Source of the DNA: an uncultured cyanobacterium
Lineage (GTDB): Bacteria > Cyanobacteriota > Cyanobacteriia > Thermostichales > Thermostichaceae
Direction: 5' to 3'
DNA length: 64,000 bases
Assembly: GCA_937944885.1 (NCBI GenBank)
Contig: CALFBB010000020.1
Coordinates: forward strand, 1 to 64,000
Part shown: positions 1 to 64,000 of the stretch, piece after piece
Position numbering within the stretch: position 1 is the stretch's first letter
How the letters are laid out: the number at the start of each line of letters is the position of its first letter
Translations under genes and position numbers: made by a program
Notes under the pieces: model-generated
Seen by the model: only the letters and a program-made list of their open reading frames with translations
What the model was told of the DNA's origin: nothing
Database searches by the model: none

Positions 1-225
1 AAGTGTTCATGCCAACTTTTGGCCTGTTCCCTAGGTTTATCAATCGGGTGATGCCAGGACTTGCAGGTTGAGTTGTACCTTGCCAAGGAGGTCTTAGATC
101 TACCCAGACGCCCAGAGTTCTGGTCTGGTGGGCAATAGTGCTGTACTTGACTGGAACACTTCTACCCCGTCCGCCGTTAACTAGCCAATGACCTTCGCGT
201 TCATTCGTAGGATGCGCGGCGGCTA
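1..225. repeat. Dispersed ~225 bp repeat, copy A (left part cut by window edge)
   Basis: This non-coding stretch is repeated at 2677-2902 with roughly 80% identity by eye. Shared blocks include GTTCATGCCAACTTTTGGCC, GGGTGATGCCAGGACTT and the end CATTCGTAGGATGCGCGGCG. Identity stops abruptly after GGCGGC in both copies; in both, CTCAA follows a few bases later. IS200/IS605-type right ends often finish in a TCAA-like tetranucleotide, so a relic of such an element is possible but unproven. In this copy the end abuts a broken amidohydrolase gene, which suggests that insertion or rearrangement removed the 5' part of that gene. No transposase frame is readable. Confidence 0.6.
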
Positions 226-230
226 CCCTC

Positions 231-812
231 AAGGAGACGGGGACTGCGGTTTGTCACGGCCCGATTGGCAAGGCCGAGCTGGCCGGCGGGATCGCCCCCA
301 TTCCAAGGATGCTGTCAGACGGGATCCGCATTGGCCTGAGCACCGATGGGAATATCTCCAAAAACAACCTGGACAGGTTTGAGGAGATGAAGTTTGCTTC
401 TTTGCTGCAAAAAGTGAAGCACTAGGGTGCTGCTGCCCTACCTGCCCCCACCATGCTGCAGATGGCCACGATAGAAGGGGCTCAGGTACTGGGTCTAGAA
501 CAGGAAATTGGCTCTGTTGAAGTGGGCAAGAAAGCGGATTGGGTCTTGCTGGATCTGGCCTAGCCCAACTTGATGCCCCAGGTTTGGGAGAGCACTTTCA
601 ACGGTGGAGAGGGAACCAACATTCTTTGGAACTTGGTCTATGCTGCCCGCGCCAGCAATCTTCACACTGTGTTTGTGGATGGGATCCCTGTAGCCGGACA
701 AGGCACGCAACTTTCAGAGGCCAAAGCCCTGGCAGAAATTCAAGCGCAAACGGAAGATCTGCTGCGCCGCCGGGATCCCTTCAAGGCTACCCTTACTCCT
801 GTTGTCGGTTGA
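231..812 (+). pseudogene. Decayed amidohydrolase (MTA/SAH or chlorohydrolase-type deaminase), C-terminal remnant
   Basis: A single continuous frame translates as the C-terminal half of the amidohydrolase/deaminase superfamily: a stretch ETGTAVCHGPIGKAELAGG, then GLSTDGNISKNNLDRFEEM, then [19 protein letters not shown], and the terminal [17 protein letters not shown] block followed by LVYAARASN and VFVDGIPV. Intact family members run about 430-470 residues. Here the N-terminal half with the first metal-binding HxH motif is absent, and the frame is interrupted by TAG at 423-425 and TAG at 561-563 before the natural TGA at 810-812. The left end coincides with the dispersed repeat. All this indicates a dead gene. 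The original substrate cannot be told from the remnant. Confidence 0.8.
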
Positions 813-850
813 GGCCATCCCATCTGATCCCATCTGTTAGATGTGGCCGG

Positions 851-1576
851 TTAGCTCTGAGAGGACTTTTGTACCACCAAAACCCCCATCATGCCCCCCA
901 TCAAAGGGAAGAAAGTCACCTGCTCAAACCCTGCTGCCAAGGCCAGTTGCTTTTGTTCCTCTCCACAGGGAAATCGATCCAAGCTGGGATCAATGTAGGC
1001 ATAGTCCTCTCCTAAGCCGAGAGTTTTGGCTTGAGAAACCACCTGTGTGTTGAGGTACCAGCGTTGGAATTGTTCCAGGAAAGGGATCCCTGTAGGCCGA
1101 TGAAAGTCCAAAATGGCCGCTCGACACCCCGGCTTGAGCACCCGCTTTATCTCCTCTAGGGCCTGTGGAATATCCGTAACGTTGCGCAAACCATAGCCCA
1201 TGGTGATGCCATCAAAGCTGTGATCGGCAAAGGGCAAGGCCAAAGCATCACCCAAAACCCACTCTAGAGAATGCTTTGGCAGCAGCCGTTGAGAACGGGA
1301 GGCAGCAATCGACAACATAGCCGGCGAAAAATCGAGGCCGATGACATGCCCCTGCCGTCCGACGCGACGGGCTAGCAGCAAAGCCAAATCCCCGCTACCA
1401 CAGCAGAGATCAAGAGCTCGTCCTCCGCGGGGCAGATTGGCCCAGCGCACCGTCATCTGCTTCCAAACCCGATGCAGCCCGAGACTGAGCTTTTGATTGA
1501 GGTCGTCATAATGGGGGGCAATACGGTTAAACAGTTCCCGGATTTGCTCCGGTTGTTCGGCAGTTGGACTGGGCAC
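851..1576 (-). CDS. menG: Demethylphylloquinone/demethylmenaquinone methyltransferase (UbiE/MenG family)
   Basis: S-adenosylmethionine-dependent C-methyltransferase for the last ring methylation in quinone synthesis; in cyanobacteria the family member methylates 2-phytyl-1,4-naphthoquinone to phylloquinone for photosystem I. The 241-residue protein has the family N-terminus (IRELFNRIAPHYDDLN), the SAM-binding loop LDLCCGSGDLA at residues 55-65 and the GYGLRNVTD motif typical of UbiE/MenG. The start is GTG at 1576, favoured by AAGGAG five bases upstream. It stands alone on its strand, but menC of the same pathway lies at 12.8-13.8 kb. Assignment to phylloquinone rather than menaquinone is inferred from the cyanobacterial context. 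Confidence 0.9.
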   Translation of the reverse strand: MPSPTAEQPEQIRELFNRIAPHYDDLNQKLSLGLHRVWKQMTVRWANLPRGGRALDLCCGSGDLALLLARRVGRQGHVIGLDFSPAMLSIAASRSQRLLPKHSLEWVLGDALALPFADHSFDGITMGYGLRNVTDIPQALEEIKRVLKPGCRAAILDFHRPTGIPFLEQFQRWYLNTQVVSQAKTLGLGEDYAYIDPSLDRFPCGEEQKQLALAAGFEQVTFFPLMGGMMGVLVVQKSSQS

Positions 1577-1786
1577 ATCAGCTCCTTACAAGTTTTCTCG
1601 AAGATTTTGTGAAAAGTTTTGCTCTAAGTGCACCTCAAATTACAGACCCTTCAGGGATCACCCAATACCTTTTCGGAGTTCCTCTCCCCTCTGGGAGAAA
1701 GTTACGGTTAGAGAATGGTGTGGTCGGAGGCTGTTCCAAGCTCTTCTATGGGAGAGGGTTGCTCTACCCGTAAGCTGAAATACAAT
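1577..1786. other. Intergenic segment with GGGAGA hairpins
   Basis: Between menG and the secreted protein. Two short inverted repeats are visible: TCTCCC-ctct-GGGAGA near 1684-1699, and CTCTTC...GGGAGAG near 1740-1755. They look like copies of a small palindromic repeat and could act as weak terminators for the minus-strand gene at 1787-2401. No coding frame is convincing here. Confidence 0.3.
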
Positions 1787-2401
1787 TTAGGGTGAGGGTA
1801 AGAACTGGGGCAAAAGTTTTTCTACTTCTGCCGCAGTAGAAGCTCCGCTAGTAGTTAACTCAAGACTAACATTCTCCCAAATGACGAAGGAACCATCCTC
1901 CCGTTGCCCGTAAACTGTGATCACCGGGAAAGGGATCGCCCCTGTCGGTCCTACGCCGGTAATATAACTAGCAATGGTGTAAATATCTTCCAAACCATCG
2001 AAGTACAAGTCTGTAAAGACAACGGCATCCAAACTAAATGGAAAGTAGGATTTTGGTATGAGTTTCTCCGAGAAGGGCAATTCTTTGAGTACTCTCCCAG
2101 AGCCTACCAGCCAGTGAGTGAGTACTGGGGGCCGATCTGGCAAGCTTTGATCAAAAAAAGAGAGAAAATAAACATTTCCATATCTGGATAAGTAAACTGA
2201 AAAGGATTGATCCAAAATCGGTCTTAGAATGGGCGGTTCGGTTTTCCAAAGGTTGGAGATAGACTCTAGCTCTGCTGCGGTGATAGGGCGAGAGGGTGCA
2301 ATCCTCAGTCCAGGCTGAGCAAAACCTGCCTGAGAATACTTTTCTAAACAAGTTAAAGCCCAAAAAGTCAGAGTCAAGGCAGCCAAAGACAGAGTTTTCA
2401 T
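1787..2401 (-). CDS. Conserved secreted protein with an FG-GAP-like Asp-rich loop
   Basis: I do not recognise a named family. The 204-residue product has an N-terminal hydrophobic stretch (residues 2-19), probably a signal peptide or anchor. Near residues 129-150 it has DLYFDGLEDIYTIASYITG, which resembles the D-x-[DN]-x-D-G-x-x-D calcium-binding loop of FG-GAP repeats. The sequence LTHWLVGSG and IWENVSLELTTSGASTAAE look like a small beta-rich domain. It is probably periplasmic or surface exposed. It shares strand with menG (210 bp downstream) but the gap holds hairpins, so co-transcription is doubtful. Confidence 0.6.
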   Translation of the reverse strand: MKTLSLAALTLTFWALTCLEKYSQAGFAQPGLRIAPSRPITAAELESISNLWKTEPPILRPILDQSFSVYLSRYGNVYFLSFFDQSLPDRPPVLTHWLVGSGRVLKELPFSEKLIPKSYFPFSLDAVVFTDLYFDGLEDIYTIASYITGVGPTGAIPFPVITVYGQREDGSFVIWENVSLELTTSGASTAAEVEKLLPQFLPSP

Positions 2402-2925
2402 AAGAGCTCCCAGGAGACGAGAAGAGATTCACTTGACAGAATTAGCAAGCGGAACACCTTCACTTTAGTCTTTTATCACCCAAGGGATCCCTGTACCGGC
2501 AAGGTAACTCTTTGCCGAGATAGAAGGGCTATGTGAATGCTCCGCTTATGACGCTTTGCCTACATAAGCAGCTTCCCAATCCTGTTACCAGAGAGGGAGG
2601 CGGCATTCTCGCCTACTGCCAGGAACTTTTGCCTTTGCAGCACCCCAGGTCATTTCTGCCTGTGGGTTTTGGGTTGAAGTTGTTCATGCCAACTTTTGGC
2701 CTGTTGCCTACGTTTATAAGTCGGGTGATGCCAGGACTTACAGGTTCAGTTGTACCTTGCCAAGCAGGCCTTATATCCGCCCGGGTCTCCAGAAGTCTTT
2801 TCTGGCGGGCAATAGTACCATACTTGGCTAGAAGAACCTTATCACATCCGCCGCTAACTGGCTAATGACGCTTCCCGTCCATTCGTAGGATGCGCGGCGG
2901 CGTTGCTCAACCAAAACAGTAGGGA
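2402..2925. repeat. Intergenic region holding dispersed repeat copy B (2677-2902)
   Basis: The left part, 2402-2676, shows nothing beyond one GGGATCCC palindrome near 2485. The right part is the second copy of the repeat seen at 1-225, ending with the same GGATGCGCGGCGGC about 25 bp before the 3' end of dnaJ. Because the first copy is cut by the window edge, part of 2533-2676 may also belong to the repeat. A frame at 2533-2865 lies over it but shows no protein-like features; I regard it as chance. Confidence 0.6.
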
Positions 2926-3879
2926 TTAAAGCTTCAAGGCAGCGCGTGGGTCATAAGACTGAACTTGTCGCAGCTTCTCGTAAAGCTCTCGTTCTTGCTC
3001 GGATACCTGACTGGGGAGATGAATTTGCACAACCACATAAAAATCACCCCGCTCCCCGTTACCCTTGGGAAAGCCCCTCTCGGCTAGGCGCAACTTGCGG
3101 CCTGATGGAGTACCGGCTGGGATCCTTAGCTTAACCATTCCATCAAGGGTTGGTACTTCGACTTGCGCTCCCAAGACAGCTTCACTGGGGCTAATTGGGA
3201 GGTCGCAATAAACATCAAATCCCTCCAGGCGATAGAAAGGGTGGTCTTTGAGCTCGATCTTGAGGTAAAGATCGCCAGCACCCCCATTGGGGTTAGGATG
3301 TCCTTGGCCGCGGAGCCGAATCCGTTTGCCGGGGGTAATGCCTGGGGGAAGGTTGACCTCTAGGGTGCGATTTCCTCCCACTCGTAGGCGGCGTCTTCCT
3401 CCTTCATAAGCTTCTAGAATGCTGATCTGGATGCTGGCTTCAGCGTCATAGCTGGTGTTGTTGGCAGACCCGGAAAAACCGCCACTGCGGTCTGAAGCCG
3501 GACCCTTGACCCGACCGAGCAATTGATCGATGAAATCTTGAAAATCCTCAAACTGGTTGAAATCAACGCCACCGCCGAAACCGCTAGCACCAAAGTCTTC
3601 AGCACCGAAGGGGCTACCCGCGTATGGATCTCGGCTGGCGCGGAACCCACTCTGCTGATAGTACTGGCCGAATTGATCGTACTGCTTGCGCTTGCCCGGA
3701 TCCGAGAGAACTTCGTAGGCTTCGTTGATGTCTTTGAATTTCTCTTCAGCCGTCTTATCTCCAGGATTGACATCCGGGTGATACTTCCGGGCTAAACGCC
3801 GAAAGGCTTGCTTGACCTCATCGGGTGTGGCCGTTTTGCTGACCCCCAAAATCTTGTAGTAGTCCTTGAAGTTTTGCAT
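2926..3879 (-). CDS. dnaJ: DnaJ-type co-chaperone lacking the zinc-finger (CbpA-like)
   Basis: J-domain co-chaperone that stimulates the ATPase of DnaK and delivers clients. The 317-residue protein has a J-domain at residues 5-70 with HPD at 34-36, a Gly/Phe-rich linker (about 75-125, with GASGFGGG), then the two C-terminal beta domains (RLRVGGNRTLEVNLPPG onward). There are no CxxCxGxG zinc repeats, so it is the CbpA/type-B form. It lies 219 bp downstream of dnaK on the same strand and is probably its functional partner. The start ATG at 3879 is well placed. The exact paralogue number (DnaJ2/3 etc.) cannot be decided here. Confidence 0.92.
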   Translation of the reverse strand: MQNFKDYYKILGVSKTATPDEVKQAFRRLARKYHPDVNPGDKTAEEKFKDINEAYEVLSDPGKRKQYDQFGQYYQQSGFRASRDPYAGSPFGAEDFGASGFGGGVDFNQFEDFQDFIDQLLGRVKGPASDRSGGFSGSANNTSYDAEASIQISILEAYEGGRRRLRVGGNRTLEVNLPPGITPGKRIRLRGQGHPNPNGGAGDLYLKIELKDHPFYRLEGFDVYCDLPISPSEAVLGAQVEVPTLDGMVKLRIPAGTPSGRKLRLAERGFPKGNGERGDFYVVVQIHLPSQVSEQERELYEKLRQVQSYDPRAALKL

Positions 3880-4098
3880 GGAGGCATTGGCAGGTGAGTC
3901 GGCATGGAAAGGAGAGCCTCAGGATCTGCTGCGCTCGTCAAGGGAGGATCCCCTAACCTAACAGGCAGCTAAGATGACATTCAAGATAAAGAGAAGAAGC
4001 CGGGTTAGACCTAATTGCCTACCCAGTCTCTTCCCCCTATCAAGGCTCTGGTTAGGAAAAGGATCCACCCACCTGTGGATGGATCCCTGAGGGTCTAT

Positions 4099-5991
4099 CT
4101 ACTTGGTTTCGGTGAAGTCAGCATCGATGACATCGTCACTTCCACCAGTAGCACTTTTAACATTTCCATCCGGGCTAGAGCCCGCACCGGGCTGCTGGTA
4201 AAGCTCACTACTCATGGCATAGAGAGCCTCTTGCAGGGCGGTTTCCTTGCTTTGGATGGCGCTGTCGTCCTCCCGTTGGATGGCATCGCGCAGTTCTCGG
4301 ATTAGGGTTTCCAGATTGCTGCGCTTGTCAGCAGGGATCTTATCGCCTAGCTCCTTCAACTGCCGCTCCGCTTGGTAAGCCAAGGAATCGGCCTTGTTGC
4401 GCCGCTCGATTTTCTCCCGCCGTTGCCGGTCTTCTGCAGCGAATTTCTCCGCTTCTGCAATCATGCGCTCTACTTCTTTGCTGTCGAGAGTAGAGGCTCC
4501 GGTAATGGAGATGCTCTGCTCCTTGCCGCTGCCTTTGTCCTTGGCGGTCACTTTCAAGATACCGTTGGCGTCGATGTCAAAGGTGACCTCAATTTGGGGC
4601 ACGCCCCGGGGAGCCGGTGGGATCCCATCTAGCTTGAAGCGACCCAAGGATTTGTTGTCGCGGGCCATCTCCCGTTCCCCCTGTACCACGTGGATTTCCA
4701 CGGAGGTTTGCCCATCTTCAGCGGTGGAGAAGATTTCCGACTTACGGGTGGGTACGGTGGTGTTGCGGGGAATCAGCTTGGTGGCTACACCGCCTAGGGT
4801 TTCTACACCCAAAGATAGCGGCGTCACATCCAGCAACAGTACATCCTTCACTTCACCGGCCAGTACACCCGCTTGAATGGCAGCCCCTACCGCCACGACC
4901 TCATCCGGGTTAACACTTTCGTTGGGCTCCTTACCCAACAGCTCCTTCACCAGTCGTTTTACCGCCGGGATCCGGGTGGACCCCCCCACCAAGACCACTT
5001 CGTTAATGTCGGCCTTGGTCAGCTTGGCATCCCGTAGTGCCTGCTCAACCGGGGCTTTGCAGCGTTCAAACAGATCAGCACAGATGTTTTCAAACTGGGC
5101 ACGGGAAAGTTTTAGCTCCAGGTGTTTCGGCCCGTCGGCAGTCGCAGTGATAAAGGGGAGGTTGATGGTGGTTTCAGAAACGCTGGAGAGCTCAATTTTG
5201 GCTTTCTCGGCAGCTTCCGTCAGCCGTTGTAGAGCCTGACGATCGTTGCGCAGATCGATCCCTTCCATCTGTTTGAACTGGTCGGCCATCCAGTCCACGA
5301 TCTTCTTGTCGAAGTCATCGCCCCCTAGTTGAGTGTCACCGCTAGTAGCTTTCACTTCGAAGACGCCATCGCCTACCTCCAGCACCGACACATCGAAGGT
5401 GCCACCACCCAAGTCGAAGACCAGGATGGTTTCGTTGTTGCGCTTATCCAAGCCATAAGCCAAGGAGGCAGCTGTCGGCTCGTTGATAATGCGCAGCACC
5501 TCTAACCCAGCGATCTTCCCGGCATCTTTGGTGGCCTGCCGTTGGGAATCGTTGAAGTAAGCGGGTACTGTGATGACTGCTTGGGTGACAGGTTGACCCA
5601 GGTAGCGGCTGGCATCATCTGCCAACTTGCGCAGCACCATGGCTGAGATCTCTTCTGGGGCAAACTCTTTGTTCAGACGGGGAGCAAACAGCTTCACGTT
5701 GCCGCGCTCATCCCGCTGTACGCGATAGGAAACCCGCTTAGAGTCAGCATTCAACTCATCGTACTTACGCCCGATGAATCGCTTCACCGAGTAAAAGGTG
5801 TTTTCAGGGTTGAGTACCGCCTGACGACGGGCCATTTGGCCCACCAGCCGCTCCCCATCTTTGGTGAAAGCAACCACTGAGGGCGTGGTGCGGGTACCCT
5901 CAGCGTTGGCAATAACGGTGGGGACACCACCTTCCATTACGGCGACAACCGAGTTGGTTGTGCCCAGGTCAATTCCTACGACTTTTCCCAT
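4099..5991 (-). CDS. dnaK: Molecular chaperone DnaK (Hsp70)
   Basis: ATP-dependent Hsp70 chaperone. The 630-residue protein begins [19 protein letters not shown] (phosphate-binding loop 1), has [14 protein letters not shown] and [17 protein letters not shown] for the second phosphate loop, the interdomain linker [13 protein letters not shown], the substrate-binding beta domain, and ends with a helical lid and [12 protein letters not shown]. Length is normal for bacterial DnaK. It is first in a dnaK-dnaJ pair. No CIRCE element (TTAGCACTC inverted repeat) is visible in the 240 bp upstream, so HrcA control is not supported by this sequence. Confidence 0.97.
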
Positions 5992-6233
5992 CGGCTTCCT
6001 GTTCTCCTCTTGATATATCGCTCCGGTTACCGCCGCTAGCCCATCCGCCTTTGTGAAGTGGCTTGGGCAGCCAATTCATGGAATGATTTAACCGTTGACT
6101 GGATTGATCCTAGCCAGTCTGGGATCTCGACTAGGGCGAGAATGCCGCCCATTTCTGGTCTGTTGGTTGCGCTCTAGTTACGGATCTCCGCACCTGTGGA
6201 AAAGGGTTTCCGACCACGAGTGCCGGGAAGCTA

Positions 6234-7316
6234 TCAAACCTGAATTTGCTCCAGGGCTGCCAACCCCCGCTCTACCACTGATTGCTCCAGGGGAAGGTAG
6301 CCCAGTTCCTCTGCCAGGGCTTGTCCTTCGGTGAGGCCCCAGCTCAGCACCGCCCGCAGGGCTTCGGCCATGGCAGGGTTGGGGTACTGGCGGTAGGTCA
6401 AAATCCAGCTGTAAGTAACAATTGGGTAAGCGTCTATCCCAACCGGATCCGGGATGAAGGCCCGCAGGTTCTCAGGCAGCTCCACCTCGCTCAGGGCTAT
6501 GGCTGCCGATTCTAAGGTGGGTAAAATGTACTGACCGGCTTGGTTTTCCAGAGCTGCTACAGTTAGATTCAGATCGCGGGCATAGACGAATTCCACATAG
6601 CCGATCACCCCTTCACTGAGGAGCATCTGGGCGCTCATGCCTTCGTTGCCCTTGACCCCAATGCCAACCGGCCACTCCAGGGACATGCCAACCCCAATTT
6701 CCGCTCCCCAGGAGGGGTCGATGGCGTTCAAGTGGCGGGTAAAGGTATCGGTGGTGCCACTGCCGTCGGAGCGGTAGCAGACGTCAATGGGTAAATCGGG
6801 AATCTCCAGGTCGGGGTTGAGAGCCAAAATGCGGGGATCCCGCCAGGCGGTGATGCGACCGCGGAAGATATCCACCAACACAGAACGGGAGAGCTTTAGC
6901 CCGGAGGGGACTCCCGGTAGGTTGTAGCCGATAGTAATGCTGCCGGCTGTCATCGGGATCATCACCACCCCCCGTTTCACTTCGGCTATCTCGGCATCGC
7001 TGATGGCTACATCACTGGCGGCAAAATCCAGGGTATTGTCGATAAATTGACGGATCCCGGCGGCACTGCCCACCGGCTGATAGTTGATCTCTAGCTGCGG
7101 ATCCACCTGGCGGTAGTCGGAAAACCAGCGTAGGTAAAGGGGGGCTGCGAAGGTGGAGCCTGCCCCGTTGATCAGCAGGAACTCTTGGCTAGAGCGCACA
7201 AAGGGATTTCCGGACTGGTTAGAACGGGATCCTCCCCTCTGACAGGCGCTTAGGGTTGTGGTGGCCAGCAGAGAGAGCAACAAATCGCGGCGACGGAAAC
7301 GGGGCAGTTGGGCCAT
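6234..7316 (-). CDS. pstS: PstS-family phosphate-binding lipoprotein
   Basis: Periplasmic phosphate-binding protein of an ABC importer. From ATG 7316 (preceded by GGAG nine bases upstream) it is 360 residues with an N-terminus FRRRDLLLSLLATTTLSAC: a twin-arginine-like motif and a lipobox with Cys25. The PstS fold is shown by NGAGSTFAAPLYLRW, the phosphate loop RSDGSGTTDTFTRHL, and the hinge VTYSWILTYRQY. No pstCAB genes are in the window, so it may be an orphan high-affinity binding protein. It lies 64 bp downstream of the propeller gene on the same strand, and both may be driven by the Pho-box-like site at 8841-8859. A GTG at 7337 is an alternative start. Confidence 0.85.
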   Translation of the reverse strand: MAQLPRFRRRDLLLSLLATTTLSACQRGGSRSNQSGNPFVRSSQEFLLINGAGSTFAAPLYLRWFSDYRQVDPQLEINYQPVGSAAGIRQFIDNTLDFAASDVAISDAEIAEVKRGVVMIPMTAGSITIGYNLPGVPSGLKLSRSVLVDIFRGRITAWRDPRILALNPDLEIPDLPIDVCYRSDGSGTTDTFTRHLNAIDPSWGAEIGVGMSLEWPVGIGVKGNEGMSAQMLLSEGVIGYVEFVYARDLNLTVAALENQAGQYILPTLESAAIALSEVELPENLRAFIPDPVGIDAYPIVTYSWILTYRQYPNPAMAEALRAVLSWGLTEGQALAEELGYLPLEQSVVERGLAALEQIQV

Positions 7317-7380
7317 GGTTAAGTTCTCCGAGAGCACCGCCCCGATCCTTGACTTGGGTTCCTGGAGATGTCAAGCCGTT

Positions 7381-8784
7381 TTATTCCACCGTAATACCTA
7401 CCAGGCTAAGACTGTTGTTTTTGGGGTTCGAGATCACCACCAAGTTGCGCTCAGGGATAAACTCAATCCCTTCCGGCTCCAGCTCAGCCGCTTTGTCTTG
7501 CCCGACGATGCCGGGGTTGAGGATCACGCTATCCAGAAGCTGGATGTTGGCCGGGTCGGTGATGTCGTGGATGGTGATGGCATCGGAGCGTTCAATGGCC
7601 ACAAAAGCCAAGGTACGTCCATTCACCTCACCCACGCTCACCACCTCTGGCTCTGGGCCTTTACTGTTGCAGCGCATCGGCAACTGAGCAGCAATGATCG
7701 CCTCCTCAATGCTGTCACCGCTATCTCCTAGCAGTGCTCCTGTTTTGGCATCGTAAACACTGATGCTGCGGCTGCCGTGACGACTGAGGGGTACCTCCCC
7801 ATGGGTTTGCTTGTTGACGGCGGTGAGGTTATCTTCATCCGCTGTAACCAGGTAACGGCCATCAGGGGTAATGGCGATGCCATCCGGTTCGCGGGCGGAG
7901 GTAAACTCCTGACGAGCAGTCAGATCGTAGGCACTAGAACGACACTTGCCCTCCCCAACTTTGTCTTGGGTCAGTCCTGAACCGGTGCGGATCCCGGCGT
8001 CGAAGTTGGTGACGGTAAAGGCATCTGCTCGCAAGGGGGTGGGCAATTTGGCAGGAACCTCAACGCGGGCAATGGCATTGTTTTCCTGTAACGTCGCCAC
8101 GATAAAGGAGTTGTCGGGGGCGATGCGCACTGTTTCCGGCTGTGGATCATGAGGGAAAAACGGGATCCCTTCCGGTGGAATGGGAATTTCCACTTGGCTC
8201 ATCAGGGTTGGCCCGTTGCGCAAGTCGATGATGGAGAGGGTACCGGGGCGGTTTTCTAGGTTGGTGAGATCCTCTTCGTTTTCTTCATCTTCGTTGGCTA
8301 CCACGGCAAACTGACCGTTGGGGGCAATGGCGACTGAATCCGGGCCCCGTCCCACCTGAACTTGGCCAATTACTTTGAGATCCGGTAAAGAGAGGGCCAA
8401 AACTTTGCCGGGTACCTCATCAAAGGTGTCTAGGTTGGCCTTGTCGTCATCTTTAACGGCAACTAGGGCAAAGGTGCCGTCCGGGCTGATGGCCACACCG
8501 GTAAACTCTGCTGCTGTCGAGTTTTCCGGCAGGAAGGTATCTTCCAGCTCATAGGTACCCCGCACAGAGAGACCGTCATCAGCAATATCCACCAGGGTGA
8601 CGGTGGTGCTACCGGCAACTACGGTGAAGGCCCCATCCTTGGAAACCGCCAGCATCTCGGCTCCCCCCAAGCCTTCCAGGGTAGCGATCAACTCACCCTT
8701 GACTGCAGCGCCGGCCTGAGCCACAGCCAGGCTGCTCAATCCTAGGCTCAACACCAGGGATCCCACAATTGTCCTCTTCAACAT
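7381..8784 (-). CDS. Secreted beta-propeller protein, choice-of-anchor-I-like
   Basis: The 467-residue protein has a classic signal peptide (MLKRTIVGSLVLSLGLSSLAVAQAGA). Repeated blade motifs follow, such as GVAISPDGTFALVAV, SVAIAPNGQFAVVAN, GIAITPDGRYLVTAD and PEGIEFIPERNLVVIS. The combination KGPEPEVVSVGEVNGRTLAFVAIERSDAI resembles choice-of-anchor-I / esterase-phytase-like propellers. It is presumably periplasmic or extracellular. Its position upstream of a pstS-like gene and downstream of a Pho-box-like site suggests a role in phosphate acquisition, for example a phosphoesterase or phytase-like activity. That is inference; no catalytic residues are identified. Confidence 0.75.
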   Translation of the reverse strand: MLKRTIVGSLVLSLGLSSLAVAQAGAAVKGELIATLEGLGGAEMLAVSKDGAFTVVAGSTTVTLVDIADDGLSVRGTYELEDTFLPENSTAAEFTGVAISPDGTFALVAVKDDDKANLDTFDEVPGKVLALSLPDLKVIGQVQVGRGPDSVAIAPNGQFAVVANEDEENEEDLTNLENRPGTLSIIDLRNGPTLMSQVEIPIPPEGIPFFPHDPQPETVRIAPDNSFIVATLQENNAIARVEVPAKLPTPLRADAFTVTNFDAGIRTGSGLTQDKVGEGKCRSSAYDLTARQEFTSAREPDGIAITPDGRYLVTADEDNLTAVNKQTHGEVPLSRHGSRSISVYDAKTGALLGDSGDSIEEAIIAAQLPMRCNSKGPEPEVVSVGEVNGRTLAFVAIERSDAITIHDITDPANIQLLDSVILNPGIVGQDKAAELEPEGIEFIPERNLVVISNPKNNSLSLVGITVE

Positions 8785-8840
8785 CCTCCAGAAGCTCCTC
8801 AGATTGTGGTCTTGGTTAGCCTTGCTACTTTACACCTGTC

Positions 8841-8859
8841 ACATTAAGTTGCGGTTAAT
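8841..8859 (-). promoter_or_regulatory. Candidate Pho box upstream of the propeller-pstS pair
   Basis: On the minus strand two 8-mers, ATTAACCG (8859-8852) and CTTAATGT (8848-8841), are separated by exactly 3 bases. This matches the cyanobacterial Pho-box layout (PyTTAAPyPy[TA] repeats with 3-base spacers) bound by SphR/PhoB, with the first base of the first repeat deviating. It sits 57 bp before the ATG of the propeller gene. A third, weaker unit (AGGTGTAA) follows at the same spacing. Confidence 0.5.
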
Positions 8860-9234
8860 TCCCCTTCTCGGCACCTGGGAGGGCAACCCCAGTGGCCCTC
8901 AAGTCCCATCGATCTGTCCTTTTCTGTCAGGATGGGCTGCCCTGGGGGGTAAAAGTTGGGATCCAAACCAAGCCAGTGACAGCAACACGAAAGATAGAGC
9001 ATTTCTGAGAAAATAAAAGATAAAACGAGCAAAAAAGAGCTTGTAGAAGTTTGATATTGACTCAAGTGTGCCGGAATACCTGAGCCAATGCCTTACCTGG
9101 CAAGGCTTAGCCGGTTTTGGCTGTGAATGGCTCTTCTCAGGAAAAATCTTGACGTATTCCAGAAAAAGGCAGTAAATTGTAGTTTCTGTGCAGAAATCCT
9201 GCGCTGTTCACATCTCGGTATCTGGGGGACTACT
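8860..9234. other. speA leader region with two hairpins
   Basis: No gene seen. Two adjacent inverted repeats precede speA: GCCTT/AAGGC at 9090-9106 and AGCC/GGCT at 9109-9122. They could form a structured leader, but neither is followed by a clear U-run. An in-frame extension of speA back to 9127 exists but has no family similarity. A 73-codon minus-strand frame at 8844-9065 lacks protein-like character and was not called. Confidence 0.3.
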
Positions 9235-11154
9235 ATGCCGACTTTGACTCGTTCTCCCTGGACACTGCGAGACAGCGAAAAGCTCTATCGCATCTCAGGT
9301 TGGGGGGATCCCTACTTTCGTATCAACGCCGCCGGTCATGTGGAGGTAACCCCGCAGGGCATGCAGCAGGAGTCAGGTATTGACTTGCACCAATTGGTCA
9401 TGGACTTGGTCGCTCGCGGTCTGCAGTTGCCGCTGCTGATCCGGTTTCCGGAAATTGTGGCGGATCGGATGCGGCGCATTTGTGGCAGCTTTGAGCAGGC
9501 GATTGAGCGCTTGGGTTACCCGAATGTTTATCGCGGGGTTTATCCGGTTAAGGTGAATCAGCAGCGCCACTTGGTTGAGGAAGTGGTGAACCAAGGCCGC
9601 CCCTATCATTTCGGCCTAGAAGCGGGCTCCAAGCCGGAGCTATTGATTGCCTTAGCGCTTCTGGATACCCCTGAGGCGTTGCTGGTGTGCAACGGCTACA
9701 AAGACCGTGACTTTATGGAAACAGCCCTCTTGGCACAGCGGTTGGGGCGCACCCCGATCATTGTCCTGGAGCGGTTGCAGGAGCTGGAATTGGTTCTAGA
9801 AGCTGCCGAGAAACTGGGGATTGACCCAATTTTGGGGGTACGGGCCAAGCTGTCAGCACAAGGGATTGGGCGCTGGGGGAGTTCCGCCGGGGATCGAGCT
9901 AAATTTGGCCTGACAGCTACGGATATTTTGCAGGTGGTGGAGCGGTTGCGGGGAGCCGGTAAGCTGCATTGCCTGCGACTGTTGCACTACCACATCGGTT
10001 CGCAAATCTCAATGGTGAGTGTACATGGGCGGGCGGTACGGGAAGCCAGCCAGATTTACATTGAGCTGGTGAAGCTGGGTGCCCCCATGGGTTACCTGGA
10101 TATTGGGGGTGGGTTGGGCATTGATTACGACGGATCCCAGTCCACCAACCCTTCTTCCCAAAGCTATAGCCTGGAGGACTATGCTGCCACTGTAGTGCAG
10201 ACAGTATTGACTGCCCTTGAGCCGTATGGGATCCAGCCACCCGTTTTGGTAACCGAAAGTGGGCGGGCTTTGATGTCTCATCAGTCGGTCTTGGTCTTTG
10301 ACGTGCAGGATATCAACGCTGCCAGCCCCTACCCAATGCCTACGGAGATCACCTCCGATGCTGAGGTTATCCAAAAGCTAAACCAGCTCTACTCTGAGAT
10401 TCAGCCGGAGACCCTGACTGCCGATTATCGCCGCTGCCAAGAGCTGAAAGAGGCTGCCCTGCGCCAGTTCACAGAGGGATCCCTGAGCTTGCAGGAGCGG
10501 GCTCAAGTGGAGCGGCTGTTTTGGAATTGCTCCGACAAGATTTGCACCTTGGCCTACGAGCAGCACCAGGCAGGGCATCCGGTTTCTGTGGATCTTCTGG
10601 ATCTGGACGAGATGTTAGCTAGCATCTACTACGGCAATTTCTCTTTGTTCCAGTCTTTACCGGATAGCTGGGCTATTGATCAGGTCTTCCCGATCATGCC
10701 GATTCACCGCCTCGATGAAGAACCACGCCAATGGGCTACCTTGGCGGACCTCACCTGCGACAGTGATGGCAAGATCAACCGCTTTTTCGGTGACGATGGA
10801 CAGATTACTTCCGTCTTGCCCCTACACAATCCCGATGGGGAGCCTTACCTATTGGGGGTATTTTTAGGAGGTGCTTACCAAGAGATCTTGGGGGATCTGC
10901 ACAACCTATTTGGGGATACCAACGCTGTCCATATCCGCTCCCGCCCTGGTGGATACCATGTGTCTCAGGTGATTAAAGGGGACACAATCAGCGAGGTACT
11001 CAGTTGGGTGCAGTACAACAGTGAGGATCTGGTGGAAGCCATCCATCATGCCACCGAAGCCGCTTTACAGCAGGGGCAAATCAGCTTGTCGGAGGCACGC
11101 TCTTTGCAGCGGCACTTTGAGGACAACCTGCGGGCTTACACCTACTTGCACTAG
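9235..11154 (+). CDS. speA: Biosynthetic arginine decarboxylase
   Basis: PLP-dependent enzyme converting arginine to agmatine, the entry to putrescine and spermidine in cyanobacteria. From ATG 9235 the protein has 639 residues, the usual SpeA length; GGGGG lies 8 bases upstream, and the longer in-frame start at 9127 adds residues unlike the family. Visible motifs: YPVKVNQQ with the PLP lysine at about residue 106, LLHYHIGSQIS, the glycine-rich GGGLGIDYDGSQS, and the C-terminal block SWAIDQVFPIMPIHRL followed by LTCDSDGKI. The other polyamine genes speD and speE are at 39.4-40.8 kb. Confidence 0.96.
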   Translation: MPTLTRSPWTLRDSEKLYRISGWGDPYFRINAAGHVEVTPQGMQQESGIDLHQLVMDLVARGLQLPLLIRFPEIVADRMRRICGSFEQAIERLGYPNVYRGVYPVKVNQQRHLVEEVVNQGRPYHFGLEAGSKPELLIALALLDTPEALLVCNGYKDRDFMETALLAQRLGRTPIIVLERLQELELVLEAAEKLGIDPILGVRAKLSAQGIGRWGSSAGDRAKFGLTATDILQVVERLRGAGKLHCLRLLHYHIGSQISMVSVHGRAVREASQIYIELVKLGAPMGYLDIGGGLGIDYDGSQSTNPSSQSYSLEDYAATVVQTVLTALEPYGIQPPVLVTESGRALMSHQSVLVFDVQDINAASPYPMPTEITSDAEVIQKLNQLYSEIQPETLTADYRRCQELKEAALRQFTEGSLSLQERAQVERLFWNCSDKICTLAYEQHQAGHPVSVDLLDLDEMLASIYYGNFSLFQSLPDSWAIDQVFPIMPIHRLDEEPRQWATLADLTCDSDGKINRFFGDDGQITSVLPLHNPDGEPYLLGVFLGGAYQEILGDLHNLFGDTNAVHIRSRPGGYHVSQVIKGDTISEVLSWVQYNSEDLVEAIHHATEAALQQGQISLSEARSLQRHFEDNLRAYTYLH

Positions 11155-11598
11155 GGTTCCAGCTTCTGGTCCTAGCTCCTGCACAAAGCTCCTGCACAAG
11201 CAGAGTGACGTCCGCCGAGGCTGATGCTTTACCCTGGCTGCCCCGCAGCTTGCCAAGCACCCTATCTGTGTAACGTCTTCCCGACGCTGACTGCTTAGGC
11301 AGTACGGCACAGGCTTTCTACAGGCTCGCAGTAGCCCCCCATTGCGGGTTACTGGCGTCTCCTTGCAGCAATTGTTTTTTCCTTCCCACCCGCAGTGCCC
11401 ACCTTGGAATACCTTTCCGCTTCAGTACGGCTGCTCAGGATCAGAGATGAATAGGCAAATATCGGCTGTGATTTTGAAGTTGTGTGGATTTTCGGGTAAC
11501 CGAAACCCAGGTTTGAGTTTTCCGAGAACCAATCCAGTGGCTGCATCTAGGGGTTAGGATGGGATCCCAAAGCTAGAGAGTCGGAAACGTGACCCACG
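11155..11598. other. Gene-free region, possible mobile-element relic
   Basis: After speA comes a GC-rich stretch with a short tandem duplication (AGCTCCTGCACAA twice, near 11175-11202), then sequence with TCCCGACGCT near 11279 that also occurs near 18011 in another gene-free stretch. These look like fragments of a decayed repeated element. The last ~150 bp before prfB hold one GGGATCCC. No convincing gene or RNA. Confidence 0.3.
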
Positions 11599-12727
11599 AT
11601 GGAACTGGCTGATCTCAGACGCAACCTGGAATCGCTGACCTTACGCCTGGGCAATGCTCAGGACTATCTTTGACCTGCCCAACCTAGAGCAACAAATTGC
11701 CATCTTGGAGCAGGAGGCCTCCCAGCCGGAGTTTTGGAACGATACGGAGGCGGCCCGCAAACAGATGCAACAACTGAATAGCCTCAAAGCTTCTTGGGAT
11801 CAGGTGCACCGCTGGAAAGACCGCCTTGAGGATGCCGCCAGCGCCCTGGAGCTGCTGCAGGAGGAACCTGACCCGGATCTGTGGGCAGAAACTGAAGCAT
11901 CCCTAGCCAAAATAGAGCAGGAACTCAGCCAATGGGAGCTGCAACAGTTGCTGTCTGGCCCCTATGACAAAAATGGTGCCATCCTCACCATCACAGCAGG
12001 GGCAGGGGGAACCGATGCTCAGGATTGGGCGGAGATGCTCCTGAAGATGTATAGCCGTTGGGCCGAAAACCAAGGGTACAAGGTGAGCCTGTCGGAGTAC
12101 TCCGAGGGTGCGGAGGCCGGGATTAAATCCGCCACCTTGATCATCGAGGGGCCCTATGCCTATGGCTATCTCTCGGCAGAAAAGGGTAACCACCGCATGG
12201 AGCGCATCAGCCCCTTTAATGCCAATGGCAAACGCCAAACCAGTTTTGCCGGGGTTGAAGTTATGCCAATTTTGGAAGCCGAAAATGAGTACGAACTGAG
12301 AATGGAGGATCTGGAGTTTGAAACCTCCCGTTCCGGCGGCGCAGGTGGGCAAAACGTGAACAAGGTGGAAACGGCGGTGCGGGTAATCCACAAACCCACC
12401 GGAATTGCTGTGCGCTGCACGGAGGAACGCTCGCAACTGCAAAACAAGGAGCGGGCCATACAAATCTTGAAGGCAAAACTCATCGAAATTGAGGAGGAAA
12501 AACGCCGCCAAAAATTAGCAGAAATTCGCGGTGGTATTGTTACCCAAGGGTTTGGGGGACGTATCCGCACCTACACGTTTGATCCCTACAAGCTGATCAA
12601 GGATCACCGTACCAATGCCGAAACTTACAATGTCGATGCCTTCATGGCAGGGGAACCCGGTGAGTTGATGCACTTCATTCAGGCTTATCTGCGCCAGGAA
12701 ACCGCCAAGGAGCCTGCCACCGTCTAA
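11599..12727 (+). CDS. prfB: Peptide chain release factor 2, expressed by programmed +1 frameshift
   Basis: RF2 recognises UGA and UAA and releases the nascent chain. Translation starts at ATG 11599 ([13 protein letters not shown]), runs 24 codons to an in-frame TGA at 11671-11673 in the context TAT CTT TGA C, and must shift +1 (CTT T GAC) to read on as [16 protein letters not shown]. This is the classical autoregulatory RF2 frameshift: low RF2 lets the ribosome slip. The full product is 375 residues. It has the RF2-specific SPF tripeptide ([10 protein letters not shown]) and the catalytic GGQ at 249-251 ([10 protein letters not shown]). The usual strong AGGGGG stimulator upstream of CTT is reduced here to CAGGA. 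Confidence 0.95.
11665..11674 (+). promoter_or_regulatory. prfB programmed +1 frameshift site
   Basis: TAT CTT TGA C: slippery CTT followed by TGA (11671-11673) and a 3' C, the known RF2 recoding signal. The bases just before are GCTCAGGAC, so the internal Shine-Dalgarno-like stimulator is weak compared with the E. coli AGGGGG. Confidence 0.9.
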
Positions 12728-12768
12728 ATGGCCGGAAAATGGCCGGAGCTCACCCGATCCCGGTTAGC

Positions 12769-13848
12769 TTAGCTCCAGGTCTGCCAAACCTTTTGCATCA
12801 AGGCCGCTCGCTCGGCCGGGGAGGCGGTTACTAACCGGACGGGATCCCATCCTGAAAAACATTGCCCAACTCCCCAACCCACAGCTCTTGGGTAAGCAGT
12901 TTTGGGTTGCAGGGATCCCGCCCAAACCATACCCTGCCAAGCGCCAATCGGGGTTTCTAAGGCGGAAGAAAACACCACATCCAGCGGAGGGTGCTGCTGC
13001 TCTAGGTAATCTTGCAGAGCCAGACAAGAACCCATCAGGGCCGGTTTCACCACCAGGATCCCTCTCCAACCAGAGCGGTGCAGCTGTTGCAGTTGCTGCA
13101 ACTGGGCTACAGATTCATCCAAAGCAATCGGGGTTTGGTACGTTTGGCTGAGTTGAAACAGGTAGGAATGCTGTGTGGGGGGAAGGGGCTGCTCAATCCA
13201 TTCCACTGTCCCCGGAAGATCTCGGTTGAGGGCATCACAGTTGGCTAGCCATTGTTTAGCCTCCGCCAGCGTTAGCCCTCCATTGGCATCCAGGCGCAGG
13301 CGGGATCCGCGGGGTAGTTGCTCCAACAACAGCTTGATCTCTGCCCATTCTTGTTCGATGGGGGCAACACCGATTTTCCGCTTGTACACCCTGGGGTAGG
13401 GTGGTAGGGAGCCGGCATCTGCTCCCAACAGGTAACAGAAGGAGAGGTGGGAAAGATCGGCGTGAAAGAAGTGGGTCTCTTGGCAGGCTAACCAAGCCGA
13501 TTCCAAACCAAAGCGACAGGCAGATAACTCCTCTGGGATTGCCAATATCTGGGCTTCCGAAATAGAGGAGGTTAGCTGCTGGCAAAACTGCAGGGCTTCT
13601 GCCAACGTTTCGCTGCCGAACCAAGGAATGGGGGCAATTTCTCCGTAGCCGTCGAGGCCGGTGTCGAGGTGGGTCAGACGAATCAGGATCCCTTCCCGTA
13701 CCGACCAAAGGCCGTGGTGGGTGCGCAAAGGTTGCCGAAAAGGGCAGCGGTAGGGGCGAAACTGAAACAGAAACATCCGTTTGTGGGACGGAGTTCCTTC
13801 CCTGCCACCTGAACCTCTTGTTTGCAAATCAGACTTCATACTTTCCAT
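12769..13848 (-). CDS. menC: o-Succinylbenzoate synthase
   Basis: Enolase-superfamily enzyme that dehydrates SHCHC to o-succinylbenzoate in menaquinone/phylloquinone synthesis. The core begins FQFRPYRCPFRQPLRTHHG, typical of cyanobacterial MenC, followed by YGEIAPIPWFGSET, the RLDANGGLTLAEA metal-ligand block, VEWIEQPLPP and IALDESVAQL, with the late lysine in LVVKPALMGS. ATG 13848 has AGAGG five bases upstream but adds about 25 residues to the family N-terminus; ATG 13776 (MFLFQFRPY) is the alternative. It is divergent from the phnE-like gene with less than 50 bp between starts, so promoters overlap. Confidence 0.9.
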   Translation of the reverse strand: MESMKSDLQTRGSGGREGTPSHKRMFLFQFRPYRCPFRQPLRTHHGLWSVREGILIRLTHLDTGLDGYGEIAPIPWFGSETLAEALQFCQQLTSSISEAQILAIPEELSACRFGLESAWLACQETHFFHADLSHLSFCYLLGADAGSLPPYPRVYKRKIGVAPIEQEWAEIKLLLEQLPRGSRLRLDANGGLTLAEAKQWLANCDALNRDLPGTVEWIEQPLPPTQHSYLFQLSQTYQTPIALDESVAQLQQLQQLHRSGWRGILVVKPALMGSCLALQDYLEQQHPPLDVVFSSALETPIGAWQGMVWAGSLQPKTAYPRAVGWGVGQCFSGWDPVRLVTASPAERAALMQKVWQTWS

Positions 13849-13894
13849 CACAACCTCTGGTCAAGATCCTGCTGTGGCTGCCCCAGGCAAATTG

Positions 13895-14776
13895 ATGGCC
13901 AACACCCTAGCAGGATCCCTAGCGGGTGTAGCAAAATGTCCAAGAAGCTTTCCAAACCTTCCTGTGGATATTGCTCTAGATGAAATACGGATCCCGCAGC
14001 CACCGCCACAAGTACGTTGGGCCAGACGGGTATTGGGGATGATTCTACTGACTCTGTTGGTTCTGATGGCCCTGTGTCTGCTTAATATCTCCATCGATTG
14101 GAACCGGGTCGTGAGCGGCGTGCAGCGCAATTTACCCCCTCTGCTGCGAGGGTTCAGTCGGCCATCGGGAGCGGTTTTCAACTTGGCTGTGCAGCGGATG
14201 TTTGAATCCTTTAACATGGCTGTGGTGGGTACCACCATCGGCGGTATTCTCTCCTTTCCGCTTTCATTTTTGGCTGCCAGCAACTTAATGGGATCCCCCT
14301 CTTTAGCTGCTCCTGGCAAAGCTTTTTTAGCTGCAATTCGCACTTTTCCTGAGTTGCTGTTGGGGATTATTTTTGTTTCCTCCTTGGGTCCAGGACAATT
14401 GGCTGGAATCATGGCGGTCGGGATTAACTCCATTGGTTTTTTAGGTAAGGTCTTTGCCGATATTATCGAAGGGATTGATCCGGGGCCAAGTGAAGCACTA
14501 CTGGCAACAGGGGCTTCCCGTCTACATGTTTTTCGCTACGCGGTTATCCCACAGGTCTTACCCGAGTTTCTCTCGACGGTGCTCTATCGTTTTGAGGTGA
14601 ACTTGCGCTCTTCTGCCACCCTGGGTTTGGTAGGAGCAGGCGGCATAGGGGTGCTTTTGGTGCAGCGCATTCAGTTTCGCCGTTGGGAGGAAATCTCGAC
14701 GATTTTGCTGGTCATTGTTGCCTTTGTCATTGTGGTCGATACCTTGAGCAGTTTCTTGCGTAAGAAGTTGGTGTAG
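13895..14776 (+). CDS. phnE: PhnE-like phosphonate/phosphate ABC transporter permease
   Basis: Inner-membrane permease of the phosphonate importer class (PhnE). About 293 residues from ATG 13895; an in-frame extension to 13781 overlaps menC and is unlikely. Features: one membrane helix near residues 48-65 (MILLTLLVLMALCLLNI), the permease core starting around MAVVGTTIGGILSFPLSF, and the coupling EAA loop GASRLHVFRYAVIPQVLPEF followed by the PhnE-typical RSSATLGLVGAGGIGVLL. No ATPase or binding protein sits next to it, so it may be a leftover or pair with components elsewhere. Substrate (phosphonate, phosphite or phosphate) is not determined. Confidence 0.85.
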   Translation: MANTLAGSLAGVAKCPRSFPNLPVDIALDEIRIPQPPPQVRWARRVLGMILLTLLVLMALCLLNISIDWNRVVSGVQRNLPPLLRGFSRPSGAVFNLAVQRMFESFNMAVVGTTIGGILSFPLSFLAASNLMGSPSLAAPGKAFLAAIRTFPELLLGIIFVSSLGPGQLAGIMAVGINSIGFLGKVFADIIEGIDPGPSEALLATGASRLHVFRYAVIPQVLPEFLSTVLYRFEVNLRSSATLGLVGAGGIGVLLVQRIQFRRWEEISTILLVIVAFVIVVDTLSSFLRKKLV

Positions 14777-14780
14777 ATCC

Positions 14781-15247
14781 TTATTTCCGACTATCTGTAC
14801 TTATATTCGGGCTCCTCCTATCACCGAACAAATTAAGGTTTTTTAGGCTTCCATGTAAGCTTGCTAACCTCCCCAAGCTGTAATTTCCACTTGCCCTTGG
14901 CACAGATACGGCTCTGCTAGGATCCCTGAAACTTCCCCTCATCCGACAACAGAATGGGTCCTGCTGGGGGGGTTCTTGCAGAAGCAACTGACTTAACCCG
15001 GGAGCAGGAATTTCCTGGATTTCCAGAGCAATAGCCACTCCCCCTTGGCTCACCCGCACCCTAGCTGGATGAATATCCGCAATTGACCAAAGTCAGTAAC
15101 AGGGGGCTGTTTGGGCTTTTCACAAATTTTCACAGAAATGTGGCGCTGATTTGAGTCAAGTTCCCGTTGAAGGCCAAACCGCACATCAGGGTGCCATTCA
15201 CTGCCAGCTGAACTGAATCTAACCTGACTTTTACTCCCATCACCCAA
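14781..15247 (-). pseudogene. Possible frameshifted remnant of an unidentified gene
   Basis: Reading the minus strand, one frame gives a protein-like stretch LQRELDSNQRHISVKICEK that ends near a stop at about 15050. A second frame picks up immediately as IHPARVRVSQGGVAIALEI and continues through PAPGLSQLLLQEPPQQD. The two join smoothly if a frameshift is assumed near 15060, which suggests a decayed gene. I cannot name the family. If no homologue spans both frames, this is just intergenic DNA. Confidence 0.3.
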
Positions 15248-15290
15248 GCAGCAGACAGGCTATCATGGTCAGGATTATGGAGGAAACCGC

Positions 15291-15413
15291 ATGGATGCAA
15301 AGTTAATTGTGGTGGGAGTTGCGGTTGTGCTCTCTTTAGCAGCTTTTTACTTTGGTACCCGTAACGGCTTCTACAACACCGACAAGTACCATGGTAACGG
15401 TTCCGCCCACTAA
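15291..15413 (+). CDS. 40-residue single-helix membrane protein (possible Psb35-like photosystem II subunit)
   Basis: A small gene with a strong ribosome-binding site, GGAGG at 15279-15283, seven bases before ATG 15291. The product starts MDAKLIVVGVAVVLSLAAF, a single membrane helix, followed by a soluble tail FYNTDKYHGNGSAH. The single helix plus a conserved-looking YHGNG-x-AH tail is reminiscent of the small cyanobacterial protein Psb35, which stabilises the CP47 module, but I am recalling this family rather than aligning it. It lies 21 bp upstream of yraN and may share its transcript. Confidence 0.75.
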   Translation: MDAKLIVVGVAVVLSLAAFYFGTRNGFYNTDKYHGNGSAH

Positions 15414-15434
15414 TGCTGGGCTCTTGGCAACGGT

Positions 15435-15836
15435 GTGGATCCTTTGGCCAAACGAATCTCCCCTCAGCAGACCGGTGATGCTGGCGAGAGCTGGGTGCGG
15501 CAATACCTAGCTCAGCAAGGCTGGCAGATCCTGGCTCAGCGGTGGCGCTGTCGTTGGGGGGAGTTGGATCTGGTGGCTACCAGGGCAGATGTACTGGCGT
15601 TTGTAGAGGTGAAAACCCGCAGCCGCAGGAGCTGGGATGAGAGGGGACTTTTGGCCATTAGCCTCCGCAAGCAGCAACGCTTGATCCGGGCTGCCCAAGC
15701 CTTTTTGAGCCAACACCCTCATCTTTCTGAATGGTCTTGCCGCTTTGATGTTGCTCTGGTGGAAAGTCAAGTATCTGAAGAGGGAACCGACTACACTGTG
15801 GTTGACTATTTGGAAGGAGCTTTTGATCTTTGCTGA
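15435..15836 (+). CDS. YraN family (UPF0102) putative nuclease
   Basis: The 133-residue protein matches the UPF0102/YraN family, a predicted Holliday-junction-resolvase-like nuclease fold. Key pieces are the N-terminal [17 protein letters not shown], the E-L-D motif in [11 protein letters not shown] and FVEVKTRS (E-x-K), which form the catalytic acidic/lysine set of this fold, and a C-terminal [10 protein letters not shown]. Length is typical. Its cellular role is not firmly established in any bacterium. It lies just after the 40-residue membrane-protein gene. Confidence 0.9.
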
Positions 15837-15997
15837 GTGTTTTGAGAGCTTCTTGAACAGGTGGGTTCCCTGCTAGCCGCTCCTGACTCTGCAAGGTGGG
15901 GCACACCGCCCTTTGAAATTTGCGCCTCTACCCCCAGAGAAACCTGTCCTCCCCTAACTACAATGATTGGAGTCATTTCCGCCGGAGGTGGAGGGAA

Positions 15998-17770
15998 TTG
16001 GGTCTGCAGCACAAGCAAGCAATCCGCTGGATGGGGGGGGTGCTAACGGGGGTGGTGTTGCTTCTCAGCGGTGCGGCTTACGCCCAGTTGTTCAAGCCGG
16101 GCCATTTCTTGTTTCAGAACCCTGGTTCTTCCTCTCAAAAAAGCCTTCAAGAACCCCCAACTACGGCTAGCCTCAATGCTTTTTGCCAGCAACCACCGGC
16201 AGAGGTAGCTCGCAAAGCACAACGGCGCCAACAGGCCGGCCAATCGGATCAAGCCTGGGCGGAGTACACCCAAATCTTGGCCGACCATCGCGCTGCCTTG
16301 ATCAGCTGCCGTAGCCAACGTTGGCCTCAGATCCAAGCCATTTGGGTCCGCCTTCATCCCTGTGATGCCAATGCAGGTGTGTTGGATCAGGTGTTTGATC
16401 AGGTGGTGAACTTGGGCTATAACCGCGTCTTTATCGAAACCTTCTACGATGGCCGCTCCATTTTGCCTGAGTTGGATTTTCCAGGTGAGACGGGAATAGC
16501 GCCCAGCATTCAACCCAATGCTGATCTCCTGCAGCTGGCCCTGAAGGCAGCGCGGCAGCGGGGGCTATCAGCCTATGCCTGGGTGTTTTCCCTCAACTTG
16601 GGGTATAACTACGGGCAACGGGCGGATCGACAAGCAGTACTGGCCCGCAATGGGCGCGGTATGACCACCGTCTGGGATCCCACCACGGCCAAATTGGAGG
16701 ATCTGGGCAGCCCGGATGAAGTTTTTGTGGATCCTTTTCACCCGCAAGCCCGAGCAGATTTTGCTGCCTTAATCACACGGCTGCTGCGACGACAACCGGA
16801 CGGTGTCCTCTTTGACTACATTCGCTACCCGCGCGGCTCAGGTGGGGCCAGTTTGGCTACTACTGTTAAGGATCTGTGGATCTATGGAGAGGCAGCCCGA
16901 CAAGCCTACCTGGATTTGGCGGAAAATCCGGCGGGTCGGGTGTTGTTGGAACGCTATTTGGCTCAGGGGTATGTAACGGTAAGTGATGTTTTGCAGCTGG
17001 ATGCCCTCTATGGGGAAGAGCCCCGCTGGCGCCGGCCAGGGGACCCCAATCCTAACTGGCAAGGGATCCCATCTCAGGAATCAGCCCTTGCTCTGCAGGG
17101 GTTAAATGGGAGGGCCCCTGCTCAAGCTACGTCGATCAACTTGGTAGATACAGAGGGAGAACCCGACCTAGCACCATCAAGAGATCCCGATCTAGAAGCG
17201 GAGCACGGGGATACACAACCTGAAGATTTAGAAAATTTCCTTGAAGAGGCAGAACCTACCCCCTCCCCCACCCCCACAGCCAACGCAGCAACCCGACAGG
17301 AACGCTGGCAACAGGAGCTTTGGCTGCTCAGCCTTGACTTTGCCCGCCAGGGGGTGCTGGAGTACCTGAATCAGGCGGCTAATCTGGTGCAAGCTCATGG
17401 GATCCCGGCAGGAGCAGTCTTTTTCCCAGATGGCAACCAGCAGGTGGGGGAAGGTTTTGACTCCCGTCTGCAACCCTGGGATCGTTTTAACCCAACGATG
17501 GAATGGCACCCGATGGCCTATGCCAAATGTGAAGATGCCTCTTGTGTGGTGCAGCAAGTGGAGCGGGTCTTGACTGTGGCCTCTCCTAACACATTTGTTT
17601 GTCCGGCCATCGCCGGCTTGTGGGGGCAATCTCAACGCCAACGCCCCCCTCTGGAAGTACAAATAGCAGAATTGGCCCGTCGCTTACCGCAATTGCCTTG
17701 TGTTAGCCACTTTGCCCTCTCCTGGATCGAGCCGGAGCTGGAGCGAAATCGCCGCACCTGTCAGCTGTAG
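15998..17770 (+). CDS. Secreted or anchored family-10-like glycoside hydrolase (GHL10/DUF187 type)
   Basis: About 591 residues from TTG 15998, which has GGAGG upstream; ATG 16031 and a longer TTG at 15920 are alternatives. An N-terminal hydrophobic segment (GGVLTGVVLLLSGAAYAQ) is a signal or anchor. The core has GYNRVFIETFYDGRSILPE, a region with YAWVFSLNLGYNYG, and LFDYIRYPRG, which match the GHL10 barrel of cyanobacterial family 10 glycosylhydrolases. A low-complexity acidic/Pro linker (PTPSPTPT) follows, then a second part of the fold with FNPTMEWHPMAYAK and SWIEPELE. It probably cleaves a cell-wall or extracellular glycan; the substrate is unknown. Confidence 0.8.
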   Translation: MGLQHKQAIRWMGGVLTGVVLLLSGAAYAQLFKPGHFLFQNPGSSSQKSLQEPPTTASLNAFCQQPPAEVARKAQRRQQAGQSDQAWAEYTQILADHRAALISCRSQRWPQIQAIWVRLHPCDANAGVLDQVFDQVVNLGYNRVFIETFYDGRSILPELDFPGETGIAPSIQPNADLLQLALKAARQRGLSAYAWVFSLNLGYNYGQRADRQAVLARNGRGMTTVWDPTTAKLEDLGSPDEVFVDPFHPQARADFAALITRLLRRQPDGVLFDYIRYPRGSGGASLATTVKDLWIYGEAARQAYLDLAENPAGRVLLERYLAQGYVTVSDVLQLDALYGEEPRWRRPGDPNPNWQGIPSQESALALQGLNGRAPAQATSINLVDTEGEPDLAPSRDPDLEAEHGDTQPEDLENFLEEAEPTPSPTPTANAATRQERWQQELWLLSLDFARQGVLEYLNQAANLVQAHGIPAGAVFFPDGNQQVGEGFDSRLQPWDRFNPTMEWHPMAYAKCEDASCVVQQVERVLTVASPNTFVCPAIAGLWGQSQRQRPPLEVQIAELARRLPQLPCVSHFALSWIEPELERNRRTCQL

Positions 17771-18051
17771 CTTGTTTAGCTTGCTACGCAAGGTGCAATT
17801 TCGGGATCCCAAATCTCAGGAGATTCCCAGGATGTGACCTGGAAAGAGGGAGTTGGGCTGTTCCCGCAGTTCAGCAATACTGACCCCCAGCGGGCAAGCG
17901 TTGACCAGGCAGCGGTTTACTTCCCACCCATCAAAGCATCTGCCAGTAGCCAGTTAGTTGTACGGATGCCGCCCCATCTCGAGCCAGCAACTCATTTGTT
18001 AGGGCTTTCATCCCGACGCTAGACAGAGCGCGCGGCTGCCCGCCGACTCAG
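17771..18051. other. Gene-free region, possible mobile-element relic
   Basis: Contains one GGGATCCC near 17802 and, at about 17890-18050, GC-rich non-coding sequence including TCCCGACGCT (18011-18020), also found near 11279. A fragment of an old repeated element is possible. No gene is supported. Confidence 0.25.
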
Positions 18052-19605
18052 TTAAACCGGTAAGCATCCCTGGGGTGGGATCCGACCCAGGAGAACCTCT
18101 AGCAAAGCTGCCAGGGAAACAGGGGTTGTACCGTAGCAGGCCAGATAAACAGGAATCTGGGGCAGAAAGGTCTCATCGTAAGGGGATCCTAAGGCCAAAC
18201 CGATGACCTTTTCCCCTGGCAGGGCCTTGAACAATTGGACTTGAGCAGGATGCCGAAACAAATCCAGGGATCCGACCAGGATCTGAGGGGCTCTTTTTGC
18301 CCTTTGCAGAGCTGTTGCCCAATCCTCAGGGGTGGGCTGTGGGCTGATGGGAAGAACTTGGGCAGTAGGCAAAACCTGTTTGAGCAGCTCCCCTAGGCTA
18401 GGGACAGGGGTAATCAACAACGGATCGGCTACCAAAGGGGGCAGGGATCCCTTGAGCAGGGTAATGCTGGCTTGGGCAATACGCCGAGCAAGAGCCTGAG
18501 GGTTGGGGCCGGTAACAGGGTTGGCCTGGGGCAGGGATCCAACTCGGTAGCGAGCCTTAAGGGCTAGGATTTTCCGCAGCGAGCGATCCAGTTGCTGCCA
18601 AGAAAGACGTTCGCTGCGCAACCCTTGCAAGAGGTGGGCATAGGCTGCCTTTTGGATTGCCGGGCTAGAGCCGGGATCCGCTCCAAACAGGAGAATATCG
18701 GCCCCAGCTTGGAAGGCCAGTTCTGCCGCCTGCGGGATCCCGTAATTTTGGGCAATTGCCCCCATGGTTAGAGAATCCGTACAGATCAGCCCCTGAAATC
18801 CCAATCTTTGGCACAACCAACCCGTGAGGATCTCGGGGGCTAGAGTGGCCGGGTGGTTGGATCCCAAAGCCGGCATCACCACATGAGCGGTCATAATGGC
18901 CTCTGCCCCCGCCTCAATCAGAGCTTGAAAGGGGTACAGCTCTCTGGCCTGCAACTCAGCTAGGGGGCGATCCACCCGCGGCAACCCCAAATGGGAATCA
19001 ATATAGGTATCCCCATGGCCGGGAAAGTGCTTCGGAGTACAGAGGATCCCAGCCTGTTGGTAACCCCGCAGCATTGCCAAACCGTAGTCCGCCACCTGTC
19101 TGGGGTGAGAGCCAAAGGCGCGGATGCCGATAATGGGGTTGTAGGGGTTGCTGTTTACATCCACCACAGGGGTAAAGTTCAGGTTAAACCCCAAACTTTT
19201 TAGCTCCATTCCCAAAGTACAGGCCATAGCTTGCGCATCGGCAAGGGATCCCGCTGCTGCTACCGCCATAGCGCTAGGGAAAACCGTTACTCCCTCCGTG
19301 AGGCGCACCACCGGCCCCCCCTCTTGGTCAATACCTATCCACAGCGGGATGCGGCTTCGCTCCTGCATAGAAGCAATAAGCTGCGCCACCTGAGGTGGGG
19401 TTTGGATATTGCCGGCAACCGAGTAGAAAATAAAGCCGCCCACATGGTAGTCCTGAATCATTTCCTCCAGCGCCGGCGAAAGTTCTGAGCCTTCGAAATA
19501 AACCCAAAACAGTTGTCCCAGCTTCTCCTCAAGGCTCCAGCTGCTCAGATCCACTTTAGGTGGCAAAAATCCATCAGCTATTCCCAGTAAGTCAGTCAAA
19601 ATCAA
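18052..19605 (-). CDS. nagZ: Beta-N-acetylhexosaminidase (GH3)
   Basis: Glycoside hydrolase family 3 enzyme that removes N-acetylglucosamine from muropeptides in cell-wall recycling. The 517-residue protein has the TIM barrel with IGIDQEGGPVVRL, the signature KHFPGHGDTYIDSHLGLP carrying the Asp-His dyad of NagZ enzymes, and the nucleophile in LICTDSLTMGAI. A C-terminal alpha/beta domain (about residues 370-517) is present, as in two-domain NagZ. No obvious signal peptide, so location is uncertain. The gene is unusually rich in GGATCC: ten copies by eye. It is divergent from the coiled-coil gene at 19709. Confidence 0.92.
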   Translation of the reverse strand: MILTDLLGIADGFLPPKVDLSSWSLEEKLGQLFWVYFEGSELSPALEEMIQDYHVGGFIFYSVAGNIQTPPQVAQLIASMQERSRIPLWIGIDQEGGPVVRLTEGVTVFPSAMAVAAAGSLADAQAMACTLGMELKSLGFNLNFTPVVDVNSNPYNPIIGIRAFGSHPRQVADYGLAMLRGYQQAGILCTPKHFPGHGDTYIDSHLGLPRVDRPLAELQARELYPFQALIEAGAEAIMTAHVVMPALGSNHPATLAPEILTGWLCQRLGFQGLICTDSLTMGAIAQNYGIPQAAELAFQAGADILLFGADPGSSPAIQKAAYAHLLQGLRSERLSWQQLDRSLRKILALKARYRVGSLPQANPVTGPNPQALARRIAQASITLLKGSLPPLVADPLLITPVPSLGELLKQVLPTAQVLPISPQPTPEDWATALQRAKRAPQILVGSLDLFRHPAQVQLFKALPGEKVIGLALGSPYDETFLPQIPVYLACYGTTPVSLAALLEVLLGRIPPQGCLPV

Positions 19606-19628
19606 GATCCCTTTTATTCTTCAATAAT

Positions 19629-19697
19629 GATTGAGAGTAACTTATACGATATACTAAAGACAGGTGCTAGAGTTAGAATAACTTACCTGTCTCAATC
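19629..19697. promoter_or_regulatory. Nested inverted and direct repeats in a divergent promoter
   Basis: Between nagZ and the coiled-coil gene lie an outer inverted repeat GATTGAGA (19629-19636) / TCTCAATC (19690-19697), an inner inverted repeat AGACAGGT (19658-19665) / ACCTGTCT (19685-19692) and a direct repeat TAACTTA (19638-19644, 19679-19685). A TATACT -10-like hexamer sits near 19650. The layout suggests an operator or structured leader. Confidence 0.4.
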
Positions 19698-19708
19698 TCA
19701 AAGCAGCT

Positions 19709-20464
19709 ATGCTACCTCCACAACAGATTTGGATCAAGGCTTTTCCGACGCTGGCCGGGGCTGTTGTAGCCATTAGTAGCTTGGGGACAGGGGGATCTCT
19801 GCTGCAGGCGGGAGCGGCCGGCTTAGCTACAGGCATGACCGGCTATGTAGCCTCTGCTTTGTCCGTGGAAGAGGCCAGGGCGCGAGTCAGGCTTCTGGAG
19901 CAATCTTTAGACCATCAAAATCAGAACAAAGTCAACGCCTTAATCCTGCAACAACTACAAAAAGCACTAACAGATCTCCAAGTTACCCTCCACCTGCAAC
20001 AAGATCAGCAAAACCCAGAACGAAAACCCAAGCCAATTGAATTGGCATCCGAGATAGAATCCCAAAGACAGTTACTTATAACGCTACAAGAAGAGGAGCA
20101 AACTCTGAGAAACTCAGTTCAAGATCTACAAACCAAAAGACAAAAGCTTATCGAATGCCTCAAAGAGAGTTTGGCGACAGTTGAGCAGCTTCAGAAAAAA
20201 CGAAATCACTTGAGGCAAGATATTCTTCGCTTGGCTAAGACTCAACAACCCACAAGCCACGCCGGCAATTCAGTTGTGACTCAGGCTCTACATCACCCTA
20301 CACAATTAAACTCGAAAGTAAACCTTGAAGCTCTACATTCAACAGGGATCCCTAAGACTGTTCAGTCGGGTAGTAAGTATGATGCTATTCTTTCAGATAT
20401 TGAGAGAAAGATCGATGATCTACAAAATAGAGCAAAAGCGACTTCAGATTTGATATCTATCTAG
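19709..20464 (+). CDS. Coiled-coil protein with N-terminal hydrophobic hairpin
   Basis: I do not recognise this 251-residue protein. Residues about 12-50 are small and hydrophobic (AVVAISSLGTGGSLLQAGAAG, LATGMTGYVASAL), enough for one or two membrane segments. From about 55 to 190 it is a heptad-rich coiled coil (LQKALTDLQVTLHL, LITLQEEEQTLRNSV, QLQKKRNHLRQDI), and a final coil precedes the stop (ILSDIERKIDDLQ). The DNA is more AT-rich than its neighbours, with only one GGATCC, consistent with a recent or fast-evolving gene. A scaffold or membrane-tethered filament role is only a guess. Confidence 0.65.
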   Translation: MLPPQQIWIKAFPTLAGAVVAISSLGTGGSLLQAGAAGLATGMTGYVASALSVEEARARVRLLEQSLDHQNQNKVNALILQQLQKALTDLQVTLHLQQDQQNPERKPKPIELASEIESQRQLLITLQEEEQTLRNSVQDLQTKRQKLIECLKESLATVEQLQKKRNHLRQDILRLAKTQQPTSHAGNSVVTQALHHPTQLNSKVNLEALHSTGIPKTVQSGSKYDAILSDIERKIDDLQNRAKATSDLISI

Positions 20465-21007
20465 GAGCCTTACATGTGCAGTTTTACTGTAACTTTACTG
20501 TGCTGTAACTTGATTGTGGTCTCAACACCCACAAGATCAGCCTACCAGTTGTTCACCAGCTAAACCGAAATAAATCAAATAAACCGAAAGAGAACCTAGA
20601 GGAGCAACAAAGTATATTAAAGTAAAAGTATATTCATGAGAACCATCTTCATCTAAATCTAACTCTCCCTTTTGTTCTTCTGAGTTACAGCTATAGCTCT
20701 TTTTAGCAATATTATCTCTGTCCCTAGTCTCAGATCTCATTTTTAAGGATACTGCGCTACCTTAGCTTTTCTAGTAAGTTGGGGAAAGCCGTCTTGGGTG
20801 AAATTATTTACTGGTCAGATGACTACCAAAAGAATAAAACAACACCAGGAGCATACTTTATAGTCTCAAGTTTATAGTCTTAAACAGTGACGATCAAAAG
20901 GTCAAGCTTATATCTGTCTTTTGGCATATATTCTCTTATATATATATTTTTATCTATCACATCTATAAGATAATACCAAGTGTAAGGGAGAATAGTTTTA
21001 GCTCAGC
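20465..21007. other. AT-rich gene-poor region upstream of the alkaline phosphatase
   Basis: About 540 bp of clearly lower GC than the flanks, with runs such as TATATATATATTTTTATC near 20939-20955. Apart from one doubtful small membrane-protein frame (20537-20740, minus) I see nothing coding. It could be a remnant of acquired DNA or a long promoter region. Confidence 0.3.
20537..20740 (-). CDS. Doubtful small membrane protein
   Basis: A 67-residue frame in AT-rich DNA with an acidic N-terminal part (EEQKGELDLDEDG) and a plausible C-terminal membrane helix (FTLIYFVAPLGSLSVYLIYF). No ribosome-binding site of note and no recognised family. It could be a real lineage-specific gene or chance. Confidence 0.25.
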   Translation of the reverse strand: MRSETRDRDNIAKKSYSCNSEEQKGELDLDEDGSHEYTFTLIYFVAPLGSLSVYLIYFGLAGEQLVG

Positions 21008-21037
21008 GTTAAATGCATCTTAAATATACCTTAACTA
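21008..21037 (+). promoter_or_regulatory. Pho box (three direct repeats) upstream of the alkaline phosphatase
   Basis: Three 8-mers, GTTAAATG (21008-21015), CTTAAATA (21019-21026) and CTTAACTA (21030-21037), are each separated by exactly 3 bases. This is the arrangement of cyanobacterial Pho boxes bound by SphR/PhoB. It lies about 100 bp before ATG 21141. A fourth degenerate unit TACTTTAG follows at the same spacing. Confidence 0.7.
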
Positions 21038-21140
21038 AATTACTTTAGCTTCAATGAATAGCGGTTACAGAAGTTACAAGGGGTGTGCTCGCTAAGCGGG
21101 CAGACGTAACGGCAACAAATTCATGCGGGACGGGAGAGCA

Positions 21141-22703
21141 ATGAAACGTTGGATTGGACTTGCACCAGCTGCAGCGTTGCTGATGGCGGGTATTACGCCA
21201 CTGATTAGCAATGCTCAAACACCTCAGACGGGCAATGTTATCTTTATTCACCCGGATGGTTCTGGCCTGAACCACTGGTCGGCAGCGCGCATCTATTGGA
21301 AGGGGCCGGATGCTTTGCTGGAGTGGGATCAGCTCCCCTTTATGGCTGTCTATCGGGGGCATATGGCTGATCGTCTCACCGGTACTAGCAATGGTGGTGC
21401 GACCACCCATGCTTTTGGCTACAAGGTGGAGGGAGCTGGCAGCTTTGGTTTGGATGGCGACCGTGAGAAGGCACGCCCTTTTGTCTCTCTTTCCGGCTAT
21501 CCCGGCAGCATTGTGCGTGAAGCCCGCAACAATGGCCACCCGGTGGGAGTGGTGAACGATGGCCAGGCAGCAGAGCCGGGTACAGCTGTCTTCCTTGCGG
21601 AGGTCGGCAACCGGGATGAGTTCTCGGAGATTGTTCGCCAAATCCTACAGGGGCGCCCTGGTATTGATGAGAAAGATGAGAAACCGGATGTGATTCTAAG
21701 CGGCGGTGAGATGTACTTCTTACCGGAGGGCACCCCCAAGTGCGGAACGGAAATCACCCCTAGCTGCCATGTCCATACCGACCCTGTTACGGGTAATGGT
21801 CCACAGCGCAAGGATAACTTGAACCTGATTCAGTACGCCGTTGATAACGACTACACCGTTATTCGCACCCGTGCTGAGTTTGACCAATTGCTCAGCCAGC
21901 TCAAGGCAGACGACAACCTAGCACCGCGTGTCCTGGGTCTGTTTGCTGCTGATGACATTTTTAATGACTACCCCGAAGAGCGTTTAATTGCTGAAGGCTT
22001 GGTTAGGGAAGGAGTTAATCCTGAGGATCCCCAGGGTCGGATTATTCTCTTCGGCGGCAAGCCCGATACCCCTAGCTTCAATCCGCCCACGGTAGCAGAG
22101 ATGGCCGAAATGGCGCTGATTATTCTGGAGCGCCGTGCTGCCCAGGCAGGTAAGCCTTTCTTGGCGGTTTTTGAGCCAGAAAGTGTGGATAACTTCGGTA
22201 ACAACGCCAACGCCATCGGTACCCTGACCGCTCTTAAGCACAGTGATGAGCTGATCGGTGTGGCCCGCGCTTTTCAAGGGCGTGTAGCTGACACCCTGAT
22301 CTTGACTGCTGCTGACAGTGATGCCGGTGGCTTGCAATTGGTCTCGCCACCACCGGTTAAAAAGCCCGCCGGCACGGTAACTGGCATAACGGGTAACCCA
22401 ACCGATGATAGGGCAGAGGGCTTCAACAATTTGCTTGATGGCATTGAAGGACGGGCTACCAAGCCCTTCCGGGCTGCGCCTGATGCTTTTGGTAACCGCC
22501 TGGAGTTTGCTGTGGCCTGGACTGGCACACCTGATGTGGCAGGGGGCATTTTGGCCCGGGCACAGGGCTTGAATGCCGATTTACTCCAAAGCAAGTTCAG
22601 CACATCTTTTGACAATACCGATGTCTACCGCCTGATGCACCAGACCCTCTTTGGTCGCGAGCTAGAAAGTGCTTCAGGTAAGCGCGGTCCTGATCGCAAG
22701 TAA
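21141..22703 (+). CDS. Atypical secreted alkaline phosphatase
   Basis: Phosphomonoesterase of the PhoA superfamily, 520 residues from ATG 21141 (GGGAGAG just upstream), with a signal peptide ending near SNAQT (residue 27). By eye alignment to E. coli PhoA: Asp39 (IHPDGSG) matches metal ligand D51; Ser83 in TSNGGATTHAFGYK matches the nucleophile S102, though the preceding Asp is Thr; Asp350 matches D327 and Asp392 matches D369. The three zinc histidines H331, H370 and H412 are replaced by Asn354, Ser393 and Trp460. So it belongs to a divergent subgroup with a different metal site or altered activity. The Pho box upstream supports induction by phosphate starvation. Confidence 0.85.
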   Translation: MKRWIGLAPAAALLMAGITPLISNAQTPQTGNVIFIHPDGSGLNHWSAARIYWKGPDALLEWDQLPFMAVYRGHMADRLTGTSNGGATTHAFGYKVEGAGSFGLDGDREKARPFVSLSGYPGSIVREARNNGHPVGVVNDGQAAEPGTAVFLAEVGNRDEFSEIVRQILQGRPGIDEKDEKPDVILSGGEMYFLPEGTPKCGTEITPSCHVHTDPVTGNGPQRKDNLNLIQYAVDNDYTVIRTRAEFDQLLSQLKADDNLAPRVLGLFAADDIFNDYPEERLIAEGLVREGVNPEDPQGRIILFGGKPDTPSFNPPTVAEMAEMALIILERRAAQAGKPFLAVFEPESVDNFGNNANAIGTLTALKHSDELIGVARAFQGRVADTLILTAADSDAGGLQLVSPPPVKKPAGTVTGITGNPTDDRAEGFNNLLDGIEGRATKPFRAAPDAFGNRLEFAVAWTGTPDVAGGILARAQGLNADLLQSKFSTSFDNTDVYRLMHQTLFGRELESASGKRGPDRK

Positions 22704-22736
22704 TCGGGGCTAGAGTCTTGCTTTGAAACGGCTGAG

Positions 22737-22771
22737 GTAGGGTAGGGGTTTACTCCTACCCTACTTGTTTT
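22737..22771 (+). terminator. Rho-independent-type terminator after the alkaline phosphatase
   Basis: Perfect 10-bp stem GTAGGGTAGG (22737-22746) / CCTACCCTAC (22755-22764), 8-base loop, then TTGTTTT. A partial duplicate (ACCCTACTTGTTTTCG) follows directly. It begins 34 bp after the stop codon. Confidence 0.8.
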
Positions 22772-22898
22772 CGACCCTACTTGTTTTCGGGTTGTCTGGC
22801 CGGTGTGGTGATGCTGTGGTGATGATCTCAACGGGGTTTGCCACCCATCATGACCTTCAGGCTACTCCTGGACAGCGGTGATGGGGGATGAGATTGGC

Positions 22899-23738
22899 TC
22901 AGTCCGGCAGCCGCCCTAAGCTTACCCCTCGGTAGTAATAGGTTAAGATTTGTCGGTAATTCCAACCTTGACGGGCCAACTCCTGTGCCCCCCACTGACT
23001 CATGCCAATGCCATGTCCATGCTTGGGATAGGGGCTGACATCCGGCAAGCTCGATAAATAAGGGATCCCGCTCACCCCAACCGTTTGACCGCCGCTACTG
23101 GCGCTGTACATGGCATTGACGAACTGCCCTCCGTACACCATCACCACTCCCCGTGTAGCCTGTGTAGCTGCTAGCGCTGCTGCCGACCGCTGCGATAGAC
23201 CCCGGTACACCTGGGAGCGAGTATCGCTAAATACATCAAACCAGCGTTGTGAATTGCGGTGATAGAGCACATAACTGCGGGCTGCCACCGCCTGTGCCTT
23301 CAGGGCCTCGGGAAGGAAACTGGCTCCCATTTCCGCATCTACCACGCTGGCTACGTAGTCTTCGAGATCAACGTAATTGATAGCCATCAGTTGGTTATGG
23401 CCCATCAGGAGCACCTCGCCAGCGTACCAGCGGCCATTCACTGCCACCATGCCACCTGCTTGCGGCCTGATGAACAAAAGGGGGGAAACCACCTCCCGTA
23501 GATATACCCCCCGGGGGCTGGGTTGGGCCATAAACCCTTGCATAGGGGGCAACTCGGCCAGGATCTGACCACGACCATCAGTGAGTTGAGCCGGGACAGA
23601 AACCCCGACCGTCAGAGGAGCGTGGGTGTTGGCCAGTTGTACCCGTACCGTTACTCTTGCCCAGGTCGTCTCTACCCAAGCCAAAAGCGCGGCCACAATC
23701 AGGGATCCGGTCAGCCTCACCCACTGCCCTGCGTTCAT
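22899..23738 (-). CDS. SpoIID/LytB domain protein
   Basis: The 279-residue protein has an N-terminal signal or anchor (LTGSLIVAALLAWVETTWA) and the SpoIID/LytB domain: NYVDLEDYVASVVDAEMGAS, then the catalytic-type block ALKAQAVAARSYVLYHR, and the C-terminal GHGIGMSQWGAQELARQG. SpoIID of Bacillus is a lytic transglycosylase that trims denuded glycan; in non-sporulating cyanobacteria related proteins probably remodel peptidoglycan. It is convergent with the alkaline phosphatase across 195 bp and has no operon partner. Confidence 0.88.
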   Translation of the reverse strand: MNAGQWVRLTGSLIVAALLAWVETTWARVTVRVQLANTHAPLTVGVSVPAQLTDGRGQILAELPPMQGFMAQPSPRGVYLREVVSPLLFIRPQAGGMVAVNGRWYAGEVLLMGHNQLMAINYVDLEDYVASVVDAEMGASFLPEALKAQAVAARSYVLYHRNSQRWFDVFSDTRSQVYRGLSQRSAAALAATQATRGVVMVYGGQFVNAMYSASSGGQTVGVSGIPYLSSLPDVSPYPKHGHGIGMSQWGAQELARQGWNYRQILTYYYRGVSLGRLPD

Positions 23739-23827
23739 ATGCAGTGCCTAGAGTTTGTTTTTGTACATCACAAGGCTAAGAATAGGGTCAGTTTCCAGAA
23801 ATGGGTAGGGTACTCTCGGAGAGAAGG

Positions 23828-25126
23828 TTATCTGCGCTGGCCCACAATCGAGGGAGAAGATTCGCTATCTAGAGGGACAGAGTCATGGGGCTGTTGGGGA
23901 ATGGCAGGTTGCCGCCGGTCAAATCGATCCGGACCCAATCCTAGGGCAAAGCGCAGCGAAGCTGCCGGTTCTCCGTTGGAAAAAACAAGAAAACACACCA
24001 GCGCAGCCAAGGCAAGGAGTACTGAATAGCCGAACACGGACCGATAGCTGGCTCCCACTGCCAAGGTACCCAAGACCGGCCCCCCCAAACCAATGCCCAG
24101 GTCGAAACCACACATCACCAGGCTAAAGAGGCGACCTCGCTCCGTTGGACCAGACCGATCGGCAACCAGAGCGGAAATGAGCGGGATCAAGGTGCCAAAG
24201 CCAGCTCCTACCACAACTCCGGCCAGCAGAAAAGCACCACTGCTGTTGGCGCCTAAGAGGATCCCCATTGCCAGAGCGTAGGTGGCTAAACTCATGGAGA
24301 TGAATAAACCTCGCCCGTAGCGATCGGAAGCCCAACCGGTTAACAGGCGCACCCCAAAGCTGGCAAAAGCCACCGCCGTGTAGAACAACCCTGCATTCAG
24401 GGATACCCCTGTCTCCTGGATGAGCAGCGCAACAAAAGTGGTTTGGGTACCAAATGCCAATCCCACCAGAAACATCACCAGAATTAGGGAGTGTACCCCA
24501 GGGCTCCCTGTCCAGAAGGGTGGATCTACCGACAGGGATCCCGGCTGCTGGCGCCGTTGTTCTCGCACCAACCTTGTACAGAGGAAACCCACCCACCCCA
24601 GCAAAGCGGAGAAAAGAAACAGCGGGCCATAGCCGGCAAACTCTTGCAAAAACCCTCCCAAGGCTGGTCCAATGGCGGCACCAATCGGATTGACCAAACT
24701 CATGTAGCCGAGGATCTCCCCGCGTTTTTCCTCTGGCGCGAAATCCACCACTAAGGTCACATAGCCGGTGGCAAAAGCAGCAATGCTAATGCCTTGGAAA
24801 GCTCGCACCAGGGCAATCCAAGGGATCCAATCAAAAAGCAAGTACCCCAGGGGGGCCAACCCCACCACTCCCATACCAATAAGCAACACGATTTGGCGGC
24901 TGTGGCGATCCGCCAAACGCCCCAACCAAGGGCGGGGGGCCAGCAACCCAATCGAGAAGGCCCCCATCACCAAGCCAACCTGCTGACTTGTACCACCAGC
25001 ATCCTTGACATACAAAGGCAGAGTGGGCAAGAGCGAGGACAAGCTGGCCCAGAAAAGTAAACCGGCAATGAATAAGATGCTTAAATTGCGGCGTTGTGCA
25101 GGTTGTAGTTGCCCAAATACCCTCAC
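23828..25126 (-). CDS. MFS transporter (drug/multidrug exporter-like)
   Basis: A 432-residue, twelve-helix major facilitator protein. The GTG start at 25126 is supported by GAGGAG upstream. It shows the MFS loop 2-3 motif as GRLADRHSRQIVLLIG, the helix-5 antiporter-like segment GYMSLVNPIGAAIGPALGGF, and the second-half loop motif GWASDRYGRGLFI. This pattern fits the DHA1-type H+ antiporter group including many drug exporters. The extra-membrane C-terminus is acidic and short. The substrate cannot be inferred. It stands alone. Confidence 0.85.
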   Translation of the reverse strand: MRVFGQLQPAQRRNLSILFIAGLLFWASLSSLLPTLPLYVKDAGGTSQQVGLVMGAFSIGLLAPRPWLGRLADRHSRQIVLLIGMGVVGLAPLGYLLFDWIPWIALVRAFQGISIAAFATGYVTLVVDFAPEEKRGEILGYMSLVNPIGAAIGPALGGFLQEFAGYGPLFLFSALLGWVGFLCTRLVREQRRQQPGSLSVDPPFWTGSPGVHSLILVMFLVGLAFGTQTTFVALLIQETGVSLNAGLFYTAVAFASFGVRLLTGWASDRYGRGLFISMSLATYALAMGILLGANSSGAFLLAGVVVGAGFGTLIPLISALVADRSGPTERGRLFSLVMCGFDLGIGLGGPVLGTLAVGASYRSVFGYSVLLALAALVCFLVFSNGEPAASLRFALGLGPDRFDRRQPAIPQQPHDSVPLDSESSPSIVGQRR

Positions 25127-25351
25127 AGAGACTCCTCACACAAAATGGACTCAAAGCCTGCTGCCGCCCAGGGATCCAAAAGAAACAAACGCCAGGCAGG
25201 AACCCTAAAAAAATTCAGGTGCTAACTTTTATGATTGATTGTAACCGAATTGGAAAGGTGGGGAATTGCTCTGGATTGACCTTGAGCAGGTCCGCATGAC
25301 AAGGCAGAAGTTGCAGGGTTACCCTAAAGTCAAGTTCCTCTCTGTTTATCC

Positions 25352-25615
25352 ATGACGGAACACTCCGATCTGTTGACCCGCAGCTTTGTTGCCCTGATTC
25401 GCGGCTATCAAGTGGGTATTTCGCCCTTGCTTCCTCCTGCTTGCCGCTACTCTCCCACCTGTTCTCAGTACACCCTAGAAGCGGTGCGCCGTTACGGGGC
25501 GCTACGGGGGGGCTGGCTAGGGATCCGGCGTATCTGTCGTTGCCATCCCTGGCATCCGGGGGGCTACGATCCGGTTCCGGATTTACCGGGATCCCTGCCT
25601 AACCTAGGGGAATAG
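25352..25615 (+). CDS. yidD: Membrane protein insertion efficiency factor YidD
   Basis: Small (87-residue) protein of the YidD family, which helps YidC/Sec insert inner-membrane proteins. The conserved block is clear: [35 protein letters not shown] and [16 protein letters not shown], with the family cysteines in place. In many bacteria it is near rnpA-yidC; here those are not present. Confidence 0.95.
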
Positions 25616-25986
25616 GCCAAGTCCTGGTTGGCTTCTGGTGAACCTTTACCTCTACCTTTGCCTTCCTGTTGATCCTGATTTTTATCGAGAAAACAGTATC
25701 CCTACTTAACAAACTCCACTGAAGCAGTTGCTATCATCAGCTAGAGTAGGGGCAGTACTTGGATCCCGAACCGTGAGTAAGACCACTGACATGCCTTTGG
25801 CGTGCTGGCGTCAGTAAACTGGGAACAGAGGGGCGAGCTAAGGAGTGTGTTGTTGAGTAGGAACAAAAGTCAGAATCAGGCTTGTTGGTCGTGGCAGAAA
25901 ATGCTTCGTACCACCCACAACAAATAGATACAAATAGATACAAGCAAATAGATACAAGTGTTGTTACCCACTGCTCAGCATTCTCG
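25616..25986. other. Intergenic region with 10-bp tandem repeats
   Basis: No gene seen in most of it. Just before the next gene, 25921-25958 holds three copies of CAAATAGATA, two adjacent and the third after CAAG. Such short tandem repeats are common in cyanobacterial intergenic DNA. The repeat falls in the likely 5' leader of the gene starting at 26011. Confidence 0.5.
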
Positions 25987-26010
25987 ATGAACTGCAACGG
26001 AACCCTCACG

Positions 26011-26967
26011 ATGTCCCCTGATCTGAGACCCCCTTTTCGCCCTGTACGGCCCCCCCAACCCAACTCAGCCGGTGGGAAGGTGGCGTCACAGCAGACGGGT
26101 AGTACCGTTGAGGGAACAGATTCCCTAGAGCGCTCTTTGGATCCCTCTGCTGCCTCTCAGCCAAGTCGCTCGACCACGGATAAGCAAGTTAAAGCAGTAC
26201 AAGCAGAAACCTCAGAAAGAGAGCGAACCTATTTGGAACCAATTCCACCGCCTAGCGAAGAGATGCAGTACCGGGCCATTGGCCTGATTGAAGGTCAGTA
26301 TGTCCCCTCTGCTGAGCAATTTACTCGTGGGGTTTTGCGTACACCCGATGGGTTAGAACTGGATGCAGTCTTGCTGGGTCGAGTAATGAGTCTGGTACGC
26401 AAGCATCTGCAGCCGGAACGTAATTACCTGTGGGTGGTCTATCCGCGTACCCGTGAGAAAACCGAAGATCTGCATGTGCAGTTGATGGGGGTCTGGGCGC
26501 CCGAAGAAATGGGACAACCCCTACCCGAGGGATCCCGTGCTGCTGTGGTGCCCGACTGGTTTTCGATTCGGGGGGAGGTGGTGTTTCAATCCCAGGAGAA
26601 GGGTTTTATTATTGTCAAAATTCGTCAGGCTGGCAAGAAAACTTCCGCCAACCGCAGCGAGACTGCCGCGAAACCGCAAGCTTTCAAATTGCGGTTGATG
26701 GGATCCCTACCGGGCAAAGGGGTAGGTAACTTCTGGGACTTGCAGGTGCGCCGCCAGGGATCCCTGCTTTACGTGGAGGCGGGCACCCCGATTGGTCCTG
26801 TCCTCAAAACTCCACCGCGCCCGCGTCTGAAGCGCTCACCCCCCCGCTCGCAGATCAAGAGGGCTGACCAAAAATCTACCGAGCGCAGAGCACCGATTCC
26901 AAAACAGTTTTACTCGCCACGGGATCCCACGAAAGTTCCCAAGCCGATTAAGAAGAAGCGTCTGTAG
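26011..26967 (+). CDS. Conserved cyanobacterial protein of unknown function
   Basis: Start chosen at ATG 26011 (MSPDLRPPFRPVRPP), though in-frame starts at 25987 and 25882 exist; the region before it is repeat DNA. About 318 residues. The N-terminal 80 residues are Pro/Ser-rich and likely disordered. The central domain (MQYRAIGLIEGQYVPSAEQF, GRVMSLVRKHL, YLWVVYPRTRE, WFSIRGEVVFQ, IIVKIRQAG) looks like a small beta domain and is the part most likely conserved. The C-terminus is strongly basic (PRPRLKRSPPRSQIKR, KVPKPIKKKRL), suggesting nucleic-acid binding. I cannot assign a function. Confidence 0.7.
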   Translation: MSPDLRPPFRPVRPPQPNSAGGKVASQQTGSTVEGTDSLERSLDPSAASQPSRSTTDKQVKAVQAETSERERTYLEPIPPPSEEMQYRAIGLIEGQYVPSAEQFTRGVLRTPDGLELDAVLLGRVMSLVRKHLQPERNYLWVVYPRTREKTEDLHVQLMGVWAPEEMGQPLPEGSRAAVVPDWFSIRGEVVFQSQEKGFIIVKIRQAGKKTSANRSETAAKPQAFKLRLMGSLPGKGVGNFWDLQVRRQGSLLYVEAGTPIGPVLKTPPRPRLKRSPPRSQIKRADQKSTERRAPIPKQFYSPRDPTKVPKPIKKKRL

Positions 26968-27059
26968 TTTTGTTGAATAATTTGGTTAGATTGGCTATTT
27001 AATTTTGCTGATGTTGTTGAACCTGCCTTTGCAAACTCTTCTCTTTCACTGGATGTGCC

Positions 27060-27341
27060 GTGCCAGAAGAATTACCCCCCCCTAAAAAAGATGAATTTAT
27101 CTCGCCTCGCTATCCCTACTGGGGTGACGTGAAACCTCAGAATTTGATTTTTGATGCCAATTTACAGGAATTCAGCAATAGGGTAGCCCTGATTTGTAGC
27201 TTGGAAACCGGCGGGAAACTGAAGCCCGAGGAAGCCTATCAACAAATTAAGGAGCTGTGGAAACAACTGAAAGGAACCAAGAAAGCCATTTTGGATGACC
27301 CAAAGTGGAATGAACCACCACCAGAATTGCCAGAGGACTAA
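27060..27341 (+). CDS. Small conserved cyanobacterial protein (DUF7219-like)
   Basis: A 93-residue protein starting at GTG 27060. It is soluble and acidic, with a proline-rich start (PEELPPPKKDEFISPRYPYW) and a helical core (EFSNRVALICSLETGGK, EEAYQQIKELWKQLKG). It resembles a cyanobacteria-specific family that I recall as DUF7219; function unknown. It lies between two unrelated genes with no operon partner. The start codon is weakly supported because no strong ribosome site is visible. Confidence 0.6.
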   Translation: MPEELPPPKKDEFISPRYPYWGDVKPQNLIFDANLQEFSNRVALICSLETGGKLKPEEAYQQIKELWKQLKGTKKAILDDPKWNEPPPELPED

Positions 27342-27525
27342 CCGGTACAGCGTTTCAGCTTTATGCAAAACATGCGGCCGTGCAAGTACCTGGCCTAGCC
27401 TTTCCTCATCTGCACTGGCTGAAGTCGATGCCACTCGTAACTGAATAAAGCTGCAGGATCCAGGTTCCCGCAGGCAAAAAAGCTGATAATAAAGTCTGGA
27501 AATCTAGACTTTGCCGAGCGGGATC

Positions 27526-29253
<1,728 letters not shown>

Positions 29254-29281
29254 TCCATCCATCAGCACAGGGGCAGCAGGT

Positions 29282-30643
29282 ATGAATTTGGATAGAAACT
29301 CAGCTCTGATTCAGGTTGAGGAGGTTTACAAGCGTTTTCCTCTACCGGAAGGCAAGGGAGAGTTTACCGTTTTAAGCAACATCAGCCTTGAGGTAAGGGC
29401 AGGAGAAGTTGTGGCCCTTTTGGGCCGCAGTGGCAGTGGCAAAAGTACCCTGCTGCGGATTATGGCAGGGTTGATCCCACCCAGTCAGGGGCAGGTATTG
29501 AGCAACGGCAAGCCTTTGCGGGGGGCCAATCCGGATGTAGCGATGGTGTTTCAAAGTTTTGCTCTGCTGCCCTGGCTGACGGTGCAAGAAAATGTGGAGC
29601 TGGGGTTACAAGCCCGTGGGATCCCCAAGAAGGAGCGCCGGCAGCGGGCCTTGAAAGCAATTGATCTGGTGGGGCTAGATGGCTTTGAAAGTGCCTATCC
29701 CAAGGAACTTTCAGGGGGAATGAAGCAGCGGGTGGGCTTTGCCCGCGCCTTTGTGTTGGAGCCGAAGGTACTGTTTATGGACGAGCCTTTCAGCGCCCTG
29801 GATGTGCTGACAGCAGAGAACCTGCGCGGGGAAATTGACGATCTCTGGAATGCCGGTAGCTTTCCTTCTCAGAGCATTTTGATTGTGACCCACAATATCG
29901 AAGAGGCCGTCTTTCTGGCGGATCGGGTGGTGATCCTGGGATCCAATCCTGGGCGCATCCGCGGCGAGGTCAAGATTGACTTGCCCCGCCCCCATGATCG
30001 GTTGGATCCCCGCTTCAAATCCTTGGTGGACTACATCTACACAATTATGACCAACCCCGAGATTGAGGTCACAACAGAAATGGCGGTACAACCTCCTGTG
30101 AAGGAGCAGGTGTCCTCGCCCTATGCCTATCCCCTGCCCTATGCGCGGGTGGGAGGGATCAGCGGCCTGTTGGAGCTGATTGTGGAGCAACCCGAAGGGC
30201 AGGTAGATATTGCAGAGCTAGCAGAACGGCTCCGCCTGTCGGTGGATGATCTACTGCCGATTTTGGATGCAGCCGTGTTGCTGGGGTTTGCCGAGGTTTT
30301 GCAAGGGGAAGTTCACCTGACCGAGATTGGCCGCGACTTTGCCACCACCACTATCTTGCGCAGCAAGGATCTATTCCGGCAGCAGCTACTGGAGCGGGTA
30401 CCGGTGTTCAAGAGCATTCTGCAAACTTTGGAGGAAAAACGCAGCCACTCGATGCGGGGAGAATTCTTTCTGGATTTGTGGGATGAGCATTTTCCTCATG
30501 CAGAGGCTGAACGACAGTTCGCCACCGCCATCGACTGGGGTCGCTACGCGGAGTTGTTTGAGTACGATGCCCTAGAGGAACGGCTGTACTTGGCGGAAAC
30601 AACGCCGGAGCCCGTTGGAGTTGGGCAAACCCCAAGGGAGTAG
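29282..30643 (+). CDS. ABC transporter ATPase with C-terminal AAA-associated domain
   Basis: A 453-residue ATP-binding protein. Start ATG 29282 is chosen because longer in-frame starts run into the permease gene. Walker A is LLGRSGSGKSTLLRIMAG, the Q-loop MVFQSFALLPWLTV, the signature ELSGGMKQRVGFARAFV and Walker B VLFMDEPFSALD. After the ~270-residue ATPase comes a region about residues 285-440 (YARVGGISGLLELIVEQPEG, LRLSVDDLLPILDAAVLLGF) that matches the AAA-associated C-terminal domain with a winged-helix look, found on nitrate/sulfonate-class ATPases. It probably regulates transport. It forms an operon with the fused permease. Confidence 0.9.
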   Translation: MNLDRNSALIQVEEVYKRFPLPEGKGEFTVLSNISLEVRAGEVVALLGRSGSGKSTLLRIMAGLIPPSQGQVLSNGKPLRGANPDVAMVFQSFALLPWLTVQENVELGLQARGIPKKERRQRALKAIDLVGLDGFESAYPKELSGGMKQRVGFARAFVLEPKVLFMDEPFSALDVLTAENLRGEIDDLWNAGSFPSQSILIVTHNIEEAVFLADRVVILGSNPGRIRGEVKIDLPRPHDRLDPRFKSLVDYIYTIMTNPEIEVTTEMAVQPPVKEQVSSPYAYPLPYARVGGISGLLELIVEQPEGQVDIAELAERLRLSVDDLLPILDAAVLLGFAEVLQGEVHLTEIGRDFATTTILRSKDLFRQQLLERVPVFKSILQTLEEKRSHSMRGEFFLDLWDEHFPHAEAERQFATAIDWGRYAELFEYDALEERLYLAETTPEPVGVGQTPRE

Positions 30644-30726
30644 CTGTGCGGGTATCCCACGGCTGTACCGCGCCTGGTCGGCAAAAACTTTTCTGCCGCT
30701 CTGCCGTCTTTGTTGACTGATAACAC

Positions 30727-31713
30727 CTAGACGACAAAATCTAGAGCCAGAGAGGATGACAAATCCGGCAGCGCCTCCAGGATGCCATATTCCAGCATCA
30801 AACGTGCCGCTTCGGCCCAGACTTTAGCATCGATCACACCCAGTGGCCCACCTTGACCTCGCACATAAGGCTCCAGCAACTCCAGTGTAGGAGCTTGATA
30901 GGCTACATCCTTGTAGGGGGATCCCTCTGGCACAAAGCGTTCCACCACAAGAGCAGCCGCCCGCGGTTTATCCTTGAGGGCGCGGGCCCAGCCCCCGAAA
31001 GTTGCCGCTAGAAAGGCACGCACCGCTTCCGGTTTTTCGGCCAACACGCGCTCCGAGGCAACTATCGTCTGGGCAGTGGACAACAAGCCGTACTCACTTA
31101 AGCGCAGAACCTTAAGCTCAAAACCATATTTGGCCGCCACCCCAATCGGTTCGTCGATAACGTAGCACTGCACCGCTGCAAACTCCCCAGAGACAACCCG
31201 ATCAAACTTGTCAGCATAGGGGATCTCCACCACATTAATATTGGTGATCCCATTAACCCCCTCGACCAACTCCATCACCTTGATCCCATCCACATGAACA
31301 CCAACGGGCTTGCCGACGAGATCCGTAAGGCTTGCGAGTGCTACCTCCGGCACCGTCATCAGGCCGTAGGGGGAAGCGCGAAACATCGTGGCCACTGCCT
31401 TCACCGGCGCACCGGCAGCCTGGGCGGCAATGATCAGGTTTTGCTCAGCACAGGCCATATCCACCGCCCCCTCCGCCACAGCCTCAATCACATTCAGGCC
31501 ATCCGACCACTCGCGGATTTGCACAGATAGGTCGGAGGCAGCATAGAGGCCCTCTGCCTCAGCCACGAAGAGACCCGCAAACTGAGCGTTGTATTTCCAG
31601 TCAAGCTGGAAGGTCAGGGGTGTTGTTGCAGATGCCAATCGCGGCAGCATCAGCGTCGCCAACGCAGCTGTTCCGGTTGCCAAAACGGCTCGGCGACTGC
31701 GGAGCGTTCTCAT
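30727..31713 (-). CDS. NMT1/ThiY-like ABC substrate-binding protein
   Basis: About 328 residues from ATG 31713 (GTG 31734 possible). The N-terminus MRTLRSRRAVLATGTAALA has a twin-arginine-like pair and a signal sequence ending near LASA. The mature protein begins LTFQLDWKYNAQFAGLFVA, like the NMT1/THI5 family that includes pyrimidine (thiamine precursor), sulfonate and nitrate binders. It faces the permease-ATPase pair convergently and is very likely its periplasmic receptor. A ligand cannot be read from sequence; the DWKYNAQFAG start is closest in style to ThiY-type proteins, so a thiamine-precursor pyrimidine is one candidate. Confidence 0.82.
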   Translation of the reverse strand: MRTLRSRRAVLATGTAALATLMLPRLASATTPLTFQLDWKYNAQFAGLFVAEAEGLYAASDLSVQIREWSDGLNVIEAVAEGAVDMACAEQNLIIAAQAAGAPVKAVATMFRASPYGLMTVPEVALASLTDLVGKPVGVHVDGIKVMELVEGVNGITNINVVEIPYADKFDRVVSGEFAAVQCYVIDEPIGVAAKYGFELKVLRLSEYGLLSTAQTIVASERVLAEKPEAVRAFLAATFGGWARALKDKPRAAALVVERFVPEGSPYKDVAYQAPTLELLEPYVRGQGGPLGVIDAKVWAEAARLMLEYGILEALPDLSSSLALDFVV

Positions 31714-31734
31714 GGGGGTCAACTCTCGATGCAC

Positions 31735-32024
31735 TTTGCAAAAGGAAAATAGAAACGCTCTAAGTTTGCATGTCCCTCAGGACATGTTTTGTATCTATCC
31801 TTGCGGGGTAAGGATTTGCCCACCAGCAAAGAACTTAAAACTGCACGGGATCCAAATTCCAAAAGGGTTCCCATTTGCGGGATCCCTTGTTGTTGTCACT
31901 GGTTGTGATCGGGTGGGTTACCTGACTGGACAGAGAAGGTGGGCACCACACTCAGCTGGTCACTCTATGGACCAGCCTCTTAGGGGGCCATACTTCCATG
32001 TGGGTAGGGTTGACCCCTATCTTC
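31735..32024. other. Intergenic region with two perfect hairpins
   Basis: Between two minus-strand genes. Hairpin one: CATGTCC (31769-31775) / GGACATG (31780-31786) in the leader of the binding-protein gene. Hairpin two: GCTGGTC (31955-31961) / GACCAGC (31970-31976), just after the stop of the upstream gene. I looked for a TPP riboswitch core (CTGAGA, ACCTGATCTGG) because of the ThiY-like product and did not find it. Confidence 0.4.
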
Positions 32025-33062
32025 TCAACCAAACCGACCGGCACGGCGCACTGTAAAGTGGCCAACACCCACCTGGCGACCGTCGACAATAACTTCGACC
32101 CGATAACGGCCAACCAGGATAAAATCATTAAATTGCAAGAGGGAACGGACAGTATCGTAGATGGGATCCCAGACTAAAGAAAACTCCTGCAAAAGCTGCT
32201 CACCACCTGCCTCGCCCTCCTCATAGATCCAACGCACGCGCACATCGGCCCCACTAGAGGCTGACAGGGGCATCAATGCCCACATACCGGTGTCGGTGCT
32301 CTTAAACTCCCTTGTCGGTGGGCCTACGGAGCCATCTCCTTGAATTTCGTGTAGACTGACCGGGGTTAAATCACTCCCAGCTGGCGGATCAGACGCAGAC
32401 ACAGTATTCTCTTGCGCTTCTGCAGCCAGTTGATCCAACTCTGCCAGCAAGGCGGACTGTTGTTCCAGCAAGCTGCGCATCTCCTCCGCAGGGGTGTCTG
32501 GCGCAGCTGCCGCCCTCCCCGAGGTTGCCCCATTCAATCCGGCCAAAGCTTTGATCTTAGTGGGGTCAAGGGTTTCTAGGTCACCCTCGAGTAATCTCCT
32601 GAAGCGTCGGTACAGCTCGGTGCTCATCTGGGGTGAATTCACGGCATAAGCAACCCTAAGCGTGCTGTCGGCAGTTCTGGCGATGCGCCCGATTTCGTGT
32701 TGTGAGGCAAAGCCGTATTCAGCGTTGCAACCCGCACTGCGAAACTCATAGAGAACATCAGTGCTGGCTTCACGGTGGAACTCAAAGCTGCTTTCGGGAC
32801 AGTTCATGAGAAGGCGATCCCGAAGATTGTTGGCAAGAACCTGCGGCACATCTGGCCTTTTGATGGTCATGAAGGTAAGCATCTCGTCCCAACTGGCTAG
32901 GTTCTCCCCTGGTCGGAGCAAAACCGTCATGCTCAGCTGCTCGTTCTCCTCCTGCTGAGCAACCACCCATTCCCTAGGGTCACCCTGGATGGTGATGTTG
33001 CCTGAGGGGCTCAAGCTGGCAGAAGCATAAAGAAGGGCAGTGAGCAATCCAGCCTGCATCAC
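32025..33062 (-). CDS. Conserved secreted protein of unknown function
   Basis: A 345-residue protein with a hydrophobic N-terminus (MMQAGLLTALLYASASLS), likely a signal peptide. The first domain (about residues 25-165: WVVAQQEENEQLSMTVLLRPGENLASW, then SPQMSTELYRRFRRLLEGD) looks like a periplasmic alpha/beta domain with two cysteines, Cys in MNCPESS and in SAGCNAEYG, that may form a disulfide. A low-complexity linker follows, then a beta domain ending GRYRVEVIVDGRQVGVGHF. I do not recognise it. It lies upstream of the binding protein on the same strand, but hairpins separate them. Confidence 0.6.
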   Translation of the reverse strand: MMQAGLLTALLYASASLSPSGNITIQGDPREWVVAQQEENEQLSMTVLLRPGENLASWDEMLTFMTIKRPDVPQVLANNLRDRLLMNCPESSFEFHREASTDVLYEFRSAGCNAEYGFASQHEIGRIARTADSTLRVAYAVNSPQMSTELYRRFRRLLEGDLETLDPTKIKALAGLNGATSGRAAAAPDTPAEEMRSLLEQQSALLAELDQLAAEAQENTVSASDPPAGSDLTPVSLHEIQGDGSVGPPTREFKSTDTGMWALMPLSASSGADVRVRWIYEEGEAGGEQLLQEFSLVWDPIYDTVRSLLQFNDFILVGRYRVEVIVDGRQVGVGHFTVRRAGRFG

Positions 33063-33263
33063 GAACCTCCTGTTGAGAATCTCATGGATCTTTCGTGATC
33101 GAAGTAGTTATGACTAAAAATAAGGCAGACTCTCTGTCGTATTCTGAGCTAAGTGTATTGAGGATTCTTCTCCAGCAGCAACTGCTAAACTCTACCGAGT
33201 TTTGAGATCAATAGTCACACCCAAAGTTATTCGCAGGGATAGACAAGCGCAGAATCGAGCACT

Positions 33264-34526
33264 ATGGACATCAGCATCGGCCAATGGGTATGGAGTGGGG
33301 CAATTGCCTTGGCATCAATTCTATGGGCTGAGATTGTGCGGGATATTCGCCACTGGCTGGCCCATGTCTGGCCTTGGCTAATGCCCAAGCATAACCTGCA
33401 CCATCGCCTGTTCCGTCGTGATCTAGGTGTGGTAGACAGGCAACTGTACCGGCAAGCCCAGTGGCATCACGATGTGCCCGAAGCAGTGACCATGATCCTG
33501 GTAGGGATCCCTTGGGTCATAGTTTTGGGATGGGGATCCTGGCTGAATGGCTTAGCAGCAGGCGTGGGTGTTGCCTACTCCGCTAGTTTTCTGGCCTCTG
33601 GGATGCTACGAGGTTGGGGTCTGGCCTTAGAAACCGATATCACTCACCAGCCGGGACCGTTTCTGTCTCCCCCTAGCCAATGGCATGTCAACCGTGCTTA
33701 CCACTGGCGACATCACTTTGACAATCCCAACGCTTACTTTTGCGGCACACTAACCCTTGTGGATCGGATAATGGGCACCAGTCTTTCTTTGCAGGGCAAG
33801 CGAGTAGCAGTTACAGGGGCCTCTGGCACCCTTGGCCGTGAGCTACTGAAACATTTCCATCGGCAGGGGGCGAAAGTGATTGCCCTCAGCTCCCAGCTCC
33901 ATCCTGTTCAAATCGAGGTGAACGGAGAGCTACAGGCGGTGGAAACGATCCATTGGCAGGTGGGTCAGGAGGGATCCCTAGTGCAGCTATTGGAGCGGAT
34001 CGATATTTTGGTGCTCAACCACGGCCTCAATGTGCATGCAGCTCGGGATGCAGAGGCGGTTCAACAGTCCTACGCTATCAATACCTTTTCCAGTTGGCGG
34101 CTAATGGAACTGTTTTTCCAGACGGTACGCAGTAACCCAGAAGTAGCCACCAAAGAGATTTGGGTCAATACTTCAGAAGCGGAAGTCAGCCCTGCCTTCA
34201 GCCCCCTGTACGAGCTTTCCAAACGTACCCTTGGAGACTTGGTGACGCTACGCCGCCTAGATGCCCCTTGCGTGGTACGCAAGCTGATCCTAGGCCCCTT
34301 TAAGAGCAACCTGAACCCGATTGGAGTGATGTCTGGAGATTGGGTCGCAGCACAGATCCTGGCCCAAGCTAAGCGGGATGTCCGCAACATTATTGTTACC
34401 ATCAACCCTCTCACCTACCTGTTCTTCCCCCTGAAAGAGCTTGCTGTAGGTACCTATTTTCGGTTGTTCAGCCGTCCGCTCCCCTCTCCCGAAGTCTCTG
34501 CTATCAACCCCAATGGCATCCTCTAG
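33264..34526 (+). CDS. Bifunctional sterol desaturase/short-chain dehydrogenase fusion
   Basis: The 420-residue protein joins two domains. Residues 1-170 are a membrane di-iron fatty-acid-hydroxylase/sterol-desaturase type domain with histidine clusters HNLHH, WHHDVPEA and YHWRHHFDNPNAYF. Residues about 178-400 are a short-chain dehydrogenase with the nucleotide motif VTGASGTLGREL, LVLNHGLN, and the catalytic YELSK (Y-x-x-x-K). This fusion is recognised in cyanobacterial annotations. It may hydroxylate and then oxidise or reduce a lipid or carotenoid; the substrate is unknown. Some di-iron histidine boxes look shorter than in canonical desaturases. Confidence 0.82.
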   Translation: MDISIGQWVWSGAIALASILWAEIVRDIRHWLAHVWPWLMPKHNLHHRLFRRDLGVVDRQLYRQAQWHHDVPEAVTMILVGIPWVIVLGWGSWLNGLAAGVGVAYSASFLASGMLRGWGLALETDITHQPGPFLSPPSQWHVNRAYHWRHHFDNPNAYFCGTLTLVDRIMGTSLSLQGKRVAVTGASGTLGRELLKHFHRQGAKVIALSSQLHPVQIEVNGELQAVETIHWQVGQEGSLVQLLERIDILVLNHGLNVHAARDAEAVQQSYAINTFSSWRLMELFFQTVRSNPEVATKEIWVNTSEAEVSPAFSPLYELSKRTLGDLVTLRRLDAPCVVRKLILGPFKSNLNPIGVMSGDWVAAQILAQAKRDVRNIIVTINPLTYLFFPLKELAVGTYFRLFSRPLPSPEVSAINPNGIL

Positions 34527-34757
34527 AACGGAACAGACATGAGAACAGACATGAGATCTATGGCAGGTCTATGGCGCTGAGCGCAAAAGTAGAGTAAGAC
34601 AAGAGCAGGTTCCCGATAAAGCTTCCCCAGCAGGAAGTAGGTAGTGGTTCAGTTCTGTCTGTGTTAGGGGGAGGAAGTCTTGTTGCCTTAGCAGCACAGA
34701 GTTCTCTCCTATGCTGCAGGCAGAGTGGGCTCTTTGTGTGAGGAGTAGGAGTGAGAG

Positions 34758-35522
34758 ATGAAAGTTGCACGCAAATGGTTAGGCGCAGTGTTTTGGGTAG
34801 TGGGCGGTGCTCTCATGCCTGGTTTGTTGTCGGGTTGTGCCCTTCCCATGCCTTCGGCATCTGCTGAAGTTTCTGAGATTCAGGTGCGGTTGGTCCATGT
34901 TGCGCCCAACACTCCCTTCATCGACCTAGAGGTGGGGGGGGTCAGGGCTGCTCAGCAGGTGGCCTATGGTTCAGTGAGCGAGTATGTGCGGATGCCGGCA
35001 GGCGAGTACGATATCTTCTTGTATTCGATGCCCAGAACCATTGACCCGAGCCAATCTTTACGTCCTGAGATTGCCGCTAGAACCGTGGCTAGCTTACGGG
35101 GTGGAGGGGTGTTTTCCGTAGTTGCTACCGACGAGCCCAATCGCATGACAGCCTTGATTTTGCAAGACAACATCAACCCCCTCTTCGATCAAGCACTGGT
35201 GCGGTTTGTTCATGCGGCCCCTGATACACCGCCTCTCCAATGGCGGGGAGAGCAAGACCGCGTGCTTTTGCCTCACTTGGCCTTTGGGGAAGTGTCTACC
35301 TTCCAAGCGCTGCGACCTGGGTTTACCCAAATTCAGGTGGCCCCGGCCCCTTCCACCACACCTGGTGTACAGCCTACGGCCGCTAGCTCTGCCTTGCGGC
35401 GGTTTGATCTACAGTTGGAAGCCGGTAAGGTGTACACCCTTTACGTGTCTGGTCTGTTGCGTAGCAAGCCAGGCTTGGATCTGGTGTTGGCCGAGGAAAC
35501 TCGCGCTCGCAAGCTGCTGTAG
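34758..35522 (+). CDS. DUF4397 lipoprotein
   Basis: A 254-residue predicted lipoprotein: signal sequence with lipobox LLSGC (Cys27), preceded by an AGGAGT ribosome site. Two DUF4397 repeats follow: the first VRLVHVAPNTPFIDLEVGG to about residue 130, the second VRFVHAAPDTPPLQWRG with LPHLAFGEVSTFQAL, ending KVYTLYVSGLL. DUF4397 domains are beta-sandwich modules of surface or periplasmic proteins with unknown ligand. The gene is monocistronic. Confidence 0.85.
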   Translation: MKVARKWLGAVFWVVGGALMPGLLSGCALPMPSASAEVSEIQVRLVHVAPNTPFIDLEVGGVRAAQQVAYGSVSEYVRMPAGEYDIFLYSMPRTIDPSQSLRPEIAARTVASLRGGGVFSVVATDEPNRMTALILQDNINPLFDQALVRFVHAAPDTPPLQWRGEQDRVLLPHLAFGEVSTFQALRPGFTQIQVAPAPSTTPGVQPTAASSALRRFDLQLEAGKVYTLYVSGLLRSKPGLDLVLAEETRARKLL

Positions 35523-35787
35523 AGAGGTTTTCCTCCCTCTGCCATCTCTAGCCTCTTGCGATCAATCTTTCTTCATTTAATTAACTTTTATTTAAGCTTT
35601 ACGGCGGGTTCTGGGATCCCCTGGACGTCTGAGGTCTCTAATCGTTGATCGCGACAGCGGTGCGTAGCACTATAACTTGCCCTAGAAAGGTACCTACAGC
35701 CTGCCAAAATCCACATGGCGAGCACAGTCGCGTAGCGAGCACTAAGCAAGCGCTCATTGGGAAACCGACCTCAAAGTGGGAAAGCAA

Positions 35788-37125
35788 ATGGACTCCTTGT
35801 TTCAAGTGGTGGTGCTTAACCAAACTCCCGACCCAGAACGGGTGGTTTACCAGGCTATGCACCAGGATTACAGCCCTGAGTTTGTGACGCCTGAGGAGCG
35901 GCTTCCAGAGCGTTACGGCGAGGCAGTGGTGCGGCACCTGCTAGAAGGCAACCGCGGCCATTACGGCCCCTTGGAGCATCCCCAAATCACCTTTGCTGTG
36001 GGTTACTTCCCCCATACGGTCATGCAACAGGCTCGCACCCATCGAGTGGGGGTGAGTTTTGATGTGCAGTGTTTGGCTGGCGATACCGAGGTGACGTTTG
36101 TGCGTAGCTCCGGTGGGTTGAGAAAAATCAAAATCGCTCAACTGTACGATCTCTGGGCTAACGGCGAGAAAGCAATTCGAGAGCGCAAGCTGCGCGGATG
36201 CCAGGGCGAACCGCCGGCTACCTATCGCCGCGACTGCAAAACTCGCCTGCAAAAAATGCGGCTGCGCGTGCTCAACGAGGACATCGGCCTATTTGAAACC
36301 GGCCACCTGCAAAACGTCATGTGTAGCGGTCTCCAGCCGGTGTACCGCCTGACCCTGGCTAATGGCAAAACCCTTGACTGCACTGTCAACCACCGGCTCT
36401 ACACGTCCCAGGGCTGGCAGCGCATGGGGGATGCTCTGGGCTTAGTGGTTGACAACACTCACCAGGTCTTGGCCATCACAAAAACCTGCAAACTGATGAC
36501 CAACGGCGTGGTTTGCCCCGATGCCCTCTACAACCAAAAACCGTGGCTAAAAGCCCATCCGGTAGGGGTCGTTAGTGTAGAGTACCTGGGTATGCAGACA
36601 ACCTATGATCTGGAAGTGGAAGGCCCCTGGCACAACTTCGTAGCTAACGGCGTGGTAGTGCACAATTCCTTTCGCTACACCGGACAACAAATAGCTGCAG
36701 TAGGGCAAGCCCTTTTCTGGGGCAAAGCTGCCGACGTGGAGCAGTTATTTTATGTGCCGCAAACGGTCAAGGAAGGTAAAGCCAAAACCAGGCAAGGGGT
36801 GAAAACCCTCTCCCCCGAAGCCCTAGAAATTATCCTTGAGCAATATCGCAACCAAGCTATTGCCTATTACCGCCTCACCGAAGAATGTGGAGTGCCCTAT
36901 GAGGATGCCCGCAACATCATCGGTTACGGCATCCGTCAGCATTTTGTAGTATCCTTCAATTGTCGTAGTCTGATGCACTTTTTGGATTTACGCGCCAAGG
37001 AGGATGCCCAGCTTGAAATCCGGCAGTTGTGCGAATTAATCTGGCCCCACTTTCAAGCCTGGTGCCCCCATATTGCGGCTTGGTACAAAGAAAATCGCTG
37101 GGGTAAAGCAAGACTGGCCCCTTAA
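35788..37125 (+). CDS. thyX: FAD-dependent thymidylate synthase ThyX interrupted by an intein
   Basis: ThyX makes dTMP from dUMP using FAD, NADPH and methylenetetrahydrofolate. The reading frame has 445 residues from ATG 35788 (GTG 35776 possible), against about 220-250 for ThyX. The excess is a 199-residue intein at 36070-36666. N-extein: 94 residues ending RTHRVGVSFDVQ. C-extein: 152 residues starting SFRYTGQQ. Splicing would restore the ThyX signature RTHRVGVSFDVQSFRY, and a 246-residue enzyme. The intein sits directly before the conserved serine of the active-site motif, so the enzyme should be inactive until spliced. It has a methyltransferase gene 17 bp downstream. Confidence 0.95.
   Translation: MDSLFQVVVLNQTPDPERVVYQAMHQDYSPEFVTPEERLPERYGEAVVRHLLEGNRGHYGPLEHPQITFAVGYFPHTVMQQARTHRVGVSFDVQCLAGDTEVTFVRSSGGLRKIKIAQLYDLWANGEKAIRERKLRGCQGEPPATYRRDCKTRLQKMRLRVLNEDIGLFETGHLQNVMCSGLQPVYRLTLANGKTLDCTVNHRLYTSQGWQRMGDALGLVVDNTHQVLAITKTCKLMTNGVVCPDALYNQKPWLKAHPVGVVSVEYLGMQTTYDLEVEGPWHNFVANGVVVHNSFRYTGQQIAAVGQALFWGKAADVEQLFYVPQTVKEGKAKTRQGVKTLSPEALEIILEQYRNQAIAYYRLTEECGVPYEDARNIIGYGIRQHFVVSFNCRSLMHFLDLRAKEDAQLEIRQLCELIWPHFQAWCPHIAAWYKENRWGKARLAP
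36070..36666 (+). other. Mini-intein inside ThyX
   Basis: 199 residues from Cys1 (CLAGDTEVTF, block A) to the terminal HN (VVVHN, block G), followed by Ser as the +1 extein nucleophile. Block B has TVNHRLYT (TxxH), and block F YDLEVEGPWHNFVANGV. There is no LAGLIDADG motif and no space for a homing endonuclease, so it is a mini-intein. A basic stretch between blocks A and B (about residues 35-75, with AIRERKLRGCQGE and TYRRDCKTRLQKM) is an extra insertion. Inteins at ThyX are known in other cyanobacteria; whether the site is the same must be checked. Confidence 0.93.
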
Positions 37126-37142
37126 CGGGATAACGGAGCAAG

Positions 37143-37904
37143 ATGGATCCCAAAGCCTACGAACAAATGGCCAAGTTAGAAGACGAGCATTGGTGGTTCG
37201 TAGGTCGCCGTCACATCCTTTGTCGGGTGCTCGAGACACTCAATCTCCCCGCTTCGGCCCAGATTTTGGAAGCCGGCTGCGGCAGTGGCGGCAACCTCAA
37301 GATGTTGTCTCGATTTGGTAAAGTCTGGGCAATAGAAAAAAGTGAGCTGGCGCACGCTATTGCCCAAGCCCGCGGAATTGGAACTGTCGAGCAGGGAGAA
37401 CTCCCAGAAGGGATCCCATTCGAGAATCAACGCTTTGATTTAATTGCATTGCTGGATGTATTGGAGCATTTAGAGCAAGATCAAGAAGCTGTGAAGGCTT
37501 TGAGATCCAGGCTGATCCTGACAGGCTATCTGGTGATCACCGTTCCTGCTTACCCATGGCTATGGAGTGCTCATGATGAGCTCAACCATCACAAACGTCG
37601 TTATACTTACAGGCAACTGCTAGCTGTTCTGAATGCTTCTGGACTGGAAGTTGACTTTGTTTGTTATTTCAATAGTTTCCTTTTTCCTTTAATTGCAGGG
37701 ATCCGAATCATGCAGGGTTTGCTACGGAAAGCATTTCATTTTCAAGAGGCTGATGATCTCAAGATGCCACCTCTTTGGCTGAATCAACTTTTGACACATC
37801 TTTTTGCTTCTGAAGCTTGCCTAATACCCAAGTTTTCTCCTCCCTTTGGTTTATCTTTGCTAGCAGTAGCAAGACCAGCAAGAATGAATCTGGTAGAAGA
37901 TTAG
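37143..37904 (+). CDS. Class I SAM-dependent methyltransferase
   Basis: The 253-residue protein starts with KAYEQMAKLEDEHWWFVGRR, a beginning seen in many glycan/lipid-associated methyltransferases, then the SAM loop ILEAGCGSGGNLKML, and FDLIALLDVLEHLEQDQEA for motif II. A late part has YLVITVPAYPWLWSAHDELN and HHKRRYTYRQL, typical of this subgroup. A hydrophobic segment FNSFLFPLIAGIRIMQGLL may sit on the membrane. It follows thyX by 17 bp and may be co-transcribed. The target is unknown. Confidence 0.85.
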   Translation: MDPKAYEQMAKLEDEHWWFVGRRHILCRVLETLNLPASAQILEAGCGSGGNLKMLSRFGKVWAIEKSELAHAIAQARGIGTVEQGELPEGIPFENQRFDLIALLDVLEHLEQDQEAVKALRSRLILTGYLVITVPAYPWLWSAHDELNHHKRRYTYRQLLAVLNASGLEVDFVCYFNSFLFPLIAGIRIMQGLLRKAFHFQEADDLKMPPLWLNQLLTHLFASEACLIPKFSPPFGLSLLAVARPARMNLVED

Positions 37905-38171
37905 CCTGAAAGTAATCAGATTTGATTCAGCCACAAGAGTAGGTTTTAGAAAGTCTTACAATCAATCTACCTGATTATCTAATTGTCTCTATCAATTGTT
38001 CTATTTTGAACTTACCTCAACTGTGCTTTGAGTAAATGCCTAAAGTTGATTGTGGGCGGAGTACAAGATTTTCTCCGTATCTCCTTCTCACCTCCCCAAG
38101 GAGCTTGGTAATTGGTTTTATTTGCTACCTTAATGAAGGCTGCTGACCAGATAACTACTCATTCTTTGTCC

Positions 38172-38441
38172 ATGGATACTCGTCTTATCAACATTGGTTT
38201 TGGCAATATTGTCGCTGCTGGGCGTGTGATTGCCATCGTTAGCCCTGAGTCAGCCCCGATCAAACGTATCATCAGTGATGCTCGCGAGCGTGGTCAGTTG
38301 GTGGATGCCACCTATGGCCGCCGTACCCGCGCTGTGATCATTACCGATTCCGGACATGTCATCTTGTCTGCGATTCAACCGGAGACTGTAGCCAACCGCT
38401 TCCTAACCGCTAAGCTGGGGTTGTCAGAGGAAACCGACTAA
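38172..38441 (+). CDS. RemA-like DUF370 regulator
   Basis: An 89-residue protein from ATG 38172 ([19 protein letters not shown]), the canonical family start; longer in-frame starts to 38112 look spurious. The block [18 protein letters not shown] and [22 protein letters not shown] covers the whole DUF370/RemA family. In Bacillus RemA is a DNA-binding ring protein that activates biofilm matrix genes and lies directly upstream of gmk; the same order is seen here, with gmk starting 125 bp later. Role in cyanobacteria is not established. Confidence 0.93.
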
Positions 38442-38566
38442 ACTAACCAAACTGACTCAGTAGCCTCGGATAGCACATCTTCAGCAGTCTAGTGGGCAGC
38501 TTGAGATATCCTAAAACAAACCAAGTGTAAACCAACTGTTCGGCCACCCCCTGTCGGTCTTCTGCT

Positions 38567-39250
38567 ATGCCAGCTTCTTCTATGCTTCTGTTTCCTAGGT
38601 CTTCCCAGTGTGTGCAGCATCAAGGCGTGCCAGAAGAAAGTGGGCCGCAAGAAGCTGTGCTAGGTGGGACTCAGGGATCCCGAGAAGCCAATTTTACTCG
38701 TGGTCGTCTGCTGGTGCTGACGGGGCCGAGTGGTGTTGGCAAAGGCACCATTGTCAGCCAGCTGCGCCAACGACATCCTGATCTGTATCTTTCCGTTTCG
38801 GTCACCACCCGCCCACCCCGCCCCAATGAACAGGAGGGGGTTAACTACTATTTCCGCAGCCGCGAGGAGTTCCTAGAGTTAATCGCAGCCGGAGAGCTGT
38901 TGGAATGGGCGCAATATGCAGGCAACTTCTATGGCACACCACGCGAGGCTGTCTTGCAGAAGCTCAACCAGGGACAAGATGTGCTTTTGGAAATTGAGCT
39001 ATCTGGAGCTCGTCAAGTCAGCCAACATTGTCCAGAAGCCATCCGTATCTTTTTATCTCCCCCCTCTTTCCAGGAGCTAGAACGGCGCATCCGAGCAAGG
39101 GGACAAGACTCGGAAGCCAGCATTGAGAGACGTTTGCAACAGGCCCAGAAAGAATTAGAGGCCCAAGACGAATTTGACTATGTCATTGTCAACGATGACC
39201 TAGAACAGGCCCTGCTTCAGCTTGAAACCTTACTCTATCCCAATTCCTAG
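38567..39250 (+). CDS. gmk: Guanylate kinase
   Basis: Phosphorylates GMP to GDP with ATP. The core starts about residue 46 with [20 protein letters not shown] (P-loop), then [20 protein letters not shown] for GMP binding and [12 protein letters not shown]. About 45 extra N-terminal residues precede the P-loop in the frame from ATG 38567, an in-frame ATG at 38582 being another possibility; the true start may be shorter. It follows the RemA-like gene, a conserved order. Confidence 0.93.
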
Positions 39251-39408
39251 AGCCTCTGCTGGTTGGGCAGCTATTGCCGGCGTTTTTTCTTGGGAACGCA
39301 CTTACTGTCCAGAAAAACCCCACCAGACTAAGAGTTGTAGGGGTGGTTAAATCTCCTCAACCTATGAGATAGTAGTAAAGCTGTGCTTTTCGGCATAGCC
39401 TTGTGTTT

Positions 39409-39467
39409 CTATCTGGCCAATTAGGGGATAGTATGACTTACACACTATCTGGCCAATTAGGGGATAG
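39409..39467 (+). repeat. 23-bp direct repeat, period 36, over the speD start
   Basis: CTATCTGGCCAATTAGGGGA plus TAG occurs at 39409-39431 and exactly again at 39445-39467. Each copy carries an AGGGGA Shine-Dalgarno-like core. Copy one is followed by ATG 39433; copy two lies inside the resulting frame and is followed by TTG 39472. The repeat therefore duplicates a possible ribosome-binding site and encodes LSGQLGD twice if read. Confidence 0.85.
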
Positions 39468-39876
39468 GTCTTTGGCTCTGATTGGGGTTCACTGCATCCT
39501 AGAGCTGTACGACTGCCCGGCCAATCTTTTGAATGACGTCTCTCTCGTACAACAGGCATTACGGGAGGCAGCGAGACGCTCTAACTCCACCTTCCTAGGG
39601 GAGCTGTGTCATCAATTCCATCCGCAGGGGATTACAGCCCTGGCACTCTTAGGGGAATCCCACATTTCCATTCACACCTGGCCTGAGCTTGGCTATGCAG
39701 CGGTAGATGTATTCACCTGCGGGCGCCATACCCAGCCGGAGGCGGCTTGTGAGTATCTGATCACGCTGTTTCAGGCGCGTGGGCATTCTTTGCGCAAGGT
39801 GCCTCGCCGCCCGATGGGAATTGCCGATCCCGCTCTCACCCCTAGCCGGGAAGCAACCCCTCAACGAGGACGCTAG
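39433..39876 (+). CDS. speD: S-adenosylmethionine decarboxylase proenzyme
   Basis: Pyruvoyl enzyme that makes decarboxylated SAM for spermidine synthesis. About 147 residues from ATG 39433. The family core starts at IGVHCILELYDCP; the preceding dozen residues come from the 36-bp repeat, so TTG 39472, with its own AGGGGA, may be the ancestral start. The self-cleavage site is in LLGESHISIHTWPE, where the Ser after Glu becomes pyruvoyl, and the catalytic Cys is in VDVFTCG. speE starts 3 bp after the stop, so the two are co-translated. Confidence 0.95.
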   Translation: MTYTLSGQLGDRSLALIGVHCILELYDCPANLLNDVSLVQQALREAARRSNSTFLGELCHQFHPQGITALALLGESHISIHTWPELGYAAVDVFTCGRHTQPEAACEYLITLFQARGHSLRKVPRRPMGIADPALTPSREATPQRGR

Positions 39877-39879
39877 AGC

Positions 39880-40818
39880 ATGGCTACACCTGGGATCCCC
39901 CTTTGGGTACAGGAATACTCCACCCCCTGGGATTACAGTGTCCGCGGCATCACTCGCATCCTGACCTACCGACAAACTCCCTTTCAGGAGATGCTGATTG
40001 TAGAAACCGGGGCCTACGGTAAAGGGTTGGTGTTGGATGGGCGCTGGCAATCCACCACAGCCGATGAGTTTCTTTACCACGAGGCTCTGGTACACCCAGC
40101 CCTGTTGCAAGTGGTGCAGGGGGGTAGGATCCCGAAGCAGGTTCTGGTTTTGGGGGGTGCTGAGGGTGCAACAGTACGAGAGGTGCTACGCTGGCGCTCC
40201 GTTGAGCAGGTGGTGATGGTGGATATTGACGGGGAAGTGGTGGAGGCCTGTCGGGAACACCTGCCGGAAATGCATCAGGGGGCGTTAGAAGATCCACGGG
40301 TACAAGTGGTGATCACCGATGCTTTGGAGTTTCTCCACCACACCGGCCCCGTCTGGGATGTCATCCTTTCGGATCTGTCTGACCCGATCGAGACCGGCCC
40401 TGCCTACCGCCTGTTCACCCAAGAGTTCTTCCGCCAGATCCGCTCCAAGTTGCAGCCAGATGGGGCCTTCGTGGTGCAAGCAGGACCGGTGGGGCCGGTG
40501 GAACTTCAGCAACACACCCGCATTGTTCGTACCCTCCAGACTGTGTTTGCTGCCGTACAGCCCTATGCCATCTACACCCCTACCTACGGTGGGCCATTGG
40601 GGTTTGCCCTCTGTGCCCATCAGCCCATTCCCTCCCGACCTGACCCAGACTCTATTGACCAAATCCTGGATCAGCAGTTGGATCCCAGTCGAGGAGCTTT
40701 GCGATTTATTGACGGCATTACCCTTTTGGGTCTTTACCAAGTCCCTGCCCATTTACGACGAGCGATTGCCGCAGAAACCACGGTCTATACCCTAGACAAC
40801 CCTCCTTGTGCAGAATAA
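39880..40818 (+). CDS. speE: Polyamine aminopropyltransferase (spermidine synthase)
   Basis: Transfers the aminopropyl group of decarboxylated SAM to putrescine. The 312-residue protein has WVQEYSTPWDYSVRGI at the start, the family motif LVLDGRWQSTTADEFLYHE, the nucleotide-fold loop VLVLGGAEGATVREVLRW (usual GGGDGG changed to GGAEGA), MVDIDGEVVE, and DVILSDLSDPIETGPA with the catalytic Asp. The GGAEGA variation is seen in some spermidine-synthase relatives and could shift substrate preference. It is directly downstream of speD. Confidence 0.93.
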   Translation: MATPGIPLWVQEYSTPWDYSVRGITRILTYRQTPFQEMLIVETGAYGKGLVLDGRWQSTTADEFLYHEALVHPALLQVVQGGRIPKQVLVLGGAEGATVREVLRWRSVEQVVMVDIDGEVVEACREHLPEMHQGALEDPRVQVVITDALEFLHHTGPVWDVILSDLSDPIETGPAYRLFTQEFFRQIRSKLQPDGAFVVQAGPVGPVELQQHTRIVRTLQTVFAAVQPYAIYTPTYGGPLGFALCAHQPIPSRPDPDSIDQILDQQLDPSRGALRFIDGITLLGLYQVPAHLRRAIAAETTVYTLDNPPCAE

Positions 40819-40905
40819 GCTAGTTTGCTCGATTCTTCGCTGTAAAACTTCGCTGTAAAACTGAGGATGCGGCAAGGGTTTGTCTTTGATCCCATAACTT
40901 GATAG

Positions 40906-42087
<1,182 letters not shown>

Positions 42088-42133
42088 GGCTTGATCTCCT
42101 GGGATCTCCACTAGATCTCTCCATAGGGGGATT

Positions 42134-43051
42134 TCAAGCCTTTCCGCCCAGACAAGTCCGGGCTATGCTCAGCCATCCTGCAGCTAGGTTGTTCAAGTCA
42201 TAACCCCCTTCCAAACCAAAGACTGTTTTATGGGTTACCTGCTCTAGGCAGAGCTGGGCCATACGGCCAAAATCTTCCGGCTCCAGCAACATGCTTGCCA
42301 AAGGATCCCCTTTGGCACAGTCAAATCCAGCGCTAATCAGCAGCAGATCCGGTTGGAACTTCTGCAAAAACGGCAAAACGGTGGTCTCGAGGGCATTTTT
42401 ATAGACCTTCCAATCCGAGCCAGCAGGCAAAGGCACATTGCAGACGTTGCTATGGATCCCGGTTTCGTCGGCAGATCCCGTGCCGGGGTAGAGAGGAAAT
42501 TGGTGGGTAGAAGCATAGGCCAACTGTGGATAATGCTCCACCACCGCCTGAGTGCCGTTGCCGTGGTGCACATCCCAATCAAAAATGGCTACCCGCTCAA
42601 TGCCCGGTTGTTCAAGAGCCCAAAGGGCGGCAATGGCAGCATTGCTAAACAGACAAAACCCCATCGCCCGCTCCGGTTCCGCGTGATGCCCCGGTGGGCG
42701 GCAGAGCACAAATGCCGGTTGGGAGCTTTGCAGAACCCTTTCTGAGGCAGCAATCCATGCGCCGACAGCCAAGCGAGCTGCCTCAAAACTTCCAGAAGAT
42801 ACGGGAGTATCGGCCTCAATGCGCCCCCCGCCTGCTGCTGCCAAAGCAGCTATGGCTTGAATGTGCTGAGGAGAATGAACCCGCTCAATGTCGGCAAGAG
42901 ACGCTAGTGGGGGATCCCGCCATTCCAGTTGGTCAGCAAAAGATGCACTGCGCAGAGCTTTCACAATCGACTGTAGACGGGCCGGACGTTCGGGATGGAA
43001 AGCTCCCGTATCATGCTTGAGGAAAATATCGGAATAGTAGATGGGCAGCAT
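42134..43051 (-). CDS. Histone-deacetylase-superfamily protein (acetylpolyamine/acetoin-type deacetylase)
   Basis: Zinc-dependent deacetylase fold, 305 residues from ATG 43051 (MLPIYYSDIFLKHDTGAFHP); a longer frame back to 43138 adds no family sequence. Catalytic parts: RPPGHHAEPERAMGFCLF with the paired histidines, AIFDWDVHHGNGTQAVVEH with zinc ligands, SAGFDCAKGDPLASM and the late GGYDLNNLA. Bacterial members deacetylate acetylpolyamines or acetyl-lysine; given the nearby speD-speE an acetylpolyamine substrate is conceivable but only by proximity. It is convergent with sqdB. Confidence 0.9.
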   Translation of the reverse strand: MLPIYYSDIFLKHDTGAFHPERPARLQSIVKALRSASFADQLEWRDPPLASLADIERVHSPQHIQAIAALAAAGGGRIEADTPVSSGSFEAARLAVGAWIAASERVLQSSQPAFVLCRPPGHHAEPERAMGFCLFSNAAIAALWALEQPGIERVAIFDWDVHHGNGTQAVVEHYPQLAYASTHQFPLYPGTGSADETGIHSNVCNVPLPAGSDWKVYKNALETTVLPFLQKFQPDLLLISAGFDCAKGDPLASMLLEPEDFGRMAQLCLEQVTHKTVFGLEGGYDLNNLAAGWLSIARTCLGGKA

Positions 43052-43143
43052 TCCAGCATTCCAGAATAAGCAGGCTAAAGCAATGCTTTTGTAGTGTAGC
43101 CCAGCCTCCCGAAACTGCCCCCAGCTTAATAAGCCCAAGGCTT

Positions 43144-43467
43144 CTAGCCGTAGAAGGCTTCCGACATGGATCCCGCGTAAGGGTCATCGTTGAATGAAGC
43201 TTGCTGCAGCTTCTGATTGACCACGTCTCGCACAACTGAGCGCAACAGTTGCTGTTCCTCAGGGCTGAGTTGCTCAAGACTAGGACATTCATCAGCAGCC
43301 AACCACATATAGACAGCAGGGATCCGATTCAGCACCTGCTGGATCATCAATTCCCGCTCCCTTTCGTCATGAAATATTTGTTGATGTGGGTGCTCAGTAC
43401 AAAGGTAATTTTCCAATTCCCCTAGTGCCAAGTACTCGATGATATTAACCAAAACTCTTTCCATCAT
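43144..43467 (-). CDS. Small cyanobacterial protein, possibly ComFB-like
   Basis: 107 residues from ATG 43467, chosen because GGAG lies six bases upstream. Largely helical and acidic: VLVNIIEYLALGELENYL, LMIQQVLNRIPAVYMWLAAD, and LSPEEQQLLRSVVRDVVNQ. The order of a helix followed by a VLNRIPAVY-type motif resembles the late competence protein ComFB family, widespread in cyanobacteria, where VxxALNRLPxxY is typical. The match is by memory and short. It ends 92 bp upstream of the HDAC-like start on the same strand, so they may be one transcript. Confidence 0.6.
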   Translation of the reverse strand: MMERVLVNIIEYLALGELENYLCTEHPHQQIFHDERERELMIQQVLNRIPAVYMWLAADECPSLEQLSPEEQQLLRSVVRDVVNQKLQQASFNDDPYAGSMSEAFYG

Positions 43468-43479
43468 GATGAACTCCAA

Positions 43480-44192
43480 AATAGGTAACCCTCAGCAATG
43501 CTAAAGAAGTTTTCTAGAACAAATGTGCTTCACGTCTTCTAGGCTCAAGCTACTGCTTGTAGCCTATCTCTGTTTTCTAACTTAGAATTCTAGCTCAAAG
43601 CAAGAAAGCCAACGTAAAACAGAATCAACCCTCACCCATCAAAAAAGATAAAACTGCAGACGCTACTACAAGAACTATTAAGCATATTAAGCACCTGAAT
43701 CCCTAACCTAACTCCTACATTGAACACTCAACCCTTACCCAATCCTTCACTAGCTCTACAGTAGTTTAGAATCTAGGGCAAGCCTCGAGAACATCTTTTA
43801 CCCAACTCTTCTCTTTCAAGTTGCAACCCCTGGATAAGTAGATCCTCACGAATTAGGCTGCTGCATTGAGCTGCTGTATTGAAAGTTATCAAATGATCAA
43901 CAAAACTAGTTGGTTTAAGATTTTATCACTACCCTCCGAAACTGGCAAAAGATTACCAGGACTCTCAAAGAAACATTCCAAATCAATTAACAAAGGGTAT
44001 AGAAAACTGAGATTGAGGAGAGAACAAGGTTGACCCACTAACCTTCCTTCTGATAGACTAACACGCAACTAATTAGGAACTTGTGAAATTGTTGCAAGCT
44101 TTACACATTTCTTAAATAAGTAAAATCCTAACCAGCCGACACTCTTAGACGTGTAGAGGAATACCTTGTGTCTCAGTAAAAATTGTGGGGAT
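43480..44192. other. ~710 bp AT-rich region without genes
   Basis: Base composition is clearly more AT-rich than the flanking genes and there is no GGATCC in it. One hairpin stands out: GGCT-c-AAGC / GCTT-gt-AGCC at 43542-43564. A 46-codon Lys/Arg-rich frame begins at 43893 but looks accidental. The region could hold a small RNA, a decayed gene or long promoters; nothing can be assigned. Confidence 0.35.
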
Positions 44193-44576
44193 TTAGCCTG
44201 CTAGTGGTAGATCAACTCGGTGAGCTTGAGCCCAAAAAGACTCCAGGTCATAGTAATCTCTTTCATCCTGCATGAGCACATGCACAATCAAATCTGCATA
44301 ATCGAGCAATATCCAAGAGGCAGATTCCTGTCCCTCAACACGGCGTGGAGTTTGCTGCCACTCTTCCCCAACCTGTTCTTCGATTGCTCGGGCAATGGCA
44401 CGGACTTGCGTAAAAGAGTAGCCACTAACCAAGAGGAAGTAATCTGCCAGGGTTGAAACTTGAGATACATCCAACAGGACGATATCCCCACCTTTTTTTT
44501 CTTCGGCAGCACGGGCCGCACTCAAGGCCATACGATAGATGGGATCCATGGCAGGGGCAGGCATAAGATGTAGCAA
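44193..44576 (-). CDS. rsfS: Ribosomal silencing factor RsfS
   Basis: Binds uL14 of the large subunit and blocks subunit joining in starvation. The 127-residue protein has the RsfS core ALSAARAAEEKKGGDIVLLD, STLADYFLLVSGYSFTQVRA and ASWILLDYADLIVHVL. The start is probably TTG 44576: GGAGGT lies six bases upstream, whereas ATG 44564 and ATG 44549 have no good ribosome site. It follows yqeK without a gap, a conserved bacterial pair. Confidence 0.94.
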   Translation of the reverse strand: MLHLMPAPAMDPIYRMALSAARAAEEKKGGDIVLLDVSQVSTLADYFLLVSGYSFTQVRAIARAIEEQVGEEWQQTPRRVEGQESASWILLDYADLIVHVLMQDERDYYDLESFWAQAHRVDLPLAG

Positions 44577-45212
44577 CTAAAGACCTCCTAAAACAACAGA
44601 ATCCGCTTGGGGTAGAGAAATCTCTAGAGAATGCATCAGAAAATAATTACGGGTCATAAGGGTGCGGGGATGGATGAGCTGATTTCGATCTAACAAAAAT
44701 TTTAGGCTCAGGTCACAGACTCCCACCACTGTTTTTGTCAAATCTGTAAAGGCCAGTTGCCGCAATTGTTGCAATTCTGAATGGTTGCCGCGGCTTGGCT
44801 CCAGAGCATCGGCAATAAAAATCACACAACTTAATGGATCCATACCGGGTTGCCCCAGAGTGTGGTTGGCAATGGCTGCCAGAATCTGTGGATCCCGCAC
44901 CTGAAATCGCTCCTGTGCCACTCGGGATCCCACCTCCGCATGTAGAATATGGGGTTCAGCCCGCTCAATCTCATCCAACTCCCGCTTTTCAGACACCATC
45001 TGCAATAGCTTCTCAGGCGGGAAATACTTGGCCAAATCGTGCAGCAGCCCTGCCCAAGCAGCCTTTTGCTCATCCAAACCATGGCAGGCTGCCAGCTCCC
45101 GCGCCATTGCCTCTACCCCAAGAATGTGGCGGATACGGGGAGGGGGCACCTGCTCTTCTAACCAGGCCAGTACCTCTTCTCGTCGCAGTGGGGATCCCGT
45201 CATCCTACTCAT
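44577..45212 (-). CDS. yqeK: HD-domain bis(5'-nucleosyl)-tetraphosphatase (YqeK family)
   Basis: Symmetrical Ap4A hydrolase of the YqeK type, 211 residues. HD motif: [17 protein letters not shown] with the first His, [17 protein letters not shown] with [13 protein letters not shown] and [19 protein letters not shown] with further metal ligands, then DALEPSRG. Length is normal. It overlaps the lepA stop by 8 bp and abuts rsfS, so lepA-yqeK-rsfS form one operon linking translation and nucleotide signalling. Confidence 0.92.
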
Positions 45213-47016
45213 TCTGCAACTTCAACACTGCCATAAATGCCTCCTGCGGCACATCGACTGTACCCACCGATTTCATGCGTTTTTTGCCTTCTTTTTGTTT
45301 TTCTAGGAGTTTGCGTTTGCGGCTGACATCACCGCCATAACACTTGGCCAGAACATTTTTACGCAGTGCCGGAATCGTCTCCCGGGCAATGATTTTGGAG
45401 CCGATCGCCGCTTGGATCGGTACCTCAAATTGATGGCGAGGGATCAGCTCTCGCAACTTAGACACCAGCGAACGGCCCACATAAAAGGCCTTGTCCCGAT
45501 GCACAATGGTTGATAAGGAATCCACCGGATCGCCATTAATTAAAATATCCAGACGCACCAAGTCGTTGGGACGATAGCCGATAAGCTGATAATCCATGCT
45601 GGCATAGCCACGGGTGCGGGATTTCATCTGATCAAAGAAGTCAGTAACCACTTCCGCCAAGGGCAATTCATACACCAGAGTGGTGCGGCCTTGGGCTATG
45701 TATTTCATATCCTTAAAAGTGCCCCGTTTGGTCTCACACAATTCCATCACGGTGCCGACAAATTCCTCCGGCAAAATCACCTCCACCTTGACAATCGGCT
45801 CCTCAATGCTGGTGCGCTCGTTGGGGGAGGGCAACTCGCTGGGATTATCTACTCGAATTACCGATCCATCGTTGAGGGTGACTTGATATACCACTGTTGG
45901 GGCCGTGATCACCAAATCCAGGTTGTATTCCCGCTCTAGCCGTTCCTGCACCACCTCCATATGCAACAGGCCCAAAAAGCCACAGCGGAAGCCAAAGCCC
46001 ATGGCACTGGAGACTTCTGGCTCAAAGTGGAGGGCCGCATCGTTGAGCTTTAGCTTCTCTAGGGCTTCCTTGAGCTCAGCGTATTGATCCGAACTACTGG
46101 GAAACAGCCCGCAAAACACCATCGGTTTGGCTTCTTTGTATCCCGGTAGTGGCTCTGCTGCCTTGCGACTGACCAGGGTGATGGTATCCCCGACACGGGC
46201 ATGTTCGACACTTTTAATGGCAGCAGCAATGTAGCCGACTTCCCCAGCATGCAGGGATCCCACCGGCTCTTGCACCGGTCGCATCACCCCCACTTCGGCA
46301 ATTTCATATTCCCGCCCCGAGGCCATAAAGCAAATCTTGTCACCGGTTTTCACCTCCCCATCCATGACCCGCACATAGACGATGACACCCCGATAGGGGT
46401 CGTAGTAGCTATCGAAGATCAGGGCTCGCAAGGGATCCGCCACCGTATCGCGGGGAGGGGGCACCCGCTGCACAATGGCTTCTAGAATCTCTGCAATGCC
46501 AATCCCCACTTTGGCAGAAGCCAGAATCGCCCCACTGCAATCAAGCCCAATCACCTGCTCAATTTCTTCGATCACCCGCTCCGGCTCCGCCCCCGGCAGG
46601 TCGATTTTGTTGATCACCGGAATAATTTCCAGGTTGTTTTCCAAAGCCAGATAGACATTGGCCAGAGTTTGGGCCTCCACTCCCTGGGAGGCATCTACCA
46701 CTAGCAGGGCTCCTTCACAGGCGGCCAGAGAGCGAGAGACTTCATAAGTAAAGTCCACATGGCCAGGAGTATCGATCAGGTTGAGGACGTAGTCCAGACC
46801 ATCCTGGGCACGGTAATTCATGCGGGCCGCCTGCAACTTAATCGTAATGCCCCGCTCCCGCTCTAGCTCCATGTTGTCCAGCAATTGGGGTTTCATCTCG
46901 CGGGCGGTCACTGTCCCTGTCTCCTGCAGGAGGCGATCCGCCAGGGTGGACTTGCCGTGATCAATGTGGGCGATAATTGAGAAGTTGCGAATGCGAGAGA
47001 CAGGAACGTCGGTCAT
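45205..47016 (-). CDS. lepA: Elongation factor 4 (LepA)
   Basis: Translational GTPase, 603 residues. G1 is [21 protein letters not shown]2/G3 in [11 protein letters not shown] and [16 protein letters not shown]4 NKIDLP. The LepA-specific parts [20 protein letters not shown] and the C-terminal domain ([26 protein letters not shown]) are complete. First gene of the lepA-yqeK-rsfS operon. Confidence 0.97.
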
Positions 47017-47225
47017 AAAAACAAGGACAAAGATTTTTTACGATCGTAACCCCTTCAGTCTTGGGCTGCCCCATCCCTTTTCTCAAGGTTTTCCTGGATC
47101 TCTGCAACCGTCGGAGCAGTTTAACCATCAGACAATCTATTCTTAACCGCTTCTGCCTTGTGGGCAAGGGATCCCATTCTTTAGGATGCTGGCTTGATGA
47201 GCAAAAATTGAGGCAGAAAATCCCC

Positions 47226-48266
47226 ATGAAGACTAAGCGGGCTACCTTTTTGAGATTGGCAGCACTGGCTTTAGCGCTCTTTGCTCCAGCTGTTTACGCC
47301 CAGCAACGGCGTGCCGGCAGTGAGTTGAGTCTGCTGTGCACCCCACAGGTGGAGTGGTGCGAAGGTATGAAGGCGGAATTTGAGAAGGCCAACCCCGATA
47401 TCACTGTCAATTTTGTCCGTCTGTCTAGCGGGGAAGCCCTCACCCGTCTACGCAATGAGCGGGCTAACCCGCAGTTCGATATTTGGTGGGGTGGGCCGGC
47501 GGACTCTTTTATTGCGGCCAAGCAAGAAGGCTTGCTAGAAGCCTACGAGTCTCCCAATCTGGCCAACCTCAAGGATCCCAAGTTGATGAAGGATCCCGAT
47601 AACTTCTGGGCCGGTATCTACATCGGATCCCTGGGTTTTGCCACCAACACAAATTACCTGCAAGCCAACAACCTGCAAGCCCCCACTTCTTGGGATGATT
47701 TGCTCAAGCCAGAGTGGCAGGGGCAATTGATGATTGCTCACCCCTCTAGCTCCGGTACCTCCTACACAGCTTTGTGTACCATTTTGCAGCTGCGGGGTGA
47801 GGAGAAAGGTTGGGAATACCTGCGGGCGTTTAACGGCAACGTTTTGCAATATACTAAGAGCGGCTCAGCTCCCACCCGCTTTGTGGGGGCAGGGGAGGCG
47901 GCTGTGGGCATTGTCTTTTCCCACGACATTGTGGCTCAGATTGAGCGGGGCGCGCCTCTAACCCTTACCTTTCCAGATGAAGGGACTGGCTACGAGATTG
48001 GTGGCATGGCAATTGTCAAGGGAGCCAAAAACCTAGAAGCGGCACAAAAGTGGTTTGATTGGGCTTTGGAACCCACCACTCAAGAATTAGGGCCGAAGTA
48101 TGCCGCCTACCAAGCCCCAACAGTCAAGGGAGCAGAACCGGCCCGTCCTGAACTCCTCCAGGTGAATTTGATCGACTACGACTTTGAGTACTGTGGCAAG
48201 AAGAAAAAAGAGTTTGTGGATCGCTTCACCAACGAGATCGCTAATGCGGAACGATTGAAGGAATAA
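47226..48266 (+). CDS. Iron-type ABC transporter substrate-binding protein
   Basis: Periplasmic binding protein of the AfuA/FbpA/FutA class, 346 residues from ATG 47226 (MKTKRATFLRLAALALALFA, signal peptide to about residue 25). The frame upstream to 47061 is unlike the family. Visible: LSLLCTPQVEWCEGMKAEF with two Cys, FDIWWGGPADSFIAAKQEG, and a C-terminal Cys near YDFEYCGKKKKEF. It lies 17 bp before the permease. The class carries ferric iron or, in related members, organophosphate or 2-aminoethylphosphonate. The ligand tyrosines of FutA are not obvious, so iron is likely but not certain. Confidence 0.85.
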   Translation: MKTKRATFLRLAALALALFAPAVYAQQRRAGSELSLLCTPQVEWCEGMKAEFEKANPDITVNFVRLSSGEALTRLRNERANPQFDIWWGGPADSFIAAKQEGLLEAYESPNLANLKDPKLMKDPDNFWAGIYIGSLGFATNTNYLQANNLQAPTSWDDLLKPEWQGQLMIAHPSSSGTSYTALCTILQLRGEEKGWEYLRAFNGNVLQYTKSGSAPTRFVGAGEAAVGIVFSHDIVAQIERGAPLTLTFPDEGTGYEIGGMAIVKGAKNLEAAQKWFDWALEPTTQELGPKYAAYQAPTVKGAEPARPELLQVNLIDYDFEYCGKKKKEFVDRFTNEIANAERLKE

Positions 48267-48283
48267 GGAATAAGGAATAGGGT

Positions 48284-50563
48284 ATGGCACAGCTGACTGC
48301 TCCATCCCCTGAGGTTCCGGTTACCCTTTGGCAAGAACGATGGGGGAAACTTGCGGGTACCCTCTTGCGGGATCCGACGCTGGGGTTGGGGCTGATCAGC
48401 TCGATTTTGTTTGTGGTGCTCTTTGTTGCCACGCCCTTGGTGCAGGTGATCGTTCAGGCTTTTTTTGACTCCAGAACAGGGGATCCCAGTCTGGAGTATT
48501 TCCGCCGCTATCTGGACCCGGTTTACCGAGGTCATCAATGGCGGGTCCTTTGGAACACCTTGATCATGGGTAGCTGTACCGCTTTGGGAGGGACTGCTCT
48601 CGGATTGATCTTTGCTTTGACTCTAGCTCGTTGCCGTGTCCCCGGTCAGAGGTGGCTGCATTACCTCAGCCTGCTACCGACGGTTTCCCCACCTTTTGCC
48701 ATTGCCATTGCTGCCATTTTGCTATTCGGTCGTTCGGGATTGGTCACACGGCAGTGGTTGGGGATCCAATTCAGGCCAGGGGTAAACGATATCTATGGTT
48801 TGGATGGCATTATCTTCGTTCAGATCATCACGTTTTTCCCAGTTGCCTATTTGATTTTGCGGGCGCTGCTGGAGCGCATGGATGCGGCGATGGAGGAGGC
48901 AGCCATGAACATGGGCGCCTCCTGCTGGCAGGTTTTGACAACCGTTATCTTCCCCCTGTTGATTCCCGGCCTTGCCGGCTCGGTGCTGCTGCTATTTGTG
49001 GAATCACTGGCGGATCTGGGCAACCCCTTGCTGCTGGGGGGTAATGCCATGGTGCTGTCCAGCGAGATTTTTTTGGCGGTGAATGGACAGTATGACCAGC
49101 AACGGGGAGCGGCTTTTTCCTTGATGCTGTTGCTACCGACACTACTGGTCTTTTTGCTACAGCGCTACTGGGTCAGCCAGCGCTCCTACATCAGTGTTAC
49201 CGGCAAACCCAGTGCCGGACAGATTGCCATTACCGAACCCTGGATCCGTTGGCCCCTGGTGATCCTCACCGGGCTGGGATCCCTGCTCATTTTGGCCCTC
49301 TACGGCTCGATTCTGGTGGGCTCCATCACCCGCCTGTGGGGAATTGACTACAGCCTGGATTGGCAGCATTACCGAGCAGCCTTTAACCGCGGCCTCACCC
49401 CGATTTTGGCTACAACCTTCCTGTCGGTTGCTGCTACCCCTCTGGCGGTGTTGATGGGTATCTTGATTGCCTATTTGGTGGTGCGCAAGAACTTTTGGGG
49501 TAAGCAATCGTTGGATTTTGTCTCCAACCTGGGGGCAGCGGTGCCGGGGACGATCTTGGGCATCGGCTACATTCTGGCTTTTATCCGGCCCCCTTTGCTG
49601 GTGGTGGTGGGGGCAACGGTGATTTTGGCCTGGTATGCCACCTGGAGTGTGTTGGCGCAGCGCTGTTGGGGGGTGCTGCTGCTGGGATCCCTACTGGGTG
49701 CTCTGTTGCGCTGGGTGGGGCCTTCCCTCAGCTATGAGCTATACGTGGGCGGGATTGGCGGCCTCCTTATGGCCATGGGGGGAGTGGTGGGTTGGCATAG
49801 CCGCCTCTGGAAGGGGGGATTGCTGGCGGCTGTGGGTCTCTACTTGGAATTGGCGGTGGTGGAACCCTTTGTTACTGAGCCGATTGGGGTGTGGGGCCGT
49901 ACCCTAGGTGGGGATATGGCCAAGCTGCTGACCTCTGTGCAAGCGATGATTGGGGTGATTTTTCAGCTGCCCTTGACGCTGGTTGGCTTTGTTCTGCTGG
50001 GGGTTGTGGCCCTGGCTTTGCGAGCAGAAGCACGGTTGCTGGGGCGGTTACATCTGGGGTTGGTGGCAGTGAGCTTGGGCTTGGCCTTCGGTTTGATCTT
50101 TGCCGGGGAGCCCTTAGCCTTGGTGGGCACCCCCTACATTGTCATCGCTGCCTATGCGGTGCGCAGTTTACCTACCTCGGTACGGGCAGGTATGGCAGCG
50201 CTGCAGCAGATTGACCCCAGCATTGAAGAAGCCTCCATCAATTTGGGAGCCGACACGCAAACGACTTTCCGGCGGGTGACAGTGCCCTTGATCGTGCCGG
50301 CTTTGTTGGCAGGAGCTATTTTTGCCTTTGCCCGCCACATGACCAGCCTCTCGGCGATCATCTTTTTGACCACCCCCCGCTGGCCAATCTTAACTGCTTG
50401 GATCCTGAGCGAGGTAGAGCAGGGAGGGATGAGCACCGCTGCCGCCTATTCCATGATTTTGATTGCCCTTGTCTTCGGGGCGATTCTGTTGATGACGGCT
50501 TTTGCCGGTCAACAGTTGCGCCAACTGGGTGGGGGATTGGATTTGACAATGGGGGGTGGCTGA
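48284..50563 (+). CDS. Fused double permease of an iron-type ABC transporter with extra membrane block
   Basis: 759 residues; cyanobacterial FutB-type fused permeases are around 520-560. Unit one ends with the EAA loop AAMNMGASCWQVLTTVIFPLL, unit two with EASINLGADTQTTFRRVTVPL. Unit two starts normally (VSNLGAAVPGTILGIGYILAF), but instead of going straight to TPYIVIAAYAVRSLPTSVRA there are about 175 additional residues (nucleotides ~49600-50125) rich in membrane segments (VLLLGSLLGALLRWVG, LAAVGLYLELAVVEPF, LPLTLVGFVLLGVVALAL). It sits between the binding protein and the ATPase (8-bp overlap). Confidence 0.9.
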   Translation: MAQLTAPSPEVPVTLWQERWGKLAGTLLRDPTLGLGLISSILFVVLFVATPLVQVIVQAFFDSRTGDPSLEYFRRYLDPVYRGHQWRVLWNTLIMGSCTALGGTALGLIFALTLARCRVPGQRWLHYLSLLPTVSPPFAIAIAAILLFGRSGLVTRQWLGIQFRPGVNDIYGLDGIIFVQIITFFPVAYLILRALLERMDAAMEEAAMNMGASCWQVLTTVIFPLLIPGLAGSVLLLFVESLADLGNPLLLGGNAMVLSSEIFLAVNGQYDQQRGAAFSLMLLLPTLLVFLLQRYWVSQRSYISVTGKPSAGQIAITEPWIRWPLVILTGLGSLLILALYGSILVGSITRLWGIDYSLDWQHYRAAFNRGLTPILATTFLSVAATPLAVLMGILIAYLVVRKNFWGKQSLDFVSNLGAAVPGTILGIGYILAFIRPPLLVVVGATVILAWYATWSVLAQRCWGVLLLGSLLGALLRWVGPSLSYELYVGGIGGLLMAMGGVVGWHSRLWKGGLLAAVGLYLELAVVEPFVTEPIGVWGRTLGGDMAKLLTSVQAMIGVIFQLPLTLVGFVLLGVVALALRAEARLLGRLHLGLVAVSLGLAFGLIFAGEPLALVGTPYIVIAAYAVRSLPTSVRAGMAALQQIDPSIEEASINLGADTQTTFRRVTVPLIVPALLAGAIFAFARHMTSLSAIIFLTTPRWPILTAWILSEVEQGGMSTAAAYSMILIALVFGAILLMTAFAGQQLRQLGGGLDLTMGGG

Positions 50564-51644
50564 GGTGAGCTACCTGGTCTTTCAGGATATTGAGAAGCGC
50601 TTTAGCTCCCGTGAGGGCAAAGGGCAAGTGGCGGCGGTGCAGAATGTCAATTTGCAAATTGAGCAGGGGGAGTTGATCACCCTGTTGGGGCCCTCCGGTT
50701 GTGGCAAAACCACCACCCTGCGCATGGTAGCCGGGTTTGAATCCCCCAGCCGTGGGGAGATCCTCCTGGCCGGGGAGCGGATCAACCAAAAACCTCCCCA
50801 CCGACGGGAAATGGCGATGGTGTTTCAGAGCTATGCGCTTTTTCCCCATTTGTCGGTGTTTGAGAACGTAGCCTATGGGCTGCGGCTGCGCTCTCTGCTG
50901 GAGATAGAGGTGCGCAAACGGGTGCTGGAGGTGTTGGAGCTGGTGGGCTTAGAGGGATTGGAACACCGCCCGCCGCAACAGCTATCCGGTGGGCAGCAAC
51001 AGCGGGTGGCCTTGGCCCGGGCTTTGGTGCTACAGCCCAAGGTGTTGTTGATGGATGAACCCCTCTCTAACCTAGATGCCAAACTGCGGGAGCAGATGCG
51101 CACCGAAATCCGCCGCATCCAGCAAACCCTGGGCATAACCACCCTCTACGTCACCCATGATCAAGCGGAGGCTATGACCCTGGCGGATCGGATTGTCATT
51201 ATGCATCGCGGCCAGATTGAGCAGGTGGATGTGCCCACCCAGATTTACCAACGCCCAGCTTCTGCTTTTGTGGCGGATTTTATCGGCCAGTCCAATCTCC
51301 TACCTGCTCGGGTGGTTGGTCGAGAGGGGGAAGTTTGGATCATCCAGGCCCTTGAGCAAACGTTTCGTCTTCCCTCCACAGCGCTGGCTAGGCCCCTAGC
51401 GATCGGGGAGGCTGCTCAACTGCTGATCCGACCGGAGGCGGTTTGCCTCCATCCCCGAGGATCCCTGCGAGCAGGGGTGCAACGGGCCACCTACTTGGGA
51501 CCGATAGTGGAGTATGAGCTTACCCTAGGTACCCAACTGCTTACGGTTGTGGACAGGGATCCCTTGCGTCCCCGGATTTATCCGGTGGGGGCGGAGGTTA
51601 ACTTTGACTTTTTGCCCGGCTGCCTTTATCTCCTGCCGGCCTGA
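50556..51644 (+). CDS. Iron-type (FbpC/PotA-like) ABC transporter ATPase
   Basis: 362 residues, start GTG 50556, overlapping the permease stop by 8 bp. Walker A LLGPSGCGKTTTLRMVAGF, Q-loop MVFQSYALFPHLSV, signature QLSGGQQQRVALARALV, Walker B VLLMDEPLSNLD, H-loop VTHDQAEAM. A C-terminal TOBE-type domain (residues about 250-362) follows, as in FbpC, PotA and CysA. Completes a three-gene importer operon. Confidence 0.93.
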   Translation: MAEVSYLVFQDIEKRFSSREGKGQVAAVQNVNLQIEQGELITLLGPSGCGKTTTLRMVAGFESPSRGEILLAGERINQKPPHRREMAMVFQSYALFPHLSVFENVAYGLRLRSLLEIEVRKRVLEVLELVGLEGLEHRPPQQLSGGQQQRVALARALVLQPKVLLMDEPLSNLDAKLREQMRTEIRRIQQTLGITTLYVTHDQAEAMTLADRIVIMHRGQIEQVDVPTQIYQRPASAFVADFIGQSNLLPARVVGREGEVWIIQALEQTFRLPSTALARPLAIGEAAQLLIRPEAVCLHPRGSLRAGVQRATYLGPIVEYELTLGTQLLTVVDRDPLRPRIYPVGAEVNFDFLPGCLYLLPA

Positions 51645-51660
51645 GGCTTTTATCCCTCAT

Positions 51661-52185
51661 CTACTTATCCAATTTCTCGATAAAAGGCCGGATGTCGTTG
51701 AGATCAATATAGCGGTCGGTGGCGTTGCGCAGCTCACGGGCGATCATCCCTTCTGTGGAGACCACTGTAATCTGGGTATTCTTGGAGCGCAACAGTTCAA
51801 CTGCCCGTTCAAAGTCACCATCGCCGCTAAACAAAACAATCTTGTTGTATTGCTCAACCGTGTTAAACATATCGATGACGATTTCGATATCCAGATTCGC
51901 CTTTTGGGAATAGCGCCCAGAGTCATCATCTCGATATTCTTTGAGAAACTTAGTACGCACTGTAAAACCTAGACTAATCAAGGCATCTCGGAATGCCCTT
52001 TGGTCGTGAGGATCCTTGATACCGGTGTACCAAAAAGCATTGACTAGCTCAACATTAGGCTGCGATTTGGCAAAATACTCTAGAACACGGCGCGGATCGA
52101 AAAACCAGCCATTCTTCTGCTGGGCATAAAACATATTGTTGCCGTCAATAAAGATGGAAACCCGAGTAACGGGAGTTTGAAACAT
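51661..52185 (-). CDS. NYN domain protein (LabA/DUF88)
   Basis: 174 residues from ATG 52185. PIN-like NYN nuclease fold: VSIFIDGNNMFYAQQKNGW with the first catalytic Asp, ALISLGFTVRTKFL, KANLDIEIVIDMF and VLFSGDGDFERAVELLRS with the acidic patch. LabA of Synechococcus elongatus, from this family, affects circadian gene expression; other members are ribonucleases. Which role applies here is unknown. It is convergent with the iron ABC operon. Confidence 0.88.
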   Translation of the reverse strand: MFQTPVTRVSIFIDGNNMFYAQQKNGWFFDPRRVLEYFAKSQPNVELVNAFWYTGIKDPHDQRAFRDALISLGFTVRTKFLKEYRDDDSGRYSQKANLDIEIVIDMFNTVEQYNKIVLFSGDGDFERAVELLRSKNTQITVVSTEGMIARELRNATDRYIDLNDIRPFIEKLDK

Positions 52186-52315
52186 AAGAGTTATTTCCAA
52201 AACCTAGGGTGAACCTTGAAAAAAAGAGAACCGGGAGTATTTCCCTACATCCATCAGAGACTGAGAGATGCCAATCCCCTATCATAGCCAATGGAGGGAT
52301 CCCTTGCTAAAGAAG

Positions 52316-53302
52316 CTAGCCGATTAGGGCTGTGCCACCGGAGGCCACAGGGGATTCCGGTTGTCGTAGAGCATAGCTAGCCCCTGGATGCCCTGCCCGG
52401 CTGACGTAGAGTTCCGCCAGTTGTCGGGCCAGGTTGCGGATGCGCCCGATGTAGAGGGTTCGCTCTGCCACTGCAATCACGCCGCGGGCATCGAGCAGGT
52501 TGAAAGTGTGGGAGCATTTGAGCACATAATCATAGGCAGGTAGCAGCAAAGAAACCGCCAGCCGTTCAGGTAAAACTTGTTCCTGAAACTTTTGTTGTGT
52601 CACTTCAATCAATCGTTTGGCCTCTGCTTCATAGCGGCGAAACAGCTCAAATAGCATTTCTGGATCGGAATACTGAAAATTGTAGTGGGACTGTTCCACC
52701 TCATTTTGAAAGTAAATTTGTCCATAGGTAATGTGACCTAGGGCCGGATGTTCACTCCAACAGAGGTCATAAACAGAATCCACCCCCTGTAGATACATAG
52801 CCAGGCGTTCCAATCCATAGGTGATTTCCACAGAGACAGGGCGGCAATCCTGTCCACCCACCTGCTGAAAATAGGTAAATTGGGTCACTTCCATGCCATC
52901 TAACCAGACTTCCCAGCCCACACCCCAAGCCCCTAAAGTGGGAGACTCCCAGTCATCTTCGACAAAACGAATGTCGTGCTCCGCCGGATTAATCCCCAAA
53001 GCGTGCAGGCTATTTAGGTATAAATCTTGAATATCCTCGGGAGAGGGTTTGATCAGCACTTGATATTGGAAATAATGCTGTAGACGATTCGGGTTTTGCC
53101 CGTAGCGCCCGTCGGTGGGACGACGGCAGGGCTCCACATAAGCTACCCGCCAGGGATCCGGCCCCAAGGCTCGCAAAAAGGTATGGGGACTCATGGTGCC
53201 TGCCCCTTTTTCGATGTCATAGGGTTGCAGGATCAAGCAGCCTTGTTCCCCCCAAAAGTGTTGCAATTGAAAAATGAGATTCTGAAAAGGATGGGTTGAC
53301 AT
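52316..53302 (-). CDS. glyQ: Glycyl-tRNA synthetase alpha subunit
   Basis: Catalytic alpha chain of the heterotetrameric bacterial GlyRS, 328 residues. It starts with [20 protein letters not shown] and shows the class II motifs: [19 protein letters not shown] (motif 2), [33 protein letters not shown] (motif 3). The beta chain glyS is not in the window. Lies 61 bp downstream of the Anbu gene on the same strand. Confidence 0.97.
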
Positions 53303-53363
53303 AACTAAGAGAGGGAGAACCTAGACACAGAGCAGTTCTTATCCTACCAAGGCCCTTCCCCCC

Positions 53364-54131
53364 TCAGTCGATTAACTCTTCCTCTTGATCTTGGGTATTG
53401 AGATGGGTCCACTCGATGGGAGGCATTTGATCGAAGGCTTGTTTGAGGGAGCTTTCCCACAGTCTGCGGATTTTGGCCAAATAGGGATCCCCCGTACGCA
53501 GGCGGAGGCGATGGGTAACTTTGAGCTCATCGGCTTGCACCATGACCAAGTCAATGGGAGGGCCAACGGAGATGTTGGACTTCATGGTGGAGTCGATGGA
53601 GAGCAGGGCACATTTGGCGGCATCCTCTAGGGAGGTTTCGTAGGAGAGGGTGCGATCCAGGATGGGTTTGCCATATTTGGTTTCCCCCACCTGCAAAAAG
53701 GGAGTCTCGGGTGTGGCCTGAATGCAGTTGCCCTGGTTGTAAATCAAAAACAAGCCTGGACTTTCCCCCTGCACTTGCCCCCCCAACAGTAGGCTACACT
53801 GAGCATCGATGCCATCTTTTTCCAGCCAGGGACGGTCTTGTTCTTGAATGAGACGAATTTTGGAGCCAATGTAGCGGGCAATGTCGTAGAGGTGGGGCAG
53901 GGTGTGCAGGTTGAGGGTTTCCTGTTGACGTAGATCCCGCTGGATCTCGGTGAGCACACTCTGGGTAATGGATAGATTGCCGGAGGTGCAGATCAAGATC
54001 ACCCGCTCTTCTGGCAAAGAGAAATCAAACAATTTTGGATAGGTGGAAACGTAGTCAACCCCTGCATTGGTGCGGGAGTCGGCAGCCATCACCAATCCAG
54101 AGCGCGTGATGATGCCCAGGCAGTAGGTCAT
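53364..54131 (-). CDS. Anbu-type proteasome-related peptidase
   Basis: 255 residues that begin MTYCLGIITRSGLVMAADSR. This is the ancestral beta-subunit (Anbu, bacterial proteasome homologue) family: N-terminal nucleophile fold with Thr2 exposed after Met removal, TNAGVDYVSTYPKLFDF, ILICTSGNLSITQSVL and YGKPILDRTLSYETSLED. In other bacteria Anbu often sits with an ATP-grasp ligase, an alpha-E protein and a transglutaminase; none are adjacent here. Its neighbours are glyQ and a GTPase on the same strand. Function in cyanobacteria is unknown. Confidence 0.9.
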   Translation of the reverse strand: MTYCLGIITRSGLVMAADSRTNAGVDYVSTYPKLFDFSLPEERVILICTSGNLSITQSVLTEIQRDLRQQETLNLHTLPHLYDIARYIGSKIRLIQEQDRPWLEKDGIDAQCSLLLGGQVQGESPGLFLIYNQGNCIQATPETPFLQVGETKYGKPILDRTLSYETSLEDAAKCALLSIDSTMKSNISVGPPIDLVMVQADELKVTHRLRLRTGDPYLAKIRRLWESSLKQAFDQMPPIEWTHLNTQDQEEELID

Positions 54132-54170
54132 AGAAGGAAGGCAGGCTCAGCTTTTCGATTGTAGGGTGCT

Positions 54171-55604
54171 TCAGGCAAGGGCAGATCCTCTGATTTTGTT
54201 ACGGATTTCTTCGCGGATGCGGGCGGTAATAGAGGCTTCATCTAGGTCGGCCAAAATCTGGGCAATGGCGGCTTTGGTTCCCTCCGGCCCCCAACTGGCC
54301 CCTTGGGTGAGGTAGCAGCGGGCCGCTTCCCCAATCACATAGCAGGAAACTCCTGCCAAAACGGCCTGGGTCAAGGCCACTGAGGTGTAGGCGCCCAAGG
54401 AAAATCCGCCCCCGAAGGGAAGGGATCCCCCGAGTAAGGTTTTCAAAGATCCCAACCCCAACAGGGCCACCCATTCACCGGCACCGAGGCTGAGCATGCT
54501 GAGAATAATCTTCTGCAGCAGTTGGGTAGCCCCTTGTGTGCTCATGGGCAGCCCGTACAGACGGGACAAACGCAGGATCAAAGCCACATCGATGGCCAGC
54601 CCCCCCAAGGTATCCAGCAGGGTAACCGGGTTGAGGGCCACTGCCAGCGCTTTGGTGCGGGCTGCGGCGTCAATCAACTCCTGGGCTTTTGCAGAGCGGG
54701 ATTCTAGCTTCCGTTCGATCACCTGCTGATTCAAGCGATCGGCAAACAACAGTGCATTCAAGGCCAAGAGGGAACGCCCCTCCCGGTGCAAGACTTCTAA
54801 GATCTTCAGCCGCAGAGCATCCACCTGTGGGGATCCCACTTCCAGTTGTGCCCCAAAGCTGCCATCCGGTCTTTGTACCAGACGGGGAATGCGGGGGGAG
54901 GCTGCCACCATGACAATTTCATCGGGGGAAAGAATCTGTCGTACCCGTTCGTTGCGGATTTTGTCGTAGATGGCCTGCCGATCCGCCTCGGGATATTGAT
55001 CGATTTTGTTGAATACCAAGAGCATGGGTTTGCCGGCCTCCCGCAGAGCTGACAGGGCTTCAAACTCCACCCGTGTCAAGTCTCCACAGATGACAAACAG
55101 GATCAAGTCCGCCCGCTGCGCCACCTCTTGAGCCAAACGGGCGCGGGTTTCTCCATCCACTTCGTCAAGACCAGGAGTGTCGATTAGCTCTAGACGGGAT
55201 CCCTCCCAGCGGTTCACCTGTACTGACTGCACCGAGGCCGGCGGCAAATAGGATCCCTGCGCTGTCACCGGCTCCGCTTGGCTCTTGGGACGGGTCTCCC
55301 AACTCACTTTCCAGGGGGCAGCCTGCTGGCTACGGGTCACGCCATGGGTAGGTCCTGTTTCAAATACCGATTCCCCCAGTAGCGCATTGAGGAGGGAGGA
55401 TTTACCTCGCCCCACCAAGCCAAAAGCTGCAATGTGGATCACCTCGCTTTCCAGCTTGTCTATAAGGGTTTGCAGGTTGTGCAACTCTGCTTCCAGGCCT
55501 GCAGCCTCTTGGGGTTGTAAGTCCAATTGAGCCACCCATTGGCGGAGACTGCGTTTGGCCTGTTGGTAATTTAGATCATCTTGAAGGGTATTGCGGCGAG
55601 CCAT
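54171..55604 (-). CDS. Dynamin/Era-like GTPase with DUF697 membrane domain
   Basis: 477 residues. G1 is IAAFGLVGRGKSSLLNALLG (about residues 58-77), a Thr-rich switch TGPTHGVTRSQQA, G3 LELIDTPGLDEVDG and G4 LLVFNKIDQYP. The C-terminal 180 residues (AVALNPVTLLDTLGGLAIDVALI, GEWVALLGLG, FGGGFSLGAYTSVAL) match the DUF697 hydrophobic region found on GTPases of this group. A membrane-associated role is likely. The gene is 39 bp upstream of the Anbu gene. Confidence 0.85.
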   Translation of the reverse strand: MARRNTLQDDLNYQQAKRSLRQWVAQLDLQPQEAAGLEAELHNLQTLIDKLESEVIHIAAFGLVGRGKSSLLNALLGESVFETGPTHGVTRSQQAAPWKVSWETRPKSQAEPVTAQGSYLPPASVQSVQVNRWEGSRLELIDTPGLDEVDGETRARLAQEVAQRADLILFVICGDLTRVEFEALSALREAGKPMLLVFNKIDQYPEADRQAIYDKIRNERVRQILSPDEIVMVAASPRIPRLVQRPDGSFGAQLEVGSPQVDALRLKILEVLHREGRSLLALNALLFADRLNQQVIERKLESRSAKAQELIDAAARTKALAVALNPVTLLDTLGGLAIDVALILRLSRLYGLPMSTQGATQLLQKIILSMLSLGAGEWVALLGLGSLKTLLGGSLPFGGGFSLGAYTSVALTQAVLAGVSCYVIGEAARCYLTQGASWGPEGTKAAIAQILADLDEASITARIREEIRNKIRGSALA

Positions 55605-55735
55605 GGTTACAAAAATCAGCCGGTTTGAGAACGTTGCAGGAAATCAGGGGAAAAGCAGCCTTAGCCCAGGCTAGAACAGTGAGTGCAGGCTGATTTCATT
55701 GTTTAGGTTTAGGGCTTTGCAAAAGGAGACTCACC

Positions 55736-56020
55736 ATGGCCAAGGCAGTTTGGAACGGAGTGGTATTGGCGGAAAGCGAACGCTACGAAACAGTGGAAGG
55801 TAACATCTATTTTCCGCCAGAATCCCTCCATCAGGAATATTTTCAGCCCAGTTCTACCCACACCACCTGCCCCTGGAAAGGGGTGGCTAGCTACTATACC
55901 CTCGTGGTGAACGGTCAGGAAAACAAAGATGCCGCCTGGTACTACCCGGATCCGAAACCTGCTGCTGCCAACATCCGCGGCTACGTGGCCTTCTGGAAAG
56001 GGGTAAAGGTGGAAACCTAG
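55736..56020 (+). CDS. DUF427 protein
   Basis: 94 residues with the complete DUF427 pattern: KAVWNGVVLAESERYETVEG, NIYFPPESLHQEYF, STHTTCPWKGVASYYTLVV and AAWYYPDPKPAAANIRGYVAFW. Function unknown; the fold is small and beta-rich with a conserved Cys-Pro-Trp-Lys-Gly. AAAGGAG precedes the ATG. Confidence 0.93.
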   Translation: MAKAVWNGVVLAESERYETVEGNIYFPPESLHQEYFQPSSTHTTCPWKGVASYYTLVVNGQENKDAAWYYPDPKPAAANIRGYVAFWKGVKVET

Positions 56021-56073
56021 CTGCTCCGGCTGATTAAGATGGATTATTAAGGAAAACCTGGAGGGGCAATGTG

Positions 56074-56685
56074 ATGCGGACCGATAGCCTAACCCGTTTG
56101 CGTCAGCGGCAGGGAAGAATCCTTTCTGGCCTCACTCGCTGGTCAGGAGGCCTGTGTATGGCCGGTCTTAGCCTGGTGCTGTTTGGCTGTTCTCCGGCTG
56201 GATTTCGTACCCCGAGGCCTAGCCTCACCAACAGCGGCCTCAACAGCATCTTTCCGGATGGGGAGCCTGCCTTCAGTGGCGATGGCCGTTATTTGGTGTT
56301 TTCCTCCGCCCGCAGCGGTAGCCAGGATATTTTCCTCTACGACACCCAAGAGCGCCGTCTGGTAGATTTGCCTGGCCTCAACTCCAGTGATGTGGCCACC
56401 ACCTCTCCCGATATCAGTGCCGATGGCCGCTACATCGTCTATGTATCGAATGCATTGGGCAAATCGGAGATTTTTCTCTACGACCGGCAAACCCGCAGCG
56501 TCCAAAACATCAGCAGCCGCATAGCCGGAGATGTGCGCAATCCTACCATTAGCGGGGATGGCCGCTTTATTGCCTTCGAGAGCAACGGGCGCGGACAGTG
56601 GAACATTGAGATTTTCGACCGTGGCCCTGCTGCCAGCACTCGCCCGGCTCCTCCTTCCACCTCTAACCCCGGCCCCGACTCGTGA
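56074..56685 (+). CDS. TolB-like PD40 repeat lipoprotein
   Basis: 203 residues from ATG 56074 (GTG 56071 directly before). Signal sequence with lipobox LFGC (Cys39). Three PD40 repeats follow: SGDGRYLVFSSARSGS, SADGRYIVYVSNALGK, SGDGRFIAFESNGRGQ. The proline/serine-rich tail is short. A full TolB propeller has six blades, so this is a half-size version. Sixty-four bp upstream of hisA on the same strand. Confidence 0.85.
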   Translation: MRTDSLTRLRQRQGRILSGLTRWSGGLCMAGLSLVLFGCSPAGFRTPRPSLTNSGLNSIFPDGEPAFSGDGRYLVFSSARSGSQDIFLYDTQERRLVDLPGLNSSDVATTSPDISADGRYIVYVSNALGKSEIFLYDRQTRSVQNISSRIAGDVRNPTISGDGRFIAFESNGRGQWNIEIFDRGPAASTRPAPPSTSNPGPDS

Positions 56686-56748
56686 GTCACTCCTGAAGGG
56701 GAAGGAAATATTTGAATTTGAAAAGGTCAACCCATAGGGATCCCACTC

Positions 56749-57540
56749 ATGCCAGAGGCTGTATCTAAACCTGTTTTCCTGGAGGTGATCCCGGCTATTG
56801 ATCTGCTTGGGGGACAAGTTGTACGCCTTTATCAGGGAGACTATAGTCAGGTGGAGCAGGTAGCTGCCGATCCGCTGGAACAGGCCAAGCACTGGGCTAA
56901 GCAAGGGGCACCTCGTCTGCATGTGGTGGATCTGGATGGGGCCAAAAGCGGGGATCCTGTCAACCTGCCCCTTATCGAGCGCATTGTTGAGCAAGTAGGG
57001 ATCCCGGTTCAGGTGGGAGGCGGTATCCGCTCTCTGGAGCGAGCCCGGCAACTGGTGGGTCTGGGGGTGGAGCGGCTGATTGTCGGCACCCTGGCAGTCG
57101 AAGAACCCACTCTTCTAGAAGCGATAACCACAAGCTTACCCGGTCGCATCTGGGTAGGAATTGATGCTCGCCAAGGCCAAGTTGCCACCCGTGGTTGGCT
57201 CCATACAACTCCCTTACCGGCCACCGATTTGGTGCAAAGGGTGAGCGAACAGGGGGCTGCCGGCATTATCTACACCGACATTCAGCGGGATGGTACCCTG
57301 AGTGGTCCCAATCTGGAACAGTTGCGGCAGATCCTTGCCCTCTCGCCATTGCCGGTGATTGCTTCAGGGGGCATCGGTTCTCTAACGGATTTGCTGGCGC
57401 TACTGAGCTTGCCTGGTTTGGCAGGAGTCATTCTAGGCAAAGCTCTTTACTCAGGTGCAATTCAACTGAAAGAGGCTTTGCGGGCTGTTGGGCCCGGTCG
57501 GTGGCAGGATCTTCCCTCTGAGGATAGCGCCTGGGCCTAG
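56749..57540 (+). CDS. hisA: Phosphoribosylformimino-AICAR isomerase HisA
   Basis: Histidine biosynthesis ProFAR isomerase, 263 residues. TIM-barrel marks: EVIPAIDLLGGQVVRLYQGD with the catalytic Asp, VQVGGGIRSLERARQLV and IIYTDIQRDGTLSGPN with the second Asp, VIASGGIGSLTDLLAL. About 12 residues longer at the start than usual. A GGGATCCC lies in the 5' region. Confidence 0.96.
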   Translation: MPEAVSKPVFLEVIPAIDLLGGQVVRLYQGDYSQVEQVAADPLEQAKHWAKQGAPRLHVVDLDGAKSGDPVNLPLIERIVEQVGIPVQVGGGIRSLERARQLVGLGVERLIVGTLAVEEPTLLEAITTSLPGRIWVGIDARQGQVATRGWLHTTPLPATDLVQRVSEQGAAGIIYTDIQRDGTLSGPNLEQLRQILALSPLPVIASGGIGSLTDLLALLSLPGLAGVILGKALYSGAIQLKEALRAVGPGRWQDLPSEDSAWA

Positions 57541-57675
57541 CAAGGGGAAAAGGGCAAACCGCGAGCATGTGCTCGGTGAGCCACAGCTTTGGCGAAACTT
57601 TGCCATACTGAGAAAACCTTTGTAAACTCTGCCCAAACCTTTGTGAAGGTTGTTTGAACGTTGCTAGGCTTAACC

Positions 57676-58878
57676 ATGATCGCTCCCTCACTTCGCCCTG
57701 CCGTACAAGCCTTACAGCCGGAGTTGGTGACTTGGCGCCGCCATATCCATAAGTATCCGGAGCTGGGCTTTCGTGAGGAACAGACGGCTGCTTACATTAG
57801 CCAGCGCCTGAAAAGTTGGGGGATCCCTCACAAAACGGGGATTGCCCACACGGGCATTTTGGCCATGATCGAAGGGGAACAACCAGGGCCAACCCTTGCT
57901 CTGCGGGCGGATATGGATGCCTTACCCATCCAAGAGGCCAACGAAGTGGAGTACCGCTCTTGCCTGCCTAACACTATGCACGCCTGCGGACACGATGGTC
58001 ATACTGCCATTGCCATGGGGACGGCCAAGCTGCTGCAACAAAACCGCCAACACCTCAAGGGCAGGATCAAAGTCATCTTTCAGCCTGCTGAGGAAGGTCC
58101 CGGCGGAGCTAAGCCGATGGTGGAAGCGGGGGTCTTAAAAAACCCGGATGTGGAAGGGATCCTTGGCCTGCACCTGTGGAACAACCGCCCTTTGGGGAGT
58201 ATTGGCGTGAAAAGTGGTGCTTCTATGGCCTGTGCGGATCGCTTCCAGATTCAGGTGATCGGCCGAGGCGGGCATGCAGCCATTCCCCATCAGACGGTGG
58301 ATGCCATTGTGGTTGGATCCCAGATTGTTTCGGCTTTACAAACCATTGTTTCTCGCAACGTGGATCCGATGCTGCCGGCGGTGGTGACGGTGGGTCGTTT
58401 TCGAGCTGGAGATACCTTTAATGTCATTGCCCCTACTGCCGAAATCTGCGGTACCGTGCGCAGTTTTCACCCCGATGTGGCCGATCTGATCCCGCGGCGC
58501 ATGGAAGAAATCGTGGCCGGCATTTGCCAAGCCCACGGGGCCACCTACGAATTTCAGTTTGAGCGCCGCTATCCTGCTGTTTACAATGACCCGGCCATGG
58601 CAGAATTGGTCGAGAAATCCGCCCGTCAGGTGCTGGGACCGGATGCCTTGATCGTTCCAGAAATGACCATGGGGGGAGAAGACATCTCCTTCTTTATGAA
58701 TGAGGTACCAGGCTGCTACTTTTTTCTCGGCTCTGCCAATCCTGCCAAGGGTCTAGACTATCCTCATCATCATCCCCGCTTTGATTTTGATGAGGCAGCC
58801 CTTGGTATTGGGGTAGAGCTGTTCCTCCGCTGTATTGAGAACTACACAGGACAAGCCTTAAATGCCTTAAATAATTAA
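57676..58878 (+). CDS. M20 family amidohydrolase (hippurate/IAA-amino acid hydrolase type)
   Basis: 400 residues from ATG 57676. Di-metal hydrolase of the M20D group: WRRHIHKYPELGFREEQTA, LALRADMDALPIQEAN, HACGHDGHTAIAMGTAKLL with the metal Cys-x-His, PAEEGPGGAKPM with the catalytic Glu pair, and late MGGEDISFFMNEVPGC. Family members cleave N-acyl amino acids, hippurate or acetyl-diaminopimelate. The exact substrate is open. Confidence 0.92.
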   Translation: MIAPSLRPAVQALQPELVTWRRHIHKYPELGFREEQTAAYISQRLKSWGIPHKTGIAHTGILAMIEGEQPGPTLALRADMDALPIQEANEVEYRSCLPNTMHACGHDGHTAIAMGTAKLLQQNRQHLKGRIKVIFQPAEEGPGGAKPMVEAGVLKNPDVEGILGLHLWNNRPLGSIGVKSGASMACADRFQIQVIGRGGHAAIPHQTVDAIVVGSQIVSALQTIVSRNVDPMLPAVVTVGRFRAGDTFNVIAPTAEICGTVRSFHPDVADLIPRRMEEIVAGICQAHGATYEFQFERRYPAVYNDPAMAELVEKSARQVLGPDALIVPEMTMGGEDISFFMNEVPGCYFFLGSANPAKGLDYPHHHPRFDFDEAALGIGVELFLRCIENYTGQALNALNN

Positions 58879-58989
58879 GTACAGCTGATTATCTGCAGCA
58901 AAACAGGAGACCCCATCAGCGCCTTGCTGAGCGTTGAGCAGATACCAGCAAAAGAGCCGTAATGGTCATGAATTGACCTTCCATTCCTG

Positions 58990-59571
58990 TTAGGGCCTCA
59001 GCAAATCGGCAGCGCCGGTGCCAGGAATCAGCAAGCGCTGCACCGGTGTGGAAGTTGGACGAGGGGCAACAGGCTCAACATCCTCAGGAATATACAAAGG
59101 GGTCGGGTTGGGATCCCCGCCTAAAGCCAGCAAAATGGCCTTCAGAAGAGCTTGCCGCTGTTGTCGGTTCAGAGACTGTATGACGGCTTTATCCTGTGCG
59201 TAGGGATTCACCGTCAGCCGGTCGGCACCAGGGTAGCGCTGGGCAATCATCGGCTCGTTGGCATCAAAGTAATCAGCTAAGGTGAGCTGCCAATCAAAGC
59301 GGTCGGTTAGGGAACGACCCGCCACCTGCAGGTGATACACCATCATCCGCCGCACCAGGGTATCTTCTTCTGGAGATGGGCCACTACCGTCTGGAGACAC
59401 GTAAGTACTCTCGAGGGGAAAATCCGGCAACATACTGTATACCTGCCGAGCTGCCTCTGGAATCAACCGCAACTGAGCTTGGACAGGCCGAACTCCCCAA
59501 ACCCAGAGGATGCCTAGGGTAATGCCCAAAAGGGGAAGTTGCCACTTTTTCACTCGCTTGTCCCAATTCAT
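58990..59571 (-). CDS. Conserved secreted cyanobacterial protein
   Basis: 193 residues with an N-terminal signal peptide (WQLPLLGITLGILWVWGVRPVQAQ). The mature part has LESTYVSPDGSGPSPEEDTLV, RRMMVYHLQVAGRSLTDRFDW, LADYFDANEPMIAQRYPGAD and NRQQRQALLKAILLALGG. No named family known to me. The proline-rich C-terminus may be disordered. It is 23 bp upstream of... no operon partner; herA lies downstream on the same strand with its own upstream genes, so it is probably separate. Confidence 0.6.
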   Translation of the reverse strand: MNWDKRVKKWQLPLLGITLGILWVWGVRPVQAQLRLIPEAARQVYSMLPDFPLESTYVSPDGSGPSPEEDTLVRRMMVYHLQVAGRSLTDRFDWQLTLADYFDANEPMIAQRYPGADRLTVNPYAQDKAVIQSLNRQQRQALLKAILLALGGDPNPTPLYIPEDVEPVAPRPTSTPVQRLLIPGTGAADLLRP

Positions 59572-59594
59572 TTTTTAGATCCTAACTGGCCAGC

Positions 59595-61319
59595 CTAATC
59601 GATACTTAAACCTTCCACCCTCTCAGCTTGAGGACGCGGTTGCAAAGGAGCCGATTGGAGCAGCCGATCCTGCTGACGGTGAGTTTGAAAGTGGTTTTGC
59701 CAGAGACCAAGAATATCCAGGGTTTCCCCACCGTGTCGGGTGTAACGCTGCCGCACTTTACAGAGTACCGGTGTGTTGACACATACCCCAGAAACAATCA
59801 CTTGCCCTTTACTTAAAGCAGGCAGTTCTTGTAGCAAATCTCGTCCAGCTGCCTCGACACTGTGGCGTAAATTTTCTTGGTCAGAAGGATTGACAATCCG
59901 CATCAAAAACTGGCTCATACACTGGGATAAAATATCAGAATCTAGCTTGCCAGGGCGCTGTGTAATTAGCCCTACTCCCAAACCAAACTTACGCCCTTCA
60001 CTAAGAATTGTTCGCAACACCTGCTTACAGCGAGAGGGTTCATGAGCAGGGGCAAATCGATGAGCCTCTTCTAACAAAATGAAAACAGGATAGGGTAGAT
60101 AATTCTCATCCCTTGGCTCAATCTTACCCTTGTGGGTATTGATGCGAGCATGGTTAGCCTGCCGCAAAATAGCCGCAGCAATGACCTGTTGCTCCTCTTG
60201 GCTAATTTCATTCATCTGTAAAATGGTTACCTGCCCCGGCTCAAATAAATCTTTAGGCGATAAATGTTCCAAGTTGCTGAAATAAGGAGAGCGCTCAATC
60301 TGTTCCAATTTCCACTCTAACGCTGCAGCTGAGGATCCCTGGGATCCATCTTCTGCAGAATCTTCCTCATTGACAGCATCGATTAAGTCTCGAATCGTCC
60401 AACGCACCGGATTCAAGTGGATGGTGTTGCGAAAAGCCTTTTCCAGAAAAGACTTTTGTCGTTCGGTCATTTCCGGCAGCAGGGTGAGAATATCAAAAAA
60501 GTTGAGGGAGGAAACGCGGATTTTAATCTCTTGAGGGGAGAGTACCCTAACTTTAGGACGATACCCATCTTCACCCAAGAACTGAGGATGAGACTGCATT
60601 TCTGCTAAGGTACCATACTCACCATGAGGATCGAAAATAAGAACAGCAGCGCGATTTTTGGGTAGGAGTAGCTCTTCGATCAGCACCCCTGCTGTATAGG
60701 ATTTACCAGATCCTGTACCTGCCAAAATGGCTAGGTGTGTACTAACCATTTCCTTGACATCCAGTACCACGGGCACGGCACCATCATCCCGCAACAGCAG
60801 GCTACCCAAGTGAGCTCCGCCCACTGCTGTCTTATCTCGCTTATTCAAGACGGAGCTCAGCAGTTGATTGGAAGCCAGAAAGACTTTGGTACCCGGATCT
60901 GGGGCACGACGAGGGTTGATAAAGCCCATAGCCCGATGAAAATAGCCGATCACCTCCACGGTGACGGCATAGATTTCCGGATTGGGATGGGTAAAACCTA
61001 CCAAGGCTACAATTGCACTCGGATCAATTTCCGTATCGGCAAAAATACGATCGGGAATGTGATCCAACAGTTGTACTTGGCTAATTTTCCCTAGAATTTG
61101 CAGCAACTGGGATTGGGAATCCTGAACTTCGTAATAGACAAATTCACCCACCTTCACTGCTTGGGTGTTAGAGGTGATGAATACATATTGGTTGGAAGTT
61201 TCTCCAGGGCCTTTGACCGTGCCGATTACCTCCGGAGAGCTATTGAACAAAGAAAGGGTAGCCTCCTGGTAGTGGCCATTGCTGATTGGCTGAGGAGTAT
61301 CTATAGCTCTTTTTGGCAT
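59595..61319 (-). CDS. herA: HerA family DNA-translocating ATPase
   Basis: 574 residues. N-terminal HAS-barrel (about 30-110: VIGTVKGPGETSNQYVF), then a FtsK-HerA ATPase: Walker A ILAGTGSGKSYTAGVLIEE (about 199-217), Walker B YPVFILLEEAHRFAP (409-423), the sensor/arginine region VGLITQRPGKLDSDILSQC, and C-terminal PALSKGQVIVSGV. HerA hexamers pump DNA and work with NurA in end resection; in several bacteria HerA-NurA pairs act in phage defence. Its ATG shares one base with the stop of the upstream gene (TAATG), indicating coupled translation. Confidence 0.94.
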   Translation of the reverse strand: MPKRAIDTPQPISNGHYQEATLSLFNSSPEVIGTVKGPGETSNQYVFITSNTQAVKVGEFVYYEVQDSQSQLLQILGKISQVQLLDHIPDRIFADTEIDPSAIVALVGFTHPNPEIYAVTVEVIGYFHRAMGFINPRRAPDPGTKVFLASNQLLSSVLNKRDKTAVGGAHLGSLLLRDDGAVPVVLDVKEMVSTHLAILAGTGSGKSYTAGVLIEELLLPKNRAAVLIFDPHGEYGTLAEMQSHPQFLGEDGYRPKVRVLSPQEIKIRVSSLNFFDILTLLPEMTERQKSFLEKAFRNTIHLNPVRWTIRDLIDAVNEEDSAEDGSQGSSAAALEWKLEQIERSPYFSNLEHLSPKDLFEPGQVTILQMNEISQEEQQVIAAAILRQANHARINTHKGKIEPRDENYLPYPVFILLEEAHRFAPAHEPSRCKQVLRTILSEGRKFGLGVGLITQRPGKLDSDILSQCMSQFLMRIVNPSDQENLRHSVEAAGRDLLQELPALSKGQVIVSGVCVNTPVLCKVRQRYTRHGGETLDILGLWQNHFQTHRQQDRLLQSAPLQPRPQAERVEGLSID

Positions 61320-61912
61320 TAGCGCATAGCTCCGATTGTCATCTTCCAGGACAGTTCTTTGCTCAGAATCTGTAGGGCCCGCTGTTGAGCTGGATCTACA
61401 AACATTGGAGTGATATCATTCAAAACTTGATAAATCAGATGCTCAGCAAAATTGCCACCGTTGTTCATCAGCAAACCATAGTAGGAGAACTGGGTTTTCC
61501 CTTCGGGATCCTGATGAAAGCCTAGGATTTCCTCTTGACTCATGCGAAAAACAGGGGTGTTTATAGGCACCACCACGCGCGGGATCCCTTGCTTACCATA
61601 GCCATACTGTTCATCCAATGCCCCAATCAAAACCACAGAAAGCAGGGTGCGCACTTCATTTTGCAAATCCGGTGAAAAATATGGATCTGGCTCACTGGAC
61701 AGGCGGGGCCCAGAATTGAGAAACATAGGGTTCAAGAGCTGGGTGTTATAGACCAAGCCGACTGCCCAATGACGTTGCTCATCTTCCAGTTTGACGAAGC
61801 TACCGAAGCCGTAATCATCAGGAGCTGGAGGATTTTTAACTTCTAGAGCATCATCTACTTGCACCACATAGTCGCAGTGATTGTTGGAGCGAACCACTTT
61901 GCCCAGTCTCAT
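61319..61912 (-). CDS. Uncharacterised 197-residue protein between NurA and HerA (HAS-barrel-like start)
   Basis: I do not recognise a named family. The first ~70 residues (LGKVVRSNNHCDYVVQVDDAL, YGFGSFVKLEDEQRHWAVGLVYNT) resemble in layout the HAS-barrel at the start of HerA. The rest is mixed alpha/beta with EVRTLLSVVLIGALDEQYG, IPRVVVPINTPVFRMSQEEI and a helical C-terminus ILSKELSWKMTIGA. No catalytic motif is evident. Its start overlaps the nurA stop by 4 bp (ATGA) and its stop overlaps herA by one base, so all three are made together. It may be an adaptor linking NurA and HerA. Confidence 0.85.
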   Translation of the reverse strand: MRLGKVVRSNNHCDYVVQVDDALEVKNPPAPDDYGFGSFVKLEDEQRHWAVGLVYNTQLLNPMFLNSGPRLSSEPDPYFSPDLQNEVRTLLSVVLIGALDEQYGYGKQGIPRVVVPINTPVFRMSQEEILGFHQDPEGKTQFSYYGLLMNNGGNFAEHLIYQVLNDITPMFVDPAQQRALQILSKELSWKMTIGAMR

Positions 61913-63102
61913 CGCATCCGCCTCCGCTGCAGTTTACTTACCGTTTTACGAGACAGGCGTAAGTTGAGTTTCTCACGAGCTGCCCAATCTTGGATCAGAC
62001 GCAAAAATGCATTGCGATCTTCAGCACGAATCAAAGCCGTTTGATCAGCAGTTTCAATCACATAAGGGTAGCCTCGCCCAATCACCACTTCACTGCGGAC
62101 AACATCCACCAGCCAATCCAAAAGGCCGGCTTCATGAACCCAAAGGGGAATTTCCAGGCGAGCTGGGAAGTTGTCACTGGTACGTAAGTAGACAAAGCCG
62201 ATCCGTTCTCGCATTTCTTGGTAGCAATTGAGGATGCCTTCCTGGGGATTAAGACCACCCGCACGGGCACAGATGAAGAAGGGTGTACGATCCCCCCAAT
62301 TTAGCCAGGGGCTAAGCAATTGTGCATCGTGAAGTTGTGGAGCATCAGGTAAATCAAAGCAGTATTTGAGCAAGGAAACCAGATCAGAGGTGTAGGTGGT
62401 GTCAATGTAGGCCACCAGTGGGATCCGCCTTTGTTGACTAGCCCGCAGCACCGACAGTAGGCACTGCACATAGAAGTCTTGAACCTCCGGCTCAAAGGCT
62501 TCGGCAAAAGTAGCCACTAGAGCCCCATCCAAAAAGGCTAATTTCCGGGATCCCGGCTCTGATTGTTGGATATACTCGTACAGCCTTTCAGTTTCCATTT
62601 GGAAGCGACGCTGATTAACGATTCGTTCTTTAGGCTCCCCACTGCTGTTGGCACTCAAGTCATTTGGACTGAGGACATCCACTTGAATATCTTTTTGGTA
62701 ACTGCCTTGAGCAGAGTGATGGTTCTCGTACCAGCCAATCTGGACTAAAGCAACGGGAATAGAGATGTCTTTACTTGGATAAATCTGGGATCCATCTACT
62801 GCAAAAGTGGAGATACCCTGGATAACCGATTTAACCCATTCACAGCTTTCTTCGTAGTTGCTCCATTGCTGTGAAAAAGGCACCTTCCAACTTCGGTATA
62901 CTTCCCATTCAGCAGTGGGTAGAGACCCTGGGAACATGAATGAGGCTGTCTTTTCGGCAATCTCCAATGCTGACCATTTACATAATTGCTCCATGGCCTG
63001 TCTGTACAAGTCTCTTCGTTCCGACAGACTGCTGTCAAACGTAGCGAAGGCTTCACGCTTCTGATTTAAAACAGCCAGGATGCGATCCGTTCTAAGCACC
63101 AT
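61909..63102 (-). CDS. nurA: NurA domain nuclease
   Basis: 397 residues. NurA is a Mn-dependent 5'-3' exonuclease with an RNase H-like core that acts with HerA. Metal-binding motif one is FAVDGSQIYPSKDISIPVAL (Asp103); motif two LAFLDGALVATFAEAFE (Asp192). The central region YIDTTYTSDLVSLLKY and the late YPYVIETADQTALIRAEDRN match the family layout, with length near the usual 330-400. The start overlaps the stop of the Rad50-like gene by 11 bp. Confidence 0.9.
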   Translation of the reverse strand: MVLRTDRILAVLNQKREAFATFDSSLSERRDLYRQAMEQLCKWSALEIAEKTASFMFPGSLPTAEWEVYRSWKVPFSQQWSNYEESCEWVKSVIQGISTFAVDGSQIYPSKDISIPVALVQIGWYENHHSAQGSYQKDIQVDVLSPNDLSANSSGEPKERIVNQRRFQMETERLYEYIQQSEPGSRKLAFLDGALVATFAEAFEPEVQDFYVQCLLSVLRASQQRRIPLVAYIDTTYTSDLVSLLKYCFDLPDAPQLHDAQLLSPWLNWGDRTPFFICARAGGLNPQEGILNCYQEMRERIGFVYLRTSDNFPARLEIPLWVHEAGLLDWLVDVVRSEVVIGRGYPYVIETADQTALIRAEDRNAFLRLIQDWAAREKLNLRLSRKTVSKLQRRRMR

Positions 63103-64000
63103 AAGAGGGATCCCTCCTTCCTATGGTTGAGTCAAAGCTCCTTTCCAGCCAAATCACATTTTCTGTGACTTGCTCAAAAGTATCATCATGGCTAATCACA
63201 AACAGTTGTTGGAAGGAACGCAGATGGGTAATCGCTTCTGCCAATCGTTGCCGTCGTTGTCGATCCATATTGGTGGTGGGTTCATCAAAGAAAGCAATAT
63301 CCAGCTGTCCCAAAACCTTTAACAAAGCTAGGCGCACTGCCAAAGCTGCACACATTTGCTCCCCGCCGGAAAGGCTAGCAAAGCGTCGCTTCGTGCTACT
63401 GCCCTCTTGCACGCGGATTTCATAGTCTGGTTCCCAAGTTAGACTGACGTTGGGACGGTTAAGGATCTCTCGAAACAGTTGATCAGCAGTATGGTTGATC
63501 TGCTGTAAATAGTATTGGGTAACCTTTGGGCCAGCCTTTTTATAGACCTCTCGACTAAACTTAATAAACCGATGTAGTCTCTCCCTTTTAGAGCGTTCTG
63601 CTTCTAATTCTTTAAGGGTATCTTTCACCTGTTCTAGCTGCTGTATTTTTTCTTGTATTCTTATAAGCTGAGGTGTAAGATTTTCTAGATGTGCCCTGGC
63701 TTCCACCTCCTTAATCTTGGCTGCCTGGAGCAGAGTTTTACAACCTTCGTAGTCCTCCGATTGTAACTGGGAGATGAGTGGATCCTTTTGGGCATGAAGC
63801 TGAGCAATCTGAGTTTGTAGAGTATGCTGCTGTGCTTTTAGGCCCTCCAGAGTTTTCTCTCGTTCCGGTAGCAGCTGAGCAATTGCCTCAGCTTGTAGAT
63901 AGCTCTCGTGGATAGGCCGGTATCGATCCCGTTGTTGTTGCAGGGATCCGATTTCTTGTTCTAGAGGCTCAGTTTCCAAAAGAAACTTTTGTAGCTGTTC
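63092..64000 (-). CDS. Rad50/SbcC-like SMC ATPase, C-terminal part (continues beyond window)
   Basis: The frame is open to the right edge, so only the C-terminal ~300 residues are present. A long coiled coil (about 150 residues: LKAQQHTLQTQIAQLHAQKD, RIQEKIQQLEQVKDTLKEL) leads into the ATPase C-lobe: signature ASLSGGEQMCAALAVRLALL, Walker B LDIAFFDEPTTNMDRQRR with the D-loop, and the H-loop QLFVISHDDTFEQ. This is the Rad50/SbcC pattern. The zinc hook and N-lobe are off-window. First visible gene of the rad50-nurA-X-herA operon; an Mre11/SbcD partner could lie upstream at the right. Confidence 0.92.
   Translation of the reverse strand, partial: EQLQKFLLETEPLEQEIGSLQQQRDRYRPIHESYLQAEAIAQLLPEREKTLEGLKAQQHTLQTQIAQLHAQKDPLISQLQSEDYEGCKTLLQAAKIKEVEARAHLENLTPQLIRIQEKIQQLEQVKDTLKELEAERSKRERLHRFIKFSREVYKKAGPKVTQYYLQQINHTADQLFREILNRPNVSLTWEPDYEIRVQEGSSTKRRFASLSGGEQMCAALAVRLALLKVLGQLDIAFFDEPTTNMDRQRRQRLAEAITHLRSFQQLFVISHDDTFEQVTENVIWLERSFDSTIGRRDPSYGA

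Follow-up and report, generated by a model that had tools for sequence, protein, structure and literature searches.

At one end of the 64,000-nucleotide stretch of cyanobacterial DNA that we analysed (the window; positions 1-64000 of C20, a contig of 75,435 bases in an assembly of 2.8 Mb), a gene for a 197-residue protein lies between the genes for a NurA nuclease and a HerA-type translocase. The locus raises the question of whether this protein, here called X, is a component of one system together with its neighbours, and what that system would do.

A five-gene operon across the window end

The first-pass annotation had described four genes, for a Rad50-like ATPase, NurA, X and HerA, overlapping by 11, 4 and 1 bases, and the open frames, on the minus strand, and their junctions agree with this description. 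The herA gene (59595..61319, minus strand) is an open frame for a HerA-type DNA translocase ATPase of 574 residues, composed of a HAS-barrel and a DUF87/RecA-like core. Upstream of it follow the open frame of X (61319..61912, minus strand), nurA (61909..63102, minus strand), which encodes a NurA nuclease of 397 residues, and rad50/sbcC (63092..64000, minus strand), of whose 1197 residues the C-terminal 302 fall inside the window. The full open frame of rad50 occupies contig positions 63092-66685 on the minus strand (5093-8686 of locus L003), and the sbcD/mre11 gene that the annotation had proposed to seek beyond position 64000 is indeed present, a single base upstream of rad50: it spans contig positions 66687-68024 (8688-10025 of L003) and encodes a protein of 445 residues with metallophosphoesterase motifs. 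The operon thus has five genes in the order mre11-rad50-nurA-X-herA. Stop and start codons overlap within CGATGAG at the NurA/X junction and within CTAATG at the X/HerA junction, and GGAGG-like ribosome sites precede NurA and X, with a weaker one before HerA. These overlaps suggest translational coupling, overlap alone being no proof of the fixed product ratios that had been proposed. Among named genomes the nearest relative is Synechococcus sp. M44_DOE_062 (locus L054), which carries the same five genes in the same order with the same overlaps of 11, 4 and 1 bases and has an X 88% identical to that of the window; judging from it, the host of the window is probably a hot-spring Synechococcus of the JA-2-3B type. 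Since order and overlaps recur in this relative, and since sequenced genomes yielded 210 confirmed relatives of X, the cluster is not a chance arrangement. A further gene, 23 bases downstream of herA (58990..59571, minus strand), encodes a 193-residue protein that has a hydrophobic N-terminus and no family match in Pfam, NCBIfam or PADLOC; a homologue lies at the equivalent place in L054 and none was found at the other loci tested, and it is probably a neighbour outside the system.

Profile searches place the known partners in their families. HerA matches Pfam DUF87 (E=3.3e-55) and its Walker A and Walker B regions are conserved among 11 orthologues; it scores 206 bits against NCBIfam helicase_HerA, whose equivalog cut-off is 970, and its match to the Pfam HAS-barrel is weak (E=1.1e-3, under the curated cut-off). 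NurA matches its Pfam family at E=8e-52 (176.7 bits, cut-off 21), and its acidic residues D103, D192, D234 and D353 are invariant among 20 orthologues. The rad50/sbcC product is a Rad50/SMC-type ATPase with Pfam SMC_N and SbcC_Walker_B matches. A second NurA, of a different and widespread type, is also encoded in the genome of the window (contig C27).

Predicted fold of X

X matched no family in Pfam, NCBIfam or PADLOC, its best match among PDB sequences had an E-value of 0.21, and the HAS-barrel profile PF09378 matched none of 52 X homologues at E-values up to 10; comparison by hhalign of the X profile with those of HerA and NurA gave no sequence relation. A single PHROGs member that matched X at E=0.02 was ignored. 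The HAS-barrel, which the first-pass annotation had proposed for the first ~70 residues of X, thus goes undetected by sequence.

Structure prediction did find a barrel. The AlphaFold2 model of X, built from an alignment of 52 homologues, has a mean pLDDT of 90 and a pTM of 0.84, with strands at residues 2-9, 14-19, 39-43, 48-60, 88-99, 106-108 and 120-123, after which helices follow at 126-132, 145-151, 153-170 and 174-196. This strand order matches that of the HAS-barrel in our model of the window's own HerA, a model of modest confidence (mean pLDDT 64), in which strands at 31-38, 44-49, 60-66, 72-85, 116-128, 132-134 and 145-148 are likewise followed by a helix; together with the Pfam match at residues 33-127, these strands delimit the HerA barrel to residues ~31-148 (60876..61229, minus strand). 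Among the 50 PDB matches listed by Foldseek for X, 38 carry the name HerA, while five belong to TdpAB, four to an unnamed bacterial protein and three to an anti-phage complex; the best E-value is 4.1e-6, and most listed matches cover ~130-140 aligned columns. TM-scores of 0.39-0.47, normalized to query length, are as expected if the barrel alone matches. The idea of a free-standing HAS-barrel therefore holds for the fold, with an extent larger than proposed: the predicted barrel takes up residues ~1-123 (61544..61912, minus strand), and a C-terminal helical part, residues ~124-197 (61322..61543, minus strand), stands where HerA has its ATPase. The models support the view that X has a HAS-barrel fold in which the ATPase core of HerA is replaced by a helical tail. 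Sequence methods miss the relation, so that common descent of the two barrels is likely rather than certain.

Co-occurrence, dispersal and plasmid-borne copies

The first-pass annotation had made the partnership of X with HerA and NurA depend on the presence of X at related loci, and the phylogenetic profile bears the partnership out. In a sample of 386 genomes of the phylum, HerA of this type (orthologue threshold E<=1e-60) occurs in 22, spanning 11 families and more than one class, and X occurs in exactly those 22. The threshold is not delicate, given the wide gap between orthologues (E<=1e-167) and the next HerA-like protein or paralogue (>=7e-26). Two further X matches, in genomes G122 and G244, were partial with internal stops and were discarded as noise. 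Mre11 of this type was found in 22 of the 22 positive genomes and NurA of this type in 21, compared to none of 20 other genomes of the phylum for either protein, most of which carry the different, widespread NurA; the X-positive genome in which NurA of this type went undetected, G041, is a draft assembly, 7% contaminated. Treating family labels as independent, which they truly are not, puts the chance of matching 11 of ~38 families at ~1 in 10^9, a figure that serves only as a guide. Full-length recB is absent from the X-positive Cyanobacteriia; it is patchy among X-negative genomes as well, and for this reason we draw no conclusion about RecB as a complement of the X set.

Physical linkage does not account for this pattern. 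The single operon that had been described holds for this contig, with mre11 added, but cyanobacteria do not typically have it: of 80 X loci from named genomes, 77 are free of partner genes within <=10 kb on either side, and around unlinked X genes no gene family recurs in more than 16 of 79 loci, a recurrence we read as clade synteny. In genome G089, X, herA, nurA and mre11 lie at four separate loci. Members of the window's own genus keep the genes side by side, and outside the class, within the phylum, NurA-X-HerA are adjacent in G021 and X-HerA in G053 and G041; wherever X and herA are linked, X directly precedes herA. Because the genes are mostly unlinked in Cyanobacteriia, the co-occurrence of X is not a by-product of linkage, and because the set is scattered over the genome, its joint loss points to function rather than to deletion of one block. 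Judged from gene positions, the pattern suggests an old cluster that was dispersed later. Gene-tree distances correlate beyond RecA and RuvB for X-NurA (0.79), X-HerA (0.57) and X-Mre11 (0.51); in the 12-genome subset that has the NurA paralogue as a control, the values are 0.78 for X-NurA, 0.66 for X-HerA, 0.44 for X-Mre11 and 0.40 for X-paralogue. All these values carry no formal significance, and the control genes are few.

We favour, with a probability of about 0.7, the reading that Mre11-Rad50, HerA and NurA form a five-component machine for processing DNA ends in which X is an obligate fifth subunit or adaptor. In cyanobacteria such a machine would likely serve housekeeping processing of breaks and DNA ends, a role that fits a set scattered over the genome, retained jointly across many families, and missing from the viral contigs and phage records that were searched.

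The copies outside cyanobacteria bear on a second reading, in which the five genes act primarily against viruses and plasmids: HerA would pump invading DNA into NurA, Mre11-Rad50 would sense free ends and X would be a sensor or switch, the set having become a fixed chromosomal defence in cyanobacteria. A translated plasmid search identified X homologues on four haloarchaeal plasmids (24-29% identity across the aligned part, best E 2e-18). Three of these carry complete cassettes in the order metallophosphoesterase-SMC ATPase-NurA-X-HerA, exactly that of the cyanobacterial operon, and the fourth record opens shortly ahead of X, where a remnant resembling NurA lies upstream. A plasmid search with the haloarchaeal HerA returned the same four records and no others, with X directly upstream of HerA in all four, so that every plasmid with this HerA has X. 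The haloarchaeal HerA proteins score 391-436 bits against the window HerA, compared to at most ~91 for other cyanobacterial HerA-like ATPases. The Natrinema zhouii cassette comes directly after a TerB-ATPase-helicase set, the full set of the Shango system, whose helicase is SngC (905 bits); in the halophilic archaeon DL31 SngC (895 bits) stands at the equivalent place, and downstream of the cassette lie genes of GajB-like and methyltransferase type. Haloferax volcanii has neither HerA nor NurA (PMC7776575), indicating that the cassette does not belong to the housekeeping genes of haloarchaea in general. HerA is known to pair with other nucleases in anti-phage complexes (PMC11291478), and for HerA-NurA of Thermococcus a 2026 study makes the case for an antiviral role (PMC12977600). 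Against this reading, the cyanobacterial genes are dispersed and retained together in at least 11 families, show no mobile-element or defence-island location at the loci surveyed, were not found on plasmids in the plasmid search, and encode a HerA that scores far below the cut-offs of the NCBIfam anti-phage HerA models (94.5 bits for a cut-off of 850, 89.8 bits for one of 800). The hint of phage defence in the first-pass annotation finds some support in the archaeal plasmid copies, two of them beside Shango genes, and none in the cyanobacterial ones, and we consider a primarily antiviral function unlikely. One machine could serve both ends, repair in cyanobacteria and defence in haloarchaea.

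The proposed place of X and comparison with known systems

In the complexes from Deinococcus and archaea, NurA binds the HerA ring at a face made up of the HAS-barrels (PMC9960219, PMC12977600). Given its barrel fold and its gene between nurA and herA, X is most simply placed at this NurA-binding face, and the gene-tree distances agree weakly with this placement. In the five-component machine that we favour, HerA translocase, NurA nuclease and Mre11-Rad50 would act as one on DNA ends, and X would bind the HerA ring on its barrel/NurA face or dock beside it, adapting or gating the loading of NurA, and through NurA of Mre11-Rad50, on those ends; the helical tail would be its partner-specific part, and X may also touch Mre11-Rad50 and bridge, space or gate the complex. 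The more specific version, in which a five-subunit machine with a gene order conserved between cyanobacteria and haloarchaeal plasmids has X form or cap the interface at which NurA meets the HerA ring and couple it to Mre11-Rad50, stands somewhat short of even odds in our estimate. We count against the five-component reading that HerA-NurA of Deinococcus and of thermophilic archaea works with no X described in PMC9960219 and PMC12977600, that profile-profile comparison gives no relation between X and HerA, and that G041 has no detectable NurA of this type.

Alternatively, X could be a stand-alone barrel that binds ends or single-stranded DNA, or has some other role in the pathway, without entering a stable complex with HerA or NurA, in keeping with the grouping of the HAS-like barrel of BrxHI with DNA-binding small beta-barrels (PMC12839542); the closest folds of X, however, are specifically HerA HAS-barrels rather than OB or SH3 folds, and where its gene is linked to herA it is always the one directly ahead of it, so that we hold this to be quite unlikely. 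That X is functionally unrelated and merely shares the ancestry of an old set of genes that clades retained or lost, a concern because all genomes of the profile belong to one phylum and their counts are not independent events, is very improbable in view of the 11 positive families, the matching gene order in archaea and the scattering of the set over the genome in most members.

The coupling of HerA-NurA to Mre11-Rad50 is openly disputed, as is the question of whether the pair acts in repair or against viruses (PMC12977600 versus PMC9960219), and a dedicated fifth subunit, never seen here without its HerA and encoded at the same position in archaea, would give a direct handle on that coupling. 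The scattered cyanobacterial genes lend themselves to this purpose, as single deletions would leave the other genes undisturbed. If the more specific version, with X at the interface, is true, a component is missing from current models of HerA-NurA resection, one that serves repair in one of the two domains and perhaps defence in the other. A search of open-access full texts yielded no description of X or of a five-gene version.

The systems of Deinococcus-Thermus share with the window a bacterial HerA-NurA pair, and in D. radiodurans the HAS-barrel of HerA contacts NurA (PMC9960219); D. radiodurans lacks Mre11-Rad50 (PMC12977600), whereas the window operon has both, and neither PMC9960219 nor PMC12977600 mentions an X partner for the Deinococcus-Thermus pair. 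The anti-phage complexes HerA-SIR2/Nezha and HerA-DUF4297 likewise join a HerA ring to a nuclease partner, an arrangement predicted from the genes for the window, and X has HerA chains of these complexes among its best fold matches; the window differs from them in that the nuclease is NurA, not SIR2 or DUF4297, in having a separate HAS-barrel subunit, and in a HerA far under the HerA_antiphage cut-offs. With the HAS-barrel of PF09378 X shares the predicted fold, differing in that it has no profile match at any reported E-value, is free-standing and bears a helical tail. Thermophilic archaea have a Mre11-Rad50-HerA-NurA gene cluster (Constantinesco 2002, 2004, cited in PMC7776575 and PMC9960219) that encodes the same four enzymes together, including a HerA with HAS-barrel and translocase core and a protein with the NurA domain. 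In the accounts cited it comprises four genes, whereas the window has a fifth, X, between nurA and herA; the host of the window is bacterial, and its Rad50 lacks the CxxC zinc hook. Given the position of X between nurA and herA and its presence together with HerA in 22 of 22 genomes, we regard the window set as a variant of the Mre11-Rad50-HerA-NurA module.

Genes adjoining the cassette and X

Directly after herA, at a distance of 23 bases, lies a gene (window 58990-59571) whose 193-aa product is hydrophobic at its N-terminus and matches no family in Pfam, NCBIfam or PADLOC; this position is kept in the close relative Synechococcus sp. M44_DOE_062. In two genomes outside the class Cyanobacteriia, a patatin-like phospholipase gene (L021 6653-8092; L023 7072-8313) lies upstream of nurA-X-herA or X-herA, X being the stand-alone predicted HAS-barrel protein. 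A Thermosynechococcaceae assembly carries a Rad50-like gene (L061 4657-7437) about 2.5 kb upstream of X (L061 10001-10597), perhaps a remnant of an old cluster.

A second NurA, and recA

A second NurA-family gene, distinct from that of the window, is encoded on contig C27 of the same genome (L004 6626-7987). Since this second type is present in most of the Cyanobacteriia sampled, where it is accompanied by a separate, distinct HerA-like ATPase, cyanobacteria may possess two HerA-NurA systems. We did not find recA in the window's assembly, G000, and both same-genus genomes have it; as G000 is 95% complete, the gene is probably simply missing from the assembly.

Rad50 and the haloarchaeal plasmid cassettes

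The window's Rad50 (window 63092-64000; full frame at 5093-8686 of L003, a contig stretch that reaches past the window) lacks a CxxC zinc hook, as does that of M44_DOE_062, whereas haloarchaeal Rad50 contains CPTC. On Natrinema zhouii plasmid unnamed4 (L181 1-11261 and L277 11830-19001) and the plasmid of halophilic archaeon DL31 (L183 1122-11306), SngC, the Shango helicase, is followed some 200 bases on by the five-gene cassette mre11-rad50-nurA-X-herA. Upstream of the Natrinema cassette the Shango set is complete (TerB, ATPase and helicase), and the Shango genes and the cassette may together constitute one composite defence locus.
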